This document shows positions 1 to 55,608 of a DNA stretch of 55,608 nucleotides, one piece after another. Origin of the DNA: Desulfatirhabdium butyrativorans DSM 18734 (GTDB lineage Bacteria > Desulfobacterota > Desulfobacteria > Desulfobacterales > Desulfatirhabdiaceae); NCBI RefSeq assembly GCF_000429925.1, contig NZ_AUCU01000034.1, positions 1 to 55,608 on the forward strand. The letters run 5' to 3'. Below the pieces are notes generated by a model. It was given only the letters and a program-made list of their open reading frames with translations. It did no database searches and was not told the origin of the DNA. The position numbers were made by a program, and so were the translations under genes. The first letter of the stretch is position 1, and every line of letters begins with the position of its first letter.

Positions 1-258
1 CATATGCCGGAAACGGTTGGGCGAGAGCATCCTTGGAGCTGGCAGATGGATGAGCGCTCTTTCGCCAAGCTTTCGCAGCAGACTTCGACAGGCAATGTCT
101 TTGAGCTGCCCCTTGCCATTTCGCCAATTCCAACGTTCGGCAAGTTCCCGGCTCAACCGATACCGACTCCAGGAAGGATTTTGTTCGATCAGTTCACGGA
201 CAAAATCAATATCCCCGTCGGTAATCAGACGGCTTTGAATGAGAGTTGGCACTTTCAT
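1..258 (-). CDS. DUF4338 (DruA-like) insertion-sequence protein, N-terminal 86 residues
   Basis: The gene starts at ATG 258-256 and runs off the left edge. The visible residues show the DUF4338 N-terminal pattern: a helix ending in ELIEQNPSWSRYRLSRELAE, then the W(N/G)WR...LKDIACRSLL motif and a LPAPR turn. DUF4338 is the domain of the Druantia protein DruA, but it is also common in transposase-type genes of insertion sequences. The exact second copy at the other end of the window favours a mobile-element protein here. The catalytic part is not visible, so activity cannot be judged. Confidence 0.75.
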   Translation of the reverse strand, partial: MKVPTLIQSRLITDGDIDFVRELIEQNPSWSRYRLSRELAERWNWRNGKGQLKDIACRSLLRKLGERALIHLPAPRMLSPNRFRHM

Positions 259-354
259 GGCCAACCCTTTTACCACATTCAATGAGCAGAGTCCAGAAAA
301 AAGATAGGTCAGAAAATTATCCCTTCGCACCTGCGGAGGGGTGTGGAATGTAGG
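1..354 (-). mobile_element. Insertion sequence, left copy, 5' end only (cut by window edge)
   Basis: Positions 15-354 are the reverse complement of 55269-55608, matching without a visible difference over about 340 bases, and the two copies diverge immediately outside. The shared segment contains the start of a DUF4338 protein gene and about 95 bases upstream of it, ending at a terminus that reads CCTACATTCCACACCCC from outside in. The rest of the element lies outside the window. An insertion sequence is inferred from the exact duplication and from the right copy interrupting a kinase gene. Confidence 0.85.
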
Positions 355-424
355 ATTGAGGCATTGGCGAGCCTGGGAAATGACCTTTTCGGGTTGCAGC
401 CGCCCTTGTCATGTGCTTCAGTCC

Positions 425-1237
425 TCACCAGAAAAACGCAACTGAGCGCTTTCCCAGGATGTAATCATCAAATATCGTTGAGGCCGGTTTATCCGCCATG
501 CCGAGGCATACATGGAGTGGCAGCAGATGCTCTTCGCGCGGGTGGCAGTAGCGCGCAGAGGGGAATTTCTGCCAATCGATCATCAGTCGTTCCCGCTCGG
601 ACCGGGATATTGGACCAGTACACACTTCGATCAGCCAATCCTGGAAAGCATCATTGGCCGGATCCGGGGAGTTGATTCCCTGCCAGGAAAATGCACGCAT
701 ATTGTGGAAGGAAAACCCGGAGCCGATGACCAGGATATTTTCAACCATCAATTCATGCAACGCCTTGCCAAGGGCGATGTGGGCAGCCGGATCGAGGCTT
801 TGCAATAACGAGAGTTGCAGTGAGGGAATGTCGGCTTGGGGGTACATCAGTTTCAGTGGAATGAACAATCCATGATCAAATCCCCGCCGAGGGTCGAGAT
901 GCGCCGGTATATCGTTTTGAATCAGCAGACCGGCTATCCGGTCAGCAAGTTCAGGGTTTCCCGGGGCGGGATAGGTGATTTCATAGGCTTCATCGGGGAA
1001 ACCGTAGTAATCGAAGAACAGGGGTGGGGATGGCGCGCCAGTCAGTGTGGCCACGTTTTCTTCCCAATGGGCGCTGATGACGAGGATGGCATCGGGTTTT
1101 CTCAGCCGGGAGGGCAGATGCCGCATGAAATCCACCATTGCCCTGTGGCTGGCATCGCCGAGAATGGGCAGCGGCCCTCCGCCGTGGGAGAAATAGACGA
1201 TTTGGGCTTTGGTTCGACGGTTGTCCTGTTTCGGCAT
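425..1237 (-). CDS. LigB-type extradiol ring-cleavage dioxygenase (4,5-DOPA dioxygenase family)
   Basis: A 270-residue protein, the usual size for the YgiD/DODA group of class III extradiol dioxygenases. Visible family landmarks are SHGGGP near residue 18, SAHWEE near residue 57, FDHGLFIPL in the middle and GSGFSFHNM towards the C-terminus; the histidines in these motifs are the expected metal ligands. Such enzymes open catechol rings with O2, and YgiD acts on DOPA in vitro. In a presumed anaerobe the physiological substrate is unclear. The gene stands alone, 71 bases from the left insertion sequence and convergent with nothing; the homocysteine methyltransferase lies upstream on the same strand with a 95-base gap. 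Confidence 0.85.
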   Translation of the reverse strand: MPKQDNRRTKAQIVYFSHGGGPLPILGDASHRAMVDFMRHLPSRLRKPDAILVISAHWEENVATLTGAPSPPLFFDYYGFPDEAYEITYPAPGNPELADRIAGLLIQNDIPAHLDPRRGFDHGLFIPLKLMYPQADIPSLQLSLLQSLDPAAHIALGKALHELMVENILVIGSGFSFHNMRAFSWQGINSPDPANDAFQDWLIEVCTGPISRSERERLMIDWQKFPSARYCHPREEHLLPLHVCLGMADKPASTIFDDYILGKRSVAFFW

Positions 1238-1332
1238 AAACGCCTCTATAATGATCTATTCCGTCAACTGGTGCTTTGGGCTTAGGGCTCACCCTTGCCG
1301 GACGATATCGACCGCTATCTCCACAGCCGGAT

Positions 1333-2256
1333 TCATTCCCCATGTATGTGATCGACAAGGTACTGCAGATGTTCACGGCGGGTTCCGCAGCATCCTCCAA
1401 GCATTGTTACACCGAATCTTCGATTCAACGCAATCATCTGGTTTCCCCAGTCGGATATTGTATCGGCGTGGAGCGTATCAGCGCCGTCCAATTCGCTGTG
1501 GTCGAGGGATGAGGCGTTGGCTTGAAAACCGATCAGGCGGTCTAAGACGGACTTCGGCTGTTTGTGGGCATTGAGAAAAGAGGGGTAGGCACAGTTGATC
1601 ATATAACCAAGCGGAGGTCTGCCGCAGGCCGCATCGATCTCACCGAAGGCGTGTTCAAGGCTGTTTCCGTCGAGAAGGTCGCCATGTCTGTTGATCACAA
1701 AACTGATGATATACGGGATATTGGTTTCTGCCATGGCAAGCGCTATGCCGGTTGCCTCCGGCAAGGCCGGCAATGTTGCCGCCATCAGAAAATCCACTCC
1801 GGCTTTGGCGAGTTGATGGATTTGCCAGGAATGGAACGCCTTGGCTTCCTCGACCATAAGCCCATCGTCGGGCTTGTAACAATCATTCTTGCAGCCAATG
1901 AGACCACCGATACAGATCTGATGAAAATCGACAGACTTCCATTCGTTTCTCAATCGTTTCAGGAATCTCACGGCATCGCCGTTCACATCATGGGTGATCC
2001 GGGCTTCGGTGAGGCGCTCGTGATTGGCCCGCCAGGTCGGTGTACAAATGGTAATGGGAATGCCAGCCTTGCGGGCGACAGCAACAAAACCCCGATAAAG
2101 GCTGGTTAGTGCCCTTTGGCCGGTTCCATCATAAATCAGGAGTGAATTTTCCAATCGAGGATGCAGGAGAATATCTCCTGACCGTCTTAACGATTCAATG
2201 ACAGCCGCTTCGGTTAAAACAAAGCGGTGATTTTCGAGCACCTCATGTATGTTCAT
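1333..2256 (-). CDS. Homocysteine S-methyltransferase family protein
   Basis: A 307-residue TIM-barrel methyltransferase of the MmuM/BHMT family. The zinc-binding cysteines are visible: the NC of MINCAYP and the GGCCGT motif close to the C-terminus. These enzymes move a methyl group from a donor such as S-methylmethionine or betaine to homocysteine; the donor cannot be read from sequence. The gene begins four bases after the end of a truncated VOC-family reading frame. It is one of several methionine-cycle genes in the window (core MetE, metK, ahcY, DUF39). Confidence 0.85.
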   Translation of the reverse strand: MNIHEVLENHRFVLTEAAVIESLRRSGDILLHPRLENSLLIYDGTGQRALTSLYRGFVAVARKAGIPITICTPTWRANHERLTEARITHDVNGDAVRFLKRLRNEWKSVDFHQICIGGLIGCKNDCYKPDDGLMVEEAKAFHSWQIHQLAKAGVDFLMAATLPALPEATGIALAMAETNIPYIISFVINRHGDLLDGNSLEHAFGEIDAACGRPPLGYMINCAYPSFLNAHKQPKSVLDRLIGFQANASSLDHSELDGADTLHADTISDWGNQMIALNRRFGVTMLGGCCGTRREHLQYLVDHIHGE

Positions 2257-2260
2257 TTTC

Positions 2261-2530
2261 TCAGTCTTTATGCAAATGCTTCACATCTCCGGCAGGACAA
2301 AAAAGAAGGTAATCAGCATCATGAGATGGCTGAGCGTACCCGCGAAAACCGCTCCCGTTTACAGCAATGGTAGAATCTTCGGCAAGTGCATTCCACGGAT
2401 ATAACGACAACCATGACCCATTTGGCATAACAAATGCGGCGCCTCCTTCAAAAGGCATGCGAGGAAGTCCGATTCCTTTTTCGTAGAACTCAACGGCCTT
2501 TTCAATATCAGCAACACCAAGTGTTATCAT
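2261..2530 (-). pseudogene. VOC (glyoxalase/dioxygenase fold) family protein, C-terminally truncated
   Basis: The 89 residues begin with a good VOC half: MITLGVADIEKAVEFYEKG, then FVMPNGSWLSLYP and AVNGSGF. Family members of this type are usually 125-140 residues, with a second beta-alpha-beta-beta-beta half after the GSGF segment. Here the similarity stops there and the remaining residues look unrelated, so a frameshift or deletion close to the start of the next gene is likely. ATG 2530 is the first possible start after an in-frame stop. It may still be expressed as a half-domain, but I favour a remnant. Confidence 0.6.
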
Positions 2531-2577
2531 ATTGATGCATGGTTTCGATCATTCATCCTCTGAGCATAACGCGTAAA

Positions 2578-2811
2578 TCAGCCACCGAGTTTACAAGGTC
2601 GGCAGGATTTACTTGTTCGCCCTGCAATTCTTCTTTTTAACGCGTCAATTCCAATAGTTGGAGCGTCGATTTCTTTCATCTTAGCCTCTCTAAGGCATCG
2701 AAGGTCTTCATATGAAGCAATTACTTCCTGTATTTTTTGAAATTCATCATAGGGTAAAACAACAAATTCATTTTTCCCGCTTTTTTGTATTATTTGGGCA
2801 TTTAATTCCAT
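2578..2811 (-). CDS. Phd/YefM-type antitoxin of a type II toxin-antitoxin pair
   Basis: A 77-residue protein that opens with MELNAQIIQKSGKNEFVVLP, followed by YDEFQKIQEVIASYEDLRCLREAK. This is the typical Phd/YefM-like DNA-binding strand-helix region and the helix linking it to the toxin-binding tail. The last dozen or so residues (after ALKRRIAG) are cysteine- and lysine-rich and not typical, so the tail may be altered. A RelE-type toxin reading frame ends 12 bases upstream, the toxin-first order seen in some RelE/Phd pairs. Because that toxin is broken, this antitoxin is probably an orphan or one that counters a toxin elsewhere. Confidence 0.65.
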   Translation of the reverse strand: MELNAQIIQKSGKNEFVVLPYDEFQKIQEVIASYEDLRCLREAKMKEIDAPTIGIDALKRRIAGRTSKSCRPCKLGG

Positions 2812-2823
2812 AAAGGCCTCCTT

Positions 2824-2919
2824 TCATCGATAAACTTCTCTGCGATGACGAATTCTGTAAACAATGATGCGTTCATTTTCGATTTCAAACAAAACCCTGT
2901 AATCGCCCACCCTCAAACG
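2824..2919 (-). pseudogene. RelE/ParE-family toxin, C-terminal fragment
   Basis: Reading the minus strand gives RLRVGDYRVLFEI, then IVYRIRHRREVYR and a stop, the hallmark C-terminal half of RelE/ParE ribonuclease toxins including the catalytic-region arginines. An in-frame TAA (2920-2922) stands exactly where most relatives have a tyrosine before RLRVGDYR, and the upstream codons in the same frame (VGFMRQA) fit poorly. I therefore read it as a toxin killed by a nonsense change and 5' decay. It sits directly upstream of its antitoxin. Confidence 0.65.
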
Positions 2920-2997
2920 TTATGCCTGTCGCATGAAACCGACCCATGGAAGCGTATCATTCGGTACATCCAATATCATGGCGGTCGGGGCAGTCGC

Positions 2998-3909
2998 TTA
3001 CAGATTGATCGAAAACAGCGCCATGGCATTGCGGTATAAGAGGCTGTCGCGGATGAGCGGAGGCAGTTGGCACTCTTCGATGGCCTTGAGCTCCCGATCC
3101 CATGCGTAGGGAATGTTCGGAAAATCGCTCCCGTAGAGAATGCGATCGTGGCGCAGATCCGTGAGGTTTGGAATGTCCGGCATCGAAAAATAGCCGGCCA
3201 GCATCATGGTCGTATCCAGCCACAGGTTGTCGAATCGCTCCAGCATCTCGCGATAGGCCGAAAACTCGTCGGCTCCCAGGTGCGGCACGCAGATTTGCAG
3301 GGTGGGAAAATCCTTCAGCACCTGCCGAAGTTTTCCGGCCTGGCAGAGGACATAGGGATCGCATGGATAGGCCGGGCTCTTGGGCTCCCTGCCGACATGC
3401 ATGACCAGCGGTTTCTCATGCTCCGCACACGCCTCGTAGACTTCGATCATGGTCGGGCTTTCCATATCGAAGCATTGCACGTGGGCGTGAAGCTTCACGC
3501 CTTTGAGCCCGATGCGAAAGGCATCATCCAGAATGTGCCGGGCACCCTTTTCTCCGGGAAAAACCGTGGCAAGCCCCGTCAATGCGGATGTTTGGGCGCA
3601 CAGATCGGCCATGTAGCCATTGAGCGATCTGGCGATGCCCGGCTTGTGGGCGTACTGCAGCCCGACGATGTGCAGGACCCCCTTGCTCAGCAGGAAATCG
3701 ATGATATCCCCGGAGTGTATTTTGTGCCGGATGGGCCAGCCGTACTGATCGAACCAGTTCCAGACAGAATGGAAGAGCTCATCCGGGAAAAAATGGACAT
3801 GGCTGTCGATGATGCAGGGAAGGCCGCTGGGGACCTGCTCCCCTTCGGGATCGTTCCATCCGGGAAGCGGGGCCGCAAGGGCAGGGGAGGGCGGTTGACG
3901 GGTCTTCAT
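2998..3909 (-). CDS. Amidohydrolase family (amidohydrolase_2, ACMSD-like) protein
   Basis: A 303-residue metal-dependent TIM-barrel hydrolase or decarboxylase. The barrel landmarks are in order: IDSHVHFFPD (HxH metal pair), KLHAHVQCFD, LVMHVGRE, CVPHLGAD and LYGSDFPNIPYAW carrying the catalytic aspartate. Family members hydrolyse or decarboxylate diverse small molecules, so the substrate is not predictable. Its start ATG overlaps the stop of the DUF3786 gene (ATGA-type overlap at 3906-3909), making it the third gene of a tight operon 5345-2998 and suggesting a shared task. Confidence 0.85.
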   Translation of the reverse strand: MKTRQPPSPALAAPLPGWNDPEGEQVPSGLPCIIDSHVHFFPDELFHSVWNWFDQYGWPIRHKIHSGDIIDFLLSKGVLHIVGLQYAHKPGIARSLNGYMADLCAQTSALTGLATVFPGEKGARHILDDAFRIGLKGVKLHAHVQCFDMESPTMIEVYEACAEHEKPLVMHVGREPKSPAYPCDPYVLCQAGKLRQVLKDFPTLQICVPHLGADEFSAYREMLERFDNLWLDTTMMLAGYFSMPDIPNLTDLRHDRILYGSDFPNIPYAWDRELKAIEECQLPPLIRDSLLYRNAMALFSINL

Positions 3910-4760
3910 CGATCACCTCGATCCGGGTGCTCGCACAGGCGTCTGGTGAGATGTTCGCTCAGGAACAGGATCGATTCGATATCGAGATGCTCGACGATGG
4001 TTTCATCGAAGAGCAGCTTGAGCTTGGCATCGAATCCTTCATCGGGTTCGGCATCCCAGAACAGCAGCAGCACCGGGATGCGGGGCAGGGGATGAAACAC
4101 CATGGCCAGATCGGAAGCGCCTTCCCCCGATGGCAGCTCCGTCTCTGTGGGCGCTCTGCCGCCAATGGCCTCACAGGCCCTCTTCAATTCATCAACCTTC
4201 CGCTGAAACCGCTCCTGCAGCACGTTTTCCACATGAGCCTTCATGGATTTCACCTTCGAGACCGTGTTGGGGATTTGATCGAAGGCTTTCCATTTTCCGA
4301 TGGGTGAACGCTTGCCGCCCTGCGCCAGGTGATTGTAGAGAAAAACCTGCTCCCAGCGATCCAGCGGCGCTCCGTCGGATTTGCGGATGCCGGTATCGGA
4401 AATCAGCACAGAGCCGGTGAAATAGGGTAGATCGAGGTATGCTTTGCCGCCATCCTGAACGAGCACGCCGCCGATGCGCTCCGGCAGGTCGGCGATGTTC
4501 ATGGAGGCAGCCCTTTGCTGCGCCCAAATCAGGGCGTCCTGGGCCGGGTCTTTCTTGGTCCATTTTCCGGCTTCATATTGCCGATCGAGCTCCGGCTGGT
4601 AACGCGCCAGCATTTCATCGGTCAGATGGGGGCATTGGGATAGCGGAAGCTTTTCGGAAACCACCATGGAGGCGAAGGCCATGCAGGTGGCAAAGCCGCA
4701 ATCCCGGCAATTGGTTCTCGGCAGCACTTTTCGGTACAGATCGATGACGGAAAGGGCCAT
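3906..4760 (-). CDS. DUF3786 protein with N-terminal 4Fe-4S (corrinoid-protein-type) domain
   Basis: A 284-residue protein. The N-terminus holds NCRDCGFATCMAFA and a fourth cysteine about 18 residues later (LSQCPHL), the four-cysteine 4Fe-4S pattern found in the large subunit of corrinoid iron-sulfur proteins and in related proteins of anaerobes. The rest matches my recollection of DUF3786: PYFTGSVLIS and LYNHLAQGG in the middle, then VFHPLPRIPVLLLFWD and FDETIVEHLDIESILFLSEHLTRRL. Members are widespread in sulfate reducers and methanogens; the function is unknown to me. The redox domain and the linked genes suggest corrinoid or one-carbon chemistry, which is inference. Confidence 0.8.
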   Translation of the reverse strand: MALSVIDLYRKVLPRTNCRDCGFATCMAFASMVVSEKLPLSQCPHLTDEMLARYQPELDRQYEAGKWTKKDPAQDALIWAQQRAASMNIADLPERIGGVLVQDGGKAYLDLPYFTGSVLISDTGIRKSDGAPLDRWEQVFLYNHLAQGGKRSPIGKWKAFDQIPNTVSKVKSMKAHVENVLQERFQRKVDELKRACEAIGGRAPTETELPSGEGASDLAMVFHPLPRIPVLLLFWDAEPDEGFDAKLKLLFDETIVEHLDIESILFLSEHLTRRLCEHPDRGDR

Positions 4761-4772
4761 GGCGACTCCGGA

Positions 4773-5345
4773 TCAGGTGCAAAGATGCAGCAGAAGCTGG
4801 CGGTGGCCCTGGATGGCAGCCTCGAGTTCGGACAGGTTTCGGCAGGATTGGCCCGGAGGATGAATCGATGGAAATTCTGGCCGGGAGGCTTTCAGGGCGG
4901 CCAGCAGCGCATCGGCCTCGACTTTCACGCCGTAGCGAAGCAGGATCGGGGCAAGCTCCTGGGCAATGAAATTAAACAGTTTCAGGGTGATCGTTCCCTG
5001 CTGATGGGCATCTGCGGCAACGGCGCAGGCGGCATCCGTGATCGCCTTCCGAAACGAGGCATAGGATCCGCCCTTTCGCAGGGTGGCTCCGGCCAGCCCC
5101 GGCATGGCTGCGGACAGGGCAATGGTCGATTTGTCGGCGACCATTGCCTTGTCGGGGTCGTCGATGGCCTTTCCGTTCAGGAAAAGCGTCTGGATGCGCT
5201 CATCGAGGTAGGCGTCGTCGATGCCGACCTGGCGGCACAGGATATCCCGGATGGTTGTTCCCGTCCGCACGTCCATTTCGACGCCGAGCTGCCAGAGCGG
5301 GGATAGAAAGGAAAGGTCTTTGGATGTAAGTTCCAGTTGAAGCAA
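4773..5345 (-). CDS. Conserved hypothetical protein with a possible beta-grasp (MoaD/ThiS-like) segment
   Basis: I do not recognise a named family. The best start is TTG 5345, because an AAAGGAGA ribosome-binding site (5352-5359) sits at ideal spacing; this gives 190 residues. An upstream ATG at 5408 would add 21 unlikely residues. Residues roughly 25-85 follow a MoaD/ThiS-like rhythm: TGTTIRDIL, then RIQTLFLNGKAID, then MVADKSTIALSAAMPGL. There is no exposed C-terminal Gly-Gly, so a sulfur-carrier role is doubtful. The C-terminal half is mostly helical. It is first in an operon with DUF3786 (12-base gap) and the amidohydrolase. Confidence 0.65.
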   Translation of the reverse strand: MLQLELTSKDLSFLSPLWQLGVEMDVRTGTTIRDILCRQVGIDDAYLDERIQTLFLNGKAIDDPDKAMVADKSTIALSAAMPGLAGATLRKGGSYASFRKAITDAACAVAADAHQQGTITLKLFNFIAQELAPILLRYGVKVEADALLAALKASRPEFPSIHPPGQSCRNLSELEAAIQGHRQLLLHLCT

Positions 5346-5434
5346 CAGGCATCTCCTTTGGGTGAAGGGCTGATGATGCCGGAATAATAGACCGTAGGCC
5401 CATTGCAACAGTCTTGCTGCGCCAGTCTTCCGGA

Positions 5435-5535
5435 AGTCAGGAGTCGGTAAACAGAAGTCAGGAGTCAGGAGTCAGGAGTCAGAAGAAAAGCGGATGACTC
5501 CTATTTTGTAGTAGCTTGTTCCTGCGACTTGCATG
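5435..5535 (-). repeat. Dispersed repeat B, partial inverted copy with heptamer array
   Basis: On the minus strand this segment repeats the core of the intergenic repeat at 12993-13123 and 36664-36804: GTCGCAGGAACAAGCTA, then a stretch ending CATCCGCTTTTCTTC, then tandem units of TGACTCC. On the plus strand the array reads as four to five GTCAGGA units at 5455-5482. It occupies most of the 375-base gap between the operon starting at 5345 and the aldehyde oxidoreductase; no gene is visible there. Confidence 0.7.
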
Positions 5536-5720
5536 CAAGGTGGCCTGCGGTCTTGTTTTACATTCGGCCGCTGCATGGCGTATTCCTGCAAAAGTCGCTC
5601 TCTCTTTCTCCTTTCCTCGTGTTGCGGAGAAAGGGAATCATCGGCGCAAATGCATTTCGGGGCGAGCCGTCGGGCTGCGCCCCGATGGATGGACGACGCT
5701 GCCAAGGGAGCCGGGCGCCA

Positions 5721-7457
5721 TTACCAGTTGTACAACTGATCCAGCTCTTCGTCACTGACGCCGAAGACGACGTTGTGCGGCGCGAGGGCCTCTTTCTTCA
5801 TGAATGCGGGCAGCCTGTCGTCGGCCTTGCTCAGACCGGCGGCGAGGTTGAATTCCCGTTCGGTTTTCAGCACGCTCTTGCCGAGGTTCACGACATCGTC
5901 CGCCGTCATTTTCTTGCCGACAAACGCCCCGATCATATCGACCAGAGCGCCGAACGTTTCGGGTTGATCGAGGATGGCAAAGGCGATGAACAGGCACATG
6001 CCGGTGGAGTCGATGGCTGTGGTGGCGATCTGCAAATTCCGGGAGAGCTCCACCTGGCCTTCGGGTTTGAGGGCATTGACGTTTCCGCCGACGCCCAGCA
6101 CGTTGGCCGTGACGGCATAGCCCGCCGTGTGATCCGCGCCCATGGTGGAAGTGGCGTAGGTTACGCCGATTCCCTGGACGGCCCTTGGGTCATAGGCCGG
6201 CATGGCCTGGCCCTTGACGACCGGAACGCGCTCCACGCCGAAAACCTTGCCGGTGACCGCCGCGCCGTTTCCGAGGATTCGGCCCAGATGCGTGCCTTTT
6301 CCGACTTCCTTCACCAGCTCGATGGCCGCCTGGGCATCCCCGAATTTGGCCAGACCCGCTTCCATGGCGACACCAATGGTTGCGCCCATTTCGATGGTAT
6401 CCAGACCGAAATCATCGTCCATCCGATCCAGCAGGGCGATGGCGTCCAGATCGTCGATGCCGCAGTTGCCGCCGTGCGCCCATACGGTCTCATATTCCGG
6501 CTGCTTCGTGACGAATTTCCCGTTCTTGTCCACATAAATGCCGGAGCAGCGGATGACGCATCCCTTGTGGCATCCGTGGGTCGGATCGCCGCCGCGTTCC
6601 TGTTCGGTTTGCGCCTGGGTTTCGCCGCTGATTTTGCCGGCGCCTGCAAATCGGCCGGTCGAGAAATTGTTCGTGGGATAACCGCCCGCCTCGTTGATGA
6701 CATTGGTCAGCACGTTGGTGCCGTAAGCCGGAAGGCCCTGACCGGTAACCGGATGTTTCTTGAGGCCCTGGACGAAATTCTTGTTGGCTTCCTTGAAGGC
6801 TTCCGGATCGGCAGCGCTTCGCATGGGGCATCCGGCATCGTCCAGAACGATGAGCTTGATGTTTTTCGATCCCATGACCGCGCCTACGCCGCCTCTTCCG
6901 GCATGGCGGGTTGGCCGCATTTCCATGTCGGTGATGGCGACGGATGCAGCGGACATTTTCATTTCGCCCGCCGGGCCAATGGAAATGCAGGCCACCTTGT
7001 CGCCATATTCGGCCTTGACCTTGTCGATCAGATCGTAATTGCCCAGCCCCTTGAGGCTGTTGTCCGGTGCGATCTTCACGCCGTCCTTGTTGATGAACAC
7101 CTTATAGAGCGTGTCATTCTGCGGTTTTCCTTCGAGCACGATGGCGGCGTATCCGAGCCTTCCCAGCACCTGGGCGGCCTGGCCGCCGGAATTGGCTTCC
7201 TTGATGCCGCCGGTCAGCGGGCTTTTGCAGCCGATGGAAATTCTTCCCGACATGGCTGCGGCCGATCCGCTCAACAGACCGGGGGCGATGACGAGTTTGT
7301 TGTCTTCGCCAAGCGGATGGCAAAGCGGCGGGACTTCCTTCGCCACGATGGTCGAGGTGAGTGCTCGTCCACCAAGACCGGCGTACGCGCCGATCGGCTC
7401 GATCCGAAACGATGGTCCGCCTGCCGCTCCTACGTCGATCCGAAGAATTTTGTCCAT
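5721..7457 (-). CDS. Aldehyde ferredoxin oxidoreductase (AOR) family protein
   Basis: A 578-residue tungsto/molybdopterin oxidoreductase, near normal AOR length. Landmarks are GGRALTS near residue 30, the GRGGVGAVMGSKNIK segment that contacts the pterin, and CHKGCVIRCS, part of the 4Fe-4S ligand set, whose last cysteine is expected in the C-terminal region (STGMCLF). AORs oxidise aldehydes to acids with ferredoxin, or reduce acids. The start has a strong AAAGGAGG site. It lies downstream of serC with a 108-base gap; no MoaD-like gene follows directly, although the gene at 4773-5345 may carry such a fold. Cytoplasmic. Confidence 0.92.
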   Translation of the reverse strand: MDKILRIDVGAAGGPSFRIEPIGAYAGLGGRALTSTIVAKEVPPLCHPLGEDNKLVIAPGLLSGSAAAMSGRISIGCKSPLTGGIKEANSGGQAAQVLGRLGYAAIVLEGKPQNDTLYKVFINKDGVKIAPDNSLKGLGNYDLIDKVKAEYGDKVACISIGPAGEMKMSAASVAITDMEMRPTRHAGRGGVGAVMGSKNIKLIVLDDAGCPMRSAADPEAFKEANKNFVQGLKKHPVTGQGLPAYGTNVLTNVINEAGGYPTNNFSTGRFAGAGKISGETQAQTEQERGGDPTHGCHKGCVIRCSGIYVDKNGKFVTKQPEYETVWAHGGNCGIDDLDAIALLDRMDDDFGLDTIEMGATIGVAMEAGLAKFGDAQAAIELVKEVGKGTHLGRILGNGAAVTGKVFGVERVPVVKGQAMPAYDPRAVQGIGVTYATSTMGADHTAGYAVTANVLGVGGNVNALKPEGQVELSRNLQIATTAIDSTGMCLFIAFAILDQPETFGALVDMIGAFVGKKMTADDVVNLGKSVLKTEREFNLAAGLSKADDRLPAFMKKEALAPHNVVFGVSDEELDQLYNW

Positions 7458-7565
7458 GATGACCTCCTTTGCTGATGGGATGAATGATGCGTTGTGCTGA
7501 ACCCGAACCGACCGTGGCGCGCCGGATGGCTATGGCGAACCACGGTCTGTTCCAGGGGAAGATGC

Positions 7566-8654
7566 CTATCCGTTTTTCTGCTCGAATGCCTTCATGAAAT
7601 CGACGAGGGCTTCGACGGATTTCAATCCGGTCGCATTGTAAATGGAAGCCCGGCAACCGCCGACGCTTCGGTGTCCTTTTAAGCCACCGAAATCATTTTT
7701 GGTGGCTTCTTCGATGAATTTCTTTTCGAGATCCTCGGAAGGCAGCCGGAAGGTGACGTTCATCAGGGATCTGGAGTCGGCTTGGGCCGTGCCCCGATAG
7801 AACTGGCTCGCGTCGATGGTCCGGTAGAGCAGCGAGGCTTTTTGCTGATTGATGGCCGCCATCTTGTCCAGCCCGCCGATGGTTTCCTCCAGCCATTTCA
7901 ACACGAGCTGGATGGTGTACACGCCGAAGCACGGCGGGGTGTTGTACATGGAATTCTTGGATGCATGGGTCGTGTATTTAAGCATGGTCGGCAGATTGTC
8001 CGGGGTTTTCTGGAGCATGTCCTCGCGGATGATGACCAGGCAAACGCCTGCAGGCCCGATATTTTTCTGGGCGCCTGCGTAAATGAGACCGAATTTCGAT
8101 GCATCGAAGGGCCTGCTCAGGAAATCCGAGGACATGTCCGCGACAAGCGGCACGCCGCCGGTTTCCGGATAGGCGGCCCACTGGGTACCCTTGATCGTGT
8201 TGTTGCTGGTGATGTGCACATAAACGGCCTTGGGGTCGAAGGCGATGTTTTTGGGGATATAGGAAAAATCCTTGTCCTTGCTGGAGGCGGCCACGCGGTG
8301 CTGCTTGCCGAGGATTCTGGCCTCGTCGATGGCCTTGGTTGCCCAGGTGCCGGTGTTGACGTAGTCTGCGGATTCCCCGTCTTTCAGAAGGTTCATCGGG
8401 ATCATGGCAAACTGCAGGCTCGCTCCGCCCTGAAGGAACAGCACATGATACCGGTCGTCGAGTTTCAGCAGTCTTTTGGTGCGGGCCACCGCATCGTTGA
8501 TGACGTCATCGAACCATTTGGATCGATGGCTGACCTCGGTGATGGACATGCCGGACTGGTTGAAATTCAGGAAGGATGCCTGGATTTCTTCGAGAACGGG
8601 CAGGGGAAGGGCCGCGGGGCCTGCGTTGAAATTGTGGATACGATGTTGGGGCAT
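7566..8654 (-). CDS. serC: Phosphoserine aminotransferase
   Basis: A 362-residue class V PLP aminotransferase making O-phosphoserine from 3-phosphohydroxypyruvate (also used in pyridoxal phosphate synthesis). It starts with the typical HNFNAGPAALP and holds FLQGGASLQFAMIPMNLL, the lysine motif YAGAQKNIGPAG and the C-terminal GHRSVGGCRASIYN. The start has a GGAGG site. It is 36 bases downstream of larC and may be the last gene of the core-metE-larEBC transcript. A GC-rich 8-bp inverted repeat in the gap to the next gene (around 7520-7555) lacks a T-run, so I do not call a terminator. Confidence 0.96.
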   Translation of the reverse strand: MPQHRIHNFNAGPAALPLPVLEEIQASFLNFNQSGMSITEVSHRSKWFDDVINDAVARTKRLLKLDDRYHVLFLQGGASLQFAMIPMNLLKDGESADYVNTGTWATKAIDEARILGKQHRVAASSKDKDFSYIPKNIAFDPKAVYVHITSNNTIKGTQWAAYPETGGVPLVADMSSDFLSRPFDASKFGLIYAGAQKNIGPAGVCLVIIREDMLQKTPDNLPTMLKYTTHASKNSMYNTPPCFGVYTIQLVLKWLEETIGGLDKMAAINQQKASLLYRTIDASQFYRGTAQADSRSLMNVTFRLPSEDLEKKFIEEATKNDFGGLKGHRSVGGCRASIYNATGLKSVEALVDFMKAFEQKNG

Positions 8655-8690
8655 GGTGAGTTGATCCTCCGGTAATGGTGTGGTGAATGG

Positions 8691-9962
8691 TTATAGATGC
8701 TTCGCATCGGTAATGCGATAACGATCTGGTGAATCGTGATTCTTTCTTTCTACATCATGGAATTCAGAAGTCAAATGGAAAGTGGCGCGGGCTTCATTCA
8801 TGATGCGGTGAACCGGAATGCCTGCATGTTGGGCGGCAAGCCTGCAATCCTCGTATTCGGGCGAAATCTGGACCGGTTTCCCGTCCATCCAGCCGATTTT
8901 CATGCGGATGGGTCCATACGGCGTTTCTGTTGAACGAATTTCCCGGGAGAGTTTAATCCGGCTCTCCAGCTGCCAGCGAATTCCAAATGTCGTCGTCTCC
9001 TGCAGCAGGGACCTGGCGATTCGGCCCAGATCGGATGGTTCGACGAGCACCTGCATCCAGAATCCCGTCCTGCCCTTCTTCATCTGGACAGGAGCGATGA
9101 TGGCATCGATTGCTCCGGCAGCCAGGAGGTTTTCCATGACCGAGACGAGGCACTCCGGTGTCATGTCGTCGATCTGGGTTTCGATGACGCCCACCCGATC
9201 GGTTTCGAGTCCGGAAATGTCCGGCGGCGCCGTATCGGCATGCGGAATGTTGTCTCCAATGAAAACCCTCAGGAGATTCGGCCTTCCGATATCGTGCGTT
9301 CCGGCCCCGTACCCGATGCAATCGATGCGCATGGGGGGCATGGGGCCGAAATCCTCGGCAAGGGTCGTGAGCAGCGCCGCCCCTGTCGGGGTCAGCAACT
9401 CGAAGGGGATGTCGCTGCCATAAGCGGGAAAACCCCGGATCAGCTCGGCCGTTGCCGGCGCCGGAACCGGGAGCCGGCCGTGGGCGCAATGCACCGTTCC
9501 GCTTCCGGTATTCAGGGCCGAGCAATGGATCCGATCCGGACGGAGCATGGCGATAGCGGCGACGGTACCGACGATATCGACGATGGTATCCAAGGCGCCG
9601 ATTTCATGGAAATGCACCTCTTCGATCGGAATGCCATGGACTTTGGATTCGGCCGCTGCCAGTCTGCGAAAAACCGCGACACTCCTTTGGGTGATCCAGG
9701 GATCGAGAGCGGCTTCTTCGATGATGGCAAGAATTTGGCTGAGGTGGCGGTGTGGCTGCAGGTCTTCTGGGATGGAGACGATTGCCCGTGTTGCGCCAAG
9801 GCCATGGGATCGGACTTGCCGCGCCTGGAGCGCTACGCCGGGAAGACGGAGCCGATCGATGGTCCGGTTCAGCACATCGAGGCTAGCGCCGGCATCGATC
9901 AAGGCGCCGAGCAACATGTCGCCCGATGCGCCGCAGGAGCCGTCAACATGCAGAATTTTCAT
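8691..9962 (-). CDS. larC: Nickel-pincer nucleotide cofactor biosynthesis protein LarC
   Basis: A 423-residue LarC (DUF111), which inserts nickel into the pyridinium-dithiocarboxylate mononucleotide. It starts at ATG 9962 with MKILHVDGSCGASGDMLLGAL, the family N-terminus; the open frame continues upstream only as a shadow of larB. Other landmarks are EVHFHEIGALDTIVD, LLTPTGAALLTTLA and ETQIDDMTPECL. It is full length in one frame, unlike the frameshift-expressed larC1/larC2 of Lactobacillus. The start overlaps the larB stop (ATGA). Confidence 0.94.
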   Translation of the reverse strand: MKILHVDGSCGASGDMLLGALIDAGASLDVLNRTIDRLRLPGVALQARQVRSHGLGATRAIVSIPEDLQPHRHLSQILAIIEEAALDPWITQRSVAVFRRLAAAESKVHGIPIEEVHFHEIGALDTIVDIVGTVAAIAMLRPDRIHCSALNTGSGTVHCAHGRLPVPAPATAELIRGFPAYGSDIPFELLTPTGAALLTTLAEDFGPMPPMRIDCIGYGAGTHDIGRPNLLRVFIGDNIPHADTAPPDISGLETDRVGVIETQIDDMTPECLVSVMENLLAAGAIDAIIAPVQMKKGRTGFWMQVLVEPSDLGRIARSLLQETTTFGIRWQLESRIKLSREIRSTETPYGPIRMKIGWMDGKPVQISPEYEDCRLAAQHAGIPVHRIMNEARATFHLTSEFHDVERKNHDSPDRYRITDAKHL

Positions 9963-10795
9963 GAACCCTTTCTTTCTGAATCCGGTGAAATGGGCGATTC
10001 GGCCGGGCGATGCGTGGTGTCTGCCAGATCGGCCCGGTTGGGGTTGCCTGCAGCCAGGTGGTTGATGAGGCTTGCCTGGCATGCCGCGCCGAAACCGTTG
10101 TCGATGTTGACGACCGAGACCCCGACGGCGCAGGAATTCAGCATGGCGAGCAGTGCCGCAAGGCCCCCGAAACTGGCGCCATAACCCACACTGGTCGGCA
10201 CGGCGATGACGGGGCATGCGGCCATCCCGCCGACGACGCTGGCCAGAGCACCCTCCATTCCGGCCACAACCACGATGGCATGGGCATCGATCCATTCCGT
10301 CCGGGCCAGCAGCAGTCTGTGGATGCCTGCGACGCCGGCGTCGTAGAGCCGTGTTACCCGGTTGCCGAGGGTTTCGGCGGTGATGGCCGCCTCTTCGGCA
10401 ACCGGCATGTCGGATGTCCCGGCCGATATGACGGCGATGTGGCCGATGGCATCTGCGGGTTGGGGCCGGATGACGGCGATGCGGGCGATCGCGTGATATT
10501 GCACGGGGATGCCGAGGGCTTCGATTTTCCGGACGCTCGTTTCGCCGATCCGGGTGGCCAGAATGTTGGAAGAGCGCGAGACCATGGACTGGACAATGCC
10601 GGTAATCTGCTCGTCCGTTTTTCCGGCGCAGTAAATGACCTCGCCGATGCCGTTTCGAAGCGAGCGGTGGTGATCGATCCGCGCATAGCCGAGGTTTTCG
10701 AATGGCAGCAGGCGAAGCCGCTCGATGGCTTCATCGATGCCGGTGGTGTTGTTCCGAACGGATTGCAGCAGTTCGTGGAGTTCTTTCGGGTCCAT
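9959..10795 (-). CDS. larB: Nickel-pincer cofactor biosynthesis protein LarB
   Basis: A 278-residue PurE-like carboxylase that carboxylates and hydrolyses nicotinic acid adenine dinucleotide as the first step of the Ni-pincer cofactor pathway. It shows the LarB N-terminal helical part, then the PurE-like domain with ISAGTSDMPVAEEAA, a DAGVAGIHRLL segment, VVVAGMEGALASVVGGM and PTSVGYGASFGGLAALL. It lies 18 bases after larE and overlaps larC by four bases. Confidence 0.94.
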   Translation of the reverse strand: MDPKELHELLQSVRNNTTGIDEAIERLRLLPFENLGYARIDHHRSLRNGIGEVIYCAGKTDEQITGIVQSMVSRSSNILATRIGETSVRKIEALGIPVQYHAIARIAVIRPQPADAIGHIAVISAGTSDMPVAEEAAITAETLGNRVTRLYDAGVAGIHRLLLARTEWIDAHAIVVVAGMEGALASVVGGMAACPVIAVPTSVGYGASFGGLAALLAMLNSCAVGVSVVNIDNGFGAACQASLINHLAAGNPNRADLADTTHRPAESPISPDSERKGS

Positions 10796-10813
10796 GGATT
10801 CCGGGAACAGGAG

Positions 10814-11671
10814 TCAGGGGTTAGCACCAATGGATTCGGGAGCGGAGGGACTCAGCGGCATCCGGGGCCCGCCGCTTCGATAACCTTCCAGATCCAGCAG
10901 GACGGCATCGAAACCGGCATTCCGGAAAAAATCGGTTATGCCAATGACCGATTCCGGCTTCAACCGGCGCATGTCTTCCACAGGCATCTCGATTCGGGCG
11001 ATTGAGCCGTCATGGCGAACGCGCAACACCCGGATGCCGGTGCATTTCCGGAAATGATTTTCGCAGATTTCGATCCGGTGCAGCTTGTCTCGGGTGATGC
11101 GCTGGCCGCAGGGGATTCGGGTGGCCAGGCAGGCATTGGCAGGCCGGTCCCACACCCGAAGATCCGCCTGTTTGGCCAGGCGGCGGATGTCCGCCTTGGA
11201 GAGGCCGGCTTCCAGGAGGGGATGACGGACGCCGAAGGCATCGGACACGGCCCGGCCCGGCCGCTCCTCGGCCACGTCATCGGCGTTTTCGCCGTCCAGA
11301 AAAATGGCGCTCTCGGGCAGGGCATCCAGAAAAGCCCGCAGCCGGATGCGCTTGCATATCGCGCAGCGATCTTTCGGATTGGCGCAGAAATCGGCTGATG
11401 CGCATTCGTCCGTTTCGGCGGCGACATGCCGGATCCCCAATTCTCTGGCCAGCGAGCCGGCATCCTGCCGCTCGGCGGCAGTCATCAGCGGCGACATGGC
11501 CGTTACGGCAGCAACCGCCTCTTGTCCGCAGGCAATCCGGCAGGCATGCAGGAGCAGGGTGCTGTCCACGCCGCCGGAAAAGAGAACAGCCGGCCGATCG
11601 ATTGCCTTCAGGCAATTCAGGAGGCGCTGCCATTTGGACTCGATGGTTTCTGCTGCAGGGTTCATCGGCAT
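10814..11671 (-). CDS. larE: ATP-dependent sulfur transferase LarE
   Basis: A 285-residue PP-loop enzyme that supplies sulfur to the nickel-pincer cofactor. The nucleotide loop SGGVDST is at residues 32-38. The CxxC of RCAICK (103, 106) and Cys181 in PANACLATRIPC are visible; Cys181 aligns with the sacrificial cysteine of the Lactobacillus enzyme. An extra Cys188 and other nearby cysteines leave open that this is the iron-sulfur-cluster version that avoids self-sacrifice; sequence alone does not settle this. It starts seven bases after core-metE and is followed by larB. No larA racemase is in the window. Confidence 0.92.
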   Translation of the reverse strand: MPMNPAAETIESKWQRLLNCLKAIDRPAVLFSGGVDSTLLLHACRIACGQEAVAAVTAMSPLMTAAERQDAGSLARELGIRHVAAETDECASADFCANPKDRCAICKRIRLRAFLDALPESAIFLDGENADDVAEERPGRAVSDAFGVRHPLLEAGLSKADIRRLAKQADLRVWDRPANACLATRIPCGQRITRDKLHRIEICENHFRKCTGIRVLRVRHDGSIARIEMPVEDMRRLKPESVIGITDFFRNAGFDAVLLDLEGYRSGGPRMPLSPSAPESIGANP

Positions 11672-11678
11672 ACCCTGG

Positions 11679-12782
11679 TCAATTCACCCGCTGTTGCAAG
11701 AGCTCTGACAATTCGCGCAGAAGATCAAGCACCCGCTCGGCAAGCGGCTCGGTCAACACGCCGCCCATGCCGCAGCTTGGGGTGATCAGCGCCCTTCGCA
11801 ACAGCAGATTCCTGTCGAATCCCTTTGCTTGCAGCGCTGAAAGGCCTGCATCGAAGCGCTCGAGCAGGGTCTCCACGGTCTCCGTAGCGGCGGCCTGCCG
11901 GTCCAGAGTCGGCACGATGCCCCAGCCCAGCCAGCCTCCCCGCTCGAAAAAAGCGGCCAATTCCTTCGGGTACAAGGTCATGGCCTGGAAATGATCGTAG
12001 GCATCGAAATCGAGGATGTCGAGCCGGGTTTCCATCAGAAGCGACCAATCGGTGTTTTCTTCGCAGTGCACGCCAACAAGGCCGCCCAACTCATGGATGA
12101 CCGATACGACGGCATCGATGTCGGAGATGACGGCATCCTTTCCGATGGTGATGTAGGTTTGCTTGCCGAATCCGAGAAGGGAGGGCTCATCCAGGAAAAG
12201 GATGACCGGAAGGCCGAAGGCCCGGAGCCGAACCATCTGCCACATCGCCTTCATCGCCACCAGTTTGACAACGACATCGTGCATCTGATCATCGTAGTAC
12301 ACGCAGCGATCATCCGTGTCGAGCAGGTTCGTGCCGAGCGTGAAGGGCCCGGTCACCTGCCCTTTGATCATCTTGACCTGCCCGGATGCCACGCGCCCCG
12401 GAAGCTGGGCCAGCATTTCATGAAAGCCTGCAGCCACATCTGCGGAAAGGCCGAAGCCTTCCAGTTCTGCCATCTCACCCGCTTCGGTGACGGCAAGGTA
12501 TTTTCGGTAGAATTCCGTCAGCTCCTCCGTCGCTTCGTCCGATGCCAGAGACATCCGGACCTTGCCCTCCTGGAGCATCAGCCCCGGCATGCCTTCGGTG
12601 AACTGGATCATCATGTTCTCCCGGCCGGAGCGTTTGGGAAACTGCACCCAGGAAGGGATTTCGGGAGTGCTCTGGAACATGAGATCCGTTGCATGGCGGA
12701 CATCCGTATGGGGCATGCTGCCGATAGTGGTGGCCAGACAACGGGGTTCAAGCGTATTCGGTTGCTGCAAGAGCTCTGTCAT
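11679..12782 (-). CDS. Core-type cobalamin-independent-like methionine synthase (MetE C-terminal/UROD-like)
   Basis: A 367-residue protein from ATG 12782, preceded by an ACGAGGA site; the open frame reaches 12959 only through a repeat. It corresponds to the catalytic C-terminal half of MetE without the N-terminal half. The zinc ligands are visible in VGVHCEENTDW (His, Cys, Glu) and in the late TPSCGMGG cysteine. Such 'core-MetE' proteins occur in anaerobes and are reported to take methyl groups from a methylated corrinoid rather than from methyl-tetrahydropteroyl-polyglutamate. It heads the operon core-metE-larE-larB-larC with a seven-base gap to larE. Confidence 0.82.
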   Translation of the reverse strand: MTELLQQPNTLEPRCLATTIGSMPHTDVRHATDLMFQSTPEIPSWVQFPKRSGRENMMIQFTEGMPGLMLQEGKVRMSLASDEATEELTEFYRKYLAVTEAGEMAELEGFGLSADVAAGFHEMLAQLPGRVASGQVKMIKGQVTGPFTLGTNLLDTDDRCVYYDDQMHDVVVKLVAMKAMWQMVRLRAFGLPVILFLDEPSLLGFGKQTYITIGKDAVISDIDAVVSVIHELGGLVGVHCEENTDWSLLMETRLDILDFDAYDHFQAMTLYPKELAAFFERGGWLGWGIVPTLDRQAAATETVETLLERFDAGLSALQAKGFDRNLLLRRALITPSCGMGGVLTEPLAERVLDLLRELSELLQQRVN

Positions 12783-12815
12783 GATGGATCCTCGTGAAGG
12801 GAGATTCAATCCCAT

Positions 12816-12992
12816 GAGCCAATTACAAAAGTCCTCCTGTGTCATTCCGGCGAAATCCCGCCAGTGGCGGGAGGAAGCCAGATCTATGAAAGCAGGAGTT
12901 GGACAGGTTCTGGACCCCTCCTGCCAGGGGCAGGATTTCGCCGGGGTGACGTGCCACACTGCCCACTGCCAACAGACGTATTTTTACGATAA
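12816..12992 (+). repeat. Dispersed repeat C, copy 1 (imperfect terminal inverted repeats)
   Basis: This 177-base segment has an inverted second copy at 23431-23619. The inner part starts GTCATTCCGGCGAAATC at 12841 and ends at 12950 with the matching inverted sequence, so it can form a long hairpin. The similarity extends on both sides, from GAGCCAATT to ACGATAA. It directly adjoins a repeat B copy. No gene is visible between core-metE and maeB. Confidence 0.75.
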
Positions 12993-13123
12993 TCCCCCAT
13001 GCAACCGGGGTTTCACCCCGATGCATGAAAGTCGCAGGAGCAAGCTATAAAAAATGGGAACCATCCGCTTTCTTCTGACTTCTGACTCCTGACTTCTGAC
13101 TCCTAATATTCGACTTTCGTAGG
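12993..13123 (+). repeat. Dispersed repeat B, copy 1, with TGACTCC heptamer array
   Basis: The repeat begins CCCCCATGCAACCGGGG, carries a small hairpin (CCGGGG/CCCCG at about 13005-13020), then GTCGCAGGAGCAAGCTA, then CCATCCGCTTTCTTC, then four to five heptamers of the TGACTCC/TGACTTC type, and ends CGACTTTCGTAGGA. Nearly the same order of blocks occurs at 19761-19902 and 36664-36804. It lies immediately downstream of the maeB stop. Confidence 0.8.
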
Positions 13124-13128
13124 AACCT

Positions 13129-15375
<2,247 letters not shown>

Positions 15376-15423
15376 CTTGGATCGCTTTCTTTCAGCGGTT
15401 TGGAGTTGGATGAAACAGATATC

Positions 15424-15707
15424 GTGCCTGAACGGGAACCCTTATTTGGAGTAGTGAGCCGCCTGAGGGCAGGCAATTTCGCGATACCGCGGGAAAACTC
15501 AGCCGCTCGATATCGTAGGAGCCGGGCGGGTCGCAGCCTGTCAAGAAAGTCCCATACCAGCGGAGCCATGTAAAGATGATATGGTGTAGTCTCATTGAAA
15601 ACGCCCGGCTCAACGATCTCCGGCGGCTTCAGACAAGTTCCCGCTGCATCGCAAAACAGCCTGCCCTCCGGCTCATGCCGAAAAAAACGGGGTTTCCGTT
15701 CAGGCGC
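15424..15707. mobile_element. MITE family A, long copy (284 bp)
   Basis: Terminal inverted repeats: GTGCCTGAACGGGAACCC on the left and the inverted equivalent ending GTTTCCGTTCAGGCGC on the right. The flanking hexamers are GATATC (15418-15423) and CATATA (15708-15713), a degenerate 6-bp target duplication. The interior is shared with the copies at 26665-26946 and 51546-51857, including CCCGCTGCATCGCAAAACAG. It fills the gap between ahcY and maeB; no protein gene is visible. Confidence 0.82.
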
Positions 15708-15750
15708 CATATATCGAGGGGCATGGCATTTCATGCCCCTCGATGTTGGA

Positions 15751-17211
15751 TCAATAGCGATAATACTCGGGTTTGAACGGCCCTTCTACCGGGACTCCCA
15801 GATAATCCGCCTGCGTCTGGGTCAGGCGGCTGAGGTGCGCACCGAGCTTGTCGAGATGCAGCCTCGCCACCTCTTCATCGAGCGTTTTGGGAAGCGTATA
15901 GACTTGCTTCTCGTAACGACCCGTTGCAAGGGCGATCTGGGCCAGACACTGGTTGGTGAAGCTCGCGCTCATGACAAAACTCGGATGCCCGGTCGCACAT
16001 CCGAGGTTGACCAGCCTGCCTTCCGCAAGCATGATGATGGATCGGCCGGAGGCCAGGGCCCATCTGTCCACCTGCGGTTTGATATTTTCCTTCTTGCAGG
16101 AGGGGTTGCTTTCCAGGTACCGCATGTCGATTTCATTGTCGAAATGACCGATGTTGCAGATGATGGCCTCGTTTTTCATCTGCTCCATGTGGCTGCCCGT
16201 GATGACCTGGCAGCAGCCGGTAGCGGTTACGAAAATGTCACCGATCGGCGCGGCCTCCTCCATGGTCATTACCTGGTAGCCTTCCATCGCCGCCTGGAGC
16301 GCGCAGATGGGATCGATTTCGGTGACGATCACCCGTGCGCCGAAGCCTTTCATCGATTGGGCGCATCCTTTGCCCACATCACCGTAACCGCAAACGACAA
16401 CGACTTTTCCGGCAACCATGATGTCCGTGGCGCGTTTGATGCCATCCGCCAGGGACTCGCGGCACCCGTAGAGGTTGTCGAATTTCGATTTGGTAACCGA
16501 ATCGTTCACGTTGAAAGCCGGAAACAGCAGTTCGCCCGTTTTGGCCAGATGGTAGAGCCGGTGCACGCCGGTGGTGGTTTCCTCTGAAACGCCCCGGATA
16601 CGGGACGCCACGGTTTGCCACAGCTTCGGGTCGGCTTCGTGGGACACCCGCAGCCGGTCCATCAGGCATTTCAGATCGGGATTCGTGTAGGTCTCCTGAA
16701 GAAGCTTCGGGTTTTTCTCGGCCTTGACGCCCTGATGGACATAGAGGGTGGCATCCCCGCCGTCATCCACGATGAGGTCCGGGCCTTTGCCGTCCGGCCA
16801 CAGAAGGGCCTGCTCCGTGCACCACCAGAATTCTTCGAGGGTTTCCCCTTTCCAGGCGAACACGGCAGCCGAGCCGTTTGCCGCAATGGCCGCTGCGGCA
16901 TGGTCCTGTGTGGAGAAAATGTTGCAGCTTGCCCACCGGATGTCCGCACCCAGAATTTTCAGGGTTTCGATGAGCATGGCCGTTTGAATGGTCATGTGCA
17001 GGCTTCCCGTGATGCGAAGCCCTTTCAGGGGTTGTTGGGGGCCGTATTTCTGCCGAACGGCCATCAGGCCCGGCATCTCGTTTTCTGCCAGCCGCATTTC
17101 CTTGTTGCCGAATTCCGCAAGGGAGATATCGGCCACCTTGTAGGGCAGGGACAGGTCCCGCAGAAGAATCCCGCCGGCATCTCGCCGCAATTGCATCGTA
17201 CCTTCGTACAT
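15751..17211 (-). CDS. ahcY: Adenosylhomocysteinase
   Basis: A 486-residue SAH hydrolase that splits S-adenosylhomocysteine to adenosine and homocysteine, relieving product inhibition of methyltransferases. It has the N-terminal substrate part ([30 protein letters not shown]), the NAD-binding loop [28 protein letters not shown], and the C-terminal KPEYYRY with the NAD-contacting Lys-Tyr. The start is preceded by AAGGAGTG. It lies 72 bases downstream of metK and is likely co-transcribed. I saw no SAH riboswitch upstream. Confidence 0.96.
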
Positions 17212-17283
17212 ATATGGATCACTCCTTAAAGATTCATGGGATAAACGACTTTACGCGCGCCGTAACGCACCGGTGTGCGGATA

Positions 17284-18453
17284 CTACAACCCGGCCTTTT
17301 CCCGGATGACATCGGCCATATTCGTATGCTCCCAGGTGAATTCGGGTTCCGTGCGGCCGAAATGTCCGTAGGCTGCCGTTTTCTTGTAGATCGGCCGGAG
17401 CAGATCGAGATATTCGATGATGGCGGCAGGCCGCAGATCGAAGGTGTCGAGGATGATTTCCCGAACCTTTTCTTTGGGGATGAGGCCGGTGCCCATCATA
17501 TCGATCATGATGGATACGGGCTGTGCGACGCCGATGGCATAGGCGATCTGCAGCTCACATTTCTTGGAAATTCCCGCTGCAACGATATTCTTGGCGATGT
17601 GGCGGGCCATGTAGGATGCGCTTCGGTCGACTTTGGATGGGTCTTTCCCGGAAAAGCAGCCGCCGCCGTGGCTCCCCTGGCCGCCGTATGTATCGACGAT
17701 GATTTTTCTTCCGGTAAGGCCGCAATCGGCCATGGGGCCGCCCAGAACGAATTTTCCGGTGGCATTGATATAATATTTGGTGTCCCCGTCCATCATTTCT
17801 TTCGGGATGATCTTGCGGATCACTTCCTCGATGATGGCTTCCTTGAGATCCTCATATGTGACATCGGCCTTGTGCTGGGCTGCGATGACGATGGTATCGA
17901 CCCGCTTTGGCACATCGTTTTCGTATTCGATGGTGACCTGCGCCTTCCCGTCCGGCCGGAGGAAATCGAGACTGCCGTTTTTCCGGACTACGGAAAGCCG
18001 GTTGCACAATTTGTGAGCGAACATCAAGGGCATGGGCATCAGTTCGGGCGTTTCGTCCGTCGCATAGCCGAACATCAGTCCCTGATCTCCGGCTCCCTGA
18101 TCCTTGAACAGCCCCTCGCCCTGATTGACGCCCTGGGCGATGTCGGGGCTCTGGTGGTCGATGGATGTCATGACGGCGCAGGTTCGCCAGTCGAAACCCA
18201 TCTGGCTGGAATGGTATCCGATTTCCCGGATGGTCTCGCGAGCGATCTGGGGCATTTCCACATAGCAGGTGGTGGAAATTTCACCGGCCAGAAAAACCAT
18301 TCCCGTCGTGACCAGGGTTTCACAGGCGACCCGGCAATTCTTGTCCTGGGCCATGATGGCATCGAGGACGGCATCCGAAATCTGATCGGCGACTTTGTCG
18401 GGATGACCTTCTGTAACGGATTCCGAGGTGAAGAGAAACTTTTCGTTGGACAT
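17284..18453 (-). CDS. metK: S-adenosylmethionine synthetase
   Basis: A 389-residue methionine adenosyltransferase. It starts [20 protein letters not shown] with the catalytic histidine, then has the signature [12 protein letters not shown] and the phosphate loop [16 protein letters not shown]; the usual alanine in GGGAFSGKD is a cysteine here. A GGAGA site precedes the ATG. A perfect 7-bp inverted repeat with a two-base loop (18487-18502) lies just upstream of that site and might affect translation, which is speculation. With ahcY downstream it forms the SAM-regeneration pair. Confidence 0.96.
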
Positions 18454-18593
18454 GGTGTTTGATCTCCTTTGTCGAGGATGATGATGGCAGGCATTTGCCT
18501 GCAGGGAAGAAACGGAAGATGTCGTGTCGTGGCCGGTCTTGCCGCGCCCGCAACAGCTTCCGCATCAAGGCGAAAAATTCGCAACAATCGGGT

Positions 18594-19457
18594 TCATGGG
18601 TTGATGGCGGATGTTCTGGTCAGGATCGTGTTGTCGATCAGGCGGGTGGAGCCGACGCGAACGGCAAGCGCCATGAGTGCCGATCCTTCGATGATGGCAA
18701 TGTCCTCCAATGTTAGCGGATCACAGACGGCAACGTAATCGATCGCGGTTTCCGGGAACGAAAGAATGAACGAGCGGGCAGCATCGATCAGTTGGCTGCT
18801 GTGGCGCATACCGCTGGAAACCATCTCCTGTGCCTTGTGAAGGGCGCGGGACAGGCTGAGGGCGGATTCGCGCTGAGGGGCCTTCAAATATGTGTTTCTG
18901 GAACTCATCGCCAGGCCATCGGCCTCCCGGATGATGGGGGCGGTCACGATCTCGATGTCCATGTCGAGATCGGAAACCATTTGCCGAATCACCAGCACTT
19001 GCTGGTAATCCTTCTGGCCGAAGACGGCCCTGTGCGCCTTGGTGATATTCATGAGCTTGGTGACGATGGTGGCGACGCCGCGGAAATGCCCGGGCCTGGA
19101 AAGCCCGCACAGGTGGTTGGGGAGCTGATGGAGATCGATATAGGTCTGGTACCGGTTGCCATACAGGTTTTCGACACCGGGGGCAAACACGTAATCGACA
19201 CCGACACTGGCGCAAAGCCCCTTGTCCCGTTCGAGGTCTCTCGGATAAGCGGCGAGGTCTTCGTTTGGGCCGAACTGCGTGGGGTTGACGAAAATGCTCG
19301 TTACGACGATATCCGCAGATTGCCTGGCTATCCGCATCAGGGAAAGATGGCCTTCATGCAGGAAACCCATTGTGGGCACAAGTGCGATGGTCTTTCCGCT
19401 CGCCCGCAGGGCTTCGCATACCTGCTGCATTTTTCGTTTGTCGGTGATGGTTTCGAT
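18594..19457 (-). CDS. panC: Pantothenate synthetase, apparently starting at an ATC codon
   Basis: PanC joins pantoate and beta-alanine using ATP. Landmarks are LVPTMGFLHEGHLSLM, SIFVNPTQFGPNED, GLSRPGHFRGVATIVTK, FGQKDYQQ and the KMSKS-like MSSRNTYL. The first ATG (19430) has no ribosome-binding site and would remove the first beta strand. In the same frame IETITDKRK precedes it, matching the IET...R start of other PanC proteins. An AAGGAG (19467-19472) lies nine bases before ATC 19457-19455, and an in-frame TGA lies just upstream of that, with no ATG, GTG, TTG or CTG between. From ATC the protein is 287 residues, the family norm. Confidence 0.9.
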   Translation of the reverse strand: METITDKRKMQQVCEALRASGKTIALVPTMGFLHEGHLSLMRIARQSADIVVTSIFVNPTQFGPNEDLAAYPRDLERDKGLCASVGVDYVFAPGVENLYGNRYQTYIDLHQLPNHLCGLSRPGHFRGVATIVTKLMNITKAHRAVFGQKDYQQVLVIRQMVSDLDMDIEIVTAPIIREADGLAMSSRNTYLKAPQRESALSLSRALHKAQEMVSSGMRHSSQLIDAARSFILSFPETAIDYVAVCDPLTLEDIAIIEGSALMALAVRVGSTRLIDNTILTRTSAINP

Positions 19458-19576
19458 GGGTCCCTTCTCCTTTCCAGAATATCAGGCTGATGGCAAAATG
19501 GTATCAAAAGTCTACGGGCTTGTCTCGACCGGCCATCGGGCAGAGGGAGGCAATTTACATGGAAAATTGTTGACGG

Positions 19577-19605
19577 ATAATAAGAAAAGGATGGATCAAA
19601 GTCAA
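19577..19605 (-). promoter_or_regulatory. Sigma-70-type promoter of panC
   Basis: On the minus strand TTGACT (19605-19600) and TATTAT (19582-19577) are separated by 17 bases, five of six matches at each box. Transcription would start near 19570, leaving a leader of about 110 bases before panC. The site reads away from the MITE at 19656-19744. Confidence 0.6.
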
Positions 19606-19655
19606 ACTTCATGTGGATTTTCCATGCGGGTTCTTCAGGTGAAATCATGTAAGTA

Positions 19656-19744
19656 GTGCCTGAACGGAAAACCCTTATTCGGAGCAGCGCGCAGCCTGCC
19701 CTCCGGCTCAGGTTGTACCCAAAACGGGTTTTCCGTTCAGGAAC
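19656..19744. mobile_element. MITE family A, short copy (89 bp)
   Basis: The left end is GTGCCTGAACGGAAAACCC and the right end is its complement with one mismatch (TTTTCCGTTCAGGAAC). The interior keeps only the outer parts of the long copies (TTATTCGGAGCAGCG and CTGCCCTCCGGCTCAGG). Flanking hexamers are TAAGTA and TGCGTA, four of six identical. It looks like an internal-deletion derivative. Confidence 0.8.
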
Positions 19745-19760
19745 TGCGTATTTTGAAGAT

Positions 19761-19902
19761 CATCCCCCATGCAACCGGGGTTTGACCCCGATGAATGAAA
19801 GTTGCAGGGGCGAGCCTGGAAAAGAAGGGTTCTTCCGCTTTTATTCTGACCCCTGACCCCTGACCCCTGACCCCTGACCCCTGACTTCTGATTTTCGAAG
19901 GA
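19761..19902 (+). repeat. Dispersed repeat B, copy 2, with TGACCCC heptamer array
   Basis: Same block order as 12993-13123: CCCCCATGCAACCGGGG with hairpin, GTTGCAGGGGCGAGCC, a CTTCCGC block, then about six heptamers, here mostly TGACCCC, and an end resembling CTTTCGTAGGA. Together with the MITE and the panC promoter it accounts for the 570-base gap 19458-20025, in which no other gene is visible. Confidence 0.78.
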
Positions 19903-20025
19903 ATATGGCGGTATGACAACAGCCATACTGCCTACTGCCCACTGAGAAAAATCTGAATCGGGTTGACTTCACTCAGGTGCATCGGATATAGAACGGATTC
20001 AACCACAGAAAGGAATGATGATTTT

Positions 20026-20829
20026 ATGAATGCTTCGCAAGAAACGAAAAACGAAATTCAGGATGAGAAACCAGCGAGAATTCAACCCCTGCAGCTCAGT
20101 CTGGACAGCGAGTTCAAGTTCAGATGCCATCCCGGGGTCCCATGCTTTACAACCTGCTGCCGCAATATTCGAATCCTGCTGACACCCTACGACATCATCC
20201 GGCTCAAGAAGAAACTGGAATTATCGAGTCAGGAATTTCTGGCCATCTATACCGAACCGCATCTGCTGGAAAAGACCGATCTTCCGGTAGTTACCCTCAA
20301 ACTTCTGGACGACGAGAAGAAATCCTGCCCGTTTGTCCGGGACGACGGCTGTATCGTTTATGCCGATCGGCCTTCAACCTGCCGCTATTATCCCATCGGG
20401 GTGGGCGCGCTGAGCCATCGCGAACAGACCGAGGAATCCGGATTTTTCATCCTGATCGAAGAGCCCCACTGTAAAGGATTTCTGGAGGACAAGCTCTGGA
20501 CCATCCGCGAATGGCGCAAGGACCAGGGGGTGGACTGCGATGACGAAATCAACGCCGAGTGGACGGACCTGCTCGTTCGCAAGCGATCCTTTCCCAAAAA
20601 TATCGCAATGACCGAAAAGTCGAAACAGCTTTTCTTTATGGTCAGCTATAATCTCGATGCGTTCCGGGACTTCGTTTTTGAAAGCACTTTTTTGACGCGC
20701 TACGACATCGATTCCCAGACTGTCGAAGCCATCCGGAACGATGAGATTGCCCTGCTCAAATTCGGAATGAAATGGTTGAAATTCATCCTTTACAAGGACG
20801 GTGATTTCCGGTTGAGGGAGACGGCGTGA
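20026..20829 (+). CDS. YkgJ-family cysteine-cluster protein
   Basis: A 267-residue protein from ATG 20026 (AAGGAA site 10-15 bases upstream; the open frame begins earlier but that part looks non-coding). It carries the CxCC-type metal-binding pattern of YkgJ proteins: CHPGVPCFTTCCRNI near the start, then KKSCPFVRDDGCIVYADRP and STCRYYPIG. The cysteines are thought to bind zinc or an iron-sulfur centre. The C-terminal third, with IREWRKDQG and WLKFILYKDG, is helical. Its stop overlaps the next start (TGATG), so it is coupled to the metallo-hydrolase. Confidence 0.8.
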   Translation: MNASQETKNEIQDEKPARIQPLQLSLDSEFKFRCHPGVPCFTTCCRNIRILLTPYDIIRLKKKLELSSQEFLAIYTEPHLLEKTDLPVVTLKLLDDEKKSCPFVRDDGCIVYADRPSTCRYYPIGVGALSHREQTEESGFFILIEEPHCKGFLEDKLWTIREWRKDQGVDCDDEINAEWTDLLVRKRSFPKNIAMTEKSKQLFFMVSYNLDAFRDFVFESTFLTRYDIDSQTVEAIRNDEIALLKFGMKWLKFILYKDGDFRLRETA

Positions 20830-21815
20830 TGGAAGCCCTTCTTCCAGGGCTTTTCCGCATCGAGGTGCCGCTGCCGCAAAGCCCGCTGCAAACCCTCAAC
20901 AGCTATGTGTTTCGGGGTAAAGACCGTCACCTGGTGGTCGATACCGGCTTCAACCGGGAGGAATGTTTTCAAACGCTCTCCACTGCGCTTCAATCCCTCG
21001 AACTTGCACCGGAGCAGACGGATTTTTTCATCACCCATCTGCATGCCGACCATTACGGCCTGGTGAGCAGACTGGCGCATCCATCGAGCCGGATTTTCTT
21101 CAGCAGACCCGATGCCGAAGTCCTCGAAACCTGGGAAGGCTTCGAGCCGATGATTGCGTATGCCGGCATGAACGGATTTCCGGAAAACGAGTTGCGCCAG
21201 GCCCTGGACCAGCATCCGGGGAACAAATACGGTACGGAGTGGATTCCCGGCCTGTCGGTGCTGCGCGACGGCGAGCGTATTCATTATGGCGAGTACGATC
21301 TTTTTTGCGTGGAAACGCCCGGTCATACGCTGGGCCATGTGTGCCTGTACAATCCGGAGCACCGATTTCTGATTTCCGGCGATCACATTCTCGGAGACAT
21401 CACCCCGAATATCCAGTGCTGGTCGGATGCGGGGAATCCGCTGGACGATTATTTCCGAAGTCTTGAGAAAGTCGATCGGATGGACGTTGATCTCGTCTTG
21501 CCGGGGCATCGGAGTTTGGTCATGGATTTCCACGGAAGAATCGCGGAACTCAGGAGGCATCATGAAGCGAGGCTTCGGGAGATCGAAACCATTCTCGCAG
21601 GAGATGGCCAAATGTGCGCCTATGATGTCGCCGGGAAAATGACCTGGGATATCCGGTGTGATCGCTGGGAGGACTTTCCGGTTGCCCAGAAGTGGTTTGC
21701 CACGGGCGAGGCCATTGCCCATCTGCGGTTTCTGGAACGCCGGGAAACGATTCGGCGATCGGCTTCGAACGGAAAATTGCGTTTTCACATTTGCGGTAAA
21801 CCTTCAATTCATTGA
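20829..21815 (+). CDS. MBL-fold metallo-hydrolase
   Basis: A 328-residue protein with the complete metallo-beta-lactamase-fold metal motifs: THLHADHYG (HxHxDH), later [14 protein letters not shown] and [15 protein letters not shown], and a C-terminal LVLPGHRS. The C-terminal 100 residues form the helical extension of the RNase Z/glyoxalase-II-like hydrolases that often act on thioesters. It is translationally coupled to the cysteine-cluster gene before it and followed, 10 bases on, by a ferredoxin-nitroreductase. The exact substrate is unknown. Confidence 0.88.
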
Positions 21816-21825
21816 CGAGAGCATC

Positions 21826-22647
21826 ATGATTCATATCGATCCGGAACGTTGCAAGCGTGATTTGATTTGTGTGATGGAATGTCCGGCGCGGATTCTCGAG
21901 CAAAAGACAAAAGAGGCCCCACCCGTGCTTGTCAGGGACGGGGAGGCCTTGTGCATCCGATGCGGCCATTGTGTGGCGGTATGCCCCCATGAAGCCTTTT
22001 CCCATCGGGATATTCCCGGGGATCAGCTCGAACCGGTGAGACCCGAACTCCAGATTTCCTTCGATCAGACCGCGCAGTTTCTCAAATCGCGACGGTCGAT
22101 CCGATCCTACAAAAACCAACCCGTCGAGCGGGAGAAAATCCTCGATATTCTCAATGTGGCCCGATTTGCCCCTTCCGGGCACAACAACCAGCCCGTGTCC
22201 TGGCTTGTCATTTACAACACGGATGAACTCCGGCGGTTGACCTCGATGGTGATCGACTGGATGCGGCAGATGCAGCAGGAGAATCCGGCCATGGCCGCCC
22301 AGTGGCATTTCGATCGCATCCTTGCCGGTTATGAAATCGGCATGGATGGTATCTGCCGCCATGCGCCGCATCTGTTGATCGCCCACGCCGACAAGGCCGA
22401 TCCGACAGCGCCCGATGCCTGTGTCATTGCGGCATCTGCCGCCGAGCTGAGTGCGTTCGCCATGGGGCTCGGGGTATGCTGGGCAGGATTTTTCCGGACC
22501 GCGGCCTTGTTCTGGCCTCCGCTGAGCCAGGCGCTTGCGCTTCCTTCAGGCCATTTGCCTTATGCGGCCTTGATGATCGGTTATCCCCGGTTTGTTTATC
22601 ATCGGATACCCCCGAGAAAGCAATTGTCCATAACCTGGAGAACCTGA
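21826..22647 (+). CDS. Nitroreductase-family protein with N-terminal ferredoxin domain
   Basis: A 273-residue protein starting at ATG 21826. The first 60 residues carry ferredoxin-type cysteines, including the complete [12 protein letters not shown] set for one 4Fe-4S cluster; the other site ([16 protein letters not shown]) is irregular. From about residue 80 the FMN-binding nitroreductase domain follows: [30 protein letters not shown] and [10 protein letters not shown]. Such fusions occur in anaerobes and reduce small organics using ferredoxin; the substrate is not evident. Third gene of the 20026-22858 group. Confidence 0.88.
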
Positions 22648-22666
22648 AGAAGAAAGGAAATATGCG

Positions 22667-22858
22667 ATGGCGACAACAGTATATCATTGCGAAGCATGCA
22701 AAAAAGAGCTTTCCGTAGATGCCGGTGCCCAGGCGCCGGAGTGCTGCGGTAAACCAATGACACCGGGAGAAGCCCTTCCCGTGTGTGAACTGGCCTCCAG
22801 TCCTGAACATTCCCGGATGGACGGTGGCGAGCCCTGCGATGACGGCAGGGCCGGATGA
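22667..22858 (+). CDS. Small zinc-ribbon/desulforedoxin-like protein
   Basis: A 63-residue protein with YHCEACKKELSV and then PECCGKPMTP, a CxxC...CC arrangement like the desulforedoxin-type N-terminal domain of desulfoferrodoxin. The ligands would bind one iron or zinc. The tail after residue 35 is acidic and probably unstructured. It follows the nitroreductase by 19 bases with its own AAAGGA site and closes the operon just ahead of the tRNA promoter. Confidence 0.7.
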   Translation: MATTVYHCEACKKELSVDAGAQAPECCGKPMTPGEALPVCELASSPEHSRMDGGEPCDDGRAG

Positions 22859-22870
22859 GAAAAGTTTTCC

Positions 22871-22899
22871 TTGACATCCATTCACCCTTGGGGTAAAAG
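22871..22899 (+). promoter_or_regulatory. Promoter of the tRNA-Val/tRNA-Asp unit
   Basis: TTGACA (22871-22876), a perfect -35 box, is 17 bases from TAAAAG (22894-22899). The predicted start is about 7-8 bases before the first tRNA base. Nothing else separates the two from the preceding gene. Confidence 0.7.
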
Positions 22900-22913
22900 T
22901 CATCGTCTTTCAC

Positions 22914-22989
22914 GGGCGGGTAGCTCAGTTGGGAGAGCATCGGCCTTACAAGCCGAGGGTCGCAGGTTCAAGCCCTGTCTCGCCTACCA
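22914..22989 (+). tRNA. tRNA-Val (anticodon TAC)
   Basis: A 76-base cloverleaf: acceptor GGGCGGG pairing with CTCGCCT, D-arm GCTC...GAGC, anticodon stem TCGGC/GCCGA around the loop CTTACAA, T-arm with TTCAAGC, and an encoded CCA. Second member tRNA-Asp follows after 20 bases. Confidence 0.95.
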
Positions 22990-23009
22990 CAGAGAAGGGC
23001 TTACATGAA

Positions 23010-23087
<78 letters not shown>

Positions 23088-23094
23088 CGCACTG

Positions 23095-23131
23095 AAAAAA
23101 GGGTTATCACCTTGGGTGTAACCCTTTTTTT
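23095..23131 (+). terminator. Rho-independent terminator of the tRNA unit
   Basis: A hairpin with arms built on GGGTTA and TAACCC (23101-23124), preceded by six A and followed by seven T. It also could act on minus-strand transcripts because of the A-run. Confidence 0.85.
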
Positions 23132-23159
23132 GACGAACGAAAAATCGGAGGTCAGCATT

Positions 23160-23369
23160 ATGGGTAACATCACATCCCATTGTCAGGGTTGTTCCAAAAT
23201 CGATGAAAACGAAAACTGCTCTGTTTACAGCAATCCAGCATACATGATGCGCTGGGTGGAAAACCGAAGCATCAAAGTGGGCTGTTCGTTCAACGCCGCG
23301 AAATACAACCAGAGCGCCGGCCAGAAAGAAAAGGTGCGTGTCGGGCAGCAGAAACAGAAAAAGAAATAA
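23160..23369 (+). CDS. Small cysteine-containing conserved protein (69 aa)
   Basis: ATG 23160 with a CGGAGG site eight bases upstream. The protein has HCQGCSKIDENENC in the first third, then a VGCSFNAAKYN segment, and a strongly basic glutamine/lysine tail. The four cysteines suggest a small metal site. I do not recognise a named family; similar short proteins occur near tRNAs in related sulfate reducers, from memory only. It is bounded by terminators on both sides and so is probably its own transcript. Confidence 0.6.
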   Translation: MGNITSHCQGCSKIDENENCSVYSNPAYMMRWVENRSIKVGCSFNAAKYNQSAGQKEKVRVGQQKQKKK

Positions 23370-23392
23370 TCCGGATACGATCGGAATGATCA

Positions 23393-23428
23393 ACCGGGCA
23401 GGGGAGGCGTTCCCCGCCCGGTTTTTTT
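23393..23428 (+). terminator. Rho-independent terminator after the 69-residue gene
   Basis: A GC-rich stem, CCGGGC-A-GGGGA against TCCCC-GCCCGG, with a short GGCG loop and a seven-T tail (23422-23428). Confidence 0.88.
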
Positions 23429-23430
23429 GT

Positions 23431-23619
23431 TTATCGTGAAAATACATCAGTGGGCAGAGGGCAGTGAAGCCCGTCGCTCCGGCGAAATCCTGCCCCTGGT
23501 CCTGCCTCTGGCAGGAGGGGTCCAGAAACTGTCCAACTCCCGCTCTCATGGAACTGGATTCCTCCCGCCACTGGCGGGATTTCGCCGGAATGACATAGAA
23601 GGGCTTTTGCAATTGGCTC
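23431..23619 (-). repeat. Dispersed repeat C, copy 2 (inverted relative to copy 1)
   Basis: The reverse complement matches 12816-12992 block by block: GAGCCAATT, GTCATTCCGGCGAAATC, GTTGGACAG and CTGGACCCC, the inverted terminal repeat, and the CTGCCCACTG and ACGATAA ends. It carries about 12 extra bases (a duplicated CAGGACC-type block). It lies between the terminator at 23428 and the stop of the peptide-binding protein gene. Confidence 0.75.
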
Positions 23620-23631
23620 CGATGAAAATTT

Positions 23632-25446
23632 TCAGGGTACCGCACGGTAGGTTTTATCCACGACGATGACCGGATCGAAGGTCACCCCTCTTTTCATGGC
23701 TTCCCGTGTCTGATCCTGGAGCGCTTTGTCATACCAGAACAAGCCGCCATTCGAACTGCCGAATGGGTCGAAGAGACTGCCGGATGTTTTGGTGCCGATC
23801 GGTTTCGGAAGCCGCCACCATCGCCATGCGGCCTCCCGTACGTAAGGCACCATGAAGGTCGGCACGAAACAGCCGATTTCCTGAATTTTGCGCTGAATCT
23901 GTTTCGAGAGCTCCATCCGTTCCTTCTCGTCGACGGATTGCCGATAGGCGTCGATCAGGCGGTCCATTTCCGGATCATCCGTATTGGTGATGTTGTTCGT
24001 CTGGGGTTTGTGCGCATTGATGGAATGAAAATGCTCCCAGTACTGGGGCCGTAGCGATGTGCTCCAGCCCATCCAGGCAACGTCGAAATTCTTCTCCAGA
24101 AATTTTTTGAAGGCAGCCGCAGGATCGAGTTGCTGCAGGTTGAGCTCGATGCCAGCCTTTTTAGCCTCCTCCTTCAACACCACCAGCCTGGGTGTGTGCT
24201 CTTCATTGCTGTATGTCACCTCCACCGAAAACCGTTTGCCGTCCTTTTGCCAGATGCCATCCGGTCCTCTTGCCCATCCGGCATCCTTCATCAGGCTTTC
24301 CACTTTCTGGATATCGAAGCGTCTGGCCCGGATCGTGTTGTCGGTGTACGGGCCATATCCCATGAACCCTTGCTCCAACCGCTCATAATCGCCTCGAAGC
24401 ACTTCCTGAATCACCTTTTCGACATTCATGGCATGGGCGAAGGCGTAGCGAACCCGTTTGTCCTTGAAAATTTCCCGATCCTGATTGAGCCAGAGCCCCA
24501 TGGCGGACTGCGGCGTATCGTTGTAGAACCAGTACCGATTGATGTATCCGTTCTGAAAGACATCGATCTTCGTTTTTTCGTACCAGTATTTGGGAATCGT
24601 CAGTCCGAACACATCGAATCGGGCCTTCTTGAAATATTCCCATTGCATGTTGTAATCCCGCACCACCGTGAAGATGACCCGGTCGACATTGAAACGGTTC
24701 CGGAAATACGGCAGGTCTTGAGCCCACCAGTCTCTGTTGCGCTTGAATTTGATCGATTTTCCCATCTGGAAATCTTCGATCTGGTAAGCTCCGGTATTGG
24801 GGACGATCTTCCAGTTGTATTTGGCGACGAAATCCTTGTCCAGCTTGCCGTAATAGTGTCTGGGCGTCGGATTGATGCCGAGCTTCAGGTAGAGATCCGG
24901 CCCGGGTTTGGTGGCAACAACGGCCAGCGTATGATCGTCATACACGATGACCCGGTCGATTTCCTGGGTATAGTAGTCGTTGTACCAGGGAGCCACGATG
25001 TGGGGGGAGCGCATGAATTCGAGCGTGAAGACGAAATCGTCCGCCGTTACCGGAACGCCGTCGGACCATTTGGCATTCGGGTTCAGCTTGAAATACATGG
25101 TTTTCTTGTCTTTTCCGTATGCCCAATGGGTGGCAAGCTGGGGGATGACATGGAGCGTGTTGGGGTGGATATCGATCAGGGCAAGCTGGTTGTCGAGAAT
25201 CGCGCTTCTGAAACTGCCGTTCGAGTCGGGACCGACCGTTCGAAATGTCATGGGAAAGCTCAGCAGTGCCAGATGCAGGGTTCCGCCTTTGGCGGCATCG
25301 GGGGATGCGAATACTGCATCGGCGGTGTTGGTCTGCCATTCAATATCCGTTGGCAGCGTTTCCGCCTGTCCGCCGGCAGCCCCGAGCATCAGAAGGCATA
25401 GCATCCATAACGATTTCCAGCGGCGGAGGCGATGATTTGCCGTCAT
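23632..25446 (-). CDS. Periplasmic peptide/oligopeptide-binding protein (SBP family 5, YejA-like)
   Basis: A 604-residue preprotein from ATG 25446 (AAAGGAG site); the open frame reaches further upstream without support. The signal peptide is RRWKSLWMLCLLMLGAAGG followed by QAETLP. The mature part has the class C binding-protein fold: YFKLNPNAKWSDGVPVTADDF, VPNTGAYQIEDFQMGKSIKF and RVRYAFAHAMNVEKVI. The closing FDPFGSSNGGLFWYDK resembles YejA of the microcin C/peptide system. No permease or ATPase genes are adjacent; instead it lies 10 bases downstream of a K+ channel gene. Confidence 0.88.
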   Translation of the reverse strand: MTANHRLRRWKSLWMLCLLMLGAAGGQAETLPTDIEWQTNTADAVFASPDAAKGGTLHLALLSFPMTFRTVGPDSNGSFRSAILDNQLALIDIHPNTLHVIPQLATHWAYGKDKKTMYFKLNPNAKWSDGVPVTADDFVFTLEFMRSPHIVAPWYNDYYTQEIDRVIVYDDHTLAVVATKPGPDLYLKLGINPTPRHYYGKLDKDFVAKYNWKIVPNTGAYQIEDFQMGKSIKFKRNRDWWAQDLPYFRNRFNVDRVIFTVVRDYNMQWEYFKKARFDVFGLTIPKYWYEKTKIDVFQNGYINRYWFYNDTPQSAMGLWLNQDREIFKDKRVRYAFAHAMNVEKVIQEVLRGDYERLEQGFMGYGPYTDNTIRARRFDIQKVESLMKDAGWARGPDGIWQKDGKRFSVEVTYSNEEHTPRLVVLKEEAKKAGIELNLQQLDPAAAFKKFLEKNFDVAWMGWSTSLRPQYWEHFHSINAHKPQTNNITNTDDPEMDRLIDAYRQSVDEKERMELSKQIQRKIQEIGCFVPTFMVPYVREAAWRWWRLPKPIGTKTSGSLFDPFGSSNGGLFWYDKALQDQTREAMKRGVTFDPVIVVDKTYRAVP

Positions 25447-25456
25447 GGGGACTCCT

Positions 25457-26473
25457 TTATTCCGTTTCGATTCTGTCGGGGTTGAGGGCCTTTCCCAACC
25501 GCGCCAGATTTTCTGGATGGCCCACAGCAATGACCGTGGTACCCGCCTCGAGCCTGGTTTCAAAAGAAGGGTTGAACATCATGGTCCCGTCGTTCTGCTT
25601 GATGGCAATCAGGATGAGATTCAGTTCCTGCCGGATCCGGGAATCCTTCAGGGTCTGATCGATGTAACGGCTGTTGGGACTTACCGGGATTTCCTCCATC
25701 TGGATGTCCCTGCGTTTATACGTCATGGCAAAGTCCAGAAAATTGGTGACCGTGGGCCGCAGAATCCGCTGCGCCATGCTGACAGCCCCGATTTCATAAG
25801 GGGAGACGACCGTGGATGCGCCGGCCGCCTTCAGCTTGGAACGGCTCTCCGCATAGGAGCCGCGGGCCATGATGTACAGATCGGGTCTGAGCTGCCTTGC
25901 CGTCAATACCAGAAAGACATTGTCCACATCCGTTCCGAGGGCTGCAATCAACCCCCTTGCCCGGTGAATTCCCGCTCTGACCAGGACCGCTTCGTTGGAG
26001 GAGTCGGCAATGAGAAACGCCAATTCGCTTTCTTCGAGCAGGGGCAATTGCTTTTCATCATTTTCGATGACGACCATGGGAACTTGTTCGTGCCTGAGAT
26101 GGGCGCACAGCACCTTGCCGATTCTGCCGTAACCGCAAACAATAAAATGGTTTTTCAGTTTCTCGATTTTTCTGTCCAATCGTCTTCTCCCCAAAACGGC
26201 GCGGATACGCCCCTCGACCATGAATTGAATGACTGCGGCGCCCATGTAGCCGACAAAGCCCACACCGATCAGGATCAGCACCATGGTATAGATGCGGCCC
26301 GCCCGGGTCAGGGAATGCACCTCGCCGTAACCGATGGTGGCCAGGGTGATGACGGTCATGTAAATGGCGTCGAGAAAATCCCATCCCTCGATGGCCATGT
26401 AGCCGAGCGCACCGGCAACCATCAGCAGGATCAATGCGAGGGCATATGAAAAGAAACTCCGGGTGTTGTCCAC
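25457..26473 (-). CDS. Two-TM potassium channel with RCK/TrkA domains
   Basis: A 338-residue inner-membrane channel subunit. Two membrane helices (about 8-28 and 63-85) flank a pore loop with the selectivity filter TLATIGYGE. The cytoplasmic gating part has the Rossmann RCK domain (HFIVCGYGRIGKVL, VVIENDEKQ, IADSSNEAVL) and a C-terminal TrkA-C domain from about residue 250. This is the MthK/Kch layout. It is the first gene of a two-gene unit with the peptide-binding protein. The 185 bases upstream hold no gene, then MITEs begin. Confidence 0.9.
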   Translation of the reverse strand: MDNTRSFFSYALALILLMVAGALGYMAIEGWDFLDAIYMTVITLATIGYGEVHSLTRAGRIYTMVLILIGVGFVGYMGAAVIQFMVEGRIRAVLGRRRLDRKIEKLKNHFIVCGYGRIGKVLCAHLRHEQVPMVVIENDEKQLPLLEESELAFLIADSSNEAVLVRAGIHRARGLIAALGTDVDNVFLVLTARQLRPDLYIMARGSYAESRSKLKAAGASTVVSPYEIGAVSMAQRILRPTVTNFLDFAMTYKRRDIQMEEIPVSPNSRYIDQTLKDSRIRQELNLILIAIKQNDGTMMFNPSFETRLEAGTTVIAVGHPENLARLGKALNPDRIETE

Positions 26474-26664
26474 AGAATATCCATAGTGATCTGTCGGAAA
26501 TACACTTCAATGAATTCCAGAAATGGTTGGGATATAACCTGATCGGAAAAGAGAGTCAATGAACATGGATCGCCTGCATCGGGAAAACCGTGCAGAAGTC
26601 TGCCGCTCTCCAGGAGAGCTTGCCGATACCGGTTTGATGGCAAAATGCAATGGGTTGCTATTTA

Positions 26665-26946
26665 GTGTCTGGACGGAAAACCCGTTTTGGGTACAACCTG
26701 AGCCGGAGGGCAGGCTGTTTTGCGATTCAGCGGGAACTTGTCTGAAGCCGCCGGAGATCGTTGGGCCGGGCGTTCTCCAAGAGAAAGCACGATATAAACC
26801 CTCATTCATTCGATTCGGCTTTTCTGGATGAATCCGAACCCGCCCGGCCCTTACGATATCGGGCGGCTGAGTTTTCACGCTGTATCGCAAAATTGCCTGC
26901 CCGCAGGCGACGCGCTGCTCCGAATAGGGGTTTTCCGTTCAGACAT
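26665..26946. mobile_element. MITE family A, long copy (282 bp)
   Basis: Left end GTGTCTGGACGGAAAACCC, right end inverted TTTTCCGTTCAGACAT. Both sides carry the same hexamer TATTTA (26659-26664 and 26947-26952), a perfect target duplication. The interior runs in the opposite direction to the 15424 and 51546 copies: CTGAGCCGGAGGGCAGGCTG comes first. The 190 bases between the channel gene and this element show nothing I can name. Confidence 0.85.
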
Positions 26947-26952
26947 TATTTA

Positions 26953-26988
26953 GTGCCTGAATGAAAAACGGGATTTTCGTTCAGGCAC
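26953..26988. mobile_element. MITE family A, minimal 36-bp hairpin copy
   Basis: Only the two terminal repeats remain: GTGCCTGAATGAAAA, five bases, and TTTTCGTTCAGGCAC. The flanks are TATTTA and TATTTC. It follows the 282-bp copy in tandem, sharing the central TATTTA. Its last base is the first base of the TAG stop (read on the minus strand) of the methyltransferase gene. Confidence 0.8.
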
Positions 26989-27725
26989 TATTTCCGGTTC
27001 GGATTGTTCCCGGAAGACGATCGTCTGCAGTAGACAACGATGCTTTTCCCCATCCAGGGATCCAGAAGGCGCTCCAGCCGCCGGGTGAGGCGGGGCTTTT
27101 GCATCATGTCCCAGGTGAGAAAACGGTGGTAGAGCCGAACCAGGGGATGGGTATCGTTGCCGATGCCGACGAGGCATTTGAGCCACCAGTATGGCGCATG
27201 CAGGCTGTGGGCCGATTCGAAACGGCAGGGTTGAAATCCGGACTGCTTCAGCAGCGAAACCAGGTGGTGTTTTTTGTAGATGCGGATGTGTCCGCCGGGG
27301 GTGGTGCGGTATTCCCGGGAAAGTTTCCAGCAGACGCATTCCGGGAAATGCCTTGGTACGCTGACGGCAAGAGAACCGGATGGCTTCAGGACCCGATGCA
27401 CTTCCGCAAGCAGCTCCGCATCCCGGGGAACGTGTTCGAGAACTTCCGAGAGGATGACGGCATCGAGGGCTGCCGTTGCGATGGGCAGTCGGCAGCCGTT
27501 TGCCTGTGCAAGCAGCCAGCGGCCCGCCACCTGCCATCCGAAGGCTTCATGAATCCCGATCCGTTCTGCCGCCTGCCGCAGATCGTCTCTGCACAAATCC
27601 AGCCCGATGACCTTCGCATCCGCGATTCCCAGCACGGCGCTGACATGCCGGCCCGAGCCGCAGCCGATATCGAGAACCAACGCATTGGGCGTTTGAATGA
27701 TCCTATCGGGTTTGACGGTCTGCAC
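26988..27725 (-). CDS. Class I SAM-dependent methyltransferase
   Basis: The best start is GTG 27725, giving 245 residues; the open frame continues upstream inside the overlapping glycosyltransferase. Motifs are VLDIGCGSGRHVSAVLG (motif I), VIGLDL (motif II), ALDAVILSEVLEHVP and LKPSGSLAVSVP. This resembles methyltransferases acting on sugars or quinones next to glycosyltransferases. It overlaps the preceding gene by about 23 bases, so the two are coupled and may modify the same surface glycan. The stop TAG is formed exactly at the junction with the 36-bp MITE, so the original C-terminus may have been different. Confidence 0.82.
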   Translation of the reverse strand: MQTVKPDRIIQTPNALVLDIGCGSGRHVSAVLGIADAKVIGLDLCRDDLRQAAERIGIHEAFGWQVAGRWLLAQANGCRLPIATAALDAVILSEVLEHVPRDAELLAEVHRVLKPSGSLAVSVPRHFPECVCWKLSREYRTTPGGHIRIYKKHHLVSLLKQSGFQPCRFESAHSLHAPYWWLKCLVGIGNDTHPLVRLYHRFLTWDMMQKPRLTRRLERLLDPWMGKSIVVYCRRSSSGNNPNRK

Positions 27726-28938
27726 GGATGACTTTCCGGTAAACGTCGAGCGTTCTTTGAGCGGCCTGATGCCAGGTGAATCGCTCGTGGACCCTGCGGT
27801 AACCGATTTTTCCAAGGTCCCTGGCGAGACCGGGATGATCCAGCAGACGAGCGATGGCCGCTGCAAGCGCATCGGCATCCGCTGGCGGCACCAGAATGCC
27901 CGCATCACCTACCACTTCGGCCAGGGCCCCACCGGTGGTGCTGACGACCGGTACGCCGCAGGCCATCGCCTCTCCGGCGGGAAGTCCGAAACCTTCGTAC
28001 AGGCTGGGCACAACGGCAATGGCGGCCCGGGCATAATGCTCCACAAAGGCTTCATCGTCGATGTGGCCGGTGAAGCTGACATTGGTCAGTCCGAGTGTTC
28101 GGATCAAGGATTCGATGGCCCCGTTCTTTTTGGGGGTTCCGATCACGATCAGCCGGATCCGCCTGCCCTCATCGGTGAGCTTTCGGACGGCGATCAGCAG
28201 ATAGGCGAGGCCTTTGAGCGGCGTGTCGGCGCTGTTGGTGACGATGATCCTTCCCGGCTCCCGCTCGATGTGGGGCATCGGCTTGAAGCGCTCCGTGTCG
28301 ATACCGTTTTCGACGACATGAAACCGTTCGGCAGGCAGGGAAAACTCGGACTGAATATCGGCCTTCGATGCATGCGATACGGTGATGATGTGAGGCAGCC
28401 GCCGGGCCACCCGAAGCTGCATGCCGATAAACGAATACCACCGCATGACCTTGAAGCGTTTCCACGCGTTGGGGGCGGCATCGAGCTCGAGGCCGCGATC
28501 AACGGTGATGGGATGGTGGATGGTGGTTACGAAGGGAATGCGCCGGGAGAGCATCAGGGTGCCGTAGGACAGACACTGGTTGTCGTGCAGGATGTCGAAT
28601 TGGTGAAGCCGGTCTTTCAGGTGCAGAAAGGCGCGAATCCCGAAAGTCAGGGGCTCCGGGAAACCCATGGTCGAAACCCCCGCCCATTCCAGGAAATTGA
28701 CCGGATCACAGAGCTCGGCAGGTGCCGGCGTGCGAAACGGATTTTGTGGATTGTAGAGATCCAGCCCTTCGAGCCTCGTGACGGGAATCTGATGATTGAT
28801 GGAAAACGTCTGGGGTGGCCCGCTGATCACCTCGACCCGGTGGCCCAGATCGGCCAGGGCGGCGGCCAGGTGCCGGACATAGACACCCTGGCCGCCGCAG
28901 TAGGGGTTGCTTCTGTAACTGAGAATGCCGATGCGCAT
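27703..28938 (-). CDS. Family 4 (GT-B) glycosyltransferase
   Basis: A 411-residue GT4 enzyme. The N-terminal domain begins MRIGILSYRSNPYCGGQGVYVRHL, the glycine-rich acceptor-side loop. The C-terminal domain has ITVSHASKADI, RFHVVENGIDTERFKP, the VPSLYEGFGLPAGEAMACG nucleotide-sugar motif with the E(x7)E pair, and TTGGALAEVVGDAG. It transfers a sugar from an activated donor; the acceptor is unknown, with cell-surface glycans the usual targets. It lies 20 bases downstream of alaS and is followed by a coupled methyltransferase. Confidence 0.9.
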   Translation of the reverse strand: MRIGILSYRSNPYCGGQGVYVRHLAAALADLGHRVEVISGPPQTFSINHQIPVTRLEGLDLYNPQNPFRTPAPAELCDPVNFLEWAGVSTMGFPEPLTFGIRAFLHLKDRLHQFDILHDNQCLSYGTLMLSRRIPFVTTIHHPITVDRGLELDAAPNAWKRFKVMRWYSFIGMQLRVARRLPHIITVSHASKADIQSEFSLPAERFHVVENGIDTERFKPMPHIEREPGRIIVTNSADTPLKGLAYLLIAVRKLTDEGRRIRLIVIGTPKKNGAIESLIRTLGLTNVSFTGHIDDEAFVEHYARAAIAVVPSLYEGFGLPAGEAMACGVPVVSTTGGALAEVVGDAGILVPPADADALAAAIARLLDHPGLARDLGKIGYRRVHERFTWHQAAQRTLDVYRKVIRADRQTR

Positions 28939-28958
28939 GGGGTTTTTGGAATGAGCTC

Positions 28959-31619
28959 TCAGGATGCCTGAGATTCGATGAGGGATGCGGCCAGTTCGAG
29001 CGCCCCGGAAAGCTGATCCACCCGCGGGCCGCCTGCCTGGGCCATGTCCGGCCTCCCGCCGCCTTTTCCGCCGACGGTTTCCGCCATGGCCTGGATCAGC
29101 TTGCCGGCATGAAAGCGATCGCTCAGGTCTTTGGTGACGGCAACCAGCAGCATGGCCTTGCCTTCGGATTTGGCCCCCAGAACGACGATGCCGGAGCGGA
29201 TGCGGTCCCGGAAACGATCCGCTACTTCCCGCAGGGCGGCAGGAGATTCAATGGCGACTTCCCGGATCAGGACCGGGACGCCGGCAATGGAGCGAATGGG
29301 AAATTCCTCCGGTTCTTTGCCGCCACCGGTTCCGCCTGTCGCCAACTGCAATTTGACGGCTTCCACTTCCTTTTCCAGACGTTTCTGGCGTGCAATCAAT
29401 TTTTCGATGCGATCGAAGGCTTCTTCGGGTCGGCCCTTGAGCGCATCGGCGCATTTCCGAAAATCCCGTTCGATGCCCTGGATATGGGTGAGTGCCGCAT
29501 CGCCCGTCAATGCTTCGATCCGGCGCACACCGGAGGCCACGCTGGCCTCGGAGAGGATTTTGAAAAGGCCGATGTTTCCGGTGCGGTCCGTATGGGTTCC
29601 GCCGCAGAGCTCCTTGCTGAAATCGGCAAGGGAAATCACCCGGACCCGGTCGCCGTATTTTTCTTCGAACAGGGCCATGGCGCCTGTTTTGAAAGCATCT
29701 TCCGCGGCCATCTCGACGATGGAAACGGGAACGTTGGCGCGGATGCAGGCATTGACCCATTTTTCGATCGCTTCGATCTGGTCGGCGCCAAGGGCGGAAA
29801 AATGGGTGAAATCGAAGCGGAGACGTTCCGCACTGACCAGGGATCCGGCCTGTTTGACATGATCTCCGATGATGCTGCGCAGGGCTGCATGCAGGATGTG
29901 GGTGGCCGTATGGTTGCAGGCCGTTGCCTTCCGGTTTTCTTCATCGACGCAGAGCTCGACCTGCTGCCCCACCCGGACATCTCCGGATCGCACCGTTCCC
30001 TGATGGATGATGATGCCTGTCGGGTCCTTGATGGTGCGGTGAATATCGATGCGCAGCGCACTTCCGGCATCCGTGACCGACTGGATGAGCCCGCGATCAC
30101 CCATCTGCCCCCCGGCTTCTCCATAGAACGGCGTTTGACGGGTGACGATTTCGATGTGTTGACCGGTGGAGGCCGAATCGACGGGTTTCCCGTCCATGGC
30201 GAGCACCAGAATATCGGATGTATGCCGCAGGCGGTCGTATCCGACGAATTCGGGCCGGGTTCCTTCCGCCGCCAGTTCCCGGAAAGCCTCCTGGGTTCCC
30301 GTAAACCGGATCGTGCTGCGCGACTGCGCCCGCTGCTGCGCCATGGCGTGATTGAACCCTTCCATGTCGACCGAAAGTCTTTTGTCCCGGATGACATCCT
30401 GGACGATATCGACCGGAAAACCGAAGGTGTCATAGAGTTTGAATACGACGCTGCCCGGTACGACGGATTCTCCTTTTGCCTGCATTTCGGCGAGCGTGTC
30501 TTCCAGGAGGCGCATACCGTTGTCGAGCGTTTCCGAAAACCGGCGCTCCTCGTTTTCGATGACCGTCGTGATGAAGGGGGCTGCTTCCAGAAGCTCCGGG
30601 TAGGTCGGCTTCATGATGTCGAAAACGACGGCAGCCGTCCGGTGCAGGAAAGGCTTGCTCAGCCCGATATGGCGTCCGTAGCGGATGGCCCGCCGCAGAA
30701 TCCGGCGCAGCACATATCCCCTTCCTTCGTTGGAAGGGAGCACGCCGTCACCGATCAGAAATGCCGCGGCACGGCTGTGGTCGGCAATGACCTTCATGGC
30801 CACCTTCGTTTCGAAGGATGTGTCGATGGATTTGCCGCTCAGTCTTTCGGTTTCTTCCAGAATGGGGCGAATGAGATCGGTGTCGTAATTGGTCGGGGCA
30901 TCCTGGATGATCGATACGATCCGCTCGAGGCCCATGCCCGTATCGATGCTTGGTTTGGGCAGCGGCGTCATGGTTCCGGTTTCATCCCGGTTGAACTGCA
31001 TGAAGACGAGGTTCCAGATTTCGAGGTAGCGATCGCAATCGCATCCGACCTTGCATTCGGGCTTCCCACAGCCGAACTGCGGCCCCCGGTCGATCAGGAT
31101 TTCGGAGCATGGGCCGCAGGGCCCGGTGTCTCCCATGGCCCAGAAATTGTCTTTTTCACCGAAGCGCACGATCCGCTCATCCGGAAGCCCCACAACCCGC
31201 TGCCACAACCCGTAGGCATCGTCATCCTCGAAAAACACCGAAGCATAGAGCTTGTCTGCTGGAAGCCCGTAACCGTTGGTCAGCAGATCCCAGGCGAATT
31301 CGATGGCTTTTTCCTTGAAATAATCCCCGAAGGAAAAATTGCCGAGCATTTCGAAAAACGTATGGTGCCTCGCCGTATAGCCGACGTTTTCCAGATCGTT
31401 GTGCTTGCCTCCGGCGCGGACGCATTTCTGGGATGTGACGGCCCGCGCGTATGGGCGTTTTTCCTCGCCGAGAAAGGTTCGTTTGAATTGAACCATTCCG
31501 GCGTTGGTGAACAGCAGGGTCGGATCATCCTGCGGCACGAGCGATGCGCTGCGCACGTGCTGATGGTTGTGTTTCTGGAAATATTCGATGAACTTGGATC
31601 GGATTTCGTTTCCGGTCAT
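28959..31619 (-). CDS. alaS: Alanine-tRNA ligase
   Basis: An 886-residue class II synthetase of normal length. The aminoacylation domain starts GNEIRSKFIEYFQKHNH with LVPQDDPTLLFTNAGM; the editing domain has TATHILHAALR and the zinc motif ELCGGTHTDRTG; the C-Ala domain ends with GGKGGGRPDMAQAGG. It charges tRNA-Ala. The start is preceded by a GCGGAG site. The recA-alaS neighbourhood is commonly conserved, with recX between them in many bacteria; here a 50-residue membrane protein and a MITE occupy that place. Confidence 0.97.
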   Translation of the reverse strand: MTGNEIRSKFIEYFQKHNHQHVRSASLVPQDDPTLLFTNAGMVQFKRTFLGEEKRPYARAVTSQKCVRAGGKHNDLENVGYTARHHTFFEMLGNFSFGDYFKEKAIEFAWDLLTNGYGLPADKLYASVFFEDDDAYGLWQRVVGLPDERIVRFGEKDNFWAMGDTGPCGPCSEILIDRGPQFGCGKPECKVGCDCDRYLEIWNLVFMQFNRDETGTMTPLPKPSIDTGMGLERIVSIIQDAPTNYDTDLIRPILEETERLSGKSIDTSFETKVAMKVIADHSRAAAFLIGDGVLPSNEGRGYVLRRILRRAIRYGRHIGLSKPFLHRTAAVVFDIMKPTYPELLEAAPFITTVIENEERRFSETLDNGMRLLEDTLAEMQAKGESVVPGSVVFKLYDTFGFPVDIVQDVIRDKRLSVDMEGFNHAMAQQRAQSRSTIRFTGTQEAFRELAAEGTRPEFVGYDRLRHTSDILVLAMDGKPVDSASTGQHIEIVTRQTPFYGEAGGQMGDRGLIQSVTDAGSALRIDIHRTIKDPTGIIIHQGTVRSGDVRVGQQVELCVDEENRKATACNHTATHILHAALRSIIGDHVKQAGSLVSAERLRFDFTHFSALGADQIEAIEKWVNACIRANVPVSIVEMAAEDAFKTGAMALFEEKYGDRVRVISLADFSKELCGGTHTDRTGNIGLFKILSEASVASGVRRIEALTGDAALTHIQGIERDFRKCADALKGRPEEAFDRIEKLIARQKRLEKEVEAVKLQLATGGTGGGKEPEEFPIRSIAGVPVLIREVAIESPAALREVADRFRDRIRSGIVVLGAKSEGKAMLLVAVTKDLSDRFHAGKLIQAMAETVGGKGGGRPDMAQAGGPRVDQLSGALELAASLIESQAS

Positions 31620-31734
31620 GGCGGACTCCGCTGAATAAAAGGTGGCAAGTTACAGGTTGCATGCTGCGACATCTTGGATGTTGCCGTTCGTTTTGCAGGG
31701 CGGATGCTGAAATGCGGTCCTGCACATATAGTTG

Positions 31735-31859
31735 GTGCCCGAACGGAAAGCCCCTATTCGGAGCAGCGCCGCCTGCGGGCAGACAAGTTCCCGCTGCATC
31801 GCAAAACAGTCTGCCCTCCGGCTCAGGTCGTAACCAAAACCGGGTTTCCGTTCAGGCAC
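31735..31859. mobile_element. MITE family A, medium copy (125 bp)
   Basis: Left end GTGCCCGAACGGAAAGCCC and right end inverted GGTTTCCGTTCAGGCAC. Flanking hexamers TAGTTG (31729-31734) and CAGTTG (31860-31865) match in five of six positions. The interior has the outer blocks of the long copies, joined by the CCCGCTGCATCGCAAAACAG block. Confidence 0.83.
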
Positions 31860-31891
31860 CAGTTGGTTTTGGCGTAACAGCTCCTGTCAGG

Positions 31892-32044
31892 TCATTTCAA
31901 CAGCAGGTAATAGATGACATAGAGCCAGCCAAGGAAACCGTGAAGGATTGCCCAGAGCACCGAGTGATTCGAAGTCCAGGAAATGATGATTGCCAGTACG
32001 GTCCCAATGCCGACACCCGAATGAATTGCCGCTCTGTTGGCCAT
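31892..32044 (-). CDS. Small membrane protein (50 aa) between recA and alaS
   Basis: Not previously obvious because of its size. ATG 32044 to TGA 31892 encodes a protein with one or two hydrophobic segments: GVGIGTVLAIIISW and AILHGFLGWLYVIYYLLL. The W-N-H-S-x-x-W-A-I-L-H-G-F-x-G-W-x-Y-V-I-Y-Y pattern resembles a short conserved hypothetical family I recall from diverse bacteria, without known function. It starts 23 bases after the recA stop on the same strand and may be co-transcribed. Overlapping longer frames lack any recognisable features. Confidence 0.65.
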   Translation of the reverse strand: MANRAAIHSGVGIGTVLAIIISWTSNHSVLWAILHGFLGWLYVIYYLLLK

Positions 32045-32067
32045 GAGCCTGTTCCCTGCGGTTCGCT

Positions 32068-33090
32068 TTATGTTTCTGGCACCGTTGCTTGCTTGGGGGC
32101 GGTGAGACCGATGGCTTCACGCACCCTGTGGATCACTGCCTGATAGACATCGGGGTTGTCGGTGAAAAAAGCCTTGACGTTGTTTCTTCCCTGACCGATC
32201 CGCTCGCCGCCGAAGGAATACCAGGCGCCGCTTTTTTCGATCACCCCGACCTCGACACCGACATCCAGCACATCGCCGATGGCGGAAATGCCTTCGCCGT
32301 AGAGAATGTCGAATTCCGCTTCCTTGAAAGGCGGCGCGACCTTGTTTTTGACGACTTTCACCTTGGTTCGGCTGCCGATGACATCCTGGCCTTCCTTGAT
32401 GGTGCTGATTTTCCGGATGTCGAGACGAACCGACGCATAGAATTTCAGGGCGTTTCCGCCTGTCGTGGTTTCGGGATTCCCGAACATGACCCCGATTTTC
32501 ATTCGAATCTGGTTGATGAAAATCACACATGTCATGGTTTTGCTGATGGTGCCGGTGAGTTTGCGAAGCGCCTGGGACATCAGTCTGGCCTGGAGCCCCA
32601 TGTGGCTGTCGCCCATTTCACCTTCGATCTCCGCCCGCGGTACGAGAGCCGCAACCGAGTCGATGACGATGATGTCCATCGCGCCGCTTCGAACGAGCAT
32701 ATCGGCAATTTCGAGGGCCTGCTCTCCGGTGTCTGGCTGGGAGACGAGCAGCTCGTCACAGTTGACGCCGAGTTTCCGGGCATAGGTGACATCGAGGGCG
32801 TGCTCGGCGTCGATGAACGCGGCAACCCCGCCCTGTTTCTGAATGTTGGCAACGGCATGCAGCGCCAGGGTGGTTTTCCCGGAGGATTCAGGCCCGAAAA
32901 TTTCCACTACCCGGCCGCGGGGCAGCCCCCCAATGCCAAGTGCTCTGTCAAGCGCAAGCGAGCCTGTCGGGATGGCCGGAATATCTTCGACCGTGCGGCT
33001 GCCCAGCTTCATGATGGAACCTTTGCCGAATTGGCGCTCGATCTGACTCATGGCAGACTCGATGGCTTTGTCCTTGTCCGGAACGCTCAT
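32068..33090 (-). CDS. recA: Recombinase A
   Basis: 340 residues from ATG 33090 (start [20 protein letters not shown]); an upstream in-frame start adds unlikely residues. It has the Walker [13 protein letters not shown], the polymerisation and DNA-binding loops ([20 protein letters not shown] and [17 protein letters not shown]), and the C-terminal domain. RecA drives homologous recombination and LexA self-cleavage in the SOS response. I saw no canonical LexA box in the 40 bases to thpR, so its promoter may lie upstream of the M23 peptidase gene or inside thpR. Confidence 0.97.
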
Positions 33091-33130
33091 GGTTGCATCC
33101 TTTCTGAGGCGATTGGAAAATGGATTGGAA

Positions 33131-33721
33131 TCACGGTTCAGAAGCTTTGGCTCCAAAAGAAACGGTGCTGAGATGCCGATATACAGGGCCTGTCGGGTTC
33201 AACCGGCTTTCGATCCAGTGGAGCTCGGAAACCGTGAAAGGCTCGGATTGAAAACCCGCATGGGATTTCAAGGCGGTCAGCAGGGGCTTGGCATCGACGC
33301 CTCCCTTGATTCTGGCAATGGTCAGATGCGCCTTGAATGGTCGATCCTCCATGGCAATTCGATCATGGGTTTTCTGTGATATGAATCGATCCAGGCGTTT
33401 TTGGAGAACGCCCAGTGCATCGATGGCGCCTCCCATGCCGAGCCAGAGTACCCGGGGCGCTCGCAGATTCGGGAAAACGCCGCATCCCTGAAGCGTGAGC
33501 GCAAAAGGAGCGCTTTGGGCTGCGGTTTCGGTCAGCGCTTCCTGGATGGCGAGCTGATCGTCGGGCGCCAGATCTTCCATGAATTTGAGCGTGATATGAA
33601 CCTGCTCCGGCTTGACCCACCGGAAGGAAAAGCCCATCTTTCGGAAATCCTTCTGGATCCGTTGAACGAGATCGAGCAGGCTTTCCGGAAGGTCGATGGC
33701 GATAAACGAACGGATGCCCAT
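33131..33721 (-). CDS. thpR: RNA 2',3'-cyclic phosphodiesterase
   Basis: A 196-residue member of the 2H phosphoesterase superfamily. The two HxTx motifs are present: HITLKF near residue 42 and HLTIAR near 132. It begins [16 protein letters not shown], the family start. The enzyme opens 2',3'-cyclic phosphates on RNA ends. It sits two bases after the DUF39 gene and 40 bases before recA, as part of the minus-strand run 36304-32068. Confidence 0.93.
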
Positions 33722-33723
33722 CT

Positions 33724-34893
33724 TCAGGAAACCGGCAGCGTGAATTGCGGCTCACCCAGATAGAAATCGCCCCGGGTGATCCAGTCTTTAAGGGTTTGAG
33801 CGATTTCCCTGGCCTTGATCATGCTGGAGAGCGGCACCGTCGGAATTTCGCGGTCGTTGAACCGGATGCTGCCGCTTTTGAGCTCTGCATAGCTTACCTG
33901 CCCGAGACTTCGGGAGACGCCGTTTGGATAATCGTTTCCGTAGTCCACGATCTGGGTGAAGATGTCTTCATCCGATATGCCGGTGTATTCGGCCATTTCC
34001 TCGTTCAGGATGGGGATGGGAATGCCCAGCCCGACGGCAAGGGAGCAGCCGTATCCCTGGATGCTGACGCCGACGAGCCATTTGGGGCTCATCTGCTTGA
34101 GGTCTCCCATCACCCACAGGGTTCCGGCTGGCGACACCGGAACGCCTTTGCCGGTGCGGCGGACACCGGGTTTGTGCTGGGTGCCCGCCCAGGTGACATA
34201 GCCCTGGGCCCCTCCCAGAAAGATACGCGTGCCCAGCCCGATGGTCTTGTAATACGGATCGTTCATCAGGGGGCTCAGTTCGCCTGCAGAGCAGTAATTG
34301 GCGTTTGCCGCCATGGGTTTGAGCGTGCCCATGTAGGTGTAAATGGTTTTTCGGGTGAGATTGATGGCGCAATTGTAATTCTGATACCCGTTTCTGGGAT
34401 TGCAAAGCACGGCATTGGGTACTGTGGAGAGGTTGATTTCCTTTTCGACGAACTTGTTGGGGTAGCAATCCGTTCCATACGCCGTCGCCCTGAGAAACAC
34501 CTTTTTCCCGGCGGTGAGATCCTGGATGACATGGCCTCCGCCGTAATTGAATTCTCCCGGATAGACCTTGTTCAGGGGGTCGTCCTCACAGGGTTCCGTG
34601 GCGCCGATATAGCAATCGACCGCTGCGATACCGCCGTAAGCCGGAACATTGTTGAGCCAGACTTTGGACGCCTTGATGCCGGGCGCCGAATGGCCGAAGT
34701 TGATGAATGCGCCGGAAGAGCACATGGGGGAGAAGGTGCCGGTGGTGACGACATCGACGGACCTGGCGGCCTCAACGGCGCCCTGCTCCCGGACGATGCC
34801 CACCATTTCTTCGGCTGTGACGACGACGACTTCGCCGGTGCGAATCTTTTCGTTGATTTCACGGAATGTCTTTTGCACTTTGTACGGTTTCAT
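33724..34893 (-). CDS. DUF39 homocysteine biosynthesis protein (L-aspartate semialdehyde sulfurtransferase)
   Basis: A 389-residue DUF39 protein. Members in methanogens and sulfate reducers form homocysteine directly from aspartate semialdehyde using sulfide-derived sulfur. Family features visible are TGTFSPMCSSGAFINFGHS near residue 52, the GGIAAVDCYIGATEP segment with a candidate catalytic cysteine, and FLGGAQGYVTWAGTQH. In archaea the enzyme works with a separate NIL/ferredoxin protein; none is adjacent. The route bypasses O-acyl-homoserine intermediates and fits the methionine-cycle genes elsewhere in the window. Confidence 0.88.
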   Translation of the reverse strand: MKPYKVQKTFREINEKIRTGEVVVVTAEEMVGIVREQGAVEAARSVDVVTTGTFSPMCSSGAFINFGHSAPGIKASKVWLNNVPAYGGIAAVDCYIGATEPCEDDPLNKVYPGEFNYGGGHVIQDLTAGKKVFLRATAYGTDCYPNKFVEKEINLSTVPNAVLCNPRNGYQNYNCAINLTRKTIYTYMGTLKPMAANANYCSAGELSPLMNDPYYKTIGLGTRIFLGGAQGYVTWAGTQHKPGVRRTGKGVPVSPAGTLWVMGDLKQMSPKWLVGVSIQGYGCSLAVGLGIPIPILNEEMAEYTGISDEDIFTQIVDYGNDYPNGVSRSLGQVSYAELKSGSIRFNDREIPTVPLSSMIKAREIAQTLKDWITRGDFYLGEPQFTLPVS

Positions 34894-34924
34894 GAAGGCT
34901 TTCTCCTGAATCGCTGCAACGCGT

Positions 34925-36304
34925 TCATTTGTCTATGGTGCGGACATCCTGGATCTTGTCGGTGATATTGTGCTGAATCCAGGATTCATCCCACCATTCA
35001 ATCGGGTTGACAAAGACATCGCCTACCGTCATGGCGAAATGAAGATGATCCCCGGCAGCCATGCCTGTTGCCCCTGTCGTTCCGATCAGGTCTCCCTTTG
35101 TCACTTTCTGCCCCTTCTGGACCACGATCGTCGAAAGATGTGCATAGAACGAGAAAAGCCCCATGCCATGATCGATCATGACGGTATTCCCATAGATTCC
35201 GAAGGGACCTGTTTCGACAACGACACCCGTGTTTGCGGCAGGCACGGGGCTTTGGCGAAGGGATGCCAGATCTACGCCCATGTGATCCTGCTCGTCGATC
35301 ACCCTGCCATTGTACAGATAGATGCGATGGTCGGCAAATCCGGCCTTGGGTGCAGCGTTTGGCAGGCGCAAAAAGACCGTTCCATCCCAAAGCATGGCTG
35401 GCGACTGCTTATTGGTAAGCGAGTTCAGGCGCTGACTGTCCGTTTCCCGCTGCTGCTGGTTGATGAAGATAAATTTATCGAGCAAAGACATGTCGCTTCC
35501 ACCGGAGGCAGGATCAATCCGGAACTCGGGCATTTTCTGTTTGAGAAATGCATCGGTGATCGGGATGGTTTCCCTCCGGAACGCTTTCCGTAAAATATGG
35601 TACGGAAAAGGTGATCTGGCCGTATTTCCGGCCGCGTCCGTGGCGGTGACCACCATTTCGGTGCCTGTTCCCGCCTTGTAATCGAGAGCGATCATGGCGG
35701 CCATGATCAGGGGATTCTTGAACAATCCCTCGGTTCCATGAAAGAAATGCTCTCCGACTTGAACGCCGTGCCTGGGACAGGGCTTGGAAAGCTGATAAAC
35801 GACGAGCCCGGCACCTCCCTGGCTGATGTTGTGAAACCGGGTCAGCACCGTGAGGCGGGGAGCTCTGGTATCGATCACTGTATCGAAACGGATTTCGGTC
35901 TTGTTGCCGTGAAACCAGCCGCGCCAGGACATGTCTCGGGCAGTGATGACCAGTGTGGCAGGTCCTTCCGAGATGCGATGTCTGCGAAGATCCACCTTGA
36001 AAGGAAGATCGAGTCGATGGGGGATGTTTTTTTCGAAAAGTTGATCGAACAGTTGGGCATCCCTGCCCTGTTGCGTCAGAACGATTTGAACCCTGCGGAT
36101 ACCGCTTTTCCTGTCTGTAACATGAATGGTGAATTCCCGGGTCGGATTCCATGCCGCGCCGATAGCGGCGTCAACGACCGGGGCTTCGCCTTCGAAATGC
36201 GAGAGGAATTTGTATCCTCCAAACGCAAGCACTCCGATGACCAGGACCAGAATGACAGGAAGCAGATGGATGGAAGAAGATCGTTTTTGTTTGTGAAGGC
36301 GCAT
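34925..36304 (-). CDS. M23-family (LytM/DUF3394-like) cell-wall metallopeptidase, membrane anchored
   Basis: 459 residues. A single N-terminal membrane helix (about 13-33, LLPVILVLVIGVLAFGGY) places the rest in the periplasm. The middle has Ig-like beta-rich regions (VTDRKSGIRRVQIVLT). The C-terminal M23 domain has the zinc pattern: DHMGVDLAS (HxxxD), YAHLSTIVV and GDHLHFAMTVG. Such enzymes cut peptidoglycan cross-links or activate other hydrolases. It starts the operon that continues with DUF39, thpR and recA. Confidence 0.9.
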   Translation of the reverse strand: MRLHKQKRSSSIHLLPVILVLVIGVLAFGGYKFLSHFEGEAPVVDAAIGAAWNPTREFTIHVTDRKSGIRRVQIVLTQQGRDAQLFDQLFEKNIPHRLDLPFKVDLRRHRISEGPATLVITARDMSWRGWFHGNKTEIRFDTVIDTRAPRLTVLTRFHNISQGGAGLVVYQLSKPCPRHGVQVGEHFFHGTEGLFKNPLIMAAMIALDYKAGTGTEMVVTATDAAGNTARSPFPYHILRKAFRRETIPITDAFLKQKMPEFRIDPASGGSDMSLLDKFIFINQQQRETDSQRLNSLTNKQSPAMLWDGTVFLRLPNAAPKAGFADHRIYLYNGRVIDEQDHMGVDLASLRQSPVPAANTGVVVETGPFGIYGNTVMIDHGMGLFSFYAHLSTIVVQKGQKVTKGDLIGTTGATGMAAGDHLHFAMTVGDVFVNPIEWWDESWIQHNITDKIQDVRTIDK

Positions 36305-36663
36305 CGTTCAAATTTTCATTCAAGGATCGATCGCAGGGGTAACAGTCGGGCACGATCCGGTTTAGGTGGCATCCATTATTGAATCAAGAACTCTACCAGC
36401 TTACGAAAGGGGGATCAAGGAAGTTTTGATCCGTTTTGATTCGTTGTCGGATGCATGGCTGGCTATGCCGGGTCTGTGCGCAATCGGCTTCGGATGCCAT
36501 CCCTGTGAATCGGAACTGGCTTGCCCTGTGATCTGCAGAGAAGTCCATGCTTTCTTGACTTTTTACCGTCTGCACTATAGAGTTTTGAACAAAATGCGGG
36601 GAAGCACTCGGTTCGCCCGACTTTCCAGTCCGGCGTTTTCCCGGGTGGTTTTTTTTCAAAGGA
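36305..36663. other. Intergenic region between divergent operons; one weak promoter candidate
   Basis: No convincing gene. A possible plus-strand promoter has TTGACT (36555-36560) and TATAGA (36576-36581) with a short 15-base spacer; if used, the kdsA transcript would include the downstream repeat B in its leader. Sequence upstream of the M23 gene start (36304) shows no clear promoter to me. Confidence 0.4.
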
Positions 36664-36804
36664 ATCGCCCATGCAGCCGGGGCTGCACCCCGGTTAATGA
36701 AAGTCGCAGGAGCAAGCTACAAAAAATGGGAGCCATCCGCTTTCTTCTGACTCCTGACTCCTGACTCCTGACTTCTGACTTCTGATATTCGACTTTCGTA
36801 GGAT
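36664..36804 (+). repeat. Dispersed repeat B, copy 3, with heptamer array
   Basis: Starts ATCGCCCATGCAGCCGGGG with the CCGGGG/CCCCGG hairpin (about 36676-36692), then GTCGCAGGAGCAAGCTAC, CCATCCGCTTTCTTC, about six TGACTCC/TGACTTC heptamers and CGACTTTCGTAGGA. It is the copy most similar to 12993-13123. It ends 103 bases before kdsA. Confidence 0.8.
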
Positions 36805-36907
36805 GTGCCATCGTAGCCAACTTTGAGTCATGCGGTTCGATAGTGTACGCACAGCAAACGGTATGACGTGACCGGATCGATGAAGGTAAAGGGATTGGAG
36901 AAGAGAA

Positions 36908-37738
36908 ATGCCGATTTTCCCTGAGAAATCATGGACGCCCGAAGGATGGACGGGCGGATTTTTTCTGATTGCAGGGCCATGCGTCATCGAAGATGCGGAA
37001 ACGACCAAAGCCATCGCCTCCTATCTGAAGGAGTTGACAGCAAGGCTTGGCATTTCCTTGGTGTTCAAGGCATCCTACGACAAGGCAAACCGGACATCTG
37101 CATTTTCCTATCGAGGCCCAGGACTCGAAAAAGGGCTCGCCATACTCGATGCCATTCGCAGGGACGTTGGTGTTCCTGTTCTCTCCGATGTGCATTCCGT
37201 TGCCGAAATGGCGCCTGCCGCCCAGGTGCTCGACATTCTGCAGATACCGGCTTTCTTGTGCAGGCAGACGGATATTCTGCAGGCTGCCGGTAGAACCGGA
37301 AAACCGATAAACGTGAAAAAAGGGCAGTTCCTGGCGCCCTGGGATATGCGGCATGTTATCGAAAAAATTCGTCAGGTCGGCAACCATCGCATCTTTTTGA
37401 CCGAGCGGGGAACACTATTCGGATACAACAGCCTCGTGGTCGATTTTCGTTCGATGGTCTGGATGAAGCAATTCGCCTGCCCGGTGGTTTTCGATGCCAC
37501 GCACAGTGTACAGATACCTGGCGGTCAGGGGGATCGCTCTGGAGGAGAGCGAGCGCTCGCACCTCATCTGGCAAGGGCAGCCGTTGCTGCAGGGGCGGAC
37601 GGCATTTTCATGGAAGTCCATCCCGATCCGGACAAGGCGCTCTGCGATGGGCCCAATTCGCTTGCGCTTCGTGATTTGCCTGAGCTTTTGAAGCAGTTGA
37701 AAACCATTTACGATATCCTGCATGTGCATGCACCCTGA
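36908..37738 (+). CDS. kdsA: 3-deoxy-8-phosphooctulonate (Kdo-8-P) synthase
   Basis: A 276-residue aldolase-type synthase joining arabinose-5-phosphate and PEP. Landmarks are FFLIAGPCVIEDAE, FKASYDKANRTS, DVHSVAEM, PAFLCRQTDIL, VKKGQFLAPWDM, TERGTLFGYNSLVVD, FDATHSVQIPGG and MEVHPDPDKALCDG. Absence of the metal-site cysteine could not be decided by eye. A GGAGAAG site precedes the ATG. It opens the Kdo/Lpt/rpoN gene run. Confidence 0.96.
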   Translation: MPIFPEKSWTPEGWTGGFFLIAGPCVIEDAETTKAIASYLKELTARLGISLVFKASYDKANRTSAFSYRGPGLEKGLAILDAIRRDVGVPVLSDVHSVAEMAPAAQVLDILQIPAFLCRQTDILQAAGRTGKPINVKKGQFLAPWDMRHVIEKIRQVGNHRIFLTERGTLFGYNSLVVDFRSMVWMKQFACPVVFDATHSVQIPGGQGDRSGGERALAPHLARAAVAAGADGIFMEVHPDPDKALCDGPNSLALRDLPELLKQLKTIYDILHVHAP

Positions 37739-37829
37739 TGGCGACTTATTGCGAAGGCATCAAAGAGGATGGACGCACAAAAATGAACAATGAACCGCAA
37801 AGACGCAAAGAACGCCAAGAAATACAATA

Positions 37830-37976
37830 TGTGTCTATGGCGATGCCGCAATTCCGGGCTACGGTGTTTTCACGATAACGGGAGGGGCTTTGCAGCTTCA
37901 GGTGATGGATCTGGAATCCGTATACGACGCTGTCTCATCCGAAGGTGACGGGAAGATGGAAGAAGGCGTGAAATGA
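37830..37976 (+). pseudogene. C-terminal remnant of an unidentified protein before kdsC
   Basis: One frame encodes CVYGDAAIPGYGVFTITGG, then LQLQVMDLESVYDAV and an acidic tail, ending with a TGA that overlaps the kdsC start (AATGA). The frame has no start codon before it loses sense, and upstream lies GCAAAGACGCAAAGAACGCC, a sequence type often found dispersed between genes. It may be what is left of a larger gene, or a short leader that couples translation to kdsC. I do not recognise the family. Confidence 0.4.
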
Positions 37977-38512
37977 TCGAACGAGCGGAAACCCGGGTGA
38001 TCGAACGTGCAAGACGAATCCGACTGCTTTTGCTGGATGTGGATGGTGTCTTGACTGACGGATCGATCATTTACGATGATGACGGCATCGAAACAAAAGT
38101 GTTCAATGTCAAGGACGGGATGGGTATCCGTCTGTTACAGATCGGCAACATCGAAGTGGGCATCGCTACCGGAAGGACATCGGGTGCCTTGGTTCATCGT
38201 TGCCGCAATCTGGGCATTACCCGTATTTTCCAGGGTCTGAAGAACAAAACGGTCGTTCTGGAAACCATACGAAACGATCTCGGACTGGCGGTAGATCAGA
38301 TCGCATTTGTCGGAGACGACCTGGTGGACATTGCCATCATGAAACGGGTAGGGCTGGCAATTGCAGTTGCTGACGCCCATGAAGCAGTCATCGATGTCAG
38401 TCACATGGTTTGCAGAGCTACGGGCGGTCATGGTGCTGTTCGAGAAGTTGCTGAATATATTCTGAAAGCCCAGAATCAATGGTACGATATTCTGAAGCGG
38501 TTTTCTGAATGA
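37973..38512 (+). CDS. kdsC: Kdo-8-phosphate phosphatase (HAD superfamily, KdsC type)
   Basis: A 179-residue C0-type HAD phosphatase. It holds LLLLDVDGVLTDGSI (motif I with both aspartates), ATGRTSGALVHR (motif II) and VGDDLVDIAIMKRVGLAIAVADA (motif IV). It removes phosphate from Kdo-8-P made by KdsA. Its start overlaps the preceding remnant and its stop overlaps lptC (ATGA). Confidence 0.93.
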   Translation: MIERAETRVIERARRIRLLLLDVDGVLTDGSIIYDDDGIETKVFNVKDGMGIRLLQIGNIEVGIATGRTSGALVHRCRNLGITRIFQGLKNKTVVLETIRNDLGLAVDQIAFVGDDLVDIAIMKRVGLAIAVADAHEAVIDVSHMVCRATGGHGAVREVAEYILKAQNQWYDILKRFSE

Positions 38513-39126
38513 TTCAGCCTTTTCGAAATTTTCTCCGGGCAGGCGGCATCTCCTCCTGGAACCGGCCGGAGCGCATCCGAAGCGCTTTGATCCTGGTGAT
38601 TGTCGCGACCATTGGATTGCTCATCGCGCTTTTTATCGGATATCGGCTGCTCAGGAGTGACCCGCAAAAGCTGATTTCATCGATTCAGCAGCAGGCCAGC
38701 ATGTCGATCGGAAAGGTCCATCAGGTATCGACCCGGGACGGTGTCAAGGAGTGGGTGCTGGACGCGGAATCGGCGCAAGTGGTTGACGAGGCCCGGAAAT
38801 TGATGTTAGAAGGAGTTTCAGTCGTTTATTTCCTTTCCAATGGGGATCAGGTTACCCTGAAAGGAAAGAACGGTTTTTTAAAAACGGACTCGAGCGATAT
38901 CGAAGTATTCGGTGATGTTGTTGTGACCTATCAAACCTACCGGCTTGAAACCGCCAGACTGCTGTATGATCACGGGCAACGCCAGATTACCTGCCCGACA
39001 CAGGTGGTGCTGACCAGTGAAACTTCGGTGTTGACGGCGGATTCCATGTCTTTCGATCTCAATCAAAACCGTTCTTCTTTTGAAGGCAATGTCGAGGTGA
39101 TTTTTCATGAGCATATTCGCATGTAG
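38509..39126 (+). CDS. lptC: LPS export ABC transporter periplasmic protein LptC
   Basis: 205 residues with a short cytoplasmic start, one membrane helix (about 23-46, ALILVIVATIGLLIALFIG) and a periplasmic beta-jellyroll part (DGVKEWVLDAESAQVVDE; NGDQVTLKGKNGFLKTDSSDIEVFGDVVVT). This is the LptC layout of the Lpt bridge that carries lipopolysaccharide from LptB2FG to LptA. It overlaps kdsC by four bases and lptA by 20. Confidence 0.9.
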   Translation: MIQPFRNFLRAGGISSWNRPERIRSALILVIVATIGLLIALFIGYRLLRSDPQKLISSIQQQASMSIGKVHQVSTRDGVKEWVLDAESAQVVDEARKLMLEGVSVVYFLSNGDQVTLKGKNGFLKTDSSDIEVFGDVVVTYQTYRLETARLLYDHGQRQITCPTQVVLTSETSVLTADSMSFDLNQNRSSFEGNVEVIFHEHIRM

Positions 39127-39679
39127 TCGGCAAGGGATGTTCCGGAGCATGGCGTTTCTGACCGTGTGCTTGTTTTCGATTGCAGGATACGCTTTGGCTG
39201 ACGATAAGCCGCTCGCCGGGGCAGGAGCGGACAAGGAAAGTGAACGGATTCACATCACATCGGACAGCCTTGTAACGGACAACAATGCCAATTATGCGGA
39301 ATTTATCGGTAATGTCAGTGCTACCCAGGGTACGACACTGATCACATCCGATAAATTGCGCATTTACTATCAGGTGGCCGGCTCCGGAAAAGAGAAAAAG
39401 ATCACCAGCCAGGACGCCGTCAAAAGAATCGTTGCCACAGGTAATGTGACCATTCGTTTTGATAACAAAGTGGCTGTTACAGAACAGGCCGAATATATTA
39501 CTGATTCCGGAATGATCATTCTGACGGGGGCGAATTCGCGGGTGACAAGCGGCTCGAATTATGTATCGGGGGACAAGATCACCCTGTATCGAAATCAGGA
39601 CAAGGTGACTGTCGAGCGCAGCAAGGACAAGCGGGTCGAAGCCGTATTCTATCCGAGTGAACAAGGCCAGAAGCCTTGA
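39107..39679 (+). CDS. lptA: Lipopolysaccharide transport periplasmic protein LptA
   Basis: 190 residues with a signal peptide (FRSMAFLTVCLFSIAGYALA, cleavage near residue 31) and the OstA-like jellyroll repeats: ITSDSLVTDNNANYAEFIGNV, KRIVATGNVTIRF and AEYITDSGMIILTG. It bridges the periplasm between LptC and LptD. It overlaps lptC upstream and ends four bases into lptB. Confidence 0.93.
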   Translation: MSIFACSRQGMFRSMAFLTVCLFSIAGYALADDKPLAGAGADKESERIHITSDSLVTDNNANYAEFIGNVSATQGTTLITSDKLRIYYQVAGSGKEKKITSQDAVKRIVATGNVTIRFDNKVAVTEQAEYITDSGMIILTGANSRVTSGSNYVSGDKITLYRNQDKVTVERSKDKRVEAVFYPSEQGQKP

Positions 39680-40401
39680 GCAGTCTGTTGAGTCTTGTCG
39701 ATCTGGTAAAGACCTATGGCGGCAGAAAAGTCGTCGATCGTGCCAGCATCCGGATATCCGGCAATCGTGTAGTCGGCTTGCTGGGTCCGAATGGCGCCGG
39801 GAAAACGACCACTTTCTATATGGCCGTCGGCATGATCAAACCGGACAGCGGTACCGTATCGCTCGATGGCGAGGAAGTGACCCGGTTGCCGATGTATCAG
39901 CGTGCAAGAAAGGGTATCGGCTATCTTCCCCAGGAAACGTCCGTGTTCCGGAAGCTGAGCGTGCGGGAGAATATTCTCGTCGTTCTGGAATATCTCGGGC
40001 TTCCCGATCATGAAATGCAGGATCGTGCCGATCATCTGCTCGATGAGCTGGGTATACGCAATCTCGAACACCAGCGCGCCAGTTCGCTTTCCGGTGGAGA
40101 AAGGCGAAGGCTTGAAATTGCCAGGGCCCTGAGTACGAAACCCGCATTCATTTTGCTTGATGAACCATTCGCAGGGATCGATCCGCTGGCAGTCATCGAC
40201 ATCAAAAACATCATCGGTCATTTGCGGAATAAAGGCATTGGCATCCTGATTTCAGATCACAATGTGCGGGAAACGCTCGGGGTTTGCGATGAGGCCTATA
40301 TTTTGAGCGAAGGCAAGGTGATCGAGCACGGCGTTCCGGAAACCATTGCGGCAAGCCCCGTATGCCGAAAGATCTATCTTGGCGAGGATTTTACCCTGTA
40401 G
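39676..40401 (+). CDS. lptB: LPS export ABC transporter ATP-binding protein LptB
   Basis: 241 residues starting at TTG 39676, which overlaps the lptA stop (TTGA). Walker A GPNGAGKTT, Q-loop LPQETSVFRKL, signature SLSGGERRRLEIARAL, Walker B FILLDEPFAGIDPLA and the H-loop SDHNVRETL are all intact. It powers LPS extraction. lptF and lptG are not in the window. The gene order lptC-lptA-lptB-rpoN-hpf-ptsN-rapZ is classical. Confidence 0.96.
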   Translation: MSSLLSLVDLVKTYGGRKVVDRASIRISGNRVVGLLGPNGAGKTTTFYMAVGMIKPDSGTVSLDGEEVTRLPMYQRARKGIGYLPQETSVFRKLSVRENILVVLEYLGLPDHEMQDRADHLLDELGIRNLEHQRASSLSGGERRRLEIARALSTKPAFILLDEPFAGIDPLAVIDIKNIIGHLRNKGIGILISDHNVRETLGVCDEAYILSEGKVIEHGVPETIAASPVCRKIYLGEDFTL

Positions 40402-40472
40402 TTTTCTCAAACGGTCCTTTTCAGATGAAGTGGTTGGCATAACAGATACTCTTTTGGGAACCTCCTGAGGAT

Positions 40473-41921
40473 ATGGCACTCGAATTACGTCAAAACCTGA
40501 AGCTGGAACAACGACTTGTGCTGACTCCGCAATTGCAGATGGCCATCAAGCTGCTGCAGTTGTCTCGGCTTGAGCTTGTCAGCAAAATTCAGCAAGAGCT
40601 GATGGAAAATCCGGCACTGGAGGAAGCGACCGAAATCAGCGGCGAAGATTCTCAGGAAGTCTTGACCGCGGAGCCTTTGGTTGCAGACGGAAATGCCGGG
40701 GACGCGTTCAGTGCCGAATCCGATCCGGTTCAAACGGGGCCCGAGGATATCGATTGGAGCAGCTACCTGAACGAATACACGGCGGGTGGAAAATACCGGC
40801 TGGAATTCGAGCAGAAGGAGGCGCCCAATTACGAGGCATTTGTTCCGCTCAAAGAGAGCCTGAGCGATCATTTGCGGTGGCAGTTACGGCTTTCATCCCT
40901 GAGTGACGCCGAATATGCGGCGGGCGAATGTATTGTCGGCAACGTGAATTCGGACGGATATCTCGAGCTGGATATCGATGAGATCGCCGAGCAATGCCAG
41001 CAGCCGCAGGATGTCATCCAGCGAGTCCTCAAGATCGTTCAGGATTTCGATCCGCCCGGGGTTTGTGCCCGGAACCTCAAGGAATGTCTGTTGATTCAGG
41101 TCCATCGCCTGGGGCTCGGTGATTCCATCGTCTGCAAAATTATCGAAAACCACCTGCATCACGTAGAAGTCAAACGATACAACGCCATCTGCAGCGCGCT
41201 TGGGGCCAGTATGGAGGAAGTTGTCGCTGCCGTTGAAATCATTCGGGATCTCGAACCCAAACCCGGAAGAGCCTACAACAACGATCAGCCGCATTATATC
41301 ACCCCCGATATATACGTATCCAAGGTAGATGAGGAATTTGTCATTCTTCTCAACGATGACGGACTGCCAAGGCTCCGGATCAGCGGTCTTTTCCGGGATG
41401 GCGCCGACCAGTTTCACACGGCATCGGAAGGCGCAAAACAGTACATGCAGGAGAAGATGCGATCGGCCACATGGTTGATTCGCAGCATTCATCAACGCCA
41501 GAAGACCATCTACCGGGTGATGGAAAGCATCCTGAAATTGCAGCGGGATTTTTTCGAAAAGGGCATGGCTTATCTAAAACCCATGATCTTGCGGGATGTG
41601 GCTGAAGATATCGGCATGCATGAGTCCACGATCAGCAGGGTCACCACCAACAAGTATGTGCATACGCCGCACGGCATTTTCGAGCTGAAATTCTTTTTCA
41701 ACAATTCGATCCAGCGTATGGATGGGGATGTGGTGGCATCGGCGGTCGTTGCCCAGAAAATTCGGCAACTGGTCGAATCAGAAGATCCGAGAAAGCCGCT
41801 AAGTGATGAAAAAATTGCGGCAATGCTCAAGAAATCCAACATCAACCTTGCCCGGCGAACCGTTGGAAAATACCGGGACATGCTGAAGATCCTACCTTCG
41901 ACCCATCGAAAACGCATTTAA
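40473..41921 (+). CDS. rpoN: RNA polymerase sigma-54 factor
   Basis: 482 residues. Region I is glutamine/leucine-rich (LEQRLVLTPQLQMAIKLLQ), region II acidic, and region III contains the core-binding part, a helix-turn-helix (DVAEDIGMHESTISRVTTNK) and the RpoN box ARRTVGKYRDML near the C-terminus. Sigma-54 recognises -24/-12 promoters and needs AAA+ activators; the window contains no activator gene. A GGAACCTCC-type leader precedes the ATG. Confidence 0.96.
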   Translation: MALELRQNLKLEQRLVLTPQLQMAIKLLQLSRLELVSKIQQELMENPALEEATEISGEDSQEVLTAEPLVADGNAGDAFSAESDPVQTGPEDIDWSSYLNEYTAGGKYRLEFEQKEAPNYEAFVPLKESLSDHLRWQLRLSSLSDAEYAAGECIVGNVNSDGYLELDIDEIAEQCQQPQDVIQRVLKIVQDFDPPGVCARNLKECLLIQVHRLGLGDSIVCKIIENHLHHVEVKRYNAICSALGASMEEVVAAVEIIRDLEPKPGRAYNNDQPHYITPDIYVSKVDEEFVILLNDDGLPRLRISGLFRDGADQFHTASEGAKQYMQEKMRSATWLIRSIHQRQKTIYRVMESILKLQRDFFEKGMAYLKPMILRDVAEDIGMHESTISRVTTNKYVHTPHGIFELKFFFNNSIQRMDGDVVASAVVAQKIRQLVESEDPRKPLSDEKIAAMLKKSNINLARRTVGKYRDMLKILPSTHRKRI

Positions 41922-41965
41922 CCTGTTGTACAGTCAAAATTCATATCCAAAGGAGACAGTGCTTC

Positions 41966-42499
41966 ATGCAGACATCCGTGACATTCAAGAACATCGAATC
42001 CTCCGAACACCTGAGTGCCTATGTCGCGAATAAACTCAATCGATTCGACAAATACCTTGACAATCCTGCCGAGGCAAACGTCGTGCTGTCCGTAGAAAAA
42101 TTCCGCCATATCGCGGAAATCAGCATAGTTGGAGACCGGTTGAGCATTTATGGAAAGGAAGAGACATCCGACATGTACTCTGCCATCGATATGGTGCTCG
42201 ACAAGATCGAAAAACAGATCAAAAAGAACAAGGAAAAGGTCAAGGACCGCCGGACCGGGGCAAAGGGCAGATCCCGCGCGGAAGCGACGGATGCCTTCGT
42301 TGTGAGTGAAAATCAGGACAGCGTCCAGGTGATACCCGAGCCCATTGAATACAAGCCGATGGATGTAGATGAAGCTTTGATGCAGATGGATTTGGATAAC
42401 GAAACGTTTTTTGTGTTTACCAATGCGAGAACGGATCGGGTCAACGTGCTCTACAGGCGTAAAGACGGAAATTTCGGCTTGATTCAACCCAGCAATTGA
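41966..42499 (+). CDS. hpf: Ribosome hibernation promoting factor (long form)
   Basis: 177 residues. The N-terminal S30EA/HPF domain (1-100) shows FKNIESSEHLSAYVANKLNR and the basic helix KIEKQIKKNKEKVKDR. After a linker the C-terminal dimerisation domain (about 118-177) is present, IPEPIEYKPMDVDEAL and NVLYRRKDGNFGLI, which makes this the long type that forms 100S ribosome dimers. It follows rpoN with an AAAGGAGAC site, as in many Proteobacteria. Confidence 0.94.
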   Translation: MQTSVTFKNIESSEHLSAYVANKLNRFDKYLDNPAEANVVLSVEKFRHIAEISIVGDRLSIYGKEETSDMYSAIDMVLDKIEKQIKKNKEKVKDRRTGAKGRSRAEATDAFVVSENQDSVQVIPEPIEYKPMDVDEALMQMDLDNETFFVFTNARTDRVNVLYRRKDGNFGLIQPSN

Positions 42500-42652
42500 G
42501 CGTGCGGCCAACCTCCCGATGACCAGGTGTTTTTCAACGGAACGACCGGGAGGGTTCAGCCCCGTCTATTTTGATCGGTTTCACGCTTCGATGGGACGCA
42601 ATTTCGCAATCGAAGTTTCGGTATCAACAATGTTTTCTCGGAAGGCCTTTCA

Positions 42653-43114
42653 ATGAAACTCACTGATGTACTCCTGCCAGGGTCCGTTGTGATGGATCTT
42701 GCGGCGAGAGAGAAGGTCAGTGCCATTCAGGAATTGGCAACATCAGCGGCCAGGGTGAGCGGCGTACGGCTCGATGACATGATCCGGGTCATACTCGAAC
42801 GGGAAAAGTTGGGTTCGACCGGTATCGGCAAAGGGGTTGCCATTCCGCATGGAAAACTCAAATCGATTCGCCATCCGATTCTCGGTTTCGGGTTGAGCCG
42901 AGCAGGTGTTGATTTCGACGCCCTGGATGGCCTTCCGGTCTATCTGTTTTTCCTGTTGATTACACCGGAAAACGAACCAGGAATCCACATCAAGCTTCTT
43001 TCCCAGATAGCCAAGCTGATGAAAAACGACATCATCAAGGACCGATTGCGTCAATCGAGTCAGCCCCAGCAAATCATCGATATCCTGCGTTCGGAGGAAG
43101 AATCCATTCCGTGA
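42653..43114 (+). CDS. ptsN: PTS IIA-like nitrogen regulatory protein
   Basis: 153 residues with the mannitol/fructose-type EIIA fold. The phosphorylated histidine is in GVAIPHGKLKS (about residue 65), and VYLFFLLITPENEPGIHIKLLSQIAKLM follows. PtsN takes phosphate from the nitrogen PTS and signals to potassium transport and stress systems. Its last bases overlap the rapZ start (GTGA). The 150 bases upstream contain only an inverted CCTCCCG/CGGGAGG repeat without a T-run. Confidence 0.94.
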   Translation: MKLTDVLLPGSVVMDLAAREKVSAIQELATSAARVSGVRLDDMIRVILEREKLGSTGIGKGVAIPHGKLKSIRHPILGFGLSRAGVDFDALDGLPVYLFFLLITPENEPGIHIKLLSQIAKLMKNDIIKDRLRQSSQPQQIIDILRSEEESIP

Positions 43115-44019
43115 CATTCGATACGGACACCCGAATTCCATCTGACGAAAAGCCGGCATTGTTCATCATTACCGGTCTGTCAGGGTCCGGCAAGAGCACA
43201 GCCATGACCGCATTCGAGGATGCGGGGTATTATTGTGTGGACAACATGCCTGTCAAGCTCCTGCCTGTTCTGCTCGAAACACCGCCGGTTACGGATGAAA
43301 CGCCGGCTGGCGTGACGTGCGTCATGGATATTCGGGAAAAAGGATTTCTGAGCCATTACAAGGATGTTTTTCAGGTGTTGCGCAGCACGGGGCAATCGTT
43401 TCAGCTCCTCTTTTTCGAAGCGGAAGAGCCTGTACTGATTCAGCGTTACAGTCAAACGAGAAGGCAGCATCCCCTTGCCATGGGCAAGAGCCTTGTTGAG
43501 AGTATACGGATCGAAAGGCAACAACTCGAGCCGTTGCGAAAAGAAGCCGATCAACTGATCGATACCACCCGGATGAACGTACATGAGTTGAAAGCCATGG
43601 TGCGGGGAATAGCTGATCGGGGTAAAAGTTACAAGGCGATGCGCATTCTGCTGATGTCCTTCGGTTTCAAATACGGCATCCCGCTCAATTCGGACCTGGT
43701 CATGGATGTACGCTTTCTTCCGAATCCGTTTTTCGTTCCGGAGCTCAAAGCGCTGGATGGCAGAGATCGGACACTCCGCAGCTACGTATTCCAGGAAGCG
43801 GAATCGACAGAATTTCTCGAGCGATACGGCGCATTTCTGGTAGGACTGATTCCGCTCTATGAAAGGGAAGGAAAATCCTATCTGACCATATCGATCGGAT
43901 GCACGGGAGGAAGACACCGGTCCGTAGCGGTATGTGAAGAATTGTATGAACGATTGCGAAGTGCTTTTCCCGGTATGACAATCGATATCATTCATCGTGA
44001 TATCGAACAGGAAGTATAA
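43111..44019 (+). CDS. rapZ: RNase adapter protein / nucleotide-binding protein RapZ
   Basis: 302 residues from GTG 43111. Walker A ITGLSGSGKSTAM and a Walker B-like region (VMDIREKGFLSHY) form the N-terminal kinase-like part. The C-terminal domain has VMDVRFLPNPFFVPEL and SIGCTGGRHRSVAVCEEL, the conserved cysteine/histidine signature. In E. coli RapZ senses glucosamine-6-phosphate and delivers sRNA to RNase E; in this phylum the role is unproven. Confidence 0.95.
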   Translation: MTFDTDTRIPSDEKPALFIITGLSGSGKSTAMTAFEDAGYYCVDNMPVKLLPVLLETPPVTDETPAGVTCVMDIREKGFLSHYKDVFQVLRSTGQSFQLLFFEAEEPVLIQRYSQTRRQHPLAMGKSLVESIRIERQQLEPLRKEADQLIDTTRMNVHELKAMVRGIADRGKSYKAMRILLMSFGFKYGIPLNSDLVMDVRFLPNPFFVPELKALDGRDRTLRSYVFQEAESTEFLERYGAFLVGLIPLYEREGKSYLTISIGCTGGRHRSVAVCEELYERLRSAFPGMTIDIIHRDIEQEV

Positions 44020-44060
44020 ACCATGAGGCAATTTGTCAACGCAGTGATGGGAGCAAGGCC

Positions 44061-44492
44061 ATGATAGGTGTTCTGATTGTGACGCACAGCAACCTGGGCG
44101 CGGCCCTGATCGAGGCTACCCAATTTATAGCAGGCAGCGTTCCCGACAAACTGGAAGCTGTTTCCATCGATATTCGGGAGGATGCCGAAATGCTTCGAAA
44201 GAAGATCGCGGCTGCCATCAAACGGCTTGACAGCCGGGAAGGCATCCTCATTCTAACCGACATGTTCGGTGGGACACCTTCCAATCTGAGCTACTCTTTC
44301 TTGGAGGAGGGCAAGGTGGAAGTGATTTCCGGTGTGAATCTGCCCATGGTGATTCGTGCGGAAACGCTGCGCAAGGATATCGGCCTGAGCGAGCTGGCCC
44401 AAAAAATCGAGACATTCGGCAAGAAGAGCATTTCACTGGCCAGCGGTATACTGAAAGGGAACAAGAAGGCATCCGGGAGTAAAGAGGAATGA
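44061..44492 (+). CDS. PTS mannose/fructose-type EIIA domain protein
   Basis: 143 residues of the EIIA-Man (ManX N-terminal) fold. The active histidine is in IVTHSNLGAALIEA near residue 9, and ILILTDMFGGTPSNL is the signature strand-loop. As a stand-alone EIIA after ptsN and rapZ it is a typical regulatory PTS element of Desulfobacterota, which often lack sugar-transporting EIIC/D; no EIIBC genes are in the window. The C-terminal 20 residues are lysine-rich. Confidence 0.9.
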   Translation: MIGVLIVTHSNLGAALIEATQFIAGSVPDKLEAVSIDIREDAEMLRKKIAAAIKRLDSREGILILTDMFGGTPSNLSYSFLEEGKVEVISGVNLPMVIRAETLRKDIGLSELAQKIETFGKKSISLASGILKGNKKASGSKEE

Positions 44493-44576
44493 CGGGTCAC
44501 GGGAAGTGAAACCACAACGCTGGATGGCTGAATGGGATAGAGATGGCCGTCCGGATACGGAGAAAGGATGGTTACG

Positions 44577-45581
44577 ATGACAATCAGAATGGGGATCAAC
44601 GGATTCGGCAGAATTGGAAGGCTCGTCTTCAGGGCGACAAGGAAAAGACCCGAAATCGAGGTGGTAGCCATCAACGATTTGTCCGATTCGGCAACCATTG
44701 CGCATTTGCTGACCTATGATTCGGTCCATGGCAGGATGGATTCCGTTGCGGTTGCCAAAGAGGGGGCGATCGAAGTCGACGGAAAGACGGTTGCGGTCAC
44801 GAGCGTGCGGGATCCGGCACAGCTCAAATGGGGAGAACTGGGTGTGGATGTTGTGGCGGAATGTACAGGGCTTTTCACCAGTGCGGAAAACGCCCGAAAG
44901 CATCTCGAGGCAGGTGCAAAGAAAGTCATCATTTCGGCGCCGGCCAAAGATCCCGACATCACCATCGTGATGGGTGTCAATTCGACGCATTACGATCCCA
45001 GACAGCACCACATCATCTCCAATGCCTCCTGCACCACCAATTGCCTTGCCCCGGTGGCAAAAGTCCTGCTCGAGCGCTTCGGTATCCGGCGGGGTCTGAT
45101 GACGACCGTTCATTCCTATACCGGCGATCAGCGGCTGATCGATTATCCGCACAAGGATCTGCGCCGGGCGCGGGCTGCCGCGCTTTCCATGATACCGACA
45201 ACAACGGGTGCGGCAAAGGCGGTTGCGCTGGTGCTGCCGGAATTGAAAGGAAAACTCAACGGTCTGGCCATTCGGGTGCCCACACCCAATGTTTCCATCG
45301 TGGACGTGGTGGTGACCGTGGAAAAATCCGGATTGACGGTTGCCGACATCAATCAGGCCCTGAAACAGGCTTCCGAGGAGTCGCTTCGCGGGATTCTCGG
45401 ATACAGCGAATTGCCGCTCGTTTCTTCCGATTTCAATGGCATCACCCTTTCGTCCATTGTCGATGCGCCTTCGACATTCGTCATCGACGATATGGTCAAG
45501 GTGTTGTCCTGGTATGACAATGAAATGGGATATTCGACCCGGATGGTCGATCTCATTGCCATGGTCGGGGAAACCCTGTAA
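44577..45581 (+). CDS. gap: Type I glyceraldehyde-3-phosphate dehydrogenase
   Basis: 334 residues from ATG 44577, which has an AAAGGA site eight bases upstream; ATG 44568 lies directly on that site and is unlikely. GINGFGRIGRLVFR is the NAD-binding loop, ISNASCTTNCLAPV holds the catalytic cysteine, and SWYDNEMGYSTRMVD is near the C-terminus. It interconverts glyceraldehyde-3-phosphate and 1,3-bisphosphoglycerate. Followed by tpiA without pgk between. Confidence 0.97.
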   Translation: MTIRMGINGFGRIGRLVFRATRKRPEIEVVAINDLSDSATIAHLLTYDSVHGRMDSVAVAKEGAIEVDGKTVAVTSVRDPAQLKWGELGVDVVAECTGLFTSAENARKHLEAGAKKVIISAPAKDPDITIVMGVNSTHYDPRQHHIISNASCTTNCLAPVAKVLLERFGIRRGLMTTVHSYTGDQRLIDYPHKDLRRARAAALSMIPTTTGAAKAVALVLPELKGKLNGLAIRVPTPNVSIVDVVVTVEKSGLTVADINQALKQASEESLRGILGYSELPLVSSDFNGITLSSIVDAPSTFVIDDMVKVLSWYDNEMGYSTRMVDLIAMVGETL

Positions 45582-45644
45582 GGCACGAGTCCGCACTTTT
45601 CAGGGATGGAATGGCACTGGAAATCATCGGGGGGAATGCGTCAG

Positions 45645-46406
45645 ATGGAAAGAAGACCGCTTGTCGCCGCCAATTGGAAAATGTACAAGACCGTTGCGGA
45701 AGCCGTGGATACGGCGCACAGGATGTGCCAGAGAATAGCCGCCGATGCGGTTGCAGAAGTCATGGTCGCACCCACCTTCGTTTCGCTGGCAGGTGTTGGG
45801 GATGCCATCCGCGGATCGAACATTGTTCTGGGCGCCCAGAACATGCATTGGGAAAAGGAGGGGGCTTTCACGGGGGAAGTGTCTGCCGCCATGCTCCAAT
45901 CGGTCGGGTGCCGGTATGTGATCCTCGGGCATTCGGAACGGCGGCAGTTTTTCGGGGAAACCGATCAGTCGATTCATCGGAAAATCGTATCGGCGTTTCA
46001 GGCCGGATTGGTTCCCGTCTTTTGCATCGGCGAGACGGAAGCCGAGCGCGATTCACCTCAGACCTTTGCCGTGCTGGAAAGGCAGCTTGGTGGTGGTCTG
46101 GGGCAATTGAATGATGAAGAGATCCAATCCCTGGTCATTGCCTATGAGCCGGTCTGGGCCATCGGCACCGGAAAGACCGCATCCAACGATCAGATTCAGG
46201 AAGTCCATGCCTTTTTACGGCGATATCTTGCGGATCAATACAACAATGCGCTTGCAAAATCGATCCGAATTCTGTATGGTGGCAGCGTCAAACCCGGGAA
46301 CGCCACGCAGATTCTTGCGCTTCCGGATGTCGATGGTGCCCTGGTCGGTGGGGCGAGTCTCGATGCGGAATCCTTTGCCCGTATCGTCGAGTCTTGCCCG
46401 GGATGA
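45645..46406 (+). CDS. tpiA: Triose-phosphate isomerase
   Basis: 253 residues from ATG 45645 (MERRPLVAANWKMYKT); longer in-frame starts upstream lack support. Catalytic features: NWKM lysine, ILGHSERR histidine, AYEPVWAIGTGKTAS with the catalytic glutamate and loop 6, and YGGSVKPGN for phosphate binding. Co-directional with gap and secG. Confidence 0.97.
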   Translation: MERRPLVAANWKMYKTVAEAVDTAHRMCQRIAADAVAEVMVAPTFVSLAGVGDAIRGSNIVLGAQNMHWEKEGAFTGEVSAAMLQSVGCRYVILGHSERRQFFGETDQSIHRKIVSAFQAGLVPVFCIGETEAERDSPQTFAVLERQLGGGLGQLNDEEIQSLVIAYEPVWAIGTGKTASNDQIQEVHAFLRRYLADQYNNALAKSIRILYGGSVKPGNATQILALPDVDGALVGGASLDAESFARIVESCPG

Positions 46407-46471
46407 AATTCCGGTTGTACACCGATGGAACGAATGACATTATCCAATATTCTCTTTGAAAGTTGTTCACC

Positions 46472-46774
46472 ATGAGTATTTTTTTGATCGTGATTCATGT
46501 CATTGTCTGCATCGCCCTCATCTTGATTGTGTTGCTGCAGACCGGCAAAGGCTCCGATATGGGCGCCGCATTCGGCATGGGTTCGAGCCAGACCCTTTTT
46601 GGAAGTACAGGGGCATCGACATTTTTAAGCAAGGCGACAACGGTTGCGGCCATCATCTTTATGGTGACATCCCTCATGCTGGCCGTTATTTCCAGCAACC
46701 GAAGCGGAGATTCCGTAGTTACCAAGGTCAATCCGGTAACCCAGGGCGCACCGCCTGCAGAACCGCCAAAATAG
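46472..46774 (+). CDS. secG: Preprotein translocase subunit SecG
   Basis: 100 residues from ATG 46472. Two membrane helices (about 3-23 and 52-72) flank the conserved cytoplasmic loop LLQTGKGSDMGAAFGMGSSQ and TLFGSTGASTFL. The C-terminus is proline-rich. SecG assists SecYE. It lies downstream of tpiA and directly before tRNA-Leu, a frequent bacterial arrangement. Confidence 0.95.
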   Translation: MSIFLIVIHVIVCIALILIVLLQTGKGSDMGAAFGMGSSQTLFGSTGASTFLSKATTVAAIIFMVTSLMLAVISSNRSGDSVVTKVNPVTQGAPPAEPPK

Positions 46775-46783
46775 ACCTTCAAT

Positions 46784-46868
46784 GCCGAAGTGGTGGAATT
46801 GGTAGACACACTATCTTGAGGGGGTAGCGGAGCGATCCGTGCCGGTTCAAATCCGGCCTTCGGCACCA
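46784..46868 (+). tRNA. tRNA-Leu (anticodon GAG)
   Basis: An 85-base class II tRNA with a long variable arm: acceptor GCCGAAG paired with CTTCGGC, anticodon stem CTATC/GGTAG around the loop TTGAGGG, variable arm CGGAGCGATCCG, T-loop TTCAAAT and an encoded CCA. It starts nine bases after the secG stop, so it is likely processed from the secG transcript. Confidence 0.93.
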
Positions 46869-46885
46869 TAAGCTGATCATTTAAA

Positions 46886-46926
46886 AATCGGTCATTTCAG
46901 AGGATGAAATGACCGATTATTTTTTT
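46886..46926 (+). terminator. Rho-independent terminator after tRNA-Leu
   Basis: A perfect 13-bp stem, AATCGGTCATTTC with GAAATGACCGATT, loop AGAGGAT, then A and seven T (46920-46926). Confidence 0.9.
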
Positions 46927-47110
46927 GAACTGAAAACCTGACGTTTTCTTCGGTTGCTCCGTTGTGTGTGATTTTTTGAGGTGGAAAAGCATTACGACCG
47001 GTGTGGAGAAAGATATTGGCGTTCTTGAGTCAATCCATCTCAAAATCCGTTTGCTGATCCTGTATTGACAGGCCAGCTTCACTTGTTGATGAACGACGAA
47101 TGCGTGCTGT

Positions 47111-47596
47111 TTGACCGTCAATCCAAAGAAAGATCAATATGGCCTGATTTTAAACCATCAGGTGATGGAGCATCAAACGGATGAAAAGATTGCCGTTCCC
47201 CTGATGGAAGAAACGACTAAAACTTTTCACAATATTGCAAGCTGCAGCTTTGACAAAGGCTTCCATAGCAGAAGCAATCAGGAAAAGCTTGCAACATTAA
47301 TTGATCTTGTCGCCATGCCGCGAAAAGGAAAACCCTCAGCAAAGACAGCCGCCATTGAAAACAATCCTGAATTTATCAGGTTACGACATCAGCATTCGTC
47401 TGTGGAATCCTCCATCAATGCTCTGGAAAATCATGGCCTTGACAGATGTCCCGATCATGGCATAGAAGGATTCAAACGCTATGTTGCCTTTGCTGTAATT
47501 GCTCGAAATATCCAGATTATTGGTAGAGCATTAGAAATCAAAGAGCTTCGAAAGCAACAAAAAGAGCAACGGAAAAAGTACTTGCTTGCTGCTTAA
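47111..47596 (+). pseudogene. ISNCY-type transposase, C-terminal fragment
   Basis: The 161 residues resemble the C-terminal part of ISNCY-group DDE transposases: CSFDKGFHSRSNQEKL, LVAMPRKGKPS, VESSINALENHGLDRC and HGIEGFKRYVAFAVIARNIQ, ending in a basic tail. The N-terminal half, with the first catalytic aspartates, is missing; the 180 bases upstream do not restore it in any frame I tried. Base composition is more AT-rich than the neighbouring housekeeping genes. A copy of the MITE family A terminus lies 200 bases downstream at 47796-47809. Confidence 0.75.
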
Positions 47597-47795
47597 GTCA
47601 AGAGAGATTTTCAAAACATTGTTTATGAGGATAAGGGATACACATATTCAAATGGTACTACTCATTCCCAATTTTTTCCCGAATTCCATTTATTCAACGG
47701 CATTTTCAGAATTTATTGACAATGAGGCCTTCCAGTCACGAATTGATCGCCAATTTTGCGCAAATCGGGCTCCGTAAAATTTCGAAAATGCCACT

Positions 47796-47809
47796 GTTCG
47801 TTCAGGCAC
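47796..47809 (+). repeat. Solo MITE-A-type terminal repeat at the 3' side of the transposase fragment
   Basis: GTTCGTTCAGGCAC, the inward-reading right terminus of the MITE family, followed by the hexamer TATTTA (47810-47815). No matching left terminus is found nearby on the upstream side. With the next MITE it forms a near-perfect palindrome at 47796-47829. Confidence 0.65.
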
Positions 47810-47815
47810 TATTTA

Positions 47816-47880
47816 GTGCCTGAACGAACACCCCGTCCTCCGGCTCAGGCCAGGCAAAAAAAGGGCTTTTGTTCAGGCGC
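47816..47880. mobile_element. MITE family A, short copy (65 bp)
   Basis: Left end GTGCCTGAACGAACACCCC, right end inverted GGGCTTTTGTTCAGGCGC. Flanking hexamers TATTTA and TACCTA match in four of six positions. The interior keeps only the CTCCGGCTCAGG block. Its last base supplies the G (minus strand) of the TAG stop codon of the glycoside hydrolase gene. Confidence 0.78.
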
Positions 47881-50000
47881 TACCTAACCAAAATCGATAC
47901 AATATTATCCAAATAAATAAACCCCTTATTGTTCTGATATACATAGCTGTAAAGAAAACTGTCCCCGGACTTCAAACCCAAATCCTGCATACACAGGGTG
48001 CCCAGTGAGGTGATCCCGTCGGCTTCAAAACTGAAAGTATATTTGTCGAGATTAACCATCACCTCATCTAACAAAAATATCCCATTGTCTGACAACACAT
48101 ATATGGGAAGATTGATCCCATTTGTAACGGCCATAAGAATCAACCATTCAGATATCGGTGTGTCCCCATGGGAATTCGTGCTGTTTACCATTAGCTCCAC
48201 TCGTTCTTCCGGAGCCACCGTTACGTTGACCTGACCCGGTTCATTCCCCACCGGAACCGCTTTTTGGGATTGCGTCAAGGTAACATCAATGGGGCTCCCG
48301 CTTGCACCAGCCGCCGTTACGCGTATTGTGCCTGTCCGAGACTCGGTTCCGGAGTTGGCATCATAGCCGCACGTGATTGTACCACTGTCCGTTCCGCTGC
48401 TTCCCGAGTTGATTCTCAACCAGGTGCCGCCAGTTGTAACCGCTGCTGTCCAGGACATGGTCCCGGTTCCCGCATTGGAAACCGCAAATGTTGTGGTGCC
48501 GGAATCGTTGCTGACCTGCTTGGTCGCTGGAGTTATGGAAAGCACGGGTTTTGGCGATGCTCCGACCAAGGTGACGTATACAGGTATTGAAGAGACGCTG
48601 ATATTGACCCGCCCTTTAGAAACAGCCGTCTCAGACGTTTCGAACGTTGGATTGCCTGACGAATCAAGGATCACATTGCCGTTTGCATCGAGATTGGGAA
48701 CAGATGCTGTAATCTTGACCGAAGACGAAGATATCCCGCTTAAGGTAACGGTTCCTCCCTGGTCATTCCAGAGGATATAAACGGTGGCGTTGTCTACGAC
48801 AAATTGAATGTTTCCGGAGGTTTTATTCTGTCCGCCCGAGGAATCATAGGCATTCTGTGCAGCAGAGGAAAAGCTGTCTATCTTCTCCGCCATTTGTTGA
48901 TGGGAATAATAAACGGGCTTTTTGGTGGTCTCGTCAATATTGACCATGGCGACATGGCTGCGCCAATCGGTTTGGTCGGAATAGTAAAAAACCCAGAAGA
49001 GCTTGTTGACCCCGTTGGCCAAGGCATAGGCATAGTGCTTGACCAGCCAGGCGGCCTGATAAGTCGCGCTCTGCTCAGGCCATACCGCGCCTTCTGACAA
49101 GGTGACCGCTCCCGAATAGGTTCCGGTCTCCGTCAGCCACATCGGCTTGCCGCTTAATCCATACGTTGAAAGCTTGGTTTTCCAGAACTCCACATAGTCC
49201 TTGATATCTTTGGTGTACTCCCCTACGAAAAAATGAAAATTAAAGATATCAAAGCAGTCGGTCGCGTCCATAACACCCAAGGCGTTATTCCAGAAAATGT
49301 CGACATCGGAATTGAAACCATCAATCGTGTTGTCGTAAATGGGCGAAGTCCCGCCGATAACGATTTTAACCTCGGTGCTGGATGCCCGCGCAGCGTCCCG
49401 AGCGGCCTTGACCGTTTCCATGAATCCCTGGTAGTTATCCGGGTAAGATCCATTGAAATGAACGCCTTCGGGTTCGTTGCCGATTTCGTAATATGTTATC
49501 GGATACAACAGACCGGGCATGTCGCTGACCCCGTCACCGTCATAACGCTCCACAATGGCGGTGACCCAGGCCTTGAATGCATCCATGTCATGAGGTTTGC
49601 CATAATTGTAGTCGGTCTTGTCCGTCTGATCCCAGGATACGTAGGGATGAATCAGCGCCAGGATTTGGATCCCCTGGGCCTGGGCCTTCTTTACAAAGGC
49701 GTCCGTAATCTCCCAATTGTATGGGGCTCCCCGGTTGAGCTGGATATCAGACCAGCGGAACTGACCGCCCATGGGAGTTAACGTGCGGTTCCAGGCCATG
49801 CCGATATTTTTCAACCCTGCCGCTTCCCACTCGTATAGGGTTGGGTCATTTTTGCCGTCCAGTTGGTTCACCGTTTCAAAACCGTCGACTCCCATATGGC
49901 AATATTTACCCGGGGTCCATGCAAATGCGTTGTTAGAACATAGCAAGAGTAATGAAAACGTAAAAAAAGGCATAAGAAGAACTTTTTCAAATTTTCCCAT
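47880..50000 (-). CDS. Secreted glycoside hydrolase (clan A, GH39/GH5-like) with BACON domain
   Basis: A 706-residue preprotein with a signal peptide (LLMPFFTFSLLLLCSNNAFA). Residues about 30-400 form a TIM-barrel glycosidase: the acid/base glutamate is E176 in YYEIGNEPEG and the likely nucleophile E291 in WLTETGTYS, with LFWVFYYSDQTDW closing the barrel. A beta-rich linker region follows, then a BACON domain at about 485-575 (LSITPATKQVSNDSG ... TRTGTIRVTAAG), usually carbohydrate- or mucin-associated, and an unidentified C-terminal domain (about 590-706). Substrate unknown. It is flanked by mobile remnants and stands alone, which suggests horizontal acquisition. The stop codon is formed at a MITE junction. 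Confidence 0.85.
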   Translation of the reverse strand: MGKFEKVLLMPFFTFSLLLLCSNNAFAWTPGKYCHMGVDGFETVNQLDGKNDPTLYEWEAAGLKNIGMAWNRTLTPMGGQFRWSDIQLNRGAPYNWEITDAFVKKAQAQGIQILALIHPYVSWDQTDKTDYNYGKPHDMDAFKAWVTAIVERYDGDGVSDMPGLLYPITYYEIGNEPEGVHFNGSYPDNYQGFMETVKAARDAARASSTEVKIVIGGTSPIYDNTIDGFNSDVDIFWNNALGVMDATDCFDIFNFHFFVGEYTKDIKDYVEFWKTKLSTYGLSGKPMWLTETGTYSGAVTLSEGAVWPEQSATYQAAWLVKHYAYALANGVNKLFWVFYYSDQTDWRSHVAMVNIDETTKKPVYYSHQQMAEKIDSFSSAAQNAYDSSGGQNKTSGNIQFVVDNATVYILWNDQGGTVTLSGISSSSVKITASVPNLDANGNVILDSSGNPTFETSETAVSKGRVNISVSSIPVYVTLVGASPKPVLSITPATKQVSNDSGTTTFAVSNAGTGTMSWTAAVTTGGTWLRINSGSSGTDSGTITCGYDANSGTESRTGTIRVTAAGASGSPIDVTLTQSQKAVPVGNEPGQVNVTVAPEERVELMVNSTNSHGDTPISEWLILMAVTNGINLPIYVLSDNGIFLLDEVMVNLDKYTFSFEADGITSLGTLCMQDLGLKSGDSFLYSYVYQNNKGFIYLDNIVSILVR

Positions 50001-50118
50001 ACAAATTTCCTCCTTGTATGTCTTGCAAACTGTTATGAGACATTTGCAAATTGCCCTTTTCTGTCTCTTATCCCAAAGGGATGCTCTATATCAAGGAGAA
50101 ATTTTTGTTGACATCGTT

Positions 50119-50395
50119 ATGGCGTATGAGCGGACAATTACATTGAATACACAAACAGGCAGGGAAGTGGTGGACCTATTCCGGCATTTGGTTCGTCAGA
50201 AAGGGGTTGCCATTTTGCTGGAAACCATAATAAACGGATACTTGACGATGCGGATCGCATCATCACCCTGGATGATGGCAGGGCTGAAGAGTTCGCTCCT
50301 TGCTCATGGATTGAGAGCCCACAAGAGCGACAAGCAGATGAACAACCTCCCGGAAGAGCGGGTAACAGATGGTTGCGGCTTACAAGTAGTCTGTA
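50119..50395 (+). pseudogene. ABC transporter ATP-binding protein (DevA/LolD-like), C-terminal remnant with frameshift
   Basis: The first frame reads ERTITLNTQTGREVVDLFRH, then LVRQKGVAILL, which aligns with the usual DEPTAALDTQTGREVVDLF Walker B/D-loop region but with the catalytic residues mutated. At about 50225 one base is missing; in the next frame HNKRILDDADRIITLDDGRA follows, the normal H-loop to C-terminus of these ATPases (THDNRILDDADRI). Both a frameshift and a degraded Walker B mark it as dead. The upstream three quarters are absent. Confidence 0.7.
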
Positions 50396-52052
50396 AGTGT
50401 TTTTCGAAACAGTTGGTTGAATTCGACAACATTCTTCTCTGTAAACAGGTTGCCGCATGAGAGAAATTCCATGTAAAGCTTGCGCCGGAAGCTTTGGGTC
50501 ACCAATCCCAGCGGCCAGGTTCGTACGCATCCCAAAGACAAGAAAATATCCAGGATTTCCAGGTCGCCTACCTCTGCAATGGCGGAATCACCGGTAAGTC
50601 CGCCATTCTTATCCATACTCGGCAGGATAATCCCAGCATTGCTCAGAAAAAGCGTGTTCTTTATCGTGAGCAACGGATAAAGCAATTTTTTCCGGGTTAA
50701 AAAAGAAAGTCGATGGGCCAGGCTTCCGATGCGAAATATGGCATTGGTGAAGCACACATCGAGACCACAGGAAAGACCTTGCTTTCGGCGGTTGATGATT
50801 GTTTTCAAAAACTGATCGGGATGGTTACGATCCTCCTTGCCCGTAACAAGCGGAAGGGTGCCCATGCGGTTCTCGTATGCTGCAAACCGGTTGTCGGATT
50901 GCCGTCCGCGCTGGTTTACCGCAAGAAAATTCAGCATCATATCCGATGCGATCCCTCGCATATCGTTCCATTCCGCGACAGCCAGATCAAATGAAGCTAT
51001 CAGGATATCCGAAAGCCTACCTCCATCTCTTCATACCCTGTTTTTCATGGCGGAAAGAATTTCTTTATCGGCAACCTCCACATGAAGCATGCCCCGATTC
51101 GGTGTTCCATTACCGTCACCTGATGGAACGGCTAACTTGGAAGGGAGATATGGGAAAGTGTCACGAACGAAATCCTTGAAACAGAGCGGCCACTTGATGG
51201 CGATCGGCTTTTGTGGGCTGGTCAGGGCGTGCAAAGACGGCGTAGCAGTCCAAGGCGGTTTTTCGGATTTTACGAGTTGATGATAGAGGGGGAATGTTAT
51301 TTGAAGAAAGGCGAAAATCCGTTCGGCGTCGGCGACGGAATGGTGAAAAATGAACATGAAAAGATGGTTGTTCTCCGGCAGATGATGTATCTGGAGCCGA
51401 ATGGGAAACTCTGTTGCAAGGTCCATGTTCCGGCTGATGATCGGTCGCATTCTGTCGTAAAACCATCGGCTGATTTCTTGGGGCGCCGGGTATCAGGCCG
51501 GCAGAGAAACATATTCCGGCCTCCCCGCCACAAAAGATCTATATGGTGCCTGAACGGAAAACCCCTATTCGGAGCAGCGCGCCGCCTGCGGGCAGGCAAT
51601 TTTGCGATACAGCGTGAAATCCTGCGGAACACAGGACAGCCGCCCGATCTCGTACGGGTCGGGCGGAGCCGGAGCCATCTAAAAAAGCTGAATCCAATGA
51701 ATGAGGGGTTTATACTGTGCTTTCTCCTGGAGAACGCCCGACCCAATCACGCCTTTGGCGTGATCTCCGGCGGCTTCAGACAAGTTCCTGCTGCATCGCA
51801 AAACAGCCCGCCCTCCGGCTCAGGTTGTAACCAAAACAGGGTTTTTCGTTCAGGCACTATATGGGAAAAAAAGAGCGGTTCATGGTCCATGGCCTGGAAT
51901 AGGGCCGCATCCAGGGCTCGATCATCGCAACGGCCTGTCTGGTGCAATGCGACGCACCCTGTTTGGGGGAAACCGTCCTCCTCCCAGATCAGGAATGTTT
52001 CTGAATTTGGACCAAGTTCAGACGGTTCACAGATCGGTTTTTGCAAATACAT
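50380..52052 (-). pseudogene. Condensation-domain (peptide synthetase/acyltransferase-like) protein, decayed and split by a MITE
   Basis: Three minus-strand pieces belong together. 52052-51858 gives an N-terminus with ETFLIWEEDG, TGCVALHQTGR and LDAALFQAMDHEPLFFSHI, typical of condensation domains. The MITE 51546-51857 follows with a perfect hexamer duplication. 51545-51034 contains FMFIFHHSVADA, the HHxxxD-like active motif, and 51030-50380 contains ILIASFDLAVAEWN and LNFLAVNQRGRQS (the LNLR-type segment) to a natural-looking end. In-frame TGA codons at 51493-51495 and 51031-51033, and a probable frameshift next to the insertion, make it non-functional. Confidence 0.7.
51546..51857. mobile_element. 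MITE family A, longest copy (312 bp) inside the condensation pseudogene
   Basis: Left end GTGCCTGAACGGAAAACCC, right end inverted GTTTTTCGTTCAGGCAC. The hexamer TATATG is exactly repeated on both sides (51540-51545 and 51858-51863). The interior matches the 15424-15707 copy in the same orientation, with about 30 additional bases (including an inverted AATCACGCC.TTTGGCGTGAT-type block near 51747-51765). Confidence 0.88.
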
Positions 52053-52114
52053 CCCCAATCAATTACCGGATCAACTTTTCTCCAACTGTATGAGAGACGT
52101 TGCCGTTATCATAA

Positions 52115-52170
52115 TCGAATCCCAATGGGTTGCAATTGATCTTTGGCAATTGCAACCCATTGGGATTCGA
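52115..52170. repeat. Perfect 24-bp inverted repeat (hairpin/cruciform)
   Basis: Arms 52115-52138 and 52147-52170 are exact reverse complements around an 8-base loop (ATCTTTGG). There is no T-run on either strand, so it is not a standard terminator. It lies between the start of the condensation pseudogene and the kinase gene. Confidence 0.85.
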
Positions 52171-52548
52171 TATAACATAAACAAGAGGTTTATCCGGGAT
52201 GATGACTGAAAGGTAGCTCATTGGATCGTTGGATTTTGGCTTTATCGGTTGCCACATGAGTCCATTGTTTTATCGTTTCGGAATAAGCCTGATGTATTCC
52301 AAGCGATTTTCTGTTGAAAACGATGGATCGTTTCTCCGAATACTTTGGCGAACGTAAAGCCAGGCTTTCTACAGGTATTTTCCCGAAAGTCGGATCACGG
52401 ATGATTCTACGATGGAGAAGCAGCGATATCAAGGTATAATACCCATCTTTTGTCCGCGCTAAACTCGATTCATGAAAAACGATGAACATGGGAATCCAGC
52501 TGGAACAAGGATCATACGTTCAGATTTTGGAAATTGGAGAATTTTCCG
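52171..52548. other. Intergenic region upstream of the hybrid kinase
   Basis: About 380 bases, more AT-rich than the flanks. A 100-codon open frame exists on the minus strand (52190-52489), but I see no family features, no good ribosome-binding site and no conserved pattern, so I do not call a gene. I did not find a convincing promoter for the kinase. Confidence 0.4.
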
Positions 52549-55314
52549 GTGGCTGAAAAACCGACATACGAGGAACTGGAGCAGCGCATCAGTGAATTGC
52601 AAAGGGAAAGGGATGAATTCAAGCGGTTGCATGATGCGCTTGAAAATCGAAATGCCCGGCTCTGGACGTTGCAGAATGACGACGGGAAGATGGTCTTCGC
52701 GCAATCGTTTCACGATGCAAGCCCCAAACCGGTGGAAGAAGCCTTGCGTGAAACGCGACAAATCATCGAAGGAATCATCCACCTGGTGCCTGTTCGGGTA
52801 TTCTGGAAGGACCGCAATCTCGTTTACCTGGGCTGCAACGCCTTGTTTGCAAAAGATGCCGGCTTTTCCGATCCGAAGGACATCATCGGAAAAGATGATT
52901 TCGACCTGGTCTGGCGAGAACAGGCGGAATTGTACCGCAGCGATGACCGGAAGGTCATGGAAAGTGGCATTCCAAAATTCCTGATTGAAGAGCCTCAGAC
53001 AACACCGGATGGCAGGATCATTACGCATCTGACGAGCAAGGCGCCTCTTCGCAGTTCTACAGGAGAGATCAGCGGCATACTTGGAACGTATATGGACATT
53101 ACCGATCGAAAGCGGGCGGAAGAGGCTCTGCGGTGCAGTGAAGAATTGAATCGAAAACTGATCGATACCATGCCGGACATTCTGGTTCACACCGATCTGA
53201 ATGGCAATATTCTTTTCGTGAACGATGTCGCTTATCAACTGACCGGGTATCATTGGACGGATATAGCGGGAAAGAACATCATTTCTTTTGTCGATCCCGA
53301 CGATCGTGACCGGATGGCAGAGAACATGATGCTCATGTTGAACAGCAGGTTGGGCCCCCGTGAATATTGCTTGATACGCAAGGATGGGAGCAAAATTTTC
53401 TTGGAAGTGAATGGCGATATCTTGCGCGACAAGGATGGGTCTCCCCGAAGCATCATGGCTATTGGCAGAGACATCAGTTATCGTAAACAAGCCGAGGAGG
53501 TACTGCTTCGCGAGAATCAAATTATTGATGCCATTCTGGATAGTACCCCTGGTATCATCTATCTTTACAATGAACAAGCCAAGCTGGTGAGATGGAACAA
53601 GAAACATGAGCAGATGACCGGGTATTCACCGGAAGAACTGTATGGCATGGACGTTCTGGACTGGTTTCAGGGGGATGAGAAGAGTCTGTCAGCCGTTATC
53701 GGGGGGCTGAAACGCACGTTGGAGAACGGATTCGGAGAAGCGGAGGCGGAACTGCAGCGAAAAGACTGCTCCAAAATCCCCATGTACTTTACGGCCAACT
53801 CGTTAAGCATCGATGGAAAACCGCATTTCGTTGGCATCGGAATTGATATCACCGAACGAAAACGCATGGATGAAGAACGGAAACTATTGTCCTCGGTGAT
53901 CGAACAAGCCGAAGAAAATGTTCTCATTACGGATGATCGACGGACAATCTTATATGTCAATCCGGCCTTTGAGCGATCCAGTGGTTATCGCTGTGAAGAG
54001 CTAAAAGGACAAAAGCTGAAGAAGTTGCGCAGTGATCAGCATGATGAAGGATTTTACGATACACAAAAAAGGATCCTGGATCGTGGTGAAGTCTGGATGG
54101 GGGTTATCATTAACAAGGGGAAAAATGGCACGAATTTTGAGATAGAAGGAACCATTTCCCCGATCCGAAATGCTTCCGGAGCGATTACCCACTATGTGGC
54201 CGTTGGCCGAAACATGAGCCGTTTCCGCAGGCTGGAAAAAGAACTCCAGCAGGTGCAGAAGCTGGATGCCTTAGGTACGCTGGCCGGGGGAATCGCACAC
54301 GATTTCAACAATGTTCTATCTGCCATCATGGGATATATCGAGATCGAGATTTCCGAAGCCAGCCAGGGGGGCAAGACGCGGCACAGGATGGAAAACGCTC
54401 TTTCCTCATGTTGCCGCGCCAGGGATTTGATCCGGCAAATACTGGCATTCAGCCGTCAAAGCGAGCAGCAACGCAAACCCATTGAAATGGGTTCCATTAT
54501 CCAGGAAGCTATCCAAATGCTCCGGGCAACGCTTCCGGCGACGATCGATATCAAATTCACACAAGAAACAGGCAAGTCGTTTATTCTCGGCGATCCCACG
54601 CAGATTCATCAAATCATGATCAACCTGTGTACGAATGCCGCCCATGCCATGCGCGATAGAGGCGGCATTCTCGAAATTGGCCTGCATCATGTCGAACTGG
54701 ATGCCACGGAGGCCGCAAATTATATCGATTTGCACCCTGGAGCCTATGTGCGGATGGTGGTTCGGGATACGGGCAAGGGAATGGATCGCGAAACTCTGGA
54801 CCGGATCTTTGACCCCTTTTTTACCACCAAAGGCCCCGGCGAAGGGTCAGGCATCGGTCTGTCCGTCGTTCGTGGGATCGTCAAGGGTCATGGCGGAAGG
54901 ATTTCCGCCTATGGCGAACTTGGGAAAGGCAGTACTTTTGAAGTGTTCTTCCCCAAGACTGAAAATGAATTGACAACCGACGAACGCCCCAGCGCCGGGC
55001 TTGCAACGGGGAAAGAGAGAATCCTCCTGGTGGATGATGAGGAAAGCCTCGTAGCCGTGACATCGGAAATGCTGAACATCTTGGGTTATGAGGTTGTTTC
55101 GGCCAACAGGAGCATCGATGCGCTGGCGCTTTTCCGGTCTCAGTGTGATCGGTTTCATCTGGTCGTCACCGATCTGACCATGCCGGAGATGACCGGCATG
55201 GAGTTGGCCGCCGAAATATTGCGTATCCGGGGCGATATCCCGATTCTTCTCAGCACGGGATTTTCCAGCCTACATTCCACACCCCTCCGCAGGTGCGAAG
55301 GGATAATTTTCTGA
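52549..55314 (+). CDS. Multi-PAS hybrid sensor histidine kinase, truncated in its receiver domain by an insertion sequence
   Basis: GTG 52549 with a GGAGA site gives the family-typical start AEKPTYEELEQRI, a coiled coil. Four PAS domains follow (about 65-185, 195-318, 325-440, 445-565), each ending in DITDRKRAEE-like linkers. The NtrB-type HisKA carries H584 in GGIAHDFNNVLSAIMGY. The ATPase domain has NLCTNAAHAM, RDTGKGMDRE and GEGSGIGLSVVRGI. The receiver begins ILLVDDEES near 826 and has the phospho-acceptor D875 in VVTDLTMPEMTGM. At residue about 907 (STGFSS) the sequence enters the insertion sequence; the last 15 residues are foreign and the receiver's conserved lysine is lost. No membrane segment is visible, so it is cytoplasmic. 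Confidence 0.88.
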   Translation: MAEKPTYEELEQRISELQRERDEFKRLHDALENRNARLWTLQNDDGKMVFAQSFHDASPKPVEEALRETRQIIEGIIHLVPVRVFWKDRNLVYLGCNALFAKDAGFSDPKDIIGKDDFDLVWREQAELYRSDDRKVMESGIPKFLIEEPQTTPDGRIITHLTSKAPLRSSTGEISGILGTYMDITDRKRAEEALRCSEELNRKLIDTMPDILVHTDLNGNILFVNDVAYQLTGYHWTDIAGKNIISFVDPDDRDRMAENMMLMLNSRLGPREYCLIRKDGSKIFLEVNGDILRDKDGSPRSIMAIGRDISYRKQAEEVLLRENQIIDAILDSTPGIIYLYNEQAKLVRWNKKHEQMTGYSPEELYGMDVLDWFQGDEKSLSAVIGGLKRTLENGFGEAEAELQRKDCSKIPMYFTANSLSIDGKPHFVGIGIDITERKRMDEERKLLSSVIEQAEENVLITDDRRTILYVNPAFERSSGYRCEELKGQKLKKLRSDQHDEGFYDTQKRILDRGEVWMGVIINKGKNGTNFEIEGTISPIRNASGAITHYVAVGRNMSRFRRLEKELQQVQKLDALGTLAGGIAHDFNNVLSAIMGYIEIEISEASQGGKTRHRMENALSSCCRARDLIRQILAFSRQSEQQRKPIEMGSIIQEAIQMLRATLPATIDIKFTQETGKSFILGDPTQIHQIMINLCTNAAHAMRDRGGILEIGLHHVELDATEAANYIDLHPGAYVRMVVRDTGKGMDRETLDRIFDPFFTTKGPGEGSGIGLSVVRGIVKGHGGRISAYGELGKGSTFEVFFPKTENELTTDERPSAGLATGKERILLVDDEESLVAVTSEMLNILGYEVVSANRSIDALALFRSQCDRFHLVVTDLTMPEMTGMELAAEILRIRGDIPILLSTGFSSLHSTPLRRCEGIIF

Positions 55315-55608
55315 CCTATCTTTTTTCTGGACTCTGCTCATTGAATGTGGTAAAAGGGTTGGCCATGAAAGTGCCAACTCTCATTCAAAGCCGTCTGATT
55401 ACCGACGGGGATATTGATTTTGTCCGTGAACTGATCGAACAAAATCCTTCCTGGAGTCGGTATCGGTTGAGCCGGGAACTTGCCGAACGTTGGAATTGGC
55501 GAAATGGCAAGGGGCAGCTCAAAGACATTGCCTGTCGAAGTCTGCTGCGAAAGCTTGGCGAAAGAGCGCTCATCCATCTGCCAGCTCCAAGGATGCTCTC
55601 GCCCAACC
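55269..55608 (+). mobile_element. Insertion sequence, right copy, 5' end only (cut by window edge)
   Basis: Reverse complement of 15-354. The terminus at 55269 starts CCTACATTCCACACCCC inside the receiver-domain codons of the kinase. The element's gene reads rightwards out of the window. Flanking sequence differs from that of the left copy, so these are two insertions, not one palindrome. Confidence 0.87.
55365..55608 (+). CDS. DUF4338 (DruA-like) insertion-sequence protein, N-terminal 81 residues
   Basis: Same protein as the left-edge copy, from ATG 55365 to the window end, without a visible difference over the shared residues (WSRYRLSRELAERWNWRNG, LKDIACRSLLRKLG, LIHLPAPRM). Only the N-terminal DUF4338 region is present, so the nuclease or transposase part cannot be assessed. 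Confidence 0.75.
   Translation, partial: MKVPTLIQSRLITDGDIDFVRELIEQNPSWSRYRLSRELAERWNWRNGKGQLKDIACRSLLRKLGERALIHLPAPRMLSPN

Follow-up and report, generated by a model that had tools for sequence, protein, structure and literature searches.

Three closely spaced genes on the minus strand of a contig from Desulfatirhabdium butyrativorans DSM 18734 (NZ_AUCU01000034.1) raise the question of whether they act together or whether the first of them, here called gene 1, belongs with the aldehyde oxidoreductase (AOR) gene upstream. An earlier note on this DNA had read the three as a possible undescribed pathway in corrinoid, pterin or one-carbon chemistry. Our analysis of the window, the whole stretch of 55,608 nucleotides, and of related loci leads us to propose, at roughly even odds (a probability of about 0.5), that the gene 1 product is an accessory protein of one tungsten AOR (WorL/AOR) group that would help to make or insert the tungsten cofactor.

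Organization of the locus

The AOR gene and genes 1, 2 and 3 follow one another in this order on the minus strand, and the spacing within the trio, a 12-base gap and then a 4-base overlap, is as the earlier note had given it. The features on which the argument draws are as follows.

1333..2256, minus strand: S-methyltransferase (PF02574), 741 bases downstream of gene 3
2998..3909, minus strand: gene 3, Amidohydro_2 hydrolase, 303 aa, overlapping gene 2 by 4 bases
3906..4760, minus strand: gene 2, FeS-DUF3786 protein, 284 aa, 12-base gap after gene 1
4773..5345, minus strand: gene 1, predicted extended MoaD-like protein and AOR companion, 190 aa, TTG start behind AAAGGAG
5049..5114, minus strand: invariant loop S-x-A-x-PG-x-x-G-x-x-x-R…R of gene 1, residues 78-99, with S78, A80, P82, G83, G86, R90 and R99 in 74/74 aligned sequences
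5721..7457, minus strand: aldehyde oxidoreductase (WorL, AOR family), 578 aa, AFOR_N and AFOR_C, 375 bases upstream of gene 1
7566..8654, minus strand: phosphoserine transaminase SerC, which lies upstream of AOR at 29/111 loci
8691..9962, minus strand: LarC, nickel-pincer cofactor biosynthesis (TIGR00299 and NF052512 above cut-off)
9959..10795, minus strand: LarB, nickel-pincer cofactor biosynthesis (NF033503 above cut-off)
10814..11671, minus strand: LarE, sulfur transferase of nickel-pincer biosynthesis (TIGR00268 above cut-off; CxxC and a third Cys by eye)

Domain searches agreed with what had been read from the sequence. The iron-sulfur motif of gene 2 is matched by PF04060 (1.7e-13), alongside PF12654 DUF3786 (1.7e-40), and the nearest model for its residues 1-52 is the acetyl-CoA decarbonylase/synthase gamma subunit (5.1e-15, far under the model cut-off); gene 3 is an amidohydrolase by PF04909 (6e-24), and the AFOR_N/AFOR_C and PF02574 matches confirm the AOR upstream and the methyltransferase downstream. 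A short ORF, weakly glyoxalase-like, lies between gene 3 and the S-methyltransferase gene. The window has three Rfam matches at gathering thresholds, all tRNAs, and none lies near the AOR or gene 1.

The gene 1 family and the loci compared

Gene 1 matched no Pfam or NCBIfam family, and a scan of genome contigs with the single protein found no relatives, whereas a profile from a 5-row alignment did; a 36-row alignment was too diverse as a search profile. That gene 1 is a real gene follows from its matches in 49 further genomes (28-54% local identity) and from 16 invariant columns in an alignment of 74 sequences. The family occurs mostly in Desulfobacterota, and genomes carrying it nearly always have a single copy. 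The 74 rows are the window and 73 of 80 named loci, four sequences that were cut or contained N (L146, L127, L145 and L155), two near-identical ones and the overlong L131 being left out; a further alignment drops L090, L095, L096 and L109 from the 74.

Loci of relatives were taken from 40 of the 49 other gene 1 genomes. From 59 phylum matches, 20 loci were added, mostly where gene 1 is not beside AOR, and since L257 repeats L157 the resulting 131 loci became 130 non-redundant ones. ORFs at the loci were rescored by amino-acid composition because antisense ORFs were picked in GC-rich DNA; this way of calling genes is rough, cutting some of them short at the start and overlooking gene 1 at several loci. 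The 130-locus counts were therefore made by profile and tblastn.

Conservation of the three-gene arrangement

A pathway of gene 1, DUF3786 protein and amidohydrolase in corrinoid or one-carbon chemistry would fit the operon-like spacing in the window, as well as a DUF3786 paralogue elsewhere in the same genome that ends a run of CODH/acetyl-CoA synthase genes. The trio was found in the window alone, however: DUF3786, the amidohydrolase and the S-methyltransferase each occur near gene 1 at 1 of 130 loci, namely the window, and in the six other genomes where DUF3786 and the amidohydrolase each have a close relative, the pair lies on separate contigs or far apart. The survey of DUF3786 neighbourhoods that the earlier note had suggested found no neighbour within about 1.5 kb at more than 3 of 29 loci, and around the amidohydrolase, too, no neighbour was shared by more than 3 of the 15 loci. 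We consider such a pathway very improbable, and DUF3786 and the amidohydrolase look like chance neighbours or local passengers of gene 1. What stood of the chemistry originally envisaged is its pterin side, through the tungstopterin-type AOR partner and the MoaD, ThiF, MoeA or TupA-like genes at some loci.

Gene 1 and its AOR partner

The recurrent unit is gene 1 with the AOR upstream of it. Co-occurrence with AOR, another check that had been suggested, was run on gene 1: among 94 related genomes gene 1 was found in 50, 46 of which also have a close AOR (at least 69% identity), while 4 have gene 1 only, 5 AOR only and 39 neither, kinship being ignored. Across 395 genomes of the phylum, AOR was present at E<=1e-150 in 57 of the 59 having gene 1. 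Where the matches listed included an AOR of at least 70% identity, gene 1 was present in 44 of 49 phylum genomes (kinship again ignored) and not found in five; where they held more distant AORs alone, it was present in 13 of 103. Gene order tells the same way: among 41 loci of relatives, the window counted, AOR adjoins gene 1 in 36, and among the 80 named loci, whose genomes are partly common to the 41-locus set, in 70. The two lie within 2 kb of each other at 98 of 130 non-redundant loci; without the 19 loci chosen mostly for AOR absence, the figure is 96 of 111. The usual position of gene 1 is directly after AOR, commonly about 100 bases downstream.

The association has exceptions. Four genomes (G025, G036, G050 and G078) have a close AOR yet no gene 1 by profile, in a search without a positive control of its own, and gene 1 is thus not always needed. 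Gene 1 is retained in G002 though the AOR has decayed, and in G360, where AOR was not found at 1e-150. At L113, L137 and L255 it stands beside LarC with no AOR within the stretch examined; for L255, a 75% AOR sits on a different contig. A C-terminal AOR fragment was looked for as a partner at 18 loci without a nearby AOR, where only a contig-edge AOR (L175) and a decayed one (L176) came up.

The AOR of the window has AFOR_N, AFOR_C and the tungstopterin residues. In Pyrococcus furiosus AOR the 4Fe-4S ligands, C-x2-C-x3-C and a distal cysteine as read in the alignment, differ from the C-x3-C-x3-C of the window protein, a motif found in 87 of 91 AOR cluster members and preceded by HGC in 80, with the distal cysteine present by pattern in 76; these counts cover the 91 of 100 members that are 560-650 aa long. 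Ligation of the cluster may therefore differ from that in P. furiosus AOR, and by domain the protein still belongs to the AOR family. Aligned with 1aor, it keeps the tungstopterin-site residues named in PMC13328260, which by motif occur in 54 to 87 of the 91.

Fold and conserved residues of gene 1

The earlier note had suspected a MoaD/ThiS-like fold and advised structure prediction, and both sequence and model comparisons favour it. The AlphaFold model has a pLDDT of 85.8, and hhalign matched the N-terminal half to AOR-linked MoaD at 91.4%. In structure comparison (VIA rows) ThiS scored best (Z 3.7), MoaD was close (Z 3.2) and SAMP1 and TtuB were also among the rows; the N-terminal domain aligns weakly with ThiS and MoaD (PDB 3cwi and 1fm0) across 60-64 residues. 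Foldseek against the PDB gave nothing below E 0.41, a PDB sequence search returned two weak matches to unrelated proteins, and one of 36 family members matched the ThiS family (E 0.024), the window protein not at all. A beta-grasp, MoaD/ThiS-like N-terminal half is hence a supported prediction that is weak by structure search alone. A second MoaD domain in the C-terminal half (VTLKLFN...), which would make a tandem beta-grasp, was suspected but found little support: hhalign gave 4.7%, and the half folds worse alone (pLDDT 71.5).

Compared with the carriers MoaD and ThiS (1fm0 and 3cwi), the gene 1 protein is about 100 residues longer and lacks a C-terminal GlyGly. Since none of the 74 aligned members ends in GlyGly, the sulfur-carrier tail is missing, and we infer from this a role in tungsten cofactor handling or AOR maturation. 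Twelve listed residues are invariant in 74/74 rows, and the invariant loop lies at and past the site where MoaD stops in a free GlyGly, the ThiS and MoaD chain ends aligning at residue 84.

Possible roles of gene 1

In the accessory role that we favour, carrier chemistry would be done by separate MoaD and ThiF proteins, and the MoaD fold of gene 1 would have turned into a binding or docking module. Judging by conservation, the invariant loop together with K122 and N125 may bind either the (tungsto)pyranopterin itself or the phosphate on it, or else dock on MoaE, MoeA or apo-AOR; either way, it would help in making or inserting the tungsten cofactor. A MoaD-like gene lies within 2 kb of gene 1 at 28 of 130 loci (about a fifth); 28 of the 30 clustered neighbour MoaD sequences have a GG end, and 21 of the 30 were aligned. 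The separate MoaD is often accompanied by ThiF/MoeB, and the ThiF cluster is near gene 1 at 19 of 111 loci. Links to MoeA (3 of 130 loci) and TupA rest on few loci: L270 has the single-strand order gene1-MoeA-MoeA/PBP-AOR-MoaD-ThiF, and L273, with MoaD and AOR, is the one locus with a TupA-like protein.

The tight linkage downstream of AOR and the single gene copy would suit gene 1 being a small AOR subunit with a structural or docking task rather than a maturation factor, a reading whose chances are appreciable but well short of even. Against it, gene 1 is sometimes unlinked from AOR or found in genomes without one, at L270 it precedes two MoeA genes away from AOR, and it has no invariant cysteine (0 to 6 per aligned row) and so no sign of an iron-sulfur cluster of its own. 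A latent sulfur carrier, freed as a GlyGly-tailed MoaD-like protein by cleavage after the internal GG at residues 92-93, would account for the conservation of that pair (G92 in 71/74 rows, G93 in 72/74). We judge it distinctly improbable, as some rows have Ser for one Gly and the larger set also shows DG, KG, EG and QG, the MoaD GlyGly aligns ten residues earlier near P82-G83, no peptidase is among the identified recurrent neighbours, and the gene for a true MoaD often lies alongside.

The neighbouring Lar genes raise another alternative, in which gene 1, MoaD and ThiF serve sulfur insertion into the nickel-pincer cofactor by LarE and the AOR linkage is secondary. Genes larB/C/E occur near gene 1 at 8 loci, the window and seven others; L113 has the order LarE-LarB-MoaD-ThiF-LarC-gene1 with no AOR, at L176 a MoaD-like ORF persists with Lar genes and gene 1 although the AOR is a remnant, and the window LarE has CxxC and a third Cys, as in Thermotoga maritima LarE. 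Eight of 130 loci stand against 98 with AOR within 2 kb, though, and gene 1, itself no Lar protein, is without a carrier tail, so that we find this role improbable. LarA in the window's genome is a sub-threshold match (20.3 against 23.3 bits), and nothing on LarC together with AOR was found in the open-licence literature.

Relation to known systems

No description of gene 1 was found in open-licence literature on AOR, MoaD, WorX, LarE/TtuB or AOR maturation. The closest counterpart is WorX, a ThiS-like protein beside Class I WORs that adjoins thiF in Cetobacterium somerae and is predicted to act in pterin biosynthesis, its exact function being stated as unknown (Putumbaka et al., 2026, PMC13328260). 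WorX and gene 1 are both MoaD/ThiS-related and beside the WorL gene; however, going by the description of WorX, gene 1 differs in its length of about 200 aa, in the missing GlyGly end and, though next to WorL, in lacking a ThiS match. In our reading of that description, rather than of sequence, the best counterpart of WorX is the short MoaD neighbour that ends in GG. Similarly, AOR-linked MoaD genes (Iyer et al., 2006, PMC1779556) and Aromatoleum aorD/aorE (Arndt et al., 2019, PMC6365974) are described as MoaD or resembling MoaD, adjoin AOR and are predicted to serve the tungsten cofactor; by these descriptions gene 1 is set apart in being extended and without a carrier tail. In PMC13328260 gene context was assigned via InterPro domains, an approach that may overlook gene 1 because it matches no Pfam or NCBIfam family, and a physiological role is said there to be defined for a member of only five of the 92 WOR clades.

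More speculatively, gene 1 could encode a dedicated cofactor-loading protein of the tungsten AOR family, derived from a MoaD by conversion of the carrier tail into an internal loop that binds a ligand, with the MoaD-ThiF-gene1 module common to nickel-pincer synthesis, where a MoaD thiocarboxylate would feed the FeS-type LarE as TtuB feeds TtuA; T. maritima LarE has been likened to TtuA by its authors. We regard this wider scheme as unlikely, but the lar-MoaD-ThiF arrangement points to a sulfur donor of FeS-type LarE that could be put to the test. As an almost constant partner of this strongly conserved AOR, gene 1 would offer a direct genetic handle on cofactor supply to AOR-type tungstoenzymes.

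Genomic context of gene 1

Across the surveyed genomes, the usual partner of gene 1 is an aldehyde oxidoreductase (AOR), and the DUF3786 and amidohydrolase genes next to gene 1 in the window are passengers at its locus. The coordinates and spacings of the earlier note were correct, and the genes concerned are:

8691-11671, reverse strand, complete larE-larB-larC, directly upstream of serC-AOR-gene 1
5721-7457, reverse strand, AOR
4773-5345, reverse strand, gene 1, extended MoaD-like protein of 190 aa
3906-4760, reverse strand, gene 2, FeS and DUF3786 by family search
2998-3909, reverse strand, gene 3, Amidohydro_2 protein by family search

Gene 1 itself had no Pfam or NCBIfam match at E up to 1. 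Upstream of it on the same strand lie AOR (375 bases away), SerC, LarC, LarB and LarE, in a window that is one contig of a 4.48 Mb genome. The interval between AOR and gene 1 holds a tandem repeat of a seven-base unit in about seven copies (5435-5482), and 425-1237 encodes a LigB/DOPA-dioxygenase-like protein.

Judged by sequence, gene 1 is a member of a family, present in 50 of 94 related genomes and in 59 of 395 sampled across the phylum. A profile search matched 267 stretches in genome_contigs; the best 80 of these, our named loci, are mostly from Desulfobacterales and other Deltaproteobacteria, and also include four Spirochaetes MAGs, two Syntrophaceae and Geobacter argillaceus. Counting the window, 41 loci come from relatives, and a same-strand AOR accompanies gene 1 at 36 of them (33 upstream, 3 downstream). 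At 70 of the 80 named loci such an AOR lies upstream of gene 1, no further than about 1.6 kb away; the two sets have genomes in common. An AOR is found at most 2 kb away at 98 of 130 non-redundant loci, or at 96 of 111 once 19 later-added loci, chosen mostly for lacking an AOR beside gene 1, are removed.

Co-occurrence gives a similar picture: by raw counts that ignore kinship, from genome lists collated by hand, 46 of 94 genomes carry both gene 1 and an AOR of at least 69% identity, 4 gene 1 only, 5 the AOR only and 39 neither. Among the gene-1-only genomes, an AOR end sits at a contig edge in G061, G002 retains a decayed AOR remnant, gene 1 is cut by the contig start in G085, and G090 has distant AORs only, plus two short fragments at 55-56%. 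In the AOR-only genome G045 about 250 bases separate the end of the AOR from the contig end; in the other four (G025, G036, G050 and G078) no gene 1 was found even by profile search, run without a positive control. In the phylum sample, 49 genomes have a listed AOR of at least 70%, and gene 1 occurs in 44 of them; where the only AORs are more distant ones, it occurs in 13 of 103. The close AOR is elsewhere in the genome, not beside gene 1, in G005, G031 and G066 (69-80%) and, as fragments, in G006.

The earlier note had read genes 1 to 3 as an operon for a possible corrinoid, pterin or one-carbon pathway. This three-gene pathway did not hold up, DUF3786 and amidohydrolase each being near gene 1 at 1 of 130 loci, the window only (tblastn, E up to 1e-6). 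Of 93 other genomes, 27 hold close relatives of the DUF3786 protein (52% or more) and 23 hold those of the amidohydrolase; in the six genomes with both (G015, G017, G042, G061, G075, G079) they are on separate contigs or more than 1 Mb apart. With crude gene calls, no neighbour within about 1.5 kb was shared by over 3 of the 29 DUF3786 loci or by over 3 of the 15 amidohydrolase loci. More broadly, the DUF3786 family is connected with corrinoid and one-carbon metabolism, since a paralogue in the same genome (contig C21, L076 1237-8725) ends a run of CODH, ACS, CdhD/FeS and a pterin-binding protein.

The pterin side was borne out, by AOR as the usual partner and by MoaD and ThiF at some loci. 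After gene 1 and AOR, the commonest cluster at 111 non-redundant loci is that of a MoaD-like protein about 79 aa long, found at 30 loci and ending in GG in 28 of the 30 sequences; next come SerC (29), thiolase (23), HisD (21), 3-hydroxyacyl-CoA dehydrogenase (20) and ThiF (19). The MoaD and ThiF neighbours resemble the worX-thiF pair reported next to a Class I WOR (PMC13328260), as well as the AOR-linked MoaD reported by Iyer et al. 2006 (PMC1779556). Locus L270 carries, on a single strand, gene 1, MoeA, MoeA/PBP, AOR, MoaD and ThiF; L271 carries AOR, MoaD, two MoeA and gene 1. At L273 the genes after gene 1 encode a TPR protein and a TupA-like protein, whose best family match, TupA at 258 bits, stays below the 400-bit cut-off; AOR and MoaD are on the opposite strand there. 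MoeA relatives occur at 3 of 130 gene 1 loci and a TupA relative at 1; along with the MoaD and ThiF neighbours, these few loci give gene 1 a tungsten-cofactor context.

A possible link to nickel-pincer cofactor biosynthesis appears at 8 of 130 loci, where larB, larC or larE lies near gene 1; the rough chance expectation is about 0.5% of loci, given one lar cluster per about 4 Mb. LarA in the window genome is a sub-threshold match only. In Desulfonema magnum (L113, 4767-10594) the order is LarE-LarB-MoaD-ThiF-(small ORF)-LarC-gene 1, with no AOR across the 20 kb stretch, and at L176, in the same-family genome G002, the AOR remnant is still surrounded by Lar genes, a MoaD-like ORF and gene 1:

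L176 4372-4515, decayed AOR remnant, between LarC and the MoaD-like ORF with gene 1

A study of T. maritima LarE likens FeS-type LarE to TtuA, able to use TtuB thiocarboxylate sulfur, and reports that a cysteine desulfurase can also supply LarE directly (PMC9283937). The MoaD-ThiF pair between lar genes in L113 fits the TtuB-type idea as a lead only, and this gene order suggests a MoaD thiocarboxylate as a possible sulfur donor to FeS-type LarE.

Fold and proposed role of gene 1

The closest solved relatives of the window AOR are AORs (9mqx, 1aor, 9g7j, 8c0z), and tungsten is assumed from family membership. Thr243, Glu313, Tyr427 and His448 (P. furiosus numbering), residues named in PMC13328260, are apparently retained in an alignment with 1aor judged by eye. 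Among 91 members, PEYE and PAYDPR are each found in 87, GADHT in 85 and YGTN in 54; 87 carry the cluster motif as C-x3-C-x3-C, replacing C-x2-C-x3-C, which the remaining four, paralogues, have.

The suggestion of a beta-grasp fold for gene 1 was supported, though weakly by the low-Z structure matches to ThiS and MoaD taken on their own. The full-length model (pLDDT 85.8, pTM 0.83) had as its best VIA match ThiS 3cwi (Z 3.7, rmsd 2.4, 60 residues), then an RNF subunit (Z 3.2) and MoaD (Z 3.2, 3.1 and 2.9); SAMP1 and TtuB ranked further down, and S4-type and other ribosomal chains were interspersed among these matches. Such low scores could stem from a common arrangement. The resemblance is independently backed, because hhalign of the family against the AOR-linked MoaD alignment gave 91.4% over gene 1 residues 22-77. 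No match to a known domain was resolved for the C-terminal half.

Invariant in 74 aligned members are T53, D62, S78, A80, P82, G83, G86, R90, R99, K122, N125 and G139. MoaD and ThiS chains end at the position of P82-G83-L84, whereas gene 1 continues, and a C-terminal GG is found in 0 of the 74. Gene 1 retains the fold but lacks the GG tail; its fixed loop contains two invariant Arg, and an invariant Lys and Asn come after it.

We propose that MoaD and ThiF would perform the sulfur transfer step, while the gene 1 loop may bind pyranopterin or its phosphate, or dock a partner, as the tungsten cofactor is made or inserted. To this predicted maturation role for AOR we give a probability of about one half, our confidence being reduced because MoeA and TupA are found at so few loci. 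Gene 1 belongs with the AOR-linked MoaD relatives.
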